Shown: positions 1-64,000 of the stretch, piece after piece
Numbering within the stretch: the first letter of the stretch is position 1
How the letters are laid out: each line of letters starts with the position of its first letter
NCBI GenBank assembly: GCA_015183035.1
Contig: JACZZP010000014.1
Location: 620,001 to 684,000 of the forward strand
Direction: 5' to 3'
Origin: Meloidogyne chitwoodi
Taxonomy: Eukaryota; Nematoda; Chromadorea; Rhabditida; Meloidogynidae
Length of the DNA stretch: 64,000 bases
The notes under the pieces: model-generated
What the model saw: the letters and a program-made list of their open reading frames with translations, nothing else
The model's database searches: none
Told to the model about the DNA's origin: nothing
Position numbers and translations under genes: made by a program

Positions 1-107
1 TTTATTATTCTTTTTAATATTTTTAATATTTTAATTATCTCTCTAATTTTATTTTAATTAATTAATTTTATTTATTATCAATTAATTTATATCAAAATTA
101 TTACAAA

Positions 108-387
108 ATGAATATTACTAGAAGACAAACTCCAAGTGAATTTCTCAAAAAAATTGTTGGAAAACCAGTTGTTGTAAAACTAAATTCTGGTGTTGATTAT
201 AGAGGCAAATTAATTTTTTAATTTTAATATTATTTATTTTTTAGGTATACTTTCTTGTCTTGATGGATTTATGAATATTGCATTAGAGCAAACAGAAGAA
301 TATAATGGTGGGCAATTAAAGGCAAAATATGGAGATGCATTTATTAGAGGAAATAATGTTCTTTATATAAGTACACAAAAACAGTAA
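108..387 (+). CDS. lsm-6: U6 snRNA-associated Sm-like protein LSm6
   Basis: Exons 108-204 and 245-387 give a 79-residue protein, the usual LSm6 length. It starts MNITRRQTPSEFLKKIVGKP and contains the Sm1 stretch VVKLNSGVDYRG, CLDGFMNIALE, and the Sm2 box FIRGNNVLYIS. LSm6 is part of the LSm1-7 ring (mRNA decay) and the LSm2-8 ring (U6 snRNP). The single 40-nt intron begins with GC rather than GT (GC-AG class) and is needed to restore the conserved RGILSCLDG join. The gene converges on the four-TM gene on the minus strand with about 180 bp between stop codons. Confidence 0.93.
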
Positions 388-567
388 AAAAAAAAGAGAT
401 TTTTTTGTAAAATTGACAGAAATTTTTGAATTTATACAAATTAATTTTTTAATCTTTTTTTTTTCATTTATTAATGTTGAATAAAGCTATTAGCTTGTGA
501 AGGCCTTTTAACCATTAAATTGGGATCTTAATATTTTAATTTTTTATAATATTTTAATTATTAATAT

Positions 568-1345
568 TTAAATACCTAAATGTGCAATTGCCGTAAATGA
601 GCTTCTTCGTCTTTTAAGTCGATTATAATTTTTAAGAAAATTAACACCTCTAACAACTAGAAATATTGTATAAAAAACTACTGTACTTACAAACATCATT
701 AAAACAATTAAAAAAACTTTAAATAAAGAACAATTTATAAAATAAATATTTAAAAAATTACCTAATCTTAAAGTTGTCGAAGCTTCTTCCTTTTAAATTT
801 AAAAATTAATAATTAAAAAAAAATAATAAGGATTTCTTACCTGGCTTACAACTTTTCTACCAGAAATTTTAGTTTTACCACGTTTTAATTTATTAATATT
901 ATTATCTAATTCATTAATTGGCTCATGTCTAACAACACCAATACTAACACCAAATACCTTAAAAAATATTTTAATTATTTTAAAATTAAAAATTACCGTT
1001 ACAAAAACTACAAGTAAAACACGAGCAATTATTGTTGGATAAAGTAATCTTTCTTTTCTTTTTTTTATACCAATAATCATTAAAAGAGAAGTAATTGTAA
1101 TTAATAAAGTAACAAAAGTTAATGAAGCATAAAAAACGACAAAATTATTCTAAAAATATTTAAAATATAAATAAATATTATTATAAAACTTGTCCTAATT
1201 GTGAATGTTCATTCATTTGACTCAAAGCAAAGGGAATAACAGCTGAAGAACAAATAACTTCAACAATTCCCATAATTTGTAAACCAGCCGTTACACGAAA
1301 GCAACAACATTGCCATTTCTCATGATTAGGATCAAATTCAAGCAT
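568..1345 (-). CDS. four-transmembrane protein of unknown function
   Basis: Five exons on the minus strand (1345-1190, 1149-997, 957-841, 789-762, 716-568) give a continuous 200-residue protein. It starts MLEFDPNHEKWQCCCFRV. Four hydrophobic segments are visible, at about residues 19-42, 53-79, 87-115 and 151-175. The N-terminus and the Arg/Lys-rich C-terminus (KNYNRLKRRRSS) lie outside the membrane. The Cys-rich start and 4-TM layout resemble nematode-expanded tetraspan families, but I do not recognise the family. The 39-nt third intron is in frame, so a read-through form is possible. Confidence 0.75.
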
Positions 1346-1359
1346 TTTTAATTATTTTA

Positions 1360-2460
1360 TTTTTTTAAGAAATAAATTTAGAAAAGTTTAAATATTTTTT
1401 AATTAATTAAATTATATAAAAAATTATTTTATTTAAAATGAATTTATTGGATATTTAAACAATTATTTTTGATATAAAAAAAAGAAATAATCATTTACAC
1501 AAATTATTTTAATTGGACCAATTTTTCCTTAAATTTTTAAATCTAAGACAATAAATTTAGCTGTTTAATGATGGGCTATAAAATAATATTAAAAGGACAA
1601 TCTAATAAAAATAAATAAATAACCAAATGCTTTAACTATTAATTCTTTTATTTTCTCTATCACACATCTCTCCTCTACCAATCATTTCAAAAAAAAATAT
1701 TTTTTTAAAAATCATTTTATTTACAACTTTTGGTGCAAAAAATGTTCTTATAGATTTTTATATTTTAATAGTGTCAGGCGGTTAGATTAAATATATCTCA
1801 TTTTAAAATAATAAACCAAAAATAAAAAAAGGAAAATATTAATTTTATTAAAAAAAATATATTTAATAAATATTTAATAAAATAATTAATAATTAAAAAA
1901 ACAAATTTTGAGCAAAATTTTATTTTAAAAAATTTAAACAAATATTTTAATAAAATATATACTTTTTTAGTTTATATATATATATTTAATCTTTACTATA
2001 AATAATCTAGATTTACTCTAAAAACTTTTATTTTAAAAATGTAATATGAGAACAGTTAAAAAGAAAAAAATATATAAATGATAAAATTTTCTAAAAACTG
2101 ATTGCTTTTAGTAAAAATAACAAATTACTAAAAGTACAAAATGCAAAGAAAAATTAGATATAACTCTATGAAATTAGTCTCCAAAATATTCTTTTCTCAT
2201 GTGTAAAAATAATTTTATTTAAAAGGTATATTTAATATGTGAAAAACAAAAGATATACAATAAAAATAAATAAAAATTTTAAGCTTGAGAAATAATTTTA
2301 ATATAAAAAATATAAATACGACACTCCAGATTCACAATTGCTTCTATTCCAAAATAATATCCAATCCCTGCAAAAATTAAAAGATATCTTAATCTATGAA
2401 ATATTCAATTAAAATTCAAATAATTTAATAAAATAAATTAAATGAAAAAGGAACACTCAA
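1360..2460. other. AT-rich intergenic stretch
   Basis: No open frame or splice-compatible exon chain is visible. The stretch is homopolymer-rich A/T sequence upstream of the minus-strand four-TM gene, so it may hold that gene's promoter. Confidence 0.4.
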
Positions 2461-2469
2461 AGAGCATTT

Positions 2470-2700
2470 TGTCCATTAGTTATATTTATTTATATTCTGA
2501 TGCATGATGATTTTGCCATAGGTTTTAGTAGCTATTGTTCAATACTGAAAGATTTTCCTTCTAAAAGTCATTTTGTCTAGTTTTGCCCTTGGACATTTTG
2601 TCATTAGTCATTTTGTGGAATATAATTTTTCTCAAAATGTCAGTCACCTAGTGGGACTAAATGTCAGTCACCCTAGTGGGATAAAATGAATATTTTTTAG
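2470..2700. repeat. degenerate outlying copies of the 25-bp satellite
   Basis: Two copies of the motif AATGTCAGTCACCTAGTGGGA lie at about 2636-2690. They are preceded by inverted fragments (CATTTTGTC, ATTTTGTCTAG) from about 2468. They belong to the same family as the main array at 3319-3890, about 0.6 kb downstream. Confidence 0.6.
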
Positions 2701-3318
2701 TATATATTTAAGTAATTAAATTAAATACTTTTGATTTGTAAAAATAATTTTTCAAAAAACTAAAACGAATTATTTAATATATTTGCCAGTAAAACTTTGC
2801 TTGTTTTTTCAATTTTATGTTTTGTTATTAATAAATTTAAATAAAATGCTTTAATTAACAAAATAATATTTTTATCTTTAATTTATTAATTATTCTTCAC
2901 CTGATTCGAGCTCGAAGAGTGTTGTCCTTTTCTTGATATAAAATAATTATTTAAATTATTATTAAAAAAATATTTTTAAAAAATTATATCAAGTGAAAAA
3001 AATCATATTTTAATAAATTTCAATAAAAATTTATTCTTCAGGCCTTGAATATTATGGAAAAAATTCAAAGCAAAATAAAGAACATAATTTATTTCTAACA
3101 AACATTCTTTTATTCTTGTTTTAATTAAAAAATCTCATATATGTATTTTAGAAAAAAATTTATTTTAATTTAAAACTTCATAAATGTTTTACTATAATTC
3201 TTATAAAATAAAATTTAAATTATAAAAGTTAATATGTTTCTCTTTTGATAAATTAAATATTGTGGCCCTCGACACCAGCGATTACATGGCCAGAATATTC
3301 TTCAAACAACTATCGAGA

Positions 3319-3890
3319 CAAAATGTCAGTCACCTTAGTGGGACAAAATGTCAGTCACATTAGTGGGACAAAATGTCAGTCACCCTGACGGGACAAAATG
3401 TCAGTCACCTTAGTGGGACAAAATGTCAGTCACCTTAGTGGGACAAAATGTCAGTCACCCTGACGGGATAAAATATCAGTCATACTAGCGGGACAAAATG
3501 TCAGTCACACTAGCGGGACAAAATGTCAGACAACTGACGGGACAAAATGTCAGACAACTGACGGGACAAAATGTCAGACAACTGACGGGAAATGTCAGAC
3601 AACTGACGGGACAAAATGTCAGTCACCTTAGTGGGACAAAATGTCAGTCACCCTGACGGGACAAAATGTCAGTCACCTAGCTGGACAAAATGTTAGTCAC
3701 ACTAGCGGGACAAAATGTCAGTCACACTAGTGGGACAAAATGTCAGTAACCTTAGTGGGATAAAATGTTAGCAACCCTAGTGGGACAAAAAGTCAGAAAC
3801 CTAGCGGGACAAAACGTCAGAAACCTAGCGGGACAAAACGTCAGTAATTCTAGCGGGACAAAACGTCAGTAACTCTAGTGGAAAATATAA
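3319..3890. repeat. 25-bp tandem satellite array (GGGACAAAATGTCAGTCAC unit)
   Basis: About 23 near-identical units of 24-25 bp run head to tail. The core is GGGACAAAATGTCAGTCAC followed by a variable CTTAGT, CTGACG or ACTAGC spacer. A 24-bp subvariant (CAGACAACTGAC spacer) forms its own block at about 3520-3610. That block pattern suggests local duplication. The 3' end decays into AACGTCAG variants. Confidence 0.95.
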
Positions 3891-4276
3891 AACAAACTGG
3901 CGGAGCACATGTTGAACAACACCATTCGATCCAGCTCGTCGAGAAGATTCAAATAGTATGTCTTTTTGCATCGTAAATGTTTTCCAAAAATCAATTATTT
4001 TTATAATAAAATAATATTTTTTATAGTTTATAATTAGACAGTATCAAAAATATAATCGATTTTTACAAAGAAATAAAAAATATAATCTAAAAAAATTTTT
4101 TATTAGGAGACAGTATCGCGGCATTGCGGGGGAAAAAAGATGTGTCGTCGGTATCGTTATCCATTTTTTAAATCACAAATTAATTGACTAGTTTCGCCCA
4201 AAAATTTTTCTTCTTTTATTCCCATAGGTAGTGGTTAGTTAGAAAATTCCTTTTCAAGAAAACACGTTAATTCAAA

Positions 4277-5030
4277 TTTTATCCCATATTTTCTAATAAA
4301 TCCTTTTACTTTACTGCCGAGAAGTGCTTTCAAAACAGTTAACACTATTATCAGAATGATTATGTTATCTCTTAAGTACTTTACACAGCAACATAAAATA
4401 TTAGAACATTAACGAATAACTTTATTAGAAGATGGGGATTTTGTTTTAGTGTTCATTTTTGTTAGAATGATTATAAAGTAAAGATTTGAATTATTTCACC
4501 TTAAATACTCTGATACATTATTTGATATATTAAGCTTCACTTACTTAAAGATAATTCATCTGAATGTATAATAAATTTTGCTCATATACTCACAAAAGAA
4601 GAGAAGCATTGTAAAAGAGGAGGAGGAGGGGAGAAGAGGAGAGGATATGCATCCTCCTCCGAATGCATATCCTCTCAACTTCCCACCTTCTTTTACAATG
4701 CTTCTCTTCTTTTGTGAGTATATGAGCAAAATTTATTATACATTCAATGAATTATCTTTAAGTAAGTGAAGCTTAATATATCAAATAATGTAACAGAGTA
4801 TTTAAGGTGAAATAATTCAAATCTTTATTTTATAATCATTCTAACAAAAATGAACACTAAAACAAAATCCCCATCTTCTAATAAAGTTATTCGTTAATGT
4901 TCTAATATTTTATGTTGCTGTGTAAAGTACTTAAGAGATAACATAATCATTCTGATAATAGTGTTAAGTTTTGAAAGCACTTCTCGGCAGTAAAGTAAAA
5001 GGACTTATTAGAAAATATGAGATAAAAAAA
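4277..5030. mobile_element. 754-bp palindromic foldback element, copy A
   Basis: Left and right halves are inverted copies around position 4653/4654, so coordinates pair to a sum of 9307. For example CTCATATACT at 4581 pairs with AGTATATGAG ending at 4726. Similarity runs to the outer TTTATC...GATAAA ends. The only central spacer is the asymmetric purine/pyrimidine block around GATATGCATCCTCC and GAATGCATATCC. Two ORF-like frames here come from the palindrome and are not called genes. The element is a sister of the palindrome at 5290-6225. Confidence 0.85.
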
Positions 5031-5289
5031 TATTTATTGTAAGAGGGAATTAGTCACCCAAGGGTAAAGAGCAATTTCCAATATATTCTATGTACGCTAT
5101 TTCACTTCTCATAACATATATTTATCCGCCCATTATTATTCTCATATTTACACATTTCTCCGTTATATGGGTTCAGTCAGAAGAGTTCAATTGATGAGCT
5201 CAATCAAAGTTAGGGTGGTTCTCGCTTCTATTATTATCCAATATACTTAATCTTGAAAAATTATTTTAAAGATATGTGGAAAAGTTTGA

Positions 5290-6225
5290 AAAATTATGAC
5301 TATATTTGTAAAAATATTTGAAATCTTTTGAAAAATTATTTAGAAAATTTTTTAAACAAATTGAACTTCTTTGTAAGAGCATTAATCATATTTTTTAAAT
5401 CCATTTTCGTCAAGATGCTTTACGATCGGATGTGCTTTCAAAATAATACACTATTATCGGGATTTAGGTTTATCACTAAAGGATTTTACAGAGCAACATA
5501 AAGTATCAGAACATTCATAAATAACTTTACTTAAAGAAGAAAAATTTATTTTAAATTCATTTTGATTAGGATCAAAAATTAATGATTAAAATTATTTCAC
5601 CTCAAATATTCTGAACTCATCATTTGATATATTAAGATCATACTAAAAGTCATTCATCTAATGCATAAAAAATTGCTCGATACTCACAAGAGGAGAAGAA
5701 TTGTGAAAGGGAGTAGGAGGAAAAGAGGAGAGGATAAGCACCCTACTCCGAATGCTTATCCTCTCCTCATCTTCCTCTTTCACAATTCTTATCCTCTTGT
5801 GAGTATAGGAGAATTCTTAAGATATATCTTTACGATGCGGAGCTTAATATATCAAATGATGAGTTCAGAATATTTAAGGTGAAATCATTTTAATCATTAA
5901 TTTTTGATCAATCTAATAAAATGAATTTAAAATAAATTTTTCTTCTTCAAGTAAAGTTATTCATGAATGTTCTGATACTTTATGTTGCTCTGTAAAATCC
6001 TTTAGTGGTAAACCTAAATCCCGATAATAGTGTATTATTTTGAAAGCACATCTCGATCGTAAATTACAAACGACTTACTTGACGAAAATGGATTTAAAAA
6101 ATATGATTTATGCTCTCACAAAGAGAAGAAATTCAATAACGTTATGTAATCTTTTCATTTTATTTCAAAATTTTATCAAATAATTTTTAATAAGATTTCA
6201 AATATCTTTCCAAATAATTGTTCAA
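5290..6225. mobile_element. long palindromic foldback element, copy B
   Basis: Inverted halves pair around position 5746 (CCATTTTCGT at 5401 pairs with ACGAAAATGG ending at 6091). The best-conserved part is about 5358-6139. Weaker pairing (AATATTTGAAATCTT) extends outward to about 5290 and 6225. Copy A shares the same order of landmarks: GTGCTTTCAAAA, CACTATTATC, AGAACATT, and a centre of GGATAAGCA...TGCTTATCC. The two are therefore diverged members of one family. No transposase is encoded. Confidence 0.8.
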
Positions 6226-7157
6226 AAATGTGTCCCCCTACTCTGGCACACGTTACAGTTATTTGTTTTTCTAGTAAATGCTTCACTCCGAACCTACTTG
6301 TCAACTTGTAGACGCAAAGATGTAGATTGAGGAATTTGAATGATCAAAACACAATTAATTGAATTTCGTGAACATTAGAAAAAAGAAGGATTTGAAAGTA
6401 AACTAAAGGATAATATAAAATTTATTTTACAAATAATAATACTGCATTCAAAAAAGCATACAAATAATTAATCACACAATAAAAACAAATAGGAATGAAA
6501 ATCTCTAATATAATTGAGTATGTGTTTGTAAGTTCGGGTTTCTATAGTAAACTGATTTAGAGGAAGAGAAAATTGCGCTTTTGTATTGACTAACGTTGTA
6601 TATTATACAAGCAGAATATTTTGATAAATTTTTTTGAGGAACTTTTAAACCACCTATCCATCAACATCAGAAGCCACCACTGCAGCACGGCATAAAGCCA
6701 CAACCGCAGCAGTGCTCCAGCCTTGGCAACCACCACCTCCTCAACAAAACTTATCAAAATATTTTGCTTGTATAATATACAACGTTAGTCAATACAAAAG
6801 CGCAATTTTCTCTTCCTCTAAATCAGTTTACTATAGAAACCCGAACTTACAAACACACACTCAATTATATTAGATTTTCATTCCTATTTGTTTTTATTGT
6901 GTGATTAATTATTTGTATGCTTTTTCGAATGCAGTATTATTAAATTTGTAAAATAAATTTTATATTATCCTTTAGTTTACTTTCAAATCCTTCTTTTTTC
7001 TAATGTTCACGAAATTCAATTAATTGTGTTTTGATCATTCAAATTACTCAATCTACATCTTTGCGTCCTACAAGTTGACAAGTAGGTTTGGAGTGAAGCA
7101 TTTACCAGAAAACAAATAACTAACATCACAGGGTGACCAGAGTAGGGGGACACATTT
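6226..7157. mobile_element. 932-bp palindromic element with TGTCCCCCTACTCTGG ends
   Basis: The ends TGTCCCCCTACTCTGG (6231) and CCAGAGTAGGGGGACA (ending 7152) are perfect inverted copies, and the arms pair around 6691/6692 through hundreds of bases. The unpaired centre at about 6650-6730 contains AAGCCACAACCGCAGCAGTG. That segment is also found in the dispersed repeats at 21.7 kb and 56.1 kb. The element abuts foldback copy B. It has no coding capacity. Confidence 0.85.
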
Positions 7158-7228
7158 TATTTTATTTTAACTTTTTTAAACTTTATATTTTTAAACTATT
7201 TAATGCTATAGCCTATTCAATTCTGTAT

Positions 7229-7500
7229 TGCGGGGCGTTTGAGGGCCAAAGGCCCTCAAACGCCGGTGGGTTGCCCACCACTTCTGATCTACCACTTCTT
7301 ACTCACACAACTTTCAAACTTAAGCGAGGCGTATGAGGGCCAAAGGCCCTCAAACGCCGGTGGGTTGCCCACCACTTCTGATCTACCACTTCTTACTCAC
7401 ACAACTTTCAAACTTAAGCGAGGCGTATGAGGGCCAAAGGCCCTCAAACGCCGGTGGGTTGCCCACCACTTCTGACCCTACCACAACTTCTTACTCACAC
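7229..7500. repeat. 94-bp tandem repeat with a perfect hairpin in each unit, three copies
   Basis: Units start at about 7229, 7323 and 7417. Each has the 13-bp inverted repeat GCGTTTGAGGGCC / GGCCCTCAAACGC (GCGTATGAGGGCC in units 2 and 3), followed by GGTGGGTTGCCCACC. It ends in CACTTCTTACTCACACAACT. The third unit carries a small indel. GC content is far above its surroundings. Overlapping open frames here simply read through the repeat. Confidence 0.9.
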
Positions 7501-7682
7501 AACTTTCAACCTTTTAGTTACACCGGGCAATTCAATTGTGACAAAAAAGAAAGGATAAAGACACCGACGACGCCTCCTTTTTCCCCTGCGATGCCCGCGA
7601 CGCTGCCTGGCTACAAATAATTTTAGTATCAAAACAATAAATTATAATTATATATTAAATATCTTACATAAATTTAATTTTA

Positions 7683-10140
7683 TTAATTAGACCAATCAAA
7701 AGAAGCTGCCGATATTAGGAACTGCGACACATCACAGCCGCTGTTGGTAGTGCAGTAGAAGTTTGATGACGATGATAAATTGTTTGAGGAGGAGGTTGAT
7801 GTAGCTGCAAATGATGTGTAGGTGGTTGTGGCATGAGTAGCGGCCGATGATTGTTGTTGTACAGTTGCAGCAGCAGCCATCATTGAAGGATTCATTTGTT
7901 TTTGATGCTAAATTCAAGAAAAATTGTATAAATTAAAAAATATAATTTTGAAAAAACCAAGGTTAGCAGCATTATAATACGCCATTGTAGTTTTGTTAAT
8001 TGCTGTTGTTGCGATTGTTGCTGTGTTGTTTGAGAAAAACCAGACGTTGTAGAATTATTAATGATGTTGCAGTTTGAAGATAACTAGACGAAGATGTTGC
8101 ATTGGTCAAAGTCACGCTGCTGTTGTTGTTGTGATCTATAATCATGAGACAAATGCTGAGCTGCTGTACTGATAGAAGTAAAAAGTGAGCGGTGACGCTT
8201 GAGCTTGTTGTCCTCATACTTGGTATTGTGTTGATTACATTTGCAGAGTCTTTTAACATTGAGCGATCCATCTTAAAAATAAAATTAAAAAATTATCTAA
8301 AAAAATGTTACCTCAACAGAAGAAATGTGCTTTGTTGACCATGCACCGTTTAATAACGACGCGGCCAAAGGAATCCCATTTTTTGCATCGAATTGAAAGC
8401 CAAATTGATAATTAATGGCAATATTTGGAATTGCTTGAGGAAGTAAATCACCCGTCGCGAATTCCAATTTTTTATCAACTTAATTATTTTTAAACTTTAA
8501 AATTTTTTATTGAAAATAACATACAATCAAAGGCATCAGCAGCGAGAGTATCGTGCATCTGAGATATTTGTTGCTGAAAAAATTCCACAGATGAAACAGT
8601 ACTCAATAGTTTTGTTTGCGCAATATTAGAAGAATTTTGTGATGTCAAATGTTATTGCTGATTGCTTCGTAGAGAATGCTGCTGCTTGTGACCAATTTGA
8701 TTTTGAGGCTGTTGCATAAGGCCAATTGCGTTTTTTAACTGATTAGTGTACTACTGATTGACAGACATCGAATGAGCAGCAGATGCGCCAAAAGAATCAG
8801 CTGGCGTCCTCGCAATAGCAGCAGTTGATATTGATTCGTAATGAGCTTGAATTAGAGACAACTGTTTGACCACCATTACCCATGGCCTGATAATAAAATA
8901 ATTTAAAATTATAAAAATTTTAATTAACCGTGAGAATTCAACCGAAGCATCAGATGATGAGTTTATATCAGAAAATTGTTGCATCATTGTGGTTGCTGTG
9001 AAGGAGGTGGTGGGTGCTGTGAAGGAGGTGGTTGGTGCTGTGAAGGTGGTTGAATATTTGAAGCGGCCACAGATGCAAAAGTTTTAGTTTTTGGCGGTTG
9101 TTCAATAGCAATTGCTGTTGCATTAGCATTTGTACCAAGAATTAAAATGCTGTTATTATGCTCTAACAATGGCCAACTCAAAGTGTTTACTGCTGGAGAC
9201 TGCGCCATTGAAGATGAAGTAATAATTAAATTGTTAACAGTGTCGGCAGATTTTAAGGTTGATGGCTCGTAGACGCGTGGCCCAATTTTCTATAATATCA
9301 ACACTTTATTTTATTATAAAAAGTTAAAACCTATTGTTCATTTTCATTGTTCGCAGAATTTCGTGCTTTAGTAGCTTGTGTCTCTACACCAGCAGTAAAT
9401 GTTCCAATAGAAAAGCTAGCAACATCCGCTTTTTCACCAACAATGCTGCTAGTCCATTTGCCACAATTGACGTCATTCGTTTTCCAATCATTTACTTTAT
9501 TCCTTGTTCTGCTTGCTGAACTAACCTCATTACAATCACGACGAAAATTCTCTAAAAAATAAAACGTAATAAAATAAATTGCCATAACAAAACTATTATT
9601 TAATTATCTAAAAAGAATTTTGTTTTTCTAAGGACTTGGAAGAAAAACTGTTTTAGATGCTCTATTTGAATTAAAAAAGTAAAATTATACAACCTCGTTG
9701 TGAGTCTCCTCTGCGTCCACCGCCTCATAAGATGTAATAACTGCTGATTTGGATTGTTGTATTTGCTGTCCAGTTGTGTATGTCCCAGAATTCAACGCTA
9801 CTGCCGATGTCTTAATTGACTGATTGCGTACATTTGAACCTTGATGACTCCATAGAACAAACTCATCAGGTTTATCCAGCAACGACACGGTTGTTTCAAC
9901 ACAACCTTCGCTGTCAATGAGTGAACTTCAGCCACAGATTGTGTGCAATTTGTAAGCTCAATAACCTAGATGTTTTTAATTAATCGACATTATATATAAA
10001 GATAAACCTTTTCAAGTCTTTTATGTGAAGCAGCATCGTTATTAAATATTGACGTCCCGGAAAAGAAATTCTGCAAATCTTAATTGTTTATTTGTCGCTA
10101 ATATCGGCTTTTGAATATCTGGTCATCACCCAACTCTGAA
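7683..10140 (-). pseudogene. decayed lingerer/UBAP2-like gene
   Basis: Minus-strand coding-like blocks are separated by short introns but broken many times. The 5' block (about 10060-9880) reads KRLEKVIELTNCTQSVAE, a frameshift near 9925, then EGCVETTVSLLDKPDEF. That is the pattern of the UBA domain of lingerer/UBAP2 proteins. A later block (about 8460-8340) reads LPQAIPNIAINYQFGFQFDA, resembling the conserved C-terminal motif of that family. Two former Gln codons in a Gln-rich stretch are now stops (TAG at 8753-8751, TAA at 8654-8652), and the 8271-7996 block changes frame. The decay is visible directly; the family name is inference. A living gene with errors in the sequence cannot be excluded. 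Confidence 0.5.
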
Positions 10141-10261
10141 AATGATATAAAGGTTATTTTATTTATTTTGAGATATAAATGTAAAAGAAGGTACTGGACG
10201 GTCAATAATGTTTTAAAAATTGTCTAAATAATGATAGGGAAATATCCTAGAGGCTAATGTC

Positions 10262-10687
10262 TCAACATAAATCAATATGAGAGAACGCGACCTTCTCTCT
10301 GGGAAAAAACATAAAAATAAAAAGAAGGTTAATGGAAATATTGGAATGTTTATAAATTAAAGAAGGAAAATGTTTGATGGGGTCAAAAAGCAAAGGGAAT
10401 AGAAAGCATAGAAATTTAATACTATTTTCTTTTTCTTTACGCCAAAAGAGCAAAATTTTACGTTTAGCCTCCTCACAGGGCTGGGTTGGAATAGGAAAAG
10501 TTCGAAATACATAGTAGTAATAAATATTTTCGTGACATTTTTGAAGTAGGTCATTAGGCATAGGGCTACAATCATGCAAAATTTGAAAAATTTTGACTGG
10601 AATTTTTCCTTTAAAATGTTCAGAGGCAAATGTCTCGGAAAATCGGCCGTGGACTCTACGGCGTGGAGGCAGCTGAGATCGCCCTAT
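10262..10687 (-). other. unrecognised open stretch, possible gene remnant
   Basis: An open minus-strand frame of about 140 codons includes MHDCSPMPNDLLQKCHENIY and PTQPCEEAKRKILLFWR. No start, splice pattern or domain can be assigned. It lies between the pseudogene and the VRK kinase, with base composition less AT-rich than typical spacer. It may be a fragment of a mobile or decayed gene. Confidence 0.25.
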
Positions 10688-10790
10688 AAAAATTTTTAAG
10701 CAAGAAATTTTTTTAGAATTTACTTTTATTTTTAATTTTAAGGTTCTAATTTGTTAAAAAACTTAATATTATATTTTATATAATAAAGAG

Positions 10791-12324
10791 ATGCCTCCTG
10801 CACGTAAAGTACCAAAATTACATAAAAAAGCAATTTCTGTCAAAAAAGGAACAGAATTTTCTGATATTTTAAGGAAGCAATTTGTTGTAGGAAAAGAAAT
10901 TGGTCAAGGAGGATTTGGAAGAATTTATGAAGGAATTGAGGTTATTAATGAATAAATACATATATTTATTTTTAATATTTTATTATTAGAAAAGTACAAA
11001 AAAATCAGTTGCTATTAAAATGGAACCTCAAGGGAATGGACCTTTATTTACTGAGATGCACGTTTATATGAGAGTATTAAAGGCAGATATGTTGGAAGAT
11101 TGGAAACGTTTAAAAGGTTTTTCAATTTTATATCAAACTAAAATTTTAAAAATAGTAGGTGATATTTTTATTTATGTTTTATAAGTTATATGTATTCTAT
11201 ATTTTGAATTGAAAAAAAGAATTTATGTTGAATGAGATTTTTAGTATTTTATTACCTTAATATATTATAAACACCATTATTATTATTTATTTGGGCTTTT
11301 TCTTAAATATTTTACTTTTCAAAAAGTTGATTGAATGATTAATCAAATCATTTTATTTTAGGTTTGAAATTTATTGGACTTCCTCAGTATATCAGTTCTG
11401 GATCTTTCACATATGAAAACACTGAAATTCGTTTTTTGGTTATTCCAAAATTTGCCATTTCCCTTGAATCTATTCGTGAATCAAAACCTGAAAATGTTTT
11501 TTCAGTTAACGAAACAATGATTATGGCTAGGACAATTCTTTACAGTCTTGCTTATTTACATGATCAGGTTATTTTTTAGTTAGAGAAAGTAGAAGTTTTT
11601 ATAATAGCAATAATAAAAGAAAAATAAATAGAAAATTTTATAATATTTTTTCAGATAACTTTATTTTTTTAAATAGAATTATGTTCATGGTGATGTTAAA
11701 GCCTCCAATTTAATGTTGGAAAGTAAAACTGGTTCTGATTTGTCTCATATTGTACTTATTGATTTTGGACTTGCTAGAAAATTACCAGATGAAATTATTG
11801 AAAAAGAAAATAAAAAACAAGGTTTTAAAAATTTTAAAATAAAAATTAATTTTTATTTTGAGCTCATAATGGAACTCCTTTATTTACTTCATGTGATGCA
11901 CATCGTGGATGTCTTCCTTCATTTCGAGGCGATTTGGAGATTTTAATTCATAATATTCTTTATTGGATTTGTGGATCTCTTCCATGGCAGGTATTTCAAA
12001 TTTTTATAATTATTTTGAGTTTCAGTCTAATTATTCAAAGTTTTTAGTATTTTGATATAAATTGTTTGAATATTATTATTTAATTAATTAAAAACATTTA
12101 AGGATTACACAGATGATTTAGAGAAGGTATTTCAACAAAAAAAGGAATTTATTTCTAATGCCAAAAAGGAAATTGTTAAATTATTACCCGAAAAGAAGGT
12201 AGCTTCATCAATAGCTCATCTTTATTCACTTTCGTCCAAAATGGCTTTTGTCGATAAAATTGATTTAGATGGTGCACTTAAATTGCTAACTACTACTACA
12301 AAGGAAGTAAAAGAAAATAAATAA
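10791..12324 (+). CDS. vrk-1: VRK-family (vaccinia-related kinase-like) Ser/Thr protein kinase
   Basis: Six exons (10791-10940, 10990-11116, 11362-11567, 11677-11821, 11863-11990, 12103-12324) give 325 residues. Kinase landmarks: glycine loop GQGGFG (about residues 38-43), VAIK lysine (about 60), catalytic loop YVHGDVKASN (HGD instead of HRD, Asp about 167), and DFG (about 190-192). GTPLFTSCDAHRG followed by RGDLEIL is the VRK form of the activation segment. Family members phosphorylate BAF and histones and act in nuclear envelope dynamics and mitosis. The protein stops soon after the kinase core and lacks the long basic tail of many VRK1 proteins. Identity to worm vrk-1 is likely, but a paralogue is possible. 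Confidence 0.88.
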
Positions 12325-13842
12325 TTATTTTAAAAGATTGTTTTTTTTTTAAACTTTCAGTCACTCTTACATAACGATCTTTATTTTTGACGAGTTTATT
12401 GTATTATTTATTTATTTATTAAAAAGATATTAAATATTTAAAAAATAAAAATTAATTCATTTTAATAGAGAAATATAGGTAAGTACTTTTTTAAGTCTTG
12501 TCTAAATATATTAAAATATTAAAATCATTCACCGATTGAATCCTATAAAAGTTTTTTTTCAGAGATAAGCTTAGAAACATTCCAAATCTCATAAGTCGAA
12601 TTAAAAAACTAGATTTCGGTGAAGAGTTGTTCTTAATTTATGGAATAAAGTGATAATTGTTATTCTTTTTAAAATATATTTCCAAAGTAACAAACTGTCC
12701 TATAACCTAATAATAATATCTAATAAAATTTAAAAAATATCTACACATCGTTTTCTTCAATTTAGAGGAATTCTAACTGTTTCACAGAGAAAATTCGTTC
12801 ATCATTATCTCTCGATGTCAAAATGAATAAAATCTTAATTCACAAAATTACTAATGATTAATATTAGATGGATAAGAATATTGACCCAACGGATATATCC
12901 GGATAATAATTAATATCCGTTCACTGCCTGTAATATTATCACTAAAATTAGCCAAAATTTGTTTCCCTTCAAATTATTTTATTAAATATTTATTTTATAA
13001 ATAATATATTTAAATTCCCAAAATATTTAAATTAATATAAATATTTTAAATATTTTCTAAAAATTGTTATAAAATAAAAAAAATAATTATTAGGTAAAAT
13101 TAAATAAATTCCAATCATTTTTTCAAAATTTATTACTAAAAAACCTGGCAAATTCTTTTCATTTTTTTTTTGCATTTCCTTCCTTAGGCCATTGAATTTT
13201 ACAATTATTTTATATAAACAACTTATTTTATTATTTTTTGTTGCTTTTTATTTATTTTAAAAGAAAACTATTTTTGACTTTTTTATAAAATTATTTTTTT
13301 GAGAATTTTAATTTTAGACTAAAAATTATTTTTTTAAGAACATAGTTTTCTTATTTATTTATTTATTTAAATAAAAAGTATTTTTTTTTTCGTTATAAAT
13401 TAAATTTTATTTTTTAAATATTTATAAAAAATGTTTTTTTTAAAAAAAGAGAAAATTATTTTTAATTATTTTTCCAATATTTTGGATAAAAGAAATTAAA
13501 AATAAAACAAAATATTGGAAAAAAAGTTTATTTTTTTTATCTAAAAATAATATTTATTAATTAAAGTTTAAAATATATTTAAATAAATAATTTATATTTT
13601 AATAGAAAATAAAATAATATTTATTTTTTATAAATAAAAATAAATTCCCAAGAGTACTATCATCTCCTTAAAATCTTCAAACAAAAAATGTTAAAAAAAA
13701 AGAATAATAATAATATTTTTTAAAAACTTTTGTACTTAAAAAATAAATAAAATATATTTTAAATTATAATTAATTTATTTGTTTTTTAGAATTATTTAAA
13801 AATAAAAAAAAATAATTTTAAAATAAAATTGTTTTTGAATGC
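12325..13842 (+). other. AT-rich spacer between the kinase and the madd-4-like gene
   Basis: The stretch contains long A and T runs and TTTATTTATT-type simple sequence. No exon, RNA gene or repeat of note is visible. It probably carries the upstream promoter of the long madd-4-like isoform. Confidence 0.35.
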
Positions 13843-16800
13843 ATGAATCTTCGTTTATTATTATTTATTATTATATTATTATTATTTAAATATTTATTTA
13901 TTTATAATATTAATTATTTTTTTATTTTATTATTTTGGAAGAAAAAAATTAAAAAAAAAATAATAATTATTTATTATTTAATTATTATTTTTTTATTATT
14001 TTTTATTAAAATGACAGAAGAATTAAATAATGAAAAACAAGTTATTTTATTTAATTTAAATATATATTTAATTAATTTAAAGTTAATAAATGCTTGGTCT
14101 TCAAGTTTAAGAATTGGTTGGAGTTCTTGGTCTGAATGGAGTAAATGTCCTTTTAATAATAATAAAGTTTGTTTTTTAATTATTATAATTTAATTAAATT
14201 TATATTTTAATTAATAATAATGCCTAAAGGATAATTGTTTTTTTTGTTTTTTATTCTAAAAAACTGCGATTTATTTTTTGTTTTGTTTTTTATAAAATGT
14301 AAAAAAATAATTATTTTTTGTTTTGTAAACTTGATTATTTTATTTTTTATAATTTTTGTCTGTAATATGTTGGTATATAAATAAAAATATTTATTTTAAA
14401 ATTATTTAAAAAATATAAATGTTTTATTTAATAATAATATTTTTAAATATTTTAATAATTAAATCAACACCACAATATTATTATTCTTCTTCTTCTAGTA
14501 GTGAAGAATATAATAATGGTGGTAATGGATGGCCACCTATTGGTAAATTAATTAATTTAATTTAATTAAATAAAAATTAGGAAGTAATACTTGGTCTTCT
14601 TCTTCAATAATAACTTCTTCCTCCTCTTCTTCACATTGGCCTTGGAAAGAATAAAAAGATTAATTAATTAATTAATTTATTTTGTATAAATTGTGATTTG
14701 TAATATTTTTGTGAAAATAAAAATTAAATAATATATTTTTAAATAATTAAATAAATTAAAATAATTATTTTAGAAAAAATGTAATGAAAGATTAAATATT
14801 CAATTTCAACTAAGAAGATGTTTAGATAAAAATTGTTCTGAAGGTCCTTCTTCAAGATATCGTTTATGTTCTAATTTAAATAATTTAAATAATAAATGTT
14901 TATTATTAAATAATAGAACATGTCAAATATTAAATTATAATAATAAAGTTTAAATTAATTATTTAATTAATTTAAATTAATTATTTTAGTCTGATGGATT
15001 ACCTTGTTATTTGAATAATTCATTAAATAATAAAGGAATATGTTTTAAAGGTAAATGTCAATCTGTTGGTTGTGATAAAATTATTGGAAGTTTAAAAAGT
15101 AAAGATCAATGTGGAATTTGTGGAGGAAATGGAAGTAGTTGTTTTAATAAATTATTTAAATGGAAAGAAAATGGAAATTTTAGTAAATGTAAAGGAAATT
15201 GTGGAAATAAAGGTTTAAATTAATTTAAATTAATTATTTAATTAATTTAGAATATATATGTATAATTAATTAATTTATTTAATTAATTAATTTAATTAAA
15301 TTAATTATTAATTAAATTATTTATTTATTAATTTAATTTAATTTAATTTAAAATTAAAAGGTATTTCTGTTTCAATTTCTTTTTGTTTTAATATTTTAAC
15401 AAAACTTTATGTTCCTGATAAAATGTGTGAAAAACAAAAAAGACCTAGACCAAAAATAAGAAAATGTTCTTCTATTATTATTTGTAAAAATATGTAAGAA
15501 TTATTTAATTTATATTTTAACCTTTCCTATATTTTATTTAATAATAAAATATTATATATTTTTCTCTCTTTTCTTTTACAAATAATTTTATTTTAATAAT
15601 TCTTTTAAAATAAATAAATAAATAAAATCAAAAATTAATTTAAACTTTAATTTTATTTTATTAAATTATATATTTATTTATATTTTAACATTTTTAAGTT
15701 TTTTTATTTTTATTTTCTTTAAAAATAAAAACAAAAATAATATTCTCTAGAGTATCATCATCTCATCAATTTTAAATTCTTCTTTAAAAAATACTACTAA
15801 TATTTTTTATTTTATTTTTATTTAAATATATTTATAAAAAATGTTTTTAAAATATTTATTAAATATAATAAATATTAATTTTGTTTATCTTCTTTTATTA
15901 AAAGAGTAATTAATTTAAATTAATTAATTTAATTATAATTTTTAAAAAAAGATGGCAAACAAATAATTGGAGTGATTGTTCTGTTAGTTGTGGATTAGGA
16001 GAACAAAAAAGAAAAGTTTATTGTGCAGAAATAGATAATAATGGTTATTTAAATAAACAATTAAATGATAAACATTGTTGGCATTCAAAAAGACCAGTTT
16101 ATTATTTTTTAAAATAAATTTAAAAATAAATTTAGATAGAAATTCGTCAATGTAATAATATTGGTTTATGTCCAGAATGGGCAATTGGTGATTGGGGTAA
16201 ATGCCAAAAAACAATTTGTGGTCGTGGTATACGTTCTAGACCAGTAGAATGTAGAAAAGAAGGAAAAAGATTACCTGATTGGCAATGTCTTTTAAATAAA
16301 AATAAATTAAAACCACAAATAAATCAGCCATGTTGGACTGGAATTTCTTGTTTATTAGAAGAAGAACAAAATAATAGGTAATTATTTTTATTAATTTAAA
16401 TTTAATTAAAAATTAAAAATATTTTTCTCTTAAAAATGCCAAAATATATTCTTCCTTTTTTTTATTATTTTATTTTTTAAATAAAAAAATCTCTTCAAAA
16501 TTGTAAAAATGACCAAAACCTTTTTTTGTTATTTCCTTCTTTTTAAGTACACAAAAGAAGTATTTTTATTTATTTTTGATAAATTATATAAATAAAAGTT
16601 TATTTGACCATTTTATTTTTTTAAAAAGTTATTCCCTAAAGAATTTATTTAAAAATATATTTTAACCTCTCTTTCATTTTTAATTATTTTTATTTAATTT
16701 AAAAAGAAAAGTCTAAAATATATTCTCAAAATAAACAATTAAAAAAAAAGACCAAAAGTCCAATTAAGCTTTTATAAAAATATTATTTTTCTTCTGTTTT

Positions 16801-19800
16801 TAAAAGGATTATTTATTTATTTATTTATTTTTATTTTTTTAAGCTTTTTCTTCTTTTTATTTTTTAATTCCAAAATAAACTATTTTCTTATTTTTAATTA
16901 AATATTAATTTTAAAAAATAATAAATAAATATTTTAATAAATTTTCCCTTTTTTTATAATTATAAAATATTGGCAAAACATTCTTTTATTGTTCTTTTTA
17001 TTTTTATTTTTAAAGTTTATTTCTTTTAAAGTATTTATCAAGTATTTATTTATTTATTTAATATAAAAATGTTTTTCTTCTATTCATTTCCTTCTTTAAT
17101 TAATTTATTATTATTATTTATTTTTATTTTTCCCTCATTATCTCAAAATGATTGGAAACATCGTCATAGTGAAAAATATATAAAAGAACCAAAACAACAA
17201 AATAATAATAATTTAAATAATAATGGGTAAGAGAAAAAAGAAATGGTTTTTATTAAAAAATAAAAATAAAATTGGTATCAAATTAAAACAAATATTTAAA
17301 ATTATATTTTAATTAAAATTTATTTAAAGATTAATTGAAGAACAACAAAAAATATTAAATTATTATTCAGACGAAGATGATAATTTAGATAATAATAATA
17401 ATATAGAAAATAATGAAGAACAATTTTTAAAAGAAGATATAAATAATGGGCAAAAGCCAAGGTATTTTATTTAAAAATATTTATTTTATTTTAATTTTTA
17501 AAAAGATTTTATGTAAGTATTTGGAGTGAATGTTCAACTACTTGTGGACCTGGTATTAAATCTAGGCAAGTAGAATGTATGGCAAATCAAATAAAATTAA
17601 CTGATTATGAATGTCAAGGTAAAGAATATTTGGTGCTTGTCCAGGTTATGAGTCCAATGAAAATATATGAGTCCAATGGAAGTTTTGTTAAGCAATTAAA
17701 GTCTCGTTTAAGTGATTACGAGAACGGGTCCCGGTCCCAGTTTTCGGGTCCAATTTACAGTTTCTGGAAGAAAACTGGTATGAAACTGTAATGAAACAGA
17801 AACCGAGAATTCCAGGTTTACTTAAAAAACTGGAAAAGACCGGGACCCATTCCCATAATTACTAAATGAGACTTTAATTGCTTAACAAATTTGTTTGGAC
17901 TCATATATTTTTATTTGGACTCACATATTTTTATTGGACTCATAAATGTTCATTGGACTAATAAACTGGAAAAGCACCAAGAATTTTTAAAAATAATTAT
18001 TTATATAACATTTACTAAACATTTACAGTATTTTATTCAATTTTTTCTTTAAATTAATAAAGCTAAAAAATAAGTTAGCTAATGCTTACGACCATACCGC
18101 GTTGAAAGCACGCCATCCCGTCCGATCTGGCAAGTTAAGCAACGCTGCGCCTCCTTAGTACTTGGAACGGAGACGTCCTGGGAATCGGGGGTGTCGTAAG
18201 CATTTTTTAAAAATTATTTTAATAATTTTAAAAATATAAACAAATTTATTTCAACTAATAAATAAACAAATAATTTAACAAATAAATACATTTTTTTAAA
18301 TTAATTGTAATATATTCTTTTCTCTTCTAAACAAATTTAAATATTTTTGTATTTAATTACTGCATTAATTCAAAAACCTATTAAATTATTTATTATTAAA
18401 AATTAATTAATTAAATACTTTTGTTGTTTTCATTTTCATTTTTTGGTGGGTTCTTTACTTTTATTTTTCTTCTTTTTATGTTTTGTTTTTAATCGTTCTT
18501 TTATTGAATTATTATTATTATTATCAGATTTAGATTCTTTCTTTTCTTCTTCACTATCATCATCATTACTAACATAACTTCTTGTTGCTATCCAAATAGA
18601 TGAACTACTTTGTTGAGTTTTTTTACATTTTTGATAATTATCTTCTGTACGAACTGGAAAAACAACATCTTTGTTTATTCCTGAAAGTGTATCATATCCA
18701 ACTTTATTTGGATCTACATGTTCTTTAGGCCATTCTACAAAAGAAAGAATAATTATTTAAAAATAATAAAAAAGAATTTAAATAATACTTTTAAAATATT
18801 TTGAAGCATTTTTTATTTGAGCTCTTTTTTGCTTTGGTGTTGGTTTATATTGACTTCTTTTTGACTAAAATAATAATATAAAATTTAAAAAGAAAATACC
18901 CCACAGCATTGAATAACAATAGAAATAGTAATAATTGCTAGCTTTGATAAAAAGAATATTGTAGACAAACACAAATTGCTAAAGAAGAAAAACATTTTTT
19001 TTAATTAATTGAAGGAAATGAATAAAATAAAACTTTAAAAGAAAATGTTTTTATATTATTTAATTATTTATTTTTTTAAAGGACAACCTCGTCCTATTCA
19101 ATTTCGTCATTGTCAATTAATATCTTGTTCTTCTTCTACAATAACACAACAAATAATAGAAGATCAAAATTCTTTATTAGTTAATAAAATAAATAATTAT
19201 AGATGGAAATATAGTAATAAATGGACAATTTGTTCATCATCTTGTTTAGGAGGTTTATAATTAAAAAAATAAATTAAAAAATATTTTAATTTAAAAAAGG
19301 TAAACAAAGATTATCTTTACTTTGTATTGAATTATTAACTGGAAGATCTGTTTCTTATTTAAAATGTGAAGATGAAAATAGTGGTGCTGGTAAAAAACCT
19401 GAAGAATTAATTCGTCAATGTAATCAACAACAATGTCCTCCTAATTGGGAAGTTTGTTTGTTTTTTATTTTTTTTTAATTTAATTTTTATTTAAAAAGGT
19501 CTCTGAATGGTCTATTTGTTCACATTTATGTGGTGGAGGTATTAGAACTAGACAAATAAGATGTGTTCAATTATTATCAAATAAAGATGGTTCTAATACT
19601 CTTTTATTACCTGATATTAAATGTTTTGGACAAAAACCTGGAAATGAAGAACCTTGTGGATTAGTAGATTGTGCACCAGAATGGAAATTTGGAAATTGGG
19701 TTATTTTAAATATTATTTTTTAATTTTAAAAAAATAATATTAAGAGTCAATGTTCAGCAAATTGTGGTTTAGGTGAACAAAAACGTTCTATTAATTGTAT

Positions 19801-22290
19801 TCAAAGAGATTCACTTGGTAAAATAGAGGAAAGAAAAATAGAAGAATGTACTATTTTAATTGGAGAAATGCCAATAATTAAACAAAAATGTAATTTAGGT
19901 AATTTTTAAATAATTTATTAAATAATTTATTTGAAGGTAATTGTCCAATTAATTTAAAAGAAAATATAACTTTACAACAATCATTTATTTATTCTGAACC
20001 TTTTAATAATAATAATTTAATTAAAGAAAATGAAAAATCTGCAAAAGATCAACCTTTAGGTGAAAATGAAGAAAATAAAGATTATGAAGAAGAAGAAATT
20101 GAAGAAGAAAATAAAAATAATAATTTTAAAAATAAACAAAGAAAATTAACTTTACAAATTGGTGGAATTGCTAATTTATATGAAGGGTATAATTAATTAA
20201 TTTAATTAATTAAATTATATTTTTAGAACTTCTGTAAAAGTAAAATGTCCAATTAATAAATCAATTATTGGTAATAATAATAAAAGAAATATTATTTGGA
20301 CAGTAAATGGATATCCACTTAGACAAAGTTGTAAGTAAAATATTTATTTTAAATTAAATTATTTTAAATAAAAAAATAAAATAAAAAAATAGCTCGTTTA
20401 AAAATTTCTCAAAATGGAGCCCTTAGAATATTTAATTCACGTCAACATGATGCGGGTATTTATGCTTGTTATAATAATAATAATAATAAACAACTTGGAA
20501 ATGTTACACTTAAATTTAAAATAAATAAAGAATTAATAAAAGAAGAAAATAATAATAAAATAATTAAAAATACTAATTATAAATATTCTGGAAGAAAATT
20601 AATTCAAGTTTGTTTTTTTTAAATAAATTAAATATATTTATTTTGAAAAAAAGAAAATACGTAATTCTTTATATAATATTGGTCAATATTCACTTTATGA
20701 TAAAATAGCCTCTGCAGATCCAAATCAAATAAATATTAAATTTACATTTTCTAATTGGAGTGATTGTGAACAATTTAATTGTTTTGAAAATGAAGGAATT
20801 CAAGTTTTTATATTTTTTAAATTTTAAAATTTAATTAAAAAAAAGACAAGGCAATTATTTTGTTCAATATTTTTTAATAAAGAATATGCAAATTTAAAAG
20901 ATTTAAAAATCTGTGAATTATTTGGTATTTCTCGTCCTTTAATTAAACAAAAATGTTTAAATAATAAATGTCCACATTGGGAAAGTGGAAAATGGAATGA
21001 ATGTTTAAATTCAAAATGTATTAAACAATTTACTTCTTTACAAAAAAGACAAGTTTTATTTAATTTAATTATTTTAATTAAATTTAAATTAAAAGGTAAA
21101 ATGTATTTATGATAATAAAACAGAAGCTAATCCAATTCTTTGTTTAAAAAAAATTAAACCAAAATTAAAAAGAGAATGTCAAAATGGTAAATAAATAATT
21201 AATTAATTTAATTAATTAATTATTTAAAAAGTAAATTGTTTGGCTAATTGGAAACCTTCAATTTGGAGTAAATGTAGTAAAAAATGTGGTGATGGAGGTG
21301 TTCAAATGAGAATATTAAATTGTATTTGGAATGAAAATAAAAAACCTGCTGGTTCTAACTGTAATCAAATAAAAAGGCCAATAACTATAAAAGCTTGTAA
21401 AATTAAAAAAAAATTACCTGAATGTTTTTTTGAAAATGAAAAAGAAGAAATTAAAGAAAAAGAAGAAGAGAAATGTTTGTTTATTTTAATTAACTAGCGT
21501 AGAAGGTCGCCCTTCGGGCGTCCTTCTACGCTAGCAAAAATAAACACAAAAAACTGAAATAATCAGATCATTAAAGTAATCATATTACAAAATAAACATT
21601 TCTAAAGAACAAAACAAAAACCTGAATAAACAAACTGCAACAAAATAATTGGTCCAAACATTCCTAATCAAAACACATACATTGCTATAACAATAATGTC
21701 CGCCATAAAGCCACCGCAGCCACAACCAAACGGCGTAACCTAAGCAGTGCTTGGAATTTTCGATTTTGCTCATACTCATACATCATACCGACAAAAAAAA
21801 TTGCTCATACATCATACTCATACTTCATACCTGCCATTTTTTCCCTCATACTCATACATCATACCTATGTATGAGTATGAGGTATGAGTATGATTTTGGT
21901 ATGACCTTCCAAGCACTGAACCTAAGCCACAACCACTGCAAGCCGACCACCACCACTAAAGAAAAAATAAGCGGTTTATATAGTATCCAACTGTCAAAAA
22001 CTACTATAAAAAACCCATTTTCTCCCCAATCATTTGCTATAAAAGGACAGACACACAAACATTCTCAATTATATAATAAGATTAATTATTATTTTTTAGT
22101 ATTATTTCCTTTACGTTTATGTGAAGATAAAAGCCGTTTTTGTGATATTCTTCGATTATTTCAAACGTTTAATTATTTTAAATAATTTTAATATATATTT
22201 TTAATTTTAAGATGTGATCAACCTAAAATTAAAGAACAATGTTGTTTTAGTTGTAAAAAATTAATTGAAGATTTAAATAAAAATAAATAA
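13843..22290 (+). CDS. madd-4: MADD-4/punctin-like secreted ADAMTS-like protein, long isoform
   Basis: Exons: 13843-14040 (start uncertain), 14083-14166, 14774-14947, 14990-15212, 15361-15493, 15952-16096, 16136-16377, 17506-17618, 19082-19252, 19300-19451, 19499-19699, 19745-19898, 19937-20186, 20227-20330, 20393-20607, 20654-20803, 20846-21052, 21096-21186, 21232-21474, 22100-22166, 22212-22290. All junction phases agree, giving about 1131 residues. Order: hydrophobic N-terminus, TSP1 repeat (WSSWSEWSKC), ADAMTS-type Cys-rich module (CGICGGNGSSC), TSP1 repeats (NWSDCSVSCG, SIWSECSTTCG, SEWSICSHLCG, NWSQCSANCG), an Ig domain (about 740-845), more TSP1 repeats, and a C-terminal PLAC domain (CDILRLF...QCCFSCKKL). 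Punctins are extracellular organisers of acetylcholine and GABA receptor clusters and guidance cues. The N-terminal hydrophobic exon is odd, with two hydrophobic stretches split by lysines, so the true first exon may differ. Confidence 0.88.
14419..14654 (+). CDS. small secreted Ser-rich peptide, nested in a madd-4-like intron
   Basis: Exons 14419-14542 and 14581-14654 (38-nt GT-AG intron) encode 65 residues. A clear signal peptide (MFYLIIIFLNILIIKSTP) is followed by a Tyr/Ser-rich mature part with YYYSSSSSSEEY, GGNGWPPIG and a SHWPWKE end. It lies wholly inside the 607-nt intron between the first TSP1 exon (ends 14166) and the next exon (starts 14774), on the same strand. I recognise no family. 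It could be a nested gene, an alternative terminal exon set, or a chance open frame. The intron plus signal peptide argue for a gene. Confidence 0.45.
17069..22290 (+). CDS. madd-4: MADD-4/punctin-like protein, short isoform from an internal first exon
   Basis: Exon 17069-17226 starts with its own signal peptide (MFFFYSFPSLINLLLLFIFI...SLSQ). Exon 17330-17461 is acidic and Asn-rich (ILNYYSDEDDNLDNNNN). The chain ends in phase 2 with AG and joins exon 17506. The long isoform's exon ending at 16377 also ends in phase 2 with AG, so both chains fit the same acceptor. The shared part starts at the SIWSECSTTCG TSP1 repeat; the predicted protein is about 828 residues. In C. elegans, short MADD-4B comes from an internal promoter and serves inhibitory and excitatory synapses differently from the long form. 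The 0.69-kb interval 16378-17068 would hold that promoter here. Confidence 0.75.
17624..17986. mobile_element. MITE with long inverted repeats beside a splice donor
   Basis: The left end AATATTTGGTGCTTGTCCAG and the right end (reverse complement AATTCTTGGTGCTTTTCCAG) are inverted. They are followed on both sides by copies of ATGAGTCCAATGAA and AAGCAATTAAAGTCTC. Internal GGGTCCCGGTCCC / GGGACC segments give more hairpins. The element starts about 5 nt after the donor at 17619 and has no coding capacity. Confidence 0.8.
18084..18201 (+). rRNA. 5S ribosomal RNA
   Basis: The 118-nt sequence starts GCTTACGACCATACCGCG, includes GCCATCCCGTCCGATCTGGC and TTAGTACTTGG, and ends GTGTCGTAAGC with the terminal stem paired. 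A T run (ATTTTTTAA) follows as a Pol III terminator. It lies in sense orientation inside the 1.46-kb madd-4-like intron 17619-19081. It differs from the copy at 23711 at one base (C here at 18148, G there). Confidence 0.97.
18436..18995 (-). CDS. unknown secreted or membrane-anchored Lys-rich protein, antisense within madd-4-like intron
   Basis: Exons 18995-18900, 18864-18789 and 18734-18436 (minus) give 156 residues with matching phases. An N-terminal hydrophobic segment (about residues 4-30, ending IVIQCCG) suggests a signal peptide or anchor. It is followed by SKRSQYKPTPKQKRAQ, a YFK-KWPKEHVDPNKVGYDTL stretch, an acidic DDDSEEEKK patch and a poly-Lys tail (KHKKKKNKSKEPTKK). I do not recognise the family. 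The gene sits between the 5S gene and the next host exon, transcribed against its host. Confidence 0.65.
21490..22080. repeat. dispersed repeat block in the last large madd-4-like intron
   Basis: It begins with a near-perfect hairpin CTAGCGTAGAAGG...CCTTCTACGCTAG at 21494-21534. A CCGCCATAAAGCCACCGCAG/CAACCAAACGGCGTAACC segment (about 21690-21745), CATACTCATACATCATAC simple repeats with an inverted GTATGAGTATG copy, and 21900-22080 follow. The last part is an inverted copy of 55955-56190 (shared GTAGTTTTTGACAGTTGGAT when reversed). Insertion expanded this intron to 625 nt. Confidence 0.75.
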
Positions 22291-23409
22291 AAAACTTCTT
22301 TTTCTTCCATTAATTTACTCTTTTTTTATATTTTTTTATTTCCATTTCATTGCGTAAAATAATATTAATATATAATTATTGTGTAATTGCTTCTTCTTCT
22401 TTTTTTAAAAAATAAATAAAATTTAAATGTTTTTATATTTGTGTTTATTGAAATAGAAAAATATTAAAAAATATTATTAGAGATAAATAAATAAATAAAA
22501 TTTTAAAAAGAAATATAACTTAAATAAATAATATTTAAAAAATTAATTTTAATTATTTTTACTAAAATATTTATTTAATTTAAATAAAATTTGACGTAAA
22601 AGAATCTTTTCATATTTGTTACTAATAAATAAATATAATCTTCTCTTTACTATTAATTTTTATTTTATTTCAATAAAATTGAAGGTGGAATTTTGTTAAT
22701 TTTTATAAAATAAAAGTAAAAAATATTTTTTTAGTAAAATTATTTATTTATTTTTTTAGTAAATAAAAACTAATATTCATTTCTAATAATTTTTGTGACA
22801 GATGTTTTAAAAAATAAAAATTGTCATTAGCATTATAAATAAATAAATAAATATAATTTTTAAATATTATTTCCTCTAAAAGAGATTAAATATATGTATA
22901 TATTAAAATATATATTAATAATAATTACTTATTTTTATTTAAATATTAATTAATTAATTTACATAATTTTATTTTTTTTAATTCTAATTAGGTAAATGAA
23001 GGAAAAAAAAGAAAAACTTTTTTTTGTTTTTTGTTACTTTTTATTTTCTTAAAACTAAATATTGATTATAAAGTAATAAGTTTATTTTTTTAAATAATTA
23101 TTTAAAAAATATTTTAAATTTATTCCTTTTTTATCTTTTTTAAAAATAAATATATTGCTTTACATTAGAGAGATTTGTCTCATTAATTTTATTTTTTTCA
23201 TTTCTTTATCTTTGGCACATTCTTTCATTGTATGTATAACAACAACACAGCAATTAAATAAAAAGGCACACGCTCATTTTCAGTTATTTTACTCAAATGA
23301 ATTATTTTAAATATAATAAATAACATTTAATATTTTTAATTAAAAAATTAAATAATTTATTTATTTTGTTTAGTAATAAAATATAATTATTTTATAATTA
23401 TTTTTAAAA
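22291..23409. other. AT-rich intergenic spacer
   Basis: No exon, RNA gene or repeat is recognisable. TTTATTTATTTA-type simple sequence dominates. It is the likely 3' UTR of the madd-4-like gene plus the promoter of the MOLO1-like gene. Confidence 0.35.
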
Positions 23410-25049
23410 ATGATATTATTATTAAAATATTTATTATTTAAAATTGTTATTTTATTTTATTTTTTAATTTCTTCATTATTTTCATTTAAATCTGTTTGTG
23501 ATTTTCCTTTATTGGATGATAGACAAGGTTGTCAACGTGGACAAGAAAATTTAGAAAATAAAAATAAAGAACAAATATTTAATTGGTTTTGTGATCCAGA
23601 ATCAATTATTTCAATGAGTGAAGGTTTTTTTAATTATTATTTAATAATTAATATCTCTATTTTATTCTAACATCACCTTATGTTAAAATATTTATTTTTA
23701 TTAAAAAAATGCTTACGACACCCCCGATTCCCAGGACGTCTCCGTTCCAAGTACTAAGGAGGCCCAGCGTTGCTTAACTTGCCAGATCGGACGGGATGGC
23801 GTGCTTTCAACGCGGTATGGTCGTAAGCAATGGAAAAGTTATTTCTTTTATTTATAAATAAGAAGGGAATAAAATAGAGATTAAAATAAAAAAGATATTT
23901 TAATTAATTATAGTAACAGCATTAGGAGAAACAATAAATAAATTAACAACAATAAATAGTGATAATTGTGTTTGTGAAAATAATAAAAAGAATTTATCTT
24001 CTTTAAATAATAATTATTGTTGGTATTATTTTGGTTTTGGATTTTTAAGAAAATTAAATTTAGAAAATGAAATTATTATTAGGTAAAAATAAATTAAATT
24101 AAAATATATTATTTTTAAATTAAAGTTCTTCTAATCAATGTAAAATAAAATTAAATAAAACAACAAATATTAAAAAATCTTTAAATTTAGAAAAGTAAGT
24201 AAATTAATTTAAAAATAAATAAATATTTATTTTTTAGTAATATAACAAATTATGGTAATAATTTTGTAAATATTCTTAGAGAACGTTGGAAAATAGGTAA
24301 TTGTGGTGAAGATATAATTATTCTTTTTATACAAATACCACCGGTAAATTAAATTAAAATAAATAATTTTATTTTTTTAATTATTTAAAAAAAGATGATT
24401 TTTGTATCTTTTGGTTATTTAATGAAACAACAATTAGAAATAAATAAAATAAATAAATTAATTAATCAAACTAATTTACAATTATTTAAAAATACAAAAC
24501 CTCAATTTAGAATTTTATCTAATTTTATTGAAAATATTTTAATTTTATTAAATAATAATTTAAATATTAAAAAACAAAAAAAACAATTTACAATAAAAAG
24601 AAATGATGAACAAATAATAATAACAACACGTAATCATATTCCTTTATGGGCTTGGTTTGTTTATTACTAATTATTTTAATTAAATTATAAAAATAAATAT
24701 TTTAAACAAATAAAAAATAATTTTAAATTTAAATTAAAAAGGGCAATTTTTGGTTTATGTGGAATTGCATTTTTATTAATGGCTTTAAGTCTTTTTGCTA
24801 TTAGAAGTAAAACAAGAAGAGGTTTACAAGGAAATAAATTAAAATATCAAAGAAATAATAATAATAATAAAGCAATAATAGCTAGAAGATATTGGAAAGA
24901 AAGAGGTAATTTATTTATTTAATTATTATTTATTATTTAATTAAAAAGAAGAACAATTACAACAAACACCCCAAACATATGTTAATCTTGTTCAAATGCT
25001 TATGCCTCATCCAAAATATTCACCTACAAATTTACAACAACAATTTTAA
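23410..25049 (+). CDS. MOLO1-like single-pass membrane protein with TPM domain
   Basis: Exons 23410-23623, 23914-24082, 24126-24194, 24238-24343, 24395-24654, 24742-24905 and 24949-25049 give 360 residues. Layout: signal peptide (ILFYFLISSLFSF), an extracellular domain with a DPESIIS start motif (about 61), conserved Cys pairs, and the TPM hallmark ERWKIGNCGEDIIILF (about 163-178). One TM helix (FGLCGIAFLLMALSLFAI, about 275-293) leads into a basic, Asn- and Gln-rich cytoplasmic tail. This matches MOLO-1, an auxiliary subunit of levamisole-sensitive acetylcholine receptors; other nematode TPM paralogues are equally possible. The first intron contains a 5S rRNA gene in reverse orientation. Confidence 0.7.
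23711..23828 (-). rRNA. 5S ribosomal RNA
   Basis: This is a 118-nt reverse-strand copy, identical to 18084-18201 except for one base. The terminal stem (GCTTACGAC / GTCGTAAGC) and the internal control region are intact, and a T run follows its 3' end on the minus strand. It lies in the first intron (23624-23913) of the MOLO1-like gene, antisense to its host. Confidence 0.97.
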
Positions 25050-25139
25050 AATAAATAAATATTAATTAATTTATCTAGAAGAAAAACAAAAAATAATAAA
25101 ATTAACATTCTACTTTAATTTAAAATAATAATTATTTAA

Positions 25140-28100
25140 TTATTGTAATAATCTAGCCATTGTTTTAAATTTTCTTTCTAAAATATCAATTCTTTGATCA
25201 AAACGTTGACAAATTTGTTTAAGATCTCTACTTTCTTTTTTTAATTGAATATTTTGTTGTTTTAATTGTTCCATTTCCCAATTAATTTCATTACGATTCT
25301 TTTTTTTTTTTAAAAAAATAATTTTATTTAATTAATTTTATTTATTTTTTACTTTTTCTGCTTCTCTTTCAACACGGCTAACACTACTTTCAACTAAAAA
25401 TGAATCAATTCTTTGTAAACGTTGTTGTGCTGATACTCTATAAAGTTCACTCATTCGTTTTTCAGCTTCAGGTTCTACAAATTGTCTATAATGTATTATT
25501 GCTTTATTTGTTATTTCAGCTAATTTTTCCATTAAATTATTGGCCTTTACATAATTAAAATAAATAAATATTTAAATAAATAAATTACTTCATTAAATTG
25601 ATATTCTTGTTTTTCTTCATCAACAAAATTTTCAATCATTTCATCAATAAGAGATAATAAAGCAAATGCTTTATCAAGAAAAGCACCATATGGGAAACAT
25701 AAAACACCTTTAAAAATTAAAAAAATAAATATTTAAATATTTTTAACCTTCATCCATAAATGCACGCATTCCATCAACAGGATTTAAAGCATGAACATGT
25801 AATCTTGTTAATAATTTAACTGGCTGGGTCATTCTAGATTCTTTAATATTACGACGTTGACAATTAGTTAATAAATGTTGAGCTCTTTGAATTAATTTAA
25901 AATGAGCAACATTTAATAATTGACCTGCAAGTTCATCCCAATGTGGGTGAACACGACGTAATAAACCAATCTTTTTTTTTTATTTAATTATTTTTATTAA
26001 AAAGAAACCTCTTTAAATGAAAATAATCCAAGTATTTGTTGAAGAACAGGAACAGGCATTCTAAATGTTCCTAACATACCACGAACCATTTGAAGATTAT
26101 GTGAATTAATTGTAGTAGAAGGACTTCTACTTAAAGCACTTCTACTGCCTAAAGTACTACTTCGACATTGAGTTGACTAATAATATATTTTATTTTTAAA
26201 TATTAAAAATAATATTTACATGTCTTGGGGGAGGACTTAAAGAAGAATGAAAACCACCATTTGAATTAATAATATTATGTTTTCCATGTCTTGTTGTTCT
26301 AATAATTTTATTATTTTTTGAAGAATCATGTAATGATATATCTTCTCTAATTGAACTCATTATAGTTAAATCATCTCCATCATCAATACTATTATTATTA
26401 TTATTAATATCTCTTCTTCTTATTATTCTTCTATTATTATTATTATTATTTTCTTTATTTAAAATCATTAAAGTACTTTCATCATCATCATCTTCTTCTT
26501 CTTCTTCATAATCATCATAATAACTCCGATCAGTACAACTTACTGTATTTTTATTTAAAATATCTTTATCCAAATCCTTAAAAATATTTAAATTATTTTA
26601 TTATCAAAAAACAACTTGTTGTCCTTCTACACTTCCACAACTACTAATTGGTGATAAATTACTGCCTAAAGGTGTAACTAAACGATGAATAGGTCCATTA
26701 ATTATTTGATTTGTCGAAGTAATATTTCTACGGTTATTTTGTAAAATAAGAGAAGTAGAAGGTGATGGAGCATCTTCACGACGCCAAGAACGTCTATTAT
26801 TTGAAGAAAGTGTTAAATAATCATTATTAGCTGAAACATAAGATAAACTATTCGGTGAATCACTACTAATATCTCCAATAGAATTAAGAGGTGGTGATGA
26901 TTCTGAATTAAATAAATTAATAAATTAATTTAATATTATTTTGAAATAATTTAATAAAATATAAAAATAATAAAATCACTCAATTATTTTTAATTTTTAA
27001 GAAAAAATACCATTATTATTATTATTATTAACAGAAATTTCTTCATAATTTTTAGTATTTCCATTTTCTAATATTTCATTTTCTTTTATTTGAGGAGGAG
27101 AAATAATACTTAATTGAACAGGAATTTCAAGATAAATAGGTTGTTTATTTTCTTCATTCTAAAAATAAATAATTAAATATATAAATTAATTTTAATTATT
27201 TACATTTGTAGAACAATTATTATTATTTAATAAATTATTTAAATTTTCATCTTTTCCATTAATATTATTTTCTAAAATTATATTATGACCATTTTGATTG
27301 TTTAAATTTAATTTATTAAAATCTAATAAAAAATATTTAATTATTTAAAAATATAAAATAATTATTTATTTACCTTTATTTTCATTTATTTCTTCATTAC
27401 TATTTATTTGTGAAGAAGGTGTTTGTTCTTTACTTTCATTACTACTACTATTATTATTATTATTTTCATTAATTATTTTTGTTGATGATTTTTTAGGAAC
27501 TTTACGTAATACTTTTTTTTTTATTTTTTTAATTATATTACATTTAGTATTTACAAAAGTTAACCAAACCTTAAAAATTAAAATTAAATTTAAAAAATAT
27601 ATTTATTTATTTAATTATTTACCTCAACTTGTTTTTTTTCATTATTTTCTTCTTCTTTTTCTTCCTTTTGTCCTTTTAAAAGTCCAAAATTTCCAATTAT
27701 TTTATTTTTAAACTCAAAATAATATTTTTCAGCATATATTATTTCCCAATTTTCATTACCAATTAATTTATTTAATATTAATTTTAAAGGGGTTTTCCAT
27801 TCAATTATATCAATTAAACAAAGATATATTACTTCAATTGAAGGTTGGTCATCAGTAAATATATGAAAACCCTTTAAATTAATTTTAATTAATTTTAAAT
27901 ATTTTTTTACATTTTTAGTTGCAAGTAATTTCACATTTTCTTTTAAAATTTGTTTTTTTGCTTCATCAAGGCTAACAGAATCTGATACTAAAAATAAATA
28001 AATATTTTAAAGTTATTTAAAAAATTAAATAATTAACCAATATAAATTTGTTTTCCAAAATGAGATATTTCCAAAAAGAAAGAAGATAATGAATTTAAAT

Positions 28101-28238
28101 CAGGTGAAGGTACTAATTTACAACTTTTTGGTTTAAAAGCAGCCAATAATTCTAAATATATTTAAAAATTAATTTCTCTTAAAAACTTTTTAAATTACCT
28201 GGAATTAATTGTTCAATATCAGGTTTTATTAATTCCAT
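25140..28238 (-). CDS. FBXO28-like F-box protein with long N-terminal extension
   Basis: Thirteen exons: 28238-28199, 28151-28038, 27987-27623, 27569-27374, 27322-27204, 27158-27011, 26902-26616, 26576-26220, 26176-26009, 25970-25748, 25707-25589, 25544-25353, 25298-25140. Phases agree throughout, giving about 828 residues. An F-box lies at about 578-625 (MPVPVLQQILGLFSFKEIGLLRRVHPHWDEL is its region). A helical region follows (LTNCQRRNIKES, FLDKAFALLSLIDEM), and the end is a coiled coil (MEQLKQQNIQLKKESRDLKQ). This order is that of FBXO28-type SCF adaptors. The first 540 residues are low-complexity (Asn, Ser, Asp/Glu) apart from a folded-looking start (about 1-190), unlike short-N-terminus vertebrate FBXO28. 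Two fused gene models cannot be excluded, but splicing phase supports one. Confidence 0.62.
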
Positions 28239-28429
28239 TTTGATTTAAAAAGGAAGGAATAACTCTAAAAGGGTAATATTTTGAATTATATTTAGCCTTA
28301 CCTTTTATTAAAATTATTAATATTTTGTAAATAAATGCACTTTTTAATAAAAGTTTGTGGACAATAATAAAATGGACATTAAAAGAAAAAATAAAAATAT
28401 CCAATTACTTTCTAAATTAACAAATAGAT

Positions 28430-29653
28430 TTTGTTTCATAGAAAGAAATGTAGTAATGATCAACAATAGCTTTACTATTTTTCTTTTTCTTTATTTTGAT
28501 AAGAAGATTGACAAAAAATTATTTTAAGAGAAATATTATGCTATGGACAAATGGATTTTGCAAAGGAATAGATTTTTATTTATTTTTTCTTTTCTTGTTT
28601 TTTCTTCTTTTTTTCGATCAGCTTTTACTAACAAGGAAAAGTTGAAAAAGAGAAGAGACAAAAATTGGAGACTTTTCAATGGCCAATATTCTCTTTGCAA
28701 GTTAAAGCTTTAAAAATAGATGTTTAATTGAGTCTGGATAAAAAAGTTAAAAAAGGTCTTCTATAATTTTTAATTTTTTTAATAATTATAATTAATTAAT
28801 ATAAATTAATTTAAACAAATTTTTAATTAATATATAATTGAATATTAAATTAAAATAATCAAATAAAGAAAATAATCTTATTAGACTCAAAAAGAATAAA
28901 TCAGAAATCTCACTCTTATTTTATTGATGTATAGAAAGAATATCTTTATTACCAGTTAACCACACATTTGTAGAGTAGTAGTTAGTAAAGTGGTGGATTT
29001 AACAGAAGAAAAGAATATAAAAACAAACTAAACTTGTCCTTAAGACCACAGATATATATAACTAAGACAACAACTGTATCTTTGAATACTTTTTACTTTT
29101 TCTTGGCAATTTTAGCTTTTCTCTCTCTTTTTAAAATTATATAATTACGTGAGGTATTTCTAGTAGTAGATCATTTATTTTCTTTCTTTTTTACAACAAA
29201 ATATTTTATTAGTGTTTTTAATTAGGGACCACCATATATTAAATGGATAATTAAATGACAAATGAGAGAAATAAGGAATAGAAATATTTAAAAAATAAAT
29301 GAATAAAAAATATTAAATAAATTTGAGTTTTTTCTTAAAATTTCTATATTTTTAAAAATACTTTCTCTAGGGAAACAAAACTAGTTGATTAAATTATACG
29401 GTATTTTAGAATTCTGTATCTTTTAAAAAGAGTATTAAAAATTAGGAGAGTCGGCGAGGGGATAAAATTTGTAAAGAAAAAGAAAAGCGATATAGTGTTA
29501 AGAGAGAGAGAGACAAGATCTGTCTAACCTTGTTTTGAAATCGATTTTAAATCATAAGACAATTTGTTTTTTTCAACGGACATGCTTATTATTTTTATTT
29601 TATTTTTTGAAATTTCCATAATGATTTTCAATTAATTAAAATTCCAGAATAGA
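28430..29653. other. divergent promoter region
   Basis: The 1.2 kb between the divergent F-box and NDUFS7 genes shows no exon chain or repeat. A CCAG splice-like acceptor at about 29642-29647 lies directly before the NDUFS7 ATG and is a candidate spliced-leader trans-splice site. Confidence 0.35.
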
Positions 29654-30671
<1,018 letters not shown>

Positions 30672-30996
30672 GCATTATTAGATAAACAATTTAATTTTGA
30701 CGCTCATTTTTTCCCTTGGTTGATTTGATAAATTTTAGATTTATATCCCTTCTATCAAAGAAATTGTCATGGATTAAGTCACATTTGTTATTCAGTATAA
30801 AAGACTGACTTTTAGAGACCACTCTAGATTAAATAGAATAATTATTTTATATTTCCAATCGCTAATGAAAAGTTTGCCTAAAGCTTTCAAATGTGGCTAA
30901 AGTCCAGTTTATGTGTTCGTTTTTAATTTTGTTCAAGTCAATTCTACTTCTGAATGCTCAAAAACTAAATAATTCTTTTAGGTGTGAAACAAATTG

Positions 30997-33900
30997 ATGA
31001 GCAACAATTTTCCCATTTCCAGATCAGAGATTGAGTCTTGTCAGGTAAGAAACTTTGGAGGTAGTTGTGTCCTAGTCTGTACGGTTCGATTCCTTATGTT
31101 CGTCTTTTAAAGTGGACTTGTTTATGGCAGTTTGTATGTCACTGTTGGCAAAATGTTCTATTTTCTACTAGGCGAATTGTCCACATGACGAATTGTAGAC
31201 ATGTTGGCGGGATTCTTAAAATGAATTTTATTAGCCTCAATAATATATTGTACAATTTGAAAAGGGTCATTTATTGATCATTTGTTTCTATTTCATAAAC
31301 TGATTTGTTTTAGAAAACCTGGGAGGCTATGTTAACTGAAACCTCATCTTTATCTATTACCAATTTTAGTTAACCATTCAAAAATAATATTTTTGATCGA
31401 TTTTTTCCTTCCTATATTTTATGAGCTGGCTTTTATATTATTGTAAAATTTCGATTTATTTAATATAGGAGCCGATTTATTAACATTTTAAACGGAGAAC
31501 TAATTTTTAAATTATTACTAGGAAATTTGTTTAACACAAAACTGATTTAACTTCTAAAGTTTAGACAAAATCTAAATTTAGATCCGTAATCGCGCCAAAG
31601 TTACTCAAGGAAATATTTTACATGACTTTTAAATTTATTTTTCAACGGACCATAATTTCCGATCATATTAAAAATAAAATGTTTTCTAGGGGCCATGATT
31701 CCAGTTGCATAGATTTTTATGAATATATCTAACGTGCTTTCATTTGACATATCTTTTTAAATTTAGGAAGCAGTCAAGAATTTTCGAGTTCAAGAACTTC
31801 AACAATTAGTTGCACTTTTTAAATATCCTAAAATCGGAAAGAAGCACGAGCTTGTAAGCCGAGCACTTTCAGTTCTTATCAATCCAAAATATCAAGCTAG
31901 TGCTGTAGCAAAAGTTCACGAGATACAAGCATCGAATCGTATTCGTGATAACTCGCAACCATATCCTTCTCAACCTGAAAAAGGGCTTGGAAATCTGCAA
32001 CAACTTAACGGAACAATGCAAAACAATCGTATTTCTTTTATGCTTATTTAATGTGTTCAAAAATAAGTTTTCAGAAATGCAATCGTCGCATCAACAACCC
32101 GGAATATATGGGTTTAATCCATCTGCCCCAGGAATTCCATCATTTCCTGGAGGATTTGGCAACTTTATGAATTATGCTGCCACTTATGGACAGCAATTTA
32201 ATCAGGGAGCTCCTGCTTTTCAACCTAACAGCTTTGGCCAATCATTGCCAGCGCTCAATCAGCATCAAACTCACTATACTCCTCCTCAACATTCGCAGGG
32301 AGGGATAGTTCACAATTTGCGTACAGTTGAGCTTCCGTTCTTCGATTTGATTAAGGTTTATATTTTAAGCATTTAATTCTTATGTTTCTTTGCGTTAATA
32401 ATCTTGAACGTCTAAGCGTTATTAATTTTGTTATCATAATTTTTATTAGTAGTTTCGTCCTTACATTAATTTTGATTTCGTATTTCAACTTATTTTTAAG
32501 GTTATTGTACCAATGACTGAGCTTCCTTCTTATCCTGTTCCAACTCGACCGGGTGAAGGACGCTTCTCGTGTACTTTTGGTGTTCTTTCAGATGATATTC
32601 TTAAATTGTCATATCCTGAGGATCAAAAACTGCCACGATATGAACTTCAATTACGTATGTTTTTGTTGGAAACATCTGAAGAGCAGCCGGATGCTTTCCC
32701 TCCTGGCTCTGCAATTCGCTTGGACGATCTCAACGTTAATTTACCTGTCAGTCTTTCTTCAAATATAAATTACAAATGTTTATTTTTAAGCAAATAATAC
32801 CAACAAACAAACCAAACGCTGAACAAAAACGATATTCTCGACCAGTGAATATTACACCTTATTGTCGACCGCCTCGTAGCAAAGATCGGCCACATCGTTT
32901 GAATTTTGAGTGGAATGGTGATAAACGTTCATGGGCTTTTACGGTTTTATTATTATTTTGTAATTTTTATTAAACAATTTTAAGGTCTTGCTTGTTAAAA
33001 AGCTTAATTCTGATATTCTTCTCGAGCGTATTAGGAATAACCCAAATTCTTCACGTCCAGCCTCTACAACAAAAGATAACATTATTAGACGTTTAGGCGG
33101 TGATGAAGATGATGTTCAAATGGATGCTTGCAAGATTTCGTTGGTTGATCCGGTAAGTTTTTTTTGAATACCTATTGTTGTGTTATTATTTAGCTCGGTC
33201 GAATGCGTATTAAAATTCCGTCTCGAGCGGCTGATTGCACACATTTACAGACCTTTGATCTTTATAATTATTTGATGATGAACGAAAAGCGACCTGGTTG
33301 GAAATGTCCAGTTTGTGACAGAAATGCTATTTACTCAAGACTAATTATTGATAAGTGTGTATTTTTGTCAAAATAATTTAGATTTAGAAATTTAATTATT
33401 TTTAATTTTGTTGTACTGTTTATCTGATGTATTAAGAATTATAGTTTTCTTTTGTCTTTGAATATATAAATAATATTCAAAAAAATTTATTCAAAGTATA
33501 TTAAGTTAAATTTTAGATATTTTGAAGACGTGCTTCGTAACGTTGGAAATTCCGTTGAGGAGATTGAGTTGCTCCGTGATGGCAGTTGGGGTCTTCCACG
33601 GGCTAGTGATACCATTTCTTTGGGTAGTGACGATGATGCTGCGATGGCTGACGCTGATGACGATGATGATATTATGATTGTTGATCCTGCAAAGGTCAAA
33701 CTACCCAAAGCTGTTGATAAGAAAAAATCATCCGATACTGTTGTACCAGAGAATATTTATCAACAAGAACAGCAACAACCAACTGTGATTATTTCAAAGA
33801 CAACGGTTACTGAACAAAAACAACAACGAGCCTCGACTTCATCTAATGTACCAAAAAAGAAAGTGGTTAGTTTAACAGTTTTTGTATGTAATTGATTAAG

Positions 33901-34875
33901 AAAATTGTTAAGAATTTAAAATATTTAAATTATATTGGTTATAGAAGACTTTTCTGAACTTAAATGTTGGAATGTTTAGAATATTTTTAAAATAATATAC
34001 TGATAACAATGACTAAAGTTACTCCATAATTTTGTAAAATTAATTAATATTTTTAAAGACCATTCCTGAAGAAGACATTATTGAGCTAAGCAGTGACGAT
34101 GATGATGATAGATTGGCAACGGCTATTAGTGTCTCTCAACTTAATGATGCCTCCGCCGCAGGTACGCCTAACAGCAACGCTTCTGCTGGTCCAGGAAGTG
34201 GTGGAGGAGGAGGTGGTGGAGGTGGATCCGTGGTATGCAGATCCTCTTCATCAAGAAGAAGGGAAAATGGCCAATTAAAAATTACCAAATTTTTCAATAG
34301 AATTATTAATTGATTGTTTGTAGCTTTAATTATATATAGCGTGATATCCCAGTTTTTAATAAATTTTAATCTAGACGTTGATGGGTACCGGCCATTTACC
34401 CTTCATATATTTAAAATCATTTTCGTGATTTTACACCTTGGGATTTTATTCTTTTATTTTTCAATTTTATAAAACTAATATTTATTTTTGTATATTTTTA
34501 CTAAATTGGGATAGTCTCTTCAATTACGTTAGAAATAAAAAACAAATCTTGGTCTTTTAAATATTTATTTTGTAGACGAACAGTATTGGCCACTCCTCGA
34601 CGAACCACGCTACCCGACGAGGTGGAGTATCAGGAACAGGCGGAAGCATCAATCACAATGATACTCGTCTATCAAATGGCTACAGTAATACAAGTATCTC
34701 ATCTTCAAATCCTTTTCTTCACAACAATAGTGGACAATTAACAGGAATTTTTCGACCACCAATTAACGATGTAGCAAGAACTCAGATTTCACAAAACTTG
34801 GCCACTTTTTTGCAAAATGTCCACACTAAAAACAATCGCAGCCAACAATGTGGCCCTCCTTTTCGAAGTTCCTGA
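30997..34875 (+). CDS. gei-17: PIAS-family E3 SUMO-protein ligase
   Basis: Ten exons (30997-31044, 31767-32028, 32075-32355, 32501-32746, 32791-32943, 32985-33152, 33194-33354, 33517-33865, 34059-34232, 34576-34875) give 713 residues. Order: SAP DNA-binding domain (about 17-60, FRVQELQQLVALF), Pro/Gln-rich linker, PINIT domain (about 185-330), SP-RING (about 387-440, ADCTHLQTFDLYNY...WKCPVCDRNA), and acidic SUMO-interacting motifs (DIMIVD and IIELSSDDDDD). A low-complexity tail follows. The usual SP-RING Gln-Cys-Phe-Asp is Gln-Thr-Phe-Asp here. An acceptor TTCTTTTAG at about 30973-30981, 15 nt before the ATG, is a likely spliced-leader site. With NDUFS7 only 325 bp upstream, the two may form an operon. 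Confidence 0.92.
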
Positions 34876-35950
34876 AAACAATTTAGGGATTTGTAAATTT
34901 GTTCCTTTATTATTTATTTTTTATTCTTATTGTTTTAAATATTATTGAAATTTCTTTCCTCTCCATAAAATCGCTACTTTCATTTGTTTTGTTGTGAAAT
35001 TGATATTTTGACTTTAAAAATTGCTCTAATGAGAATTATGCGCGTTTTATTAAATTTAATTGTTTCAGATTCCAACGCGTATGATTTACATTACTTTAAT
35101 GTATCATAGATACCTAAATGATATGAATCATCATGCGCACTTTATTATTTACATTTTTCTGTTTGTAATAAAATTTTTAAAAATCTTCATTTAATTTTTA
35201 TTTATTCTTTAATTTATTCAAAGAATTTATTTCAAAACTTTTAGAATTAAAACTAGGTCACTCAAAGAGTTACATTTCTAAGACTTAAAAGGCTGGGGAA
35301 AATAACCAATCCTTGCTTAAAATTAAATTTTTAAACTTTAAAATTTATTTGACAAAAATACATATATTATATATTTATATATAAAGAAAATTCAATTTTT
35401 TAGTTTATTTATATATTAATTAATGAAAAATCTGTCTATCACGAATTGATTTCTTTTTTGGTGTTTTTATGTAGATTAGAAGGTAAATAATTGCAAAACC
35501 GAGAATAGGAAAAGAAAAGAAAATGATTTAAAAAAACAAATTGGGATCAAATTTCGGTTTTGATTAGTGGCGATTTGTTTATTAGAGACTTTTACTGGGG
35601 AAATGCGATATAAAAAAAATGATTGGAAAGAAGATAAATACATACATATAATCAAAACTTTTTATAAACTAAGTTTTATGTAAAAAGGAGAAAAGAGAAT
35701 TAAAAGTAAATTTTTGGTTAATGTTTCATTTTTCCCTTTGTGTTGAGGAAAAAGAAATATTTAATATTAATTTAGTGTATTTAAAAGAAATCAGAAAAAA
35801 TTAAATTCTAAGCTTTTATTTAGAGCTTTAAAATAGCGAACAAAAAATTAATAGGATTTAATAATTGAGCGCTATAAAATATAAAAATAGGACCGGTCAT
35901 AATTTAAAATATAAAAGATAAATATATTTTACTACTTTAATGAGAAAAGA
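34876..35950. other. intergenic region between converging genes
   Basis: Between the PIAS stop and the MEF2 stop there is only AT-rich sequence with AATAAA-like signals. No exon, RNA gene or repeat is visible. Confidence 0.35.
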
Positions 35951-38526
<2,576 letters not shown>

Positions 38527-38539
38527 CTTCAGTTTAAGA

Positions 38540-41500
38540 TTAAAATGTTTTTTGTGGCTAAAGATTGTTTTTTAAAACAACAATTTTTGATTTTTTTGTT
38601 GAAAATAATAAAATAATAATAATATAGAGGAGAACCTTTTTTAGGCAATTTATGGCCAAAAAATAATATTAGTAGAAAAATTAAAAAAAAACACAATTTA
38701 ATAGAATTGTTGTTGATTAATTTTAATAGTTATTTTTTAATATATTTTTTTTTCTTAAAAAATAAATAAAAATAATTTTAAAGAAATAAAAGTATTTTTA
38801 ATTAATTAAAGAAAATATATTATAAGAGGATTTATTAATTTAAATAATTATTTTAATATAAAAACTTTGGTACATTCTAATAAAAAATCTTTTTAAGTTA
38901 TCTCAGAGATTAAAAAAAACATCACGAGAGAATTAATAAAGCTATTAAAAATAAATAATCCTTTTACATCTTTTTATAAAAATAATTATTAATAGTTTAT
39001 TTATTTATTTAAAACATTCGGTAAAAAAGGAAAGATAATTTTTTAAAAAAAAGTGAAAATAAAATGATGAAAAGAGATTTGTAAGTCCCAAAAGAAGAGA
39101 AGAAGAAGAAGTAGCAGTTAGTTAAAGTCACGCGAATATATTTAAAGGGGAAATAAATAAATAATATATTTTATTAATGGGGGAAATGGCAAAAAAAAGA
39201 AAAAAAGTGAAAAAGAGAGAATCGATTAAAAATGAGAAAATTATGAAACACACATGAATAAACGAGAATTTTGAAAAAATTATTAAAAATCGAGATTCAA
39301 GATTAATTAAAAAAAAACATTTTTTATTAAATAATTAATTAATATTATTTAAATTAAAATTAAATTAAAATATATTTAATTTATATTAAAAATTCTCTTC
39401 TTCTTTCTCGAGACTCTCGAACATTCCAATTATCTAATAAATCATTAAATATTTTATAAAAAAAGAAGACATGAGCTCTTACATATATTTAGAAAAAGAT
39501 AAAAAAAGAACGGGACCGCCCGGTTGTTTCTAACTTTTTTTATTTACTTTGATTTTCTTTTTTATTTCTAGTCAAAAACTGATCAAAATGACAAGGTTAT
39601 TATATCTTTTTTAAAAAAAAGAAAAATCAAAAGGAAAAGATCAAAGTTCAGTTTATTAGTTAAAATAAAAATAATTTTGACAAGTGTAAAATGAAGAGAT
39701 GTTCTTATTTTTTATATTATTATTATTAAGAAATAATTTTAAAAAATTAATATATTAAAATGTTTTTTTTTTTAAATTAAATTATGAAATAATAAATTGA
39801 GAAAATTAAAAAATAAATAATAATTAATAAAAAAAAAATATTAAAATTTTAAACAAAGTGAGAAATAAAAGAGTTTTAATAAAATTAAATATTTTTATTT
39901 TAAAAAATTAATGGGATCAACTCAGAAGATCGAAACCCAAAAGATCGAATGAAAACAAATTATGAATGTGTCAGTTCAGTCAAACTCTTAAAACACTGCT
40001 TGTAGGTCCAAGTTTGAATGGACCAAATTGTTTTAATGATTTGACCGAACTGGCAATTGGACCAATTGCTTTCAGACGATCTTTGGGTTTCGATCTTCTG
40101 GGATGGACCCAAATTAATTATTAAATAAATCTTCTCCTATTTTTAAACATTTATTATTGATTAAATGTAAAAAAAGGAAATAAAAATGAAAAAAATATTA
40201 AAATAAAATAAAGGGTGTGAAGGTCGAAGAGAAAAAAAGAGAGAGAAAGAGAACATAGCTGGTTGCTTAGGCCAACCAAAATTTAAAAAAAAATACAAAT
40301 GGCATTCATTTTTGTTAGATAACGGAATTATTTTATTTAGAATGTGGTGTGTTTAAAAATGTAAAAAAAAAAAGAAAAGAAGAAGAAAAGTGTTTAAAGA
40401 GAGATTAAAATAGAGAGAAGATACATATAAGTAAGTAAATATTAAAATGAATATATTATTAATTTGTTATAAAATTAAAATATTAATAATTAAATAAATA
40501 TCCTAAATTAAAGATTAATTTGTTTTATTAATTATTTTATTTAATTTTATTTAAAATATTTTAGCAGGAATTTTAGTGAAAAAAAATGATTCTTATAAAT
40601 TTTATTTTACCCTATATAAATATTTTTTTTTAATAATTAAAAAAGTGTTACAAAAATATTATTAATATTAAATAATTTGTTAATTAATTAATTTTTTTAT
40701 TTAAATTTTATTTTTATAAATATTAAAAAAAGAAAATAAATAAAAAAACTATTAAAAGACCGGAAGAAGGCCAAAAATTATTTTATTAAAAATAAAAATA
40801 TTTATTTAAAAAAGAATGTTTTAATTAGGAAAAGCTTCTTATTAAAAGATAAAGAAAGGAAAAGAGAATTTAAATAAATAAATATTAATTTAAAAAATAA
40901 TTATATTTTTTAATTTCAAAATAAAATATAACTTTCGTAATTTTATTAAAATAAAAGCGACGCATATTTTTTAATAAAGTAATAGATTTAAGTTTATTTT
41001 TTATTAATAAATATAATAATAATATAATAATATATTTTATTTAAAAAAAAAAAGAGAAGGACCATTCAATGTTTTTTTTCTTTCAATAAATTTGTTTGAA
41101 TAGCAGTCGCGACGTTTTTTTTATTTTAAAATAAATAAATAAATACATTGATGAATCAAATGAAAAAAAGCGCACGAGAGGCTTGCTTTACAAAATAAGA
41201 GGAGATAAATAAATAAATAAATATATTTTTTAAAAAGATTTTATAAAAATAAAAAGAAAATAAAAAAGCTTAAGAATTGGCCAAAAGTTTTTTCTTCAAA
41301 TAAATAAATATTTTTATATTTTCTTTCTTTTTATTTTTACTTCTTTCATCAAAAATATAAATATTAAAAATTATTTATGTGCGCGGATATTATAAAAAGA
41401 GAGGAAAATAAAATAAAAGTAATTTGATGAGAGAATATTTATTTTATTTATTTAATTTATTGTTGGCCTTTTTTCGATCGGTCAGAAGAGAAGAGAAAGA

Positions 41501-44230
41501 GAATTATTAAATCGGTTAGTGTTATTTATTTATTTATATTTATTTTAATTGTTATTTTTATAAATAATAAGGGAATTTTTGAAAGAAAAAAAATATATAT
41601 TTGAAAGAAAAATAAATAAAAATAAAAAGATTGCAAAAAAAGACAACCAATCAATTTAATTAAATTAATAAAATAAATAAAAATATATATTTTAAATAAA
41701 ATTATTTGAAGAATTAACAATAATTTAATAAATTTAAATTAATTAAAACAATAATTAATTAATTAATTTAATTTTCTAATAAATTTTGTAATTTTTTAGT
41801 AATTCAACACTTATAATTTTTATCTTTTTGCCACGTCCATCTTTATTTGTTTATAAAGAGGAAAATAAAAATAAAAGGAAAGGGAAGTGCAAATTAAATA
41901 AATAAAGAGGAAAATATTAATAATATATTTATTTGTTTATTTTTAATTAATTGTCTATTAAAATAACCAAATAAATATTTTATAAATAAATAATTGTTGC
42001 TTTTTTATTTATTTAATTTTATCTGAGAAATATAATAATAAATTTATTTAATTTTTTAAAATTAAAATATATTTATTTAATAATAACCTAAATAAATAAC
42101 CTAAATAATAATACTTTTAAATATTCAAGTATTTGAATGAGTAAAAAAGGTCAAGAATATAAATAAATAAAATAAAAATATTATTATTTAAAAATAAATT
42201 AAATTTAATTTTTAAAAAAATGCAAATAAAATATTTATTTAAATATTTTAAAATAAATATACAAATTAAATTAATTAAAGTAGAGCTGTTTATACAATTA
42301 ATTTAAACAAAAAAGATATAATTGGAAGAATATTTTATTGTAAATTTTTGTGAAAAATTTATTTTTTATTTTTTCAAATTAAAATATATTTTAATATTAA
42401 AAAGTGAGAAAATAAAATTAGCAAATTTTTTTTTATAAATAAGGAAAGTATAAAATCGAAAGAAAAAGAGAAATTAATAAATATTTTTTAAGCAATGGCA
42501 AATATTAAAAATAAAATTTATTTTTTCTTATTTTATCTAAATATGTATATTCTTTGTATATAAATACTTAATTAGTTCAAATATTTTATTAAATATTTTT
42601 TAGTATATTGAGTTAATATTTAGATAAATATTTATTTATTTATTAATAAATCCAATATTTTAAAATATTAAAAATTATTAATTTTTAAAAAAAACGAACA
42701 TAAAAACTTTTCTCAAAGTTTTTTTTCAAATTTAGAAATGACAAAAAACTTCTAAAATAAGAAAAAAAAGAAATGAAAAAAAAATTTGTTTGGGGGAACA
42801 AGACCATTGGGAAGAAGGAATGGAAGGATATATAAAGTTGTCGGTCATAAGAAAATATATGTTAAAGTGAAAAAAAAAGAAAATATTTTAGAGTGTAAGC
42901 AAGCAAGCACACGCTCGCAATGGGTTGTCATATTATTGAAGAAATAAATAGAAGAGAACCAGTTGGCCATAAATTCTCTCTTTTGTGGCTGTTTTTTTTC
43001 TCGTAATTTTATTTATTTTTTTTCTCATTTTGGCCAAGTAAAAAGGAAAGAGGGGAGAGAGACAACCGTCCTCTCAGCGATTAACGGGAAAGGATAAAAT
43101 AACGATTAGTTTATTTAGTCAAGCGGACAAAAATATTAAAAGAATGTTGCTTAAGTGAGAGAAAATAAAAATATTTAAAAATTAAGGGTTATTTAAAATT
43201 AAATTATTATATTTTTTAAATTCTAATTTTAAAAATAAATAAATATAAAATAATAATTTAAAATAAATACCTAATTGGTTGCTAGGACAACTAAAGGAGA
43301 GGGTGTGAATGTCAAAAGAGATATTTTCTCTTTTTAATTTAGTTTGTTTTAGCTTAGTTAAAAAAAGAGAATGTTTAACCTTAATTTTGTTCTTTTTATC
43401 TTTTTTTTTTTATTTCAATTAACAAACTCCCCCCTTTTTTTAATTTTATCCTATTTTTGCCACTTTTTTATTTTATTGTCACCATTTTTTCTTTCATTTT
43501 TCTGGCAACACACTCTTTAGCATAATGACGTCAATGCTTCTCAATTCAGAGAGAAAGAGAAAGAGAGAGAAGAACTTATATTTAGTCCCCAATTCTTATA
43601 TTTAGTATTTATTAAAATATATATTTAGAGAACATATTTTTAAATAAATATTTAAATTTAATATTTTCTCCAATATTTTACTTTTCCCTTCTTTTATCCA
43701 ACAAATGAATGAATTTATTAATTAACAAAAATACTGTATATAATTAAAATGATGATAAAAAATAAGGAAAGGAGAATAGGTATAAACAATTAATTTTTCT
43801 TGAATATTAAATAAATATTATTAAAATAATAATTTTAAGCTTTTACTTATTTAATTTATATTTAGAACTAATAAAAAAAATACAAAAGAAATAAAAAAAC
43901 AAAAATATGTCTAAAGTGAAGAATCCCCTATTTTTTGTTAGAATATTTTCCTGTGAAAGTTTATATCATATTGACAACGCTGATCATGAATCTGATTTAA
44001 TTTTTTAAAATTTATTTTTCTATCCTTTTCATTAAATAATTGATTTAAATCTTGGAAAATAAATATTTATTAAAAAGTATTTATTAGATATATTTACAAA
44101 ACAAATACAAATATTATAATTATACCTACATACATATATTGTGAATAACCTACATATATATTATTAATTATATACACAGAGATGAATAAGAACAACAGAG
44201 AAGAAATTATTAGATAATATTATCTTATAA
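38540..44230. other. 5.7-kb gene-free AT-rich region upstream of mef-2
   Basis: No exon chain or RNA gene could be built here. It contains one MITE (39912-40112), many TTTATTTA-type and AAATAAATAA-type runs, and GA-rich patches such as GAGAGAAAGAGAAAGAGAG (about 43550). The size stands out in an otherwise compact window and suggests long-range control of mef-2, or an untranslated first exon further upstream. Confidence 0.4.
39912..40112. mobile_element. short inverted-repeat element (MITE)
   Basis: The left end GGGATCAACTCAGAAGATCG and right end (reverse complement GGGTCCATCCCAGAAGATCG) share CAGAAGATCGAAACCCAAA on both arms. Inner inverted pieces TTGGACC / GGTCCAA and CAGTTC / GAACTG are also present. 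The element is about 200 bp and has no coding capacity. Confidence 0.75.
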
Positions 44231-44258
44231 TCCTAATATATCTTCATTCCTCTCAATC

Positions 44259-44764
44259 TTATTGTTGATGAGTAGGAGCGATGTTGACGACTCTGGCAGT
44301 CTGCATTGGGAAAGGCTCCATATTCATGAGCAACTTTCTCATCTTTAAAAGAAAAAAGTTTATTTTTTAAATTAAAAACAAAATAAACTAACATCAACAC
44401 TATCATGGTTATGATGACGATCATCGGCTTTTGCCATAGACACCTCACCGCTCTTTGCCTCAACAATTACACGAAGAAGTGCTGGACACGAGATGTCGCG
44501 CATTCTCTAAGAAAAAAGAAAAGAACATTTTTAAATTTTTATTAAAAAAAATACCTTGCAATAGTAGTATTCGACCATTCCTTTTGAATGAGGATGACGA
44601 GAGTTGGAACGCCAGTTGTGTTCTTGTTCCGTTTGTTTCCACCATTTGAGGAAGGCAAGACGGTCATGGAAGGTATGGAAGATCCGATATGTTGCTTGCT
44701 TTCTCTTTTTGCCTTGCTGATGACCTCTTTTGACAAGTTGCTCATTACTGCTGCCAGAATCCAT
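44259..44764 (-). CDS. small FLYWCH/MULE-type zinc-finger-like protein
   Basis: Exons 44764-44555, 44506-44393 and 44342-44259 give 135 residues starting MDSGSSNEQLVKRG. The core has FH.F.DRLAFLKWWKQTEQEH, YYYCKRMRDISCPALLRVI and DDRHHNHD. This C...C...H-x-H spacing, with a preceding aromatic Tyr-rich strand, resembles the FLYWCH/GCM-WRKY class of DNA-binding domains found alone or in Mutator-like transposases. The short size suggests a stand-alone or domesticated domain. Codon usage is less AT-biased than neighbours. It is divergent from NMD3, with about 540 bp between starts. Confidence 0.55.
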
Positions 44765-44769
44765 GTTGT

Positions 44770-45305
44770 TGATAGGTCACTGTTTGTGCTGTTGAAAATA
44801 ACAAATAAAGATACCTAATAAAGAAAAGAATATTGTAAAAACTTACAGTTGCCCGGACAGGTTGACGAGGTTGAAACAAATTAATTTCTCGCCTTTTATA
44901 CCAATTTAATCATATTTAAAATTTAATTAATAACAATTTTTTAACATTTTTGATAAAAAAATTTTATAGAATTCTATACAGATATAATGCTAAAACTATA
45001 CAAAATTTTACAGACAGACTACTATATTTTACATTCTACTAATCCCCTTATTATAAGAGAGAAAGCTTCCCTATTGAAATTTTACAACTTTTCTTCTTTT
45101 GACCCTTTTGTAACTTTTTACTCCGCTACAAACTGACCAGTGACAAGTTGTTCCATAGTACAATTGTCCTCCTTGTAAATTATGAAACGCAACGTTTCAA
45201 TCCATGCCGTTTCAGTCCTACGTTTCAGACCCATCTTTATAATGTCCGATGGTTTATTATTTTTACCTTTTGTTACTAGTTTTTTAAACTAACGTTATAG
45301 TTGAA
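44770..45305. other. divergent promoter between the zinc-finger-like gene and NMD3
   Basis: About 540 bp without an exon. AT-rich apart from a GC-richer part at about 45120-45240 (CGTTTCAATCC, CGTTTCAGACCC). No RNA gene is recognisable. Confidence 0.3.
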
Positions 45306-47468
45306 ATGCAACAAATTGAAATTGAACCTTCTTTTTCTGAGGGAGTTATTGCTTGTTGTGAATGTGGTGCTCCAATTGCTCCAAATCCATTAAATATGTG
45401 TTTGGGTTGTGTTCGTTCAAGAGTAGATATTTTAGAAGGAATTGTTAAACAAAGTTTTTGTCTTTTGTATATATATATATTATTTATTTTTTTAGTTCAG
45501 CTTAATTCTTGTCGCAATTGTAGTCGTTATTTAGTTCCTCCAAATTCATGGATTTATGCTCAATTGGAATCTAAAGAATTAATGTCAATTTGTTTGGGTC
45601 GTTTAAAAGCAGCTACAACTCAGCAAAAATTAAGAATTGTTGATGCTGCTTTTATTTGGACAGAGCCACATTCTAAACGAGTTAAAGTTAAAATAACAAT
45701 ACAAAAAGAAGTTCTTGACAAAGCTGTGCTTCAGCAATCATTTGTTGCTGAATTTATTATTGTTAATCAGGTTTTTAAGCTTTTTATTTTTATTATATTT
45801 TTTTGGTTTTTGTGATTTGGTTAATTCTTTGAATAAAAAATTTAAATTTCTTCTTAAAATTTACGTAAAACATTGATGATATTTTTGTCATAAAAATACA
45901 CCATAGAGGTATATTTTTATAAAAAAAATTTTTTAGATGTGTGATAATTGCCATCGTCATGAAGCAAAATCTTTTTGGCGTGCATGTGTACAAGTAAATA
46001 TAAAAACTATTTTATTTACTATTTTAAAATTATAAAAAAGGTTCGTCAACGTTGTGATTATAAAAAAACTCTTTTCTATCTTGAACAACTTTTACTTAAA
46101 AATGGAGCGCATTCAAAATGTGGCAGTATTAAACCTGTTTTGACTGGAATTGACTTTTTCTTTCCAAGACAACAAGAAGCACGTAAATTGGTTGATTTTG
46201 TTACTTCTGTTTTGCCAGCAAAATTTCAACATTCTCAAGTTTATTAGAATTTTTTTGGATATTATTTGAACTTTTTATTTATTAGCAACTTGTCACTCAT
46301 GATGTTCGTAATAATTTTTATGACTACAAACATACTTATTGTGTTGATATTGTCCCAATTATTAAAGATAGCCTTATTTGTTTACCAAAACATTTGGCAT
46401 GTCAATTTTCTTCAATTGGTCAATTTGTTGTTTGTCTACGTGTTACAGAAGTTATTACATTAATTAATCCACAAACTCTTCAATTATTTGAATTAAATTC
46501 GTTTGTTTTTTTATAATTTTTAAATAAAGATAACTCTTTTGTTAAGAAATATTTATTGGAAGGAACCTTTTGGAATGCTTATTCAACCAAAAATGCTTAC
46601 TGAATTTTTTGTTCTTGAAGTTGAAGAAATTGAAGATTCTGATCAATTATTGCCCTTGGGACATATTTCGAAAAGACATAAATTAGCAGATGTTTGGGTA
46701 GTTAAAAGGTTAATTTTAAATATTTTTAATAAAAAATTTACTATATTTCTTTAGTGATCAGGTTGGTCAGTCAAATGAAAATCCTGTTTGTTGTAGAACA
46801 CATTTAGGACGTTTACTTAATCCTGGAGATTCTGTCATGGGTAAACTTTCACAAATATTTTCGATAAAAAATATAGATAAAAATTTTTAAATTAAGAAGT
46901 TTATTTTTTATATAAATTTCATCTGTCAGAGTTAAATAAATTTTTCTTAATTTGATGCTAATTATTTTTTATTTCTTTTAAAGGTTATAATATTTGGCAA
47001 AGTAATTTAAATGATCGTATATTTGATTTGGTAAAAGAAGAAAAAGTTCCTGATGTGGTTAGAATTAAAATTAAATTAAAAAAATAGATTAAGAAAATTT
47101 AAAGGTTTTGATAAGAAAAGTTTATGACAAAACTAGGAGAGCACGAAAACGACAATGGAAGCTAAAAAGAATTTTGGATAATGTTGAAACTGAAAGTGTA
47201 GAAAAAGAATTTGCTGTATATATTTTTTTAAATAATAATTTAAATTTTTTGTTAGGAATTTATGGAAGATGTAGAAGAAGATGCAAAACTCAGAGAAAAA
47301 ATAAATATTTATAGAAAAATAAGAAAAGAAAAGGGAGAAGGACAAAAAAATTCAATTTCAACAATGGATGATGGAGAAGATGATGAAGTTGATGGTCCAA
47401 CATTGGAAGAAATGTTAGAGGATTTAGATATTGATGGTAATAATGATATTGATATGGAGAATAAATAA
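45306..47468 (+). CDS. nmd-3: 60S ribosomal subunit export adaptor NMD3
   Basis: Ten exons (45306-45453, 45496-45770, 45937-45993, 46041-46238, 46286-46500, 46547-46708, 46755-46840, 46984-47057, 47105-47215, 47256-47468) give 512 residues, the normal NMD3 length. Zinc-binding Cys pairs at the N-terminus (CCECGAPI, CLGC, CRNC, CDNCH) are typical. The acidic C-terminal tail (DDGEDDEVDGPTLEEMLEDL) carries the export-signal region. NMD3 bridges the nascent 60S subunit to the export receptor CRM1. The join at 46500/46547 uses a 46-nt intron; an inner AG at about 46529 gives a wrong frame. TIM13 begins 146 bp after the stop, a typical nematode operon spacing. Confidence 0.94.
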
Positions 47469-47613
47469 ATTTTTAAAAGTATTTTGTTAATTTTTTGAGA
47501 GTAATTAAGAATGAAAAAATTTTGAATTAATTATTTTTTGTTATTTTTACAATAATTATTTTTTAAAAGAATTGTTTTTTAAATTATTCTTTTTTGCTTT
47601 ATTTTATTAAAAA

Positions 47614-48053
47614 ATGGATTTGGATATTGAAAAACTTCAGAAGTTGACTCCAGAGGAGCAAAATAAGGTAATTTGCTTTTAAATTAAAATTTTTCAAAAA
47701 ATTTTTAGACGATAGCAGCATTGCGCCAACAGGCTATTTTACTCAATCTTCAAAGTTTGGTCTCGGAAATTGCAGACAAATGTACTCGTAAATGCATTAC
47801 AGCACCTGGAACTAGTTTAAGTAGTGGAGAGAAACAAGTTTTATAAATATATATTTTTAATTAAAATTAATTTTTTAGTGTCTTCAACGCTGTATGGACC
47901 GGTTTATTGAAAGCCATAATTTGGTATAAAATTGCTAAAAAGAATTTGTTAAAATTTTTTAAGGTCTCAAAAACTTGGTTGGATATACAAGCTTCTCAGA
48001 ATTTATCTAATGGTTCAGTAATGTTTAATTCAGAATCGCCTTCTTTTTCTTAA
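47614..48053 (+). CDS. tin-13: mitochondrial intermembrane-space chaperone TIM13
   Basis: Exons 47614-47667, 47709-47837, 47879-47923 and 47964-48053 give 105 residues. The twin CX3C signature of small Tims is present: CTRKC and CLQRC, 16 residues apart. KCITAPGTSLSSGEKQC and CMDRFIESHNLVSKTW fit TIM13 better than TIM8, 9 or 10. TIM13 works with TIM8 as a hexamer carrying hydrophobic precursors to TIM22. It lies 146 bp behind NMD3 on the same strand, probably as the second cistron of an operon. Confidence 0.9.
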
Positions 48054-48204
48054 AAAAGTGATAATATATTGAGAACAAATTGTTTTGATTTTTGCAATAA
48101 ATTGTTGGAGTGAATTGTTTATTTAAAAATAAAAATTAAGAAAAAAATGATATCTGGCAATTTCGAAAAAATTGCAAATTATGAAAAATAAAATAAAAAA
48201 TAAC

Positions 48205-48751
48205 CCAAATTCCCAGTCTTCTCCATTCTAATAAGCACTAATTGTAAAAAGAACAGAGTTCCTAACTTTCCATATAGTCGTGTGGTGTGATTTCAACACA
48301 GTATGGCAGGGTTGTTCCGGATTGAGCTCGAATGTCGGGTCGGGTAGATTTTCATAAATTTCAGGTAGTTTTAGTGCCACAGGCGAAAATTTAAGGCTTT
48401 TAATTTATTTAAAAAATTGAAAAACGAGCGAAAAATAAAATCAGACGGTAATTAATGTACACGAAATTATTTATCCATCAGTAGGAATCGAACCCACATT
48501 TCATACAGAGTAGACTACGCTACTAACCACTCAACCACAAGCTCACTTGTAATAAAGCTAATTATTATAATAATAAATTTTTCTTTTATTTATTTTTTCT
48601 CTCTTCCATGCAAAAGGGTCAGAGAAGTAAAGAGAAAGAAGGTAATGTCGGGTATCGGGTAATGCTGAAAGGGTCGGGTCGGGTTTTCCAAAATTTCTCG
48701 GGTCGGGTATCGGGTAACCCGGCGTAACCCTGCAGTATGGTTGAGCACATT
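48205..48751 (-). pseudogene. decayed 5S rRNA copy, split by an insertion
   Basis: The plus-strand text AATTCCCAG.TCTTCTCC through GATTTCAACACAGTATGG aligns along its length with the reverse of the intact 5S genes (GATTCCCAGGACGTCTCC ... CTTTCAACGCGGTATGG). The last part, TTGAGCAC (matching TCGTAAGC), resumes after a 426-bp insertion. Many substitutions show it is no longer functional. Confidence 0.65.
48307..48732. mobile_element. hAT-like MITE with 8-bp target duplication
   Basis: Ends CAGGGTTGTTCCGG and (reverse complement) CAGGGTTACGCCGG are flanked by the exact 8-bp duplication CAGTATGG (48299-48306 and 48733-48740). An 8-bp duplication and CAGGG termini are hallmarks of hAT elements. 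The inside has GGGTCGGGTA repeats near both ends and, on the minus strand, a Pol III type A box TGGTTGAGTGG (48537-48527) and B box GGTTCGATTCC (48494-48484). There is no transposase. Confidence 0.85.
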
Positions 48752-48917
48752 CTTTGCTATTAATTAGCTTATAAATATTGTCTAGGATTAATTAAATTTA
48801 TATCAAAAATAAAAATTACATAAAATGATATTAAACAAATATAAAATTAATTAAATTACAAAAATGAAAATATTTTAATTAAAAATTTGACAAATTTATT
48901 ATTATTATTTTTTAAAT

Positions 48918-50052
48918 TTATTTTTTTGTTTGTTTCTGTAAACATTGACTGATTAATCGCCTAAAAATTAAATTAATTACTAAAATCATTTTTTAATTTT
49001 ACCTTAATTGTCCCGATTCGTGTAAGTCAAAAAGTTCTGAACCTCCACCAATATATTGACCACAAACAAAAATATATGGAAAAGTAATTGCCTTTTTAAA
49101 TAAATAAATTAATTTTAAAATTAAATATTTATTACTCCTGTGAGATATTGTAATTGTATTTGTAATTGTTGTTGCCAAGGTTCATTACCAGAAAGTTCAA
49201 GATAATGGGCACGAACATCTGGATAATTGACAGCAAGTAAATGTTTAGCTCTTTGACATGGAATACAATCAGACAAAGTATATATCATTACTCTAAAAAT
49301 ATTTTAAATATATTTCTCTTCAATATTCTTTTAATCATTAACAAATTAAATTATAACAACTTTTTAATTATTAAAAAAAACAAACGGATATGTATTTATT
49401 TGCTTCTGTAAATAATTTAAATAGCTTGAATCTGAAATTCCTCCAGCACTACCTTGTTGGCCAATATATTGTCCATAACCAGAATAAGATCTTTGTTGAA
49501 AAGCCTGGAATAAAAGCATTTTTTGAAAGAAAATAATTTAATTTAATACTTGCGGTTGTTGTTGGTTTTGAAATTGTGGCTGTTGATGAAATGAAATTGA
49601 AGGTCCTGAGGGTATTTGTTGTGTTTCACCTAATAAAGGACCATCCAATTGTTGTTTATTTACATTTTTTTGTATTCCAATATTTGTTTGTTGCATTCCA
49701 CTTAGATAAGAAGAAGAAGAAGTTTTTGGTAAAGACCAGGTTTGAAAATCTTGTCCTTCTGGAGACATCCAATAAATTCCAACACCTCCTCCTTCTTTAT
49801 TATTTGAAATTATTTCTCTAACTTTTCGAGGAATATTTTCATTTAATTCCTAAAATTAAATTATAAAATTTTAAAAATATATTTCTTTGCCTCTTTTGAT
49901 TTAACACCAAAAGGAACAATTTCAAATTGTGGGTCAAATTGTGTTTTAATAGATTCTTCATCTATTCGATGATCTTTAAAAGCAAATGTTGTTATAATTA
50001 AAGATTTTTTATATATAGAAAATATTAAAAATATAAAAAATAAATTGGACAT
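48918..50052 (-). CDS. secreted glutaredoxin-domain protein
   Basis: Exons 50052-49891, 49849-49550, 49504-49386, 49292-49136, 49091-49003 and 48960-48918 give 289 residues. An N-terminal hydrophobic segment (LFFIFLIFSIY) looks like a signal peptide. A Gln/Ser-rich linker (about 75-190) leads to a C-terminal glutaredoxin fold: YTLSDCIPCQRAKHLL with the CIPC active-site pair, TFPYIFVCGQYIGGGSEL with the cis-Pro and GG motif, and LHESGQLRRLI. A long linker between a signal peptide and glutaredoxin suggests activity in the secretory pathway or outside the cell. The first intron (49890-49850, 41 nt) begins with GC, the second GC-AG intron in this window. Confidence 0.8.
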
Positions 50053-50059
50053 TTTATGA

Positions 50060-51087
50060 AGAAAAAATAAGAGAAAAATATATCTTTTTTTCTAAATATA
50101 AAATTTAAATATTAAAAATAAAATAAAAATATATTTTTTAAATGCCTCTTTTTTGAAGGCATTAACTATTTAATTTTCAAGTTATTCGCTTTTATCACTT
50201 ATATCGGAAAGTTTTTTTCTATTTGTACGTTTTTCACTCATTCTCTATATTTCTTTTTTTCTAGTAAAAAATATATTTACCTCTTTATTTTTTTGCTTTG
50301 TTCATATAAAATATCCATTGTTTTATCCACACGCGCAATTTTGTTGTTTTCTTTGACAATATTATTATTAACAAGAATTGTTTTTAAAAGAAAATAAAAA
50401 TATTAAAAAAGAGATTGGACATAAATATATAGTTGAGTATATTCTCTTGCCTTTCCTAAATATTTTAATAAAACAATAGAAAAGAACAAAAAAGAATTTT
50501 ATTAAAAAAATTAGAAGAAAAAATAAATAAAATAAGAATATTTTAAATTAAAAGAATGCCAAGGCTTTATTGGTTTATTAGAAATTTGATTAAAAAATAT
50601 TGAGGAATATTAAGAAAAAAAAATAAATTAAAATATAAAAACTAGTCCAAACAACAGACAAGAAAAATATTTAAATTTTATTTAAAAATTGAAAAATAAT
50701 TAAAACAAAAAAATAAACAAAATTATTAAAAAGTTCATTTCTTCTAAATTCACATTTGGCAATTTTATTTTTCTATTTTTAACATTCCAAAGCTAAAAAT
50801 ACCGGAAGGTTTTAATCAATATTTTAAAGTTGGTGTTAAAAGGAGTCACACATAAAGAAGTCAGCTGTTATTGTCAATTCCTTTTAGATATTTTTTTTTT
50901 TTTAGTGTGATAATTTAATCATTATTTACGAGAACTTTTTTTTTTATATTGAACGTATAATTCGCAATTTACTTAGATTTTCTTCTCTTTTTATTTTTAA
51001 ATGTAACATTATTATTATCTCACTTTTGACTAACTAAATAATATAATTTTGTAATTTAATTTTTATTTATAATTTTAAAAGTACTTG
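50060..51087. other. divergent intergenic region
   Basis: AT-rich sequence between the glutaredoxin and copine starts. A weak minus-strand open pair (about 50420-50205; pieces VDKTMDILYEQSKKIK and MSEKRTNRKKLSDIS) shows splice-like borders but the frames do not join, so it is not called. Confidence 0.3.
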
Positions 51088-54000
51088 ATGCCATTAACTG
51101 CAAGACCTCATTTTACTTCTACCCATCAAAAATCCAATAAATCAAGCCCTTCAATAAAAAGATATGGCAGAACTTCTACTACACCAACATTCAAAGCAAT
51201 TAGTCCACCATCTGCTACTATTTCTACAGATGAAATAGGTTAACTTTTAAATATTTCTAATATGTAAACTTAATCTAAATAATTTTTATCAAATTTTAGG
51301 TTTTAAAATTGGCCCCTCAACAAGTAAATCAGTGCACTCAAATAGACCAACAATTAAAGATAAAGGCCCTTGTGCCCGTGTTGAATTGATGATCTCAGCA
51401 AGGTTATTAAAAAATGATGACCATGTCCTAATAGTTCTTTACAACTTTTAAAATAAACTCGATAGACCTAATCTTTTGGGAAACTCCCTTCATTGATAGG
51501 AATAGAATTTGTACAAGAATTTATTATGACAATTTTTACTCACGAATACTCTTAACTAGAATTAAATATTTTTATTTAAAATTAAGGAAAGTTAGACCTT
51601 AAGCCTTTTTATTTTTAACTATTTAGGACATTGGCAGACCGTGACTTTTTTTCAAAATCAGATCCTGTTTGTATAGTTGAAGAAATGACTACTCGATACT
51701 CTCGTGACAATTCTAAAAATGAATTTATAGAAATTGGAAGAACTGAATGCATTAAAAACACATTAGACCCTGTATGGAATAAAAGAATTTCACTCAATTA
51801 CTACTTTGAAAGTAAACAAATACTTCGGTTTAAAATGTGAGTTATTTATGGAATACTTTAGATCTTAAAAAATGTGATTAGTGAAACAGGTGGACTCTAA
51901 ACTTAAGTTTATATTACCCAATTATTTTAAAATTTAATATATTTCCAAAAATGTCGGCAATCTTTCGGAACACGGGTCCCAAAAAATTTTTTTTTATTTT
52001 TCCGCGAAAATTTGTATTTGGGGGTTATCAAGGGCGCTGATTACGAATTTGATATCAGATTTTGTCTAATCATTGATTTTATCTATGATTTTTCAATGCT
52101 TCGACGCTTCACTTGTGTCATTTCCCTCTCGCAGCCGACGAGTGTACAACGTGGTGGATTCAGGAGAGAGCGGAGGATTCCACGATCTCGAAGAAATTGA
52201 ATTGCATCCTCGTTGGTACTAATGTGGTTAATAAGCTCGAAAAGATCCATTTTACTTTTAAAAATAACTATAAATGGAAAAATAAAATTTTTAGAAAAAT
52301 CAAATACTTGATGAAAAATCATAGATAAAATCAATGATTAGACAAAATCTGATATCAAATTCGTAATCAGCGCCCTCGATAACCCCCAAATACAAATTTT
52401 CGCGGAAAAATAAAAAAAAATTTTTTAGGACCCGTGTTCCGAAAGATTGCCAAAATGTCTATTATCTTTTAATATTTTATCATTTCAATTACGACAGATA
52501 TGATATTGATTCTGGATCTGTGAAATTATCTGAACATGATTTCCTTGGAAAATGTGAATGCGAATTAGCTGACATTGTTGCAGCCCCAAATGGAATTTAT
52601 GAAATGAAAATTTTGTAAATTATAAATTATTTTTAGTAAAATTAAATAATATGTAAAATTAATTTATTAAGTTCCTGTAAAGATGTTCCACGACAAGGTG
52701 GTATATTATTAGTGAGTTCTGAGGAATTAGATGAAGGACAACGTGATATTGTGAATTTCTCCATTCGAGGTGTTGATCTTAACAGTGGTGGTTCATTCCT
52801 TCGGAAATGTGTTTTAAATCCAAATACCTTTTTGGAATTCTATCGTCTTCTTTGTGATGGAAGGTTTAACTTTAAATAATTCAAAGGATTATAAAATAAT
52901 TGATCTACTTTTTATTAAGTCGGCAAATGATCCACAGAACCGAAATAGCGAAAAATACAAAAAACCCTGAATGGAAGCCTTTTGAACTGAGAATAGATCA
53001 ACTTTGCAAGGGCAACAAAGAAGAGTAATAAAATTATTTTAATATTTATTAAAACTTTTAAATTTATAGAGAATTTCTTATTGATTGTTTTGATCAACGT
53101 GAATCTACTGGAAAGTTTGAATTTTTAGTGTTTATTTAATTGATCTAAATTTTAAGTCATCATTTAATTGGATCTTCTTCAATATCTATTAATGCATTAA
53201 CATCCAACCAACGAAAGCAAATTGAATTAATTAAGACAAAAAAGAATAAAGGAGAATCAATAAACGTTGTAAAAGGATTTCTTCACTTTATGGATGTTCA
53301 AATTAGGAAAGAGTTTACATTTCTAGATTTTATCGCATCTGGGTTAGTTACATAACTTGAACAAATAATAAATAATTATATTTAATTTTAGTTTACAACT
53401 TGAATTTGCTGTAGCAGTAGATTTGACAGCTTCAAATGGAGAAATCTCAAAATCTAGTTCATTGCATTATGTCAATTCGCAATATTTAAATCAATACGAA
53501 TGTGCTATATGTGCCGTTCTGGAGATTTGTGAACATTACAATCATTCAAAATTATTTGAAACTGTCGGTTTTGGAGCCAAAATTCCACCAGCCTTTTCTG
53601 TTAGCCATATGTTCCCTTTGGTATTATAATAAAATAAAGTCTTTTTAAACAATATTTTGGTAAAATTTTCAGAGGCTAAACAATTTTGAGCGCTTCGTTG
53701 AGGGAATCCAAGGTGTATTAGATGCATATAGGTATGCTATTGTCAATACCCAACTTTATGGACCAACCAATTTTGCCCCAACAATTCGCGAATTTGTATA
53801 TAAATGTCAGCAATTTCCAAGGGATGGTACAAAATATCAGGTTTAAAAATCACTTTTTAACTTTTTTTAAAAATTTATTTAGGTTCTATTAATTTTGACT
53901 GATGGAATAATTACAGATATGCAGAGTACGATGGAAGCATTAATTGACGCTTCACTTGAACCTCTATCAATAATAAGTATATTCATTAATTATATTTTTT

Positions 54001-54539
54001 ATGTTTAATTATTTTAAAGTAATTGGAATTGGCAAAGAAGATTTCAAAAAGATGGAATTTTTGGATTCGGATAATCGCCTCTTGACTTACAACGGAAAAG
54101 TTGCATCTAGAGATATTGTACAGGTAGATTATTGAGATATAATTATCCACTAAATTTTCATATCTCTTTTAGTTTGTACCATTCCGTGAATTTATTGGTT
54201 CAGCCTGGAGCATAACTCCAGATGAACAAGCTATTTTAAAAACCCTTCTTGGCAGAGAAGTCCTTGCTGAATTGCCAGCTCAGGTTTAATAATTTGCTAA
54301 CATTTTCGATACTTTGAAAAATTAAGGTATGCTCATTCATGAAAACAAATTCAATTATACCTCTTCGATCTCGTGCCCCATCAGATTGTGATATGAAAAT
54401 ATTTTTTAATTATAAATTTCAACAATCACAAGTAACCTCAAAAATTAATTGTTTGACTTCTTCAGCAAAAACTGAACAACAAACTCCAATTAATGAAAAT
54501 TCTAATGAAAAATCAGGACCTCCATATCCAGCATTTTAA
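51088..54539 (+). CDS. copine (two C2 domains plus vWA/copine domain)
   Basis: Fourteen exons: 51088-51238, 51300-51402, 51627-51836, 52498-52614, 52672-52863, 52920-53024, 53070-53114, 53157-53342, 53392-53620, 53673-53840, 53883-53976, 54020-54123, 54173-54283, 54327-54539. They give 675 residues. C2A (about 75-195): [16 protein letters not shown] and [21 protein letters not shown]2B (about 200-340): [17 protein letters not shown]. Copine vWA (about 365-600): [15 protein letters not shown] with a MIDAS-like site and VGFGAKIPP. Copines bind membranes in response to calcium. In C. elegans the relatives are NRA-1 (levamisole receptor-associated) and GEM-4; which one this is cannot be decided here. 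A low-complexity N-terminal extension of about 75 residues precedes C2A. Intron 3 holds a 496-bp MITE. Confidence 0.9.
51956..52451. mobile_element. 496-bp MITE with about 145-bp inverted repeats in a copine intron
   Basis: The ends GGCAATCTTTCGGAACACGG are inverted copies that stay paired for roughly 145 bp, up to ATTTTATCTATGATTTTT. They are flanked by the 8-bp duplication AAAATGTC (51948-51955 and 52452-52459). The open frames inside belong to the repeat. A diverged relative starts at about 62768. Confidence 0.88.
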
Positions 54540-54960
54540 TTCTATGGGATATACCTATCTTTATTTTTTTTTATTCTAAACATTTTGTTACAGTCAAAAT
54601 ATTACTGGTAAAATATTATTAGAGTCATTTTCTAAATAGCTTTATTATATTAAATTGCCATTTTATTTCGTTAGTCTGATTAAATAATTTAAAATATTTT
54701 ATTTTAGAAATACCTAATTATTATATTAAATATTCTCTAAATAATATGTGTGGTCAATCATAAATATAATAAAAGTGCATTTATGTTATTTCATTAGTCT
54801 GACTAAATACTTAAATTTTAATGGAAATAAAGTTAATTTCATAATTTTTATCGGAAGAGTAGAGAATTAATAAATATAGGTATATAAGTAATATAAATAT
54901 TGTTATTATAATTTTCACAATATTCGAAATATTAAATTCTGTCCTTCTTAAATAGCTATT

Positions 54961-55340
54961 ATGTTTAAAATTATATTTTTTTGTTTTGTTGTTATTGTTG
55001 GAACAATATCAAATGGTAGTTTTACAATTAAATATTATTTAGTAATCCTCTGATTTTATTTTAACTTAATGTTAGGATAGATAAGTTAGAGAATAAAAAA
55101 TAAAATAATATTTAATTATTTTTAAAAATAAATAAACAGTAAAACTAAATGATGAAACTAAAAAATATGAAACTACGAATGTTGACAACAAGCCATTGGA
55201 CAATCAAGCAGAAGGTATTTAATGTAGAAATAATAAATAATATTTATTTAATTTTAGTGCCTTTTTATAAATTAAATTTGTTTAAAAACTCCAATAAAAC
55301 ACAAAAAGATAATTTAAAAGAGAAAGAGCAAGGTTTGTAA
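54961..55340 (+). CDS. small secreted protein of unknown function
   Basis: Exons 54961-55015, 55140-55214 and 55258-55340, all in matching phase, give 70 residues. Residues 1-17 form a clear signal peptide (MFKIIFFCFVVIVGTIS). The mature part is charged and Lys-rich (KLNDETKKYETTNVDNKP ... KDNLKEKEQ) and has no Cys. I recognise no family. Small secreted proteins of this kind are common among parasitic nematode effectors, but nothing here proves that role. It lies 420 bp after the copine on the same strand. Confidence 0.5.
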
Positions 55341-55954
55341 TATTATTAAAATAATTGTTTAATAAATAAATAAAATAAACATTCTAATTAAAAAAATTAT
55401 TTAATTTAAAGATAATAAATATTTTGAAAATTTGGTTCATTTTTGGAATTCATTCAAAATGCAGTGATGAACTTTTTTCTATATAATAAAAATACAAATT
55501 ATATTAATTTAGTACTACATATATTAACACTTTAAAACATTTATTTATTTTTATGGAAACATTAAAAATTATATTGAGAATTTATTTAAAAAATGTTTTA
55601 ATAATATTAAATCTCTTTTTAATATAATAGATTTATTTATTTAATTACTTTTCTTTTATACTACATTATTAATTTAAATAAATAATTTAATAAAAATTTT
55701 AGGTAAAATTATGATGAATATTTGTTAGCATTAATTTATTAATTATAAATAGAATATTTTAATTTTATAATAATTTTAATTTTTTATCAAATTTATTATT
55801 TAAAGAAGGTTTTTCATAATTTATTATAATTTGTTTATCTATAGCAAAGATTTTATCGCGAAATAAGTACAATTCTTTCAAAGAATTATTAAAAAAATAT
55901 TTTTTCAAAAACATTCGAATTAAACAATATTTTTCAAGGTTACTAAATTAAATC
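55341..55954. other. AT-rich spacer
   Basis: No exon, RNA gene or repeat is visible between the small secreted protein and the dispersed repeat at 55955. Confidence 0.3.
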
Positions 55955-56190
55955 TAATTATATAAAAGAGAATGTTTGTTCGCTTGTTTGTTTGTCTTTT
56001 ATAGACAAATGATTGAGGGAAGTGAAAAAGAGGTTTTTATAGTAGTTTTTGACAGTTGGATACTATATAAAACGCTTATTTTTGATCATTCTTGAGTGGT
56101 GGTTGTGGCTTAGGTTACGCCGTTTGGTTGTGGCCGATGTTACGCCGTTTGGTTTTATGGCGGTAAGGGAGGTCAGGGATGGTGGGTGGG
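55955..56190. repeat. dispersed repeat, inverted relative of 21900-22080
   Basis: The run TATATAAAAGAGAATGTTTG ... GTAGTTTTTGACAGTTGGAT ... GGTTGTGGCTTAGGTTACGC matches the reverse complement of the block in the last madd-4-like intron. GGTTACGCCGTTTGGTTGTGG is repeated twice in tandem. It is GC-rich compared with the flanks. The neighbouring open frame is a read-through of the repeat. Confidence 0.75.
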
Positions 56191-56295
56191 CGACGACCTC
56201 ATATTCTTTTTTTAGTGGCAAAACGGAAAATTACCTATATTTCTTTGTAAGATTACATAAAAATATTTATTTAATTAAAAATATAATTATATTTT

Positions 56296-58052
56296 TTATA
56301 ATTTTTGGTTTTTTTCTTCATCAAATTCTTCAATTATCATATTTTTTCTTTCATCATTTGTTCCTCCATCAATACTTTGAGTTTTTAAACTTTTATAAAA
56401 TAATTTAATTAATTAATTTTAATAAATAATAATTTACTCTTTATTTTGTTTTCTTCCTGTCCTTAATGTCGGCATACTTATTTTTCTACTACGTTTTTCG
56501 CGTTCTTCTAATTCCTTCATTGCTCCTTCTAATTCATCTGTTTTAATTAATTGCATTTCTTTTGCTGTTATTTGAAAATCAGACAAACTGCCTTTTGGAA
56601 TTATATCCTTTTTTTTTTAAAATATTCTAAAAAATTAATTAATTATTTTACTTGTATTTTAAAAGAAGCTCTAGTGTGAGGTAATAATACAGTCATTTCA
56701 TCTGTTATTTTTGAAGGTAATTGATCAGCTAATTCAGATGCCATCATATAAGCAATATAAGTATTTCTATCAAGTACATAATTTAATTCTTAATTTTAAC
56801 TTGTTTTTAAAAAAAGAATTATAGACTTACCAAAATCGTCATCATCCTCTGAAAATTAAGAAAATAAATTTTTTATTAAATATTAAAAAAATATATTTCC
56901 AATACCTCCAAAAGGATTCATTAAATATTGACCAACTTTTAACCATCCAATATAAAAAAGCATTTGAAATGTAGTAAATATTGGAAATAAAATCGTTATC
57001 TCTTGTTCCATAGATTTTGTATCTAATTTTGGTTGTCTTCCAATAAGACAAATAAAAAAGTAACCATAAGTAGCAATTGCAACAACCTTTTTATTTTATT
57101 AAAAATTAGAGAAGATAAATTAAATATGTATATTTTAAATTAAAAAATAATAAATATTATAAATTTAATTTATTTCTTTTAATCTATTTAAATTTAAAGG
57201 AAAACCTGTGTATAAACTAAAGGTATTTTAACCCAATCATAAACATAAAGCATAGCAAAACCATCACGAAATTTATATAATTGTTCAACTAACATTTGCA
57301 TTTGTACAGTATCTATTCTTCGTTCACGTAATTGTTGTTTTAATAAATTTAAAATCCAAAGAAGTGGAACAAACCATTTACCATGTGGAGCACTTACAGA
57401 CATATATAAATCATATTCCTTTTTATTTAAATTAATTAAATTAAAATTATAATAAAATTACTTCTTCAGTCATTAATTTACTTTCAACTAAATGTCTTTC
57501 AGTTGGAAATCTTTTTAATGTTCTAACAGAAATGCCAGTCCATGCAATTGCAGATTGTAAAGAAGACCAACGAGCAATTGTTTTTCTTATTTCAAGATTT
57601 TCTTTTCCTGGAAAACAAGTAGAAACTGTCTAAAAAAATAAATTTAAAAATATTTTATTAAAAACCATCATTAATTTATCAGGCCAACTAATCCAATTAA
57701 ATTGTTCCCACCAACGAGCTACAACAACAGCTACGAAGAAACCAAGCAAAAAAGATAAAGGAATATATTGAGTACCTATTTCACACCATTTAATCCAACC
57801 AGTAAAATATTCTTTTTGTTTTTCATCCATTAATCCCCACTAAAATCAATTTAAAAATATATTTTAAATTTAAATAATTACTTGAACATAAAGAATAATA
57901 TAATATGCTATATAAAATCCAATTAAATCTTTTAATACAGCCTTCCATATAGAACCCCTCCAACGGAGCATTGAAGAGGAAAACTTTAAAATAAATAAAT
58001 TTTAAAATAATTATTTAATTAATTTTACCTCTTCTTCATATGAAATGGTCAT
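56296..58052 (-). CDS. bestrophin family chloride channel
   Basis: Ten exons: 58052-58029, 57983-57882, 57839-57666, 57629-57462, 57418-57206, 57086-56906, 56848-56831, 56788-56652, 56607-56438, 56389-56296. They give 426 residues. Bestrophin marks: LLRWRGSIWK-like start (MLRWRGSIWKAVLKD), FLLGFFVAVVVARWWEQF with the neck aromatic region, YDWVKIPLVYTQVV, CLIGRQ, YIGWLKVGQYLMNPFG, and the calcium clasp EDDDDFELNYVLDRN (about 288-302). The protein forms pentameric Ca2+-gated anion channels in the plasma membrane. An 18-nt exon (56848-56831) encodes most of the acidic clasp. The C-terminal tail is shorter than in vertebrate paralogues. A stop would follow GRKQNKE if the last intron were retained. 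Confidence 0.9.
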
Positions 58053-58539
58053 TTTAATAATAATAAATATATTTTATATAATTTTAAGCTTTTTAAATGT
58101 TTTGAATAAACTTTTAAGAAATAAATCAATTTTGTTAATTAATTATTGTTAAAAATTTATTTGTTAATTTATTGAATCGAATTAATAAAAATCGCAAAAA
58201 ATTCTTTATTTGTCCATTTTTGTTAAATTAAAAAATAAAAATATTTTCGGTTGAAAAATAAACATTTCTTAAATTAAAGGTAAAAATGGAGGACGCGCAA
58301 TCAGAATTAAAAAAAGACAATCAATTAATGACTAAATTAAAACAATTTGTGTAAAAAAACAAAGCCTGAGGGTAACAAACTTTGCTAATTTTATTTTTTT
58401 AATTTTATTTAGTAAAAGCAATAATTATTTATTTAAATCTTTTATCTGGTATTAAATTATTATTTAATTATAAAAATAATTTATTATTATTTTTTAAAAT
58501 AATTTATTAAAAAATAATTAATTTTTTCAAAAAAAATCC

Positions 58540-59271
58540 TCATTTATTTCCTCTTTTTTTCTTTCCTTTCTTCTTTTTCTCCTTTCCAGTCTTTCCAATA
58601 GGTGTAACTAATTTAGGTGTTTTAAAAGATGTTTTTTCTTCTTCAATATTTTTAGCTCTTTCAATTGATTTTAAATTTTTAAAAATTAATTGTCTAATAT
58701 TTTCAGATTCTTTAACATCGTAAATAAGCAATGATGAACATTTACCAAAATTTAATTTAGCAGATAAATTAATCGAAAGTTGAGGAACAACAAAAAATTT
58801 AATTGATATTGAACTAAAATAATTAAAAAAAGTTTTTTCATAAAAGACATACTTTAATGCAAAAATTGAAAATATTTGTGTTAAAGCAGTTGTATTAAAT
58901 AAAGTAACATCAAAAAGAATTATTGATCCAAATATTGAATCTCCTTCTGTCGCTTTAGGTAATTTATTTTGAAGTTCTCGAAATATAGATTTAAGGCCAA
59001 TAAGTACCAAATTGTTTTTTTTACAAATTTTACTTTCTATTAATTTATCTTAAAATAATTTTATTATTATTTATAACAAAAACTCACCAACATCATCTTT
59101 TACTTTTTGTTCTCCAATATATTTTTTAGTCTTCTTAACAAAACCAGCATTTTCTAAAAAAATGTTCAATTCCTCCAAAATTTGTTTATAATTATATTTA
59201 GAATTATAATCAATATTTAAATTTAATTTAATAGATGACTTAACATAAGGACGAATAGTTTTAGAAGCCAT
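58540..59271 (-). CDS. Lys-rich protein of unknown function
   Basis: Exons 59271-59088, 59048-58853 and 58813-58540 (the second intron is 39 nt and in frame, so it could be retained) give 217 residues. The start MASKTIRPYVKSSIKLNLNI is followed by a compact alpha/beta-like region (LVLIGLKSIFRELQNKL, SIILFDVTLFNT) and a basic tail (GKEKKKKGKKKRGNK) suggesting RNA or nuclear contact. I do not recognise the family. It sits between kinesin-13 (356 bp upstream) and bestrophin (488 bp downstream), all on the minus strand, so co-transcription is possible. Confidence 0.65.
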
Positions 59272-59626
59272 CTGAAGAAAATTAATATTAAAATTTTTTT
59301 TAGTTCAATCCAAAATTTGAGCTTAAAAACAGGTTGATCTAAGATATAAAAAAAAATAAATTTCTGCAAAAAACCTAATGTTTTTTATATAAATTAGAAA
59401 ACAACCATTAAATATTGCAAATCTTATAAATTTTGAACAATAATTTTATAGAAAGCAAAATTTTACAAAATAATTTTTAATTTGTGTGGAATAAGTACAT
59501 ATATAAATAGTATATGGAAAGCTCTGTATATATTTAAAAGCCTAATATCTGAAAAAAATTTAATGCCATTTTTGTCAGAAAGAAACAGAAAGGAACGTAG
59601 TAGAAGAAAAAACCTATTATTATATT

Positions 59627-62721
<3,095 letters not shown>

Positions 62722-62767
62722 CTATTAAGATAAAAATTAAAGACAGGAACAGTTGAGTGGAAAGAGC

Positions 62768-62905
62768 GGCAATCAATCTGGGTCCCGTCGAAAAAAATTC
62801 AACAAATCTGAAAACATGTTTCTAGGACTAATTTTTGGCGATAATCACAGATCTGAATTCTGATTTTGTCTAACACTTGATTTTATCCATGATTTTTAAT
62901 CAAGT
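62768..62905. repeat. diverged fragment related to the copine-intron MITE
   Basis: GGCAATC...GGGTCCC at 62768 and GATTTTGTCTAACACTTGATT / TTTATCCATGATTTTT at about 62863-62898 follow the same order as the left arm of the element at 51956. The right arm is missing or unrecognisable. The rest of 62905-63470 holds no gene I can support. Confidence 0.45.
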
Positions 62906-63478
62906 TCTTGATCTTTTTTGGAAAACGAAAAAGACATATGTCAGACTTTATTTTGGTCGGAATGTATTTTGTCTGCTGTATTTTTGGACCGTGTGTTGTC
63001 GGACAATGTTTTGTTTCGACTGTATTTTGGAAGATTTGTTTTGCCCCTTACCCGTCGAAATCTTCAGCACCAATAAAAGCTTAAAACTTTCAAATAACAA
63101 AAAAACAAATTTATTTTGGGAAATGAAACGGCCGGATTCCATCCATTTCATTGTAAAACGTGTATGCATTATTTACTACTGTCATATTATTGGATTTAGT
63201 ATAAATCCTTTCTCTTATTAACGTAGATCGCTATTTTATTTTTGCCATCCCATTCAAGATTATTTTTCAAAAAACTAAATTGGCCCTTAAAATGCAAAAA
63301 AATATACTAAAAACTTAAAAAATACGCTATACATAATTATTTTTCCCCACCACTTCCACATTTTAAATTTTTTTTCATATCTACAACATAAGATGCTATA
63401 AAAGCTTATTTTTATTTTGTTAGCTTAACAGCATAATATAATCAGCGGATTTTTCACATAAAAAGTTTAAGAGCAACA

Positions 63479-64000
63479 ATGGCAGAATCGATATCAGGGA
63501 AAAAAGAAGAACCGGCTCTTTATGATGATCCATCGGTATTCGTCTCAGTAAGAGCAGTACAAAGTAAACGAACATCAGAAAGTGAAGAGAATTCTCGGCT
63601 CCGTTCAGAGGAAACACAAAAGGATGGATATGAAGCAATTGGCAATTTGGATACTACTTCCTCATTGATGAACTCTATTAGTAGTCTAACAATCTTATAA
63701 AATAAATTTTTACTTTTTTATAGATAAAAAGAAATCAAAGACAGATCAAGGAAAAAGCAGGAATAAATCAAAGAAAGGTCAGTGCTTGAAAAATTCTCAA
63801 GAGTTATTAAATTTAATTTTCAGGAAAAGGGAAGGAAGAAATCTCTGCTAAAACTGCTATACCCGGTCATAATGAAGAGATGGAGGAGGAAACATCAGAT
63901 GAGGATGAAGAAGAAATTAAAACTGCCAAATCAAGGACAAAATCAAAGAAAAAAGATCTTTCGGAAAAGAAGTCCCACAAACAGACGAAAAAACGTAAAG
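63479..64000 (+). CDS. charged Lys/Glu-rich protein, 5' part only
   Basis: Exons 63479-63683, 63724-63777 and 63824-64000 (runs off the window) are joined in phase. The start MAESISGKKEEPALYDDPSV leads into Ser/Glu-rich sequence, then alternating basic (KKKSKTDQGKSRNKSKK) and acidic (MEEETSDEDEEEIK) patches. This is typical of disordered nuclear or chromatin-associated proteins. No domain is visible yet. The second half lies beyond the edge, so the family cannot be named. Confidence 0.6.

What the first reader, a model, noticed from the sequence alone, without database searches (positions are those of the whole stretch)
16378..17618. madd-4/punctin homologue has an internal first exon with its own signal peptide
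The exon at 17069 encodes a start and a strong signal peptide. Its chain ends in phase 2 with AG, exactly like the upstream long-form exon ending at 16377, so both fit the same acceptor at 17506. C. elegans makes long and short punctins from separate promoters, with different roles at acetylcholine and GABA synapses. The same layout here would mean the two-promoter switch is conserved into plant parasites, and 16378-17068 is the candidate internal promoter.
Basis: partly seen in the sequence, partly recalled or inferred. Interest (0 to 1): 0.75.

Follow-up and report, generated by a model that had tools for sequence, protein, structure and literature searches.

The report
Root-knot nematode punctin's short-form exon
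A root-knot nematode gene for a protein that helps organise nerve-muscle synapses has a second, internal starting exon, so it can probably make a long and a short secreted protein as C. elegans does; the layout is real, but the same two-form arrangement is already known in other worms, one of them a plant parasite.

Summary
A 21-exon punctin/MADD-4 (ADAMTS-like) gene lies at 13843-22290 with every splice phase joining. Exon S1 (17069-17226) starts with ATG and a signal-like stretch, joins S2 (17330-17461), and S2 ends in AG and joins 17506. S1 is not a chance frame: a Meloidogyne incognita protein model starts with it (30 of 44 aligned residues identical; score 159, best of 2000 shuffles 57).

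One correction. S2 is symmetric, so the long exon ending at 16377 can also join 17330. The M. graminicola long form does so, and 17 of 17 nematode records with a readable third-TSP-to-linker joint (of 52) have a 29-83 residue linker.

The internal promoter is plausible but unproven: its one UNC-30-type site is at chance level, and internal trans-splicing could give the same mRNA. Two madd-4 isoforms with separately tested upstream regions are already published in the plant parasite Bursaphelenchus xylophilus. New member of a known kind, modest interest.

The parts
13843..16377 (+). Long-form-only exons E1-E7: first TSP1 repeat, ADAMTS-type cysteine-rich part, further TSP1 repeats; exons 13843-14040, 14083-14166, 14774-14947, 14990-15212, 15361-15493, 15952-16096, 16136-16377
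   Evidence: phases join; Pfam; M. graminicola P0001 aligns along it
16378..17068 (+). Interval upstream of S1, candidate internal promoter or outron; 12% GC; one TAATCC on the minus strand at 16806-16811; acceptor-like sites giving exon starts at 17016 and 17032
   Evidence: promoter role inferred, not shown
17069..17226 (+). S1: short-form-only first exon, signal-like start plus basic segment QNDWKHRHSEKYIKEPK; phase 2 out
   Evidence: conserved in M. incognita P0002
17330..17461 (+). S2: acidic linker exon, phase 2 in and out; probably in both forms
   Evidence: present in the M. incognita short-form model and the M. graminicola long-form model
17506..17618 (+). E8: start of the first TSP1 repeat common to both forms
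19082..22290 (+). Common exons E9-E21: TSP1 repeats, Ig (I-set) domain, more TSP1 repeats, PLAC-like end, stop at 22290

Best explanation
The locus is a single-copy punctin/MADD-4 (ADAMTS-like) gene that makes two secreted proteins. The long form runs E1-E7, S2, E8-E21 (about 1175 aa). The short form starts at its own exon S1 inside the long intron and runs S1, S2, E8-E21 (828 aa). It lacks the N-terminal TSP repeats and cysteine-rich part but keeps the shared TSP repeats, Ig domain and PLAC-like end. Shown: the exon structure, the conservation of S1 in M. incognita, and the family. Inferred: that the long form includes S2, that S1 mRNAs start from a promoter in 16378-17068 and are probably trans-spliced at 17016 or 17032, and that UNC-30/PITX- and UNC-3/COE-type factors switch the forms between neuron types as in C. 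elegans, with the short form acting at GABA synapses.
For: The gene model joins in phase throughout, with TSP1_ADAMTS and I-set above cut-off. M. graminicola P0001 is 71% identical over 96% of the short-form query. M. incognita P0002 starts with S1+S2: S1 30 identical of 44 aligned, S2 19 of 31, E8 32 of 38; S1 score 159, maximum of 2000 shuffles 57. The only strong match to P0002's first 75 residues in the window lies at S1 (E 6e-10; next best 0.38). 11 of 14 matches of P0002 in the genome, the nine strongest among them, lie at this locus. The long form carries S2: adding S2 raises the alignment to P0001 from 4464 to 4583, and 17 of 17 records with a readable third-TSP-to-linker pattern, out of 52 nematode records, have linkers of 29-83 residues, whereas a direct 16377-17506 join would leave 14. 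7 of 52 nematode records start with a strongly hydrophobic stretch shortly before the first shared TSP repeat. COE and PITX-class homeobox genes are present in the genome.
Against: There is no transcript or promoter data. The relatives are mostly gene predictions, and P0002's own C-terminal end departs from the others, as if read in a wrong frame. S2's similarity to M. incognita is within shuffles. The S1 donor is weak (4.2; this gene's other donors 3.7-10.3). A chance UNC-30-type site is expected in a third of simulated intervals, and the best COE match has 2 mismatches. Acceptor-like sites are common: 6 of the 10 AG sites in 16700-17069 score within this gene's acceptor range, so those before S1 are not special. 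S2 inclusion is not favoured by the Globodera long form (1285 with S2, 1289 without) and hardly by Heterodera (2207 against 2201). Only hydropathy stands for a signal-peptide prediction.
Confidence: 0.85

Rival explanations
1. There is no internal promoter. One upstream promoter makes the whole pre-mRNA, and a spliced leader joined to the acceptor at 17016 or 17032 instead of the far 5' acceptor gives the short mRNA, so the switch is made by trans-splicing.
For: Two acceptor-like sites 53 and 37 nt before the ATG score 7.4 and 5.3, within this gene's own range of 3.7-10.2. Trans-splicing is general in nematodes (recalled). A trans-spliced mRNA looks the same whichever promoter made it.
Against: Such sites are common here (6 of 10 AG sites in 16700-17069). 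In C. elegans and B. xylophilus, DNA of 1.9-4.4 kb and about 3 kb upstream of the short-form ATG drives its own reporter pattern (PMC11385328; PMC9427778).
Confidence: 0.12
2. The long form joins 16377 straight to 17506, and S1+S2 are both short-specific.
For: The phases allow it. The Globodera long form aligns marginally better without S2 (1289 against 1285).
Against: The M. graminicola long form contains S2; none of the 17 readable long-type records has a linker shorter than 29 residues.
Confidence: 0.1
3. S1 is a chance signal-like frame in an AT-rich intron.
For: About 2% of simulated introns of this size hold such a frame (51 of 3000), and the signal part of S1 scores as intron-like.
Against: Coding bias after the signal (0 of 3000 reach S1's total) and conservation with M. 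incognita.
Confidence: 0.02
4. E1-E7 is a separate upstream gene that ends at the in-frame TAA just past the donor (AGG TAA at 16376-16381), and the punctin gene proper starts at S1.
For: The frame does stop there.
Against: Any phase-2 exon ending AG|GTAA gives that stop; 17 of 17 readable long-type records run through this joint.
Confidence: 0.03

Closest known systems
C. elegans madd-4 / Ce-punctin, long (MADD-4L) and short (MADD-4B) isoforms from alternative promoters (PMC7260190, PMC11385328, PMC6920096: passages seen)
   Same: One gene, two secreted forms with separate first exons and a shared body; the short form has its own promoter region.
   Different: Promoters, cell types and receptors were tested there; here only sequence. 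No record named C. elegans was retrieved by my searches, so S1 was not compared with MADD-4B.
Bursaphelenchus xylophilus Bxy-madd-4A/B (PMC9427778: abstract, introduction, about the first two fifths of the text and passages seen)
   Same: A plant-parasitic nematode with two isoforms, each with its own signal peptide, and different reporter patterns for the DNA upstream of each start codon.
   Different: Isoform B is 402 residues shorter than A (723 against 1125) and is described as lacking an N-terminal TSP1; here the short form would lack E1-E7 and be about 347 residues shorter. Not a root-knot nematode.
M. incognita A0A914KVL1 cluster (P0002, 817 aa) and M. graminicola Mgra_00003195 (P0001, 1160 aa)
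   Same: Orthologues: one is a short-form model that starts with S1+S2, the other a long-form model that contains S2.
   Different: Each was retrieved as one form only; the source names shown do not mention punctin.

Membership tests
Punctin/MADD-4 (ADAMTS-like) | Multiple ADAMTS-type TSP1 repeats | tested here: met
   PF19030 236 bits, cut-off 23.8, 10 stretches
Punctin/MADD-4 (ADAMTS-like) | Ig domain between TSP groups | tested here: met
   I-set 28.4 bits, cut-off 23.7
Punctin/MADD-4 (ADAMTS-like) | No metalloprotease domain | tested here: met
   no peptidase among the 10 Pfam families listed at E up to 1
Punctin/MADD-4 (ADAMTS-like) | ADAMTS cysteine-rich part in the long form | tested here: inconclusive
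   PF19236 17.9 bits, cut-off 21; the motif GCDKIIGS..CGICGG has counterparts in the 4 long forms of alignment A1
Punctin/MADD-4 (ADAMTS-like) | C-terminal PLAC domain | tested here: inconclusive
   PF08686 13.9 bits, cut-off 26.4; the six-cysteine end aligns with 6 of the 10 other sequences of A1, the other 4 lack it
Two-form punctin (L and S) | Separate short-form first exon with its own signal peptide, joining the shared body in frame | tested here: met
   (hydropathy only, no signal predictor)
Two-form punctin (L and S) | Separate promoter for the short form | not testable with these tools
   needs transcript starts or a reporter; the TAATCC count is at chance
Two-form punctin (L and S) | Different neuron types express L and S; ACh versus GABA receptor clustering | not testable with these tools
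   no expression data
Two-form punctin (L and S) | Receptors UNC-40 and NLG-1 present | tested here: inconclusive
   Neogenin_C search found nothing here and nothing in the 14 control genomes; neuroligin not searched

The most novel reading that the evidence does not exclude
In root-knot nematodes the long/short punctin choice is made not by two promoters but by where the spliced leader joins one pre-mRNA (17016/17032 or the far 5' end), and the conserved basic tail of S1 (QNDW[KR]HRHSE.YIKEPK) gives the short form a matrix- or receptor-binding handle that the long form lacks.
Probability: 0.1. Interest if true: 0.6.

Novelty: new member of a known kind. Interest (0 to 1): 0.35.

Why it matters
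It extends the long/short punctin architecture to root-knot nematodes with sequence evidence, separates the short-specific exon (S1) from the probably shared linker exon (S2), and shows which splice junctions and intervals to examine. A working switch would let the C. elegans model of excitatory versus inhibitory synapse identity be tested across the phylum. It is not a surprise, given the published two-isoform gene in B. xylophilus.

Tried and rejected
Motif evidence for the promoter: one TAATCC in 16378-17068, but 33% of 2000 simulations hold at least one, and the window as a whole has fewer than shuffles (24 against a mean of 47). A published study of nematode unc-47 elements also found TAATCC no more often than in reshuffled sequence (PMC4447282, passages). 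COE sites: best has 2 mismatches, no chance control made. Shared blocks between the long and short upstream regions: the 20 of 31 direct-repeat families shown look like AT-rich low complexity to me. DNA search of the interval against the own genome: besides itself, scattered matches of 66-87% and one of 25 nt at 100%, 40 of 109 candidates scored; not informative.

Neogenin_C and OAR family searches found nothing, but nothing rang in the controls either, so they say nothing. The first homeodomain search gave Q50 genes among its best matches; the PITX-class gene was recognised only after a second search. The second protein search (profile A1) listed no Caenorhabditis; the third, from Loa loa, listed C. 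angaria, C. bovis, C. japonica, C. auriculariae and an unnamed Caenorhabditis-like record (P0057), but no row named C. elegans. PDB profile search: the 60 of 92 hits shown are Ig-containing proteins and two single-TSP constructs. Structure prediction was not run. In print: 'madd-4' with 'Meloidogyne' found 0 papers, and the ADAMTS-like/punctin plus root-knot/plant-parasitic search gave only the B. xylophilus paper as relevant among the 10 listed of 1,988; open-licence papers only.

For the 52-record count I took the nematode-named records and three others that looked nematode-like (P0018, P0057, P0079). Left out: the non-nematode records and the other unnamed ones (P0038, P0040, P0063, P0074, P0078, P0085). 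35 of 52 gave no readable third-TSP-to-linker pattern (short forms, truncated models or divergent repeats); by eye P0007, P0008 and P0046 carry a linker. P0018 joins the cysteine-rich part directly to the linker. My anchor script misplaced the anchor in some truncated or divergent records, for example P0003, P0019 and P0039; P0039's linker was read.

Full report
What is there. The window lies in an unnamed 47.5-Mb genome of 30 contigs. Protein relatives place it in Meloidogyne: 71% identity to M. graminicola over 96% of the query and 60% to M. incognita over 91%. From recall this fits M. chitwoodi, but the species was not tested. On the plus strand, 21 exons at 13843-22290 join in phase into an 1131-residue protein if 16377 is joined to 17506, or 1175 residues if S2 is included. 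Pfam finds ten ADAMTS-type TSP1 stretches and an I-set Ig domain above cut-off, and below-cut-off ADAMTS cysteine-rich and PLAC matches. Of 14 matches of the M. incognita orthologue in the genome, 11, the nine strongest among them, lie at this locus; the 3 elsewhere are weak (E 3e-6 or worse).

S1, 17069-17226, starts with ATG and a hydrophobic stretch ending in FPSLS, then QNDWKHRHSEKYIKEPK and an asparagine-rich run, and ends in phase 2. S2, 17330-17461, is 132 nt long, phase 2 in and out, ending in AG. So the phase claim is right. In DNA about 80% AT, signal-like frames come cheap: 51 of 3000 simulated introns of this size contain one, and S1's signal part itself scores as intron-like (-24.4 bits). 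Two further tests are passed. After the signal its codons look like those of the gene's other exons (1.15 bits per codon; E2-E21, on which the model was trained, 0.66-1.69), and 0 of 3000 simulated introns reached S1's total. And the M. incognita model P0002 starts with the same exon: FP.LSQNDW.HRHSE.YIKEPK...NNNGLIEEQQ; S1 scores 159 against at most 57 in 2000 shuffles, while the low-complexity S2 scores 57 against at most 70 and proves nothing alone.

The correction. Because S2 is symmetric, the long exon ending at 16377 can join 17330 as well as 17506. The M. graminicola long form reads ..CWTGIPC NEKENNER-LIEKQNQIL..KPK-FYVSKWSECS, that is E7, S2, E8. Of 52 nematode records, 17 show the end of the third TSP repeat and the linker to the next one; their linkers are 29-83 residues. 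Our direct join would leave 14 residues, the join through S2 58 (counted). In Ascaris, Caenorhabditis, strongylid and Parastrongyloides records a linker, in the first three groups with a W[NS][DE] motif, follows the third TSP repeat. The Heterodera and Globodera long forms do not discriminate (2207 with S2 against 2201 without; 1285 against 1289). I therefore read S2 as common to both forms and S1 as the only short-specific coding exon.

Two forms across nematodes. Seven of 52 nematode records (P0002, P0006, P0012, P0015, P0049, P0067, P0070) have a strongly hydrophobic stretch (KD 2.5 or more) near their start, with the first shared TSP repeat beginning within about 100 residues of that start; they come from Meloidogyne, Panagrellus, Aphelenchoides, Strongyloides, Steinernema and Pristionchus. 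One (P0067) is partial, the Steinernema and Pristionchus linkers differ from S2, and most are gene predictions. In C. elegans the long and short isoforms come from alternative promoters; the short form clusters GABA receptors and the long form acetylcholine receptors, and UNC-30 directly activates the short form through a TAATCC site (PMC7260190, PMC11385328, PMC6920096: passages). In B. xylophilus, madd-4A (1125 aa) and madd-4B (723 aa) have separate signal peptides, and about 3 kb upstream of each ATG drives different reporter patterns in C. elegans (PMC9427778). So conservation into plant parasites is already published.

The promoter. 14 of this gene's 20 long-form introns are 38-62 nt and one is 148; the one holding S1 is 1128 nt, and four others are 458-1463 nt. 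The interval holds one TAATCC (16806), which 33% of simulations also show. The genome has a COE gene and a PITX-class homeobox gene with RRQRTHF and VWFKNRRAKWRKRE (L025), so the regulators may be present. An M. hapla unc-47 element works in C. elegans D-type neurons and does so less consistently when its UNC-30 motif is changed (PMC4447282, passages). All this makes a conserved switch plausible and shows none of it here. Two acceptor-like sites lie 53 and 37 nt upstream of the ATG, but 6 of 10 AG sites in 16700-17069 score in the same range. If the mRNA is trans-spliced there, 5' RACE would not find the promoter, and internal trans-splicing of one long transcript remains a rival.

Verdict. 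A real, conserved short-form first exon in a root-knot nematode punctin; reader right on the exon, probably wrong on the shared acceptor, unproven on the promoter; new member of a known kind.

Noticed in passing
18084-18202 (+) and 23710-23828 (-): Two 5S rRNA genes, one inside the punctin intron E8-E9, the other, by eye, inside the next gene downstream.
   Followed up: partly
18439-18995 (-): Apparent nested antisense gene of three exons inside punctin intron E8-E9, about 156 aa with a signal-like start and an acidic/basic tail; one other, weak match in the genome (36%, E 4e-4) and no Pfam match above cut-off.
   Followed up: partly
14419-14654 (+): Apparent nested two-exon gene on the same strand inside punctin intron E2-E3, 65 aa, signal-like start, serine-rich, no Pfam match, no other match in the genome. 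By my reading it has its own stop and its first exon is out of phase with E3, so it is not a third punctin first exon.
   Followed up: partly
17620-18080 and 21490-21540: Inverted-repeat, probably mobile, elements inside two long punctin introns (read by eye).
   Followed up: no
13843-14040: The long-form first exon encodes two hydrophobic stretches; from FIYNINYFFI onwards it is matched by M. graminicola P0001, so the true long-form start and signal are unclear.
   Followed up: partly
protein P0018 (unnamed, Strongyloides-like): A long-type record that joins the cysteine-rich part directly to the S2-type linker, skipping TSP repeats: perhaps a third isoform.
   Followed up: no
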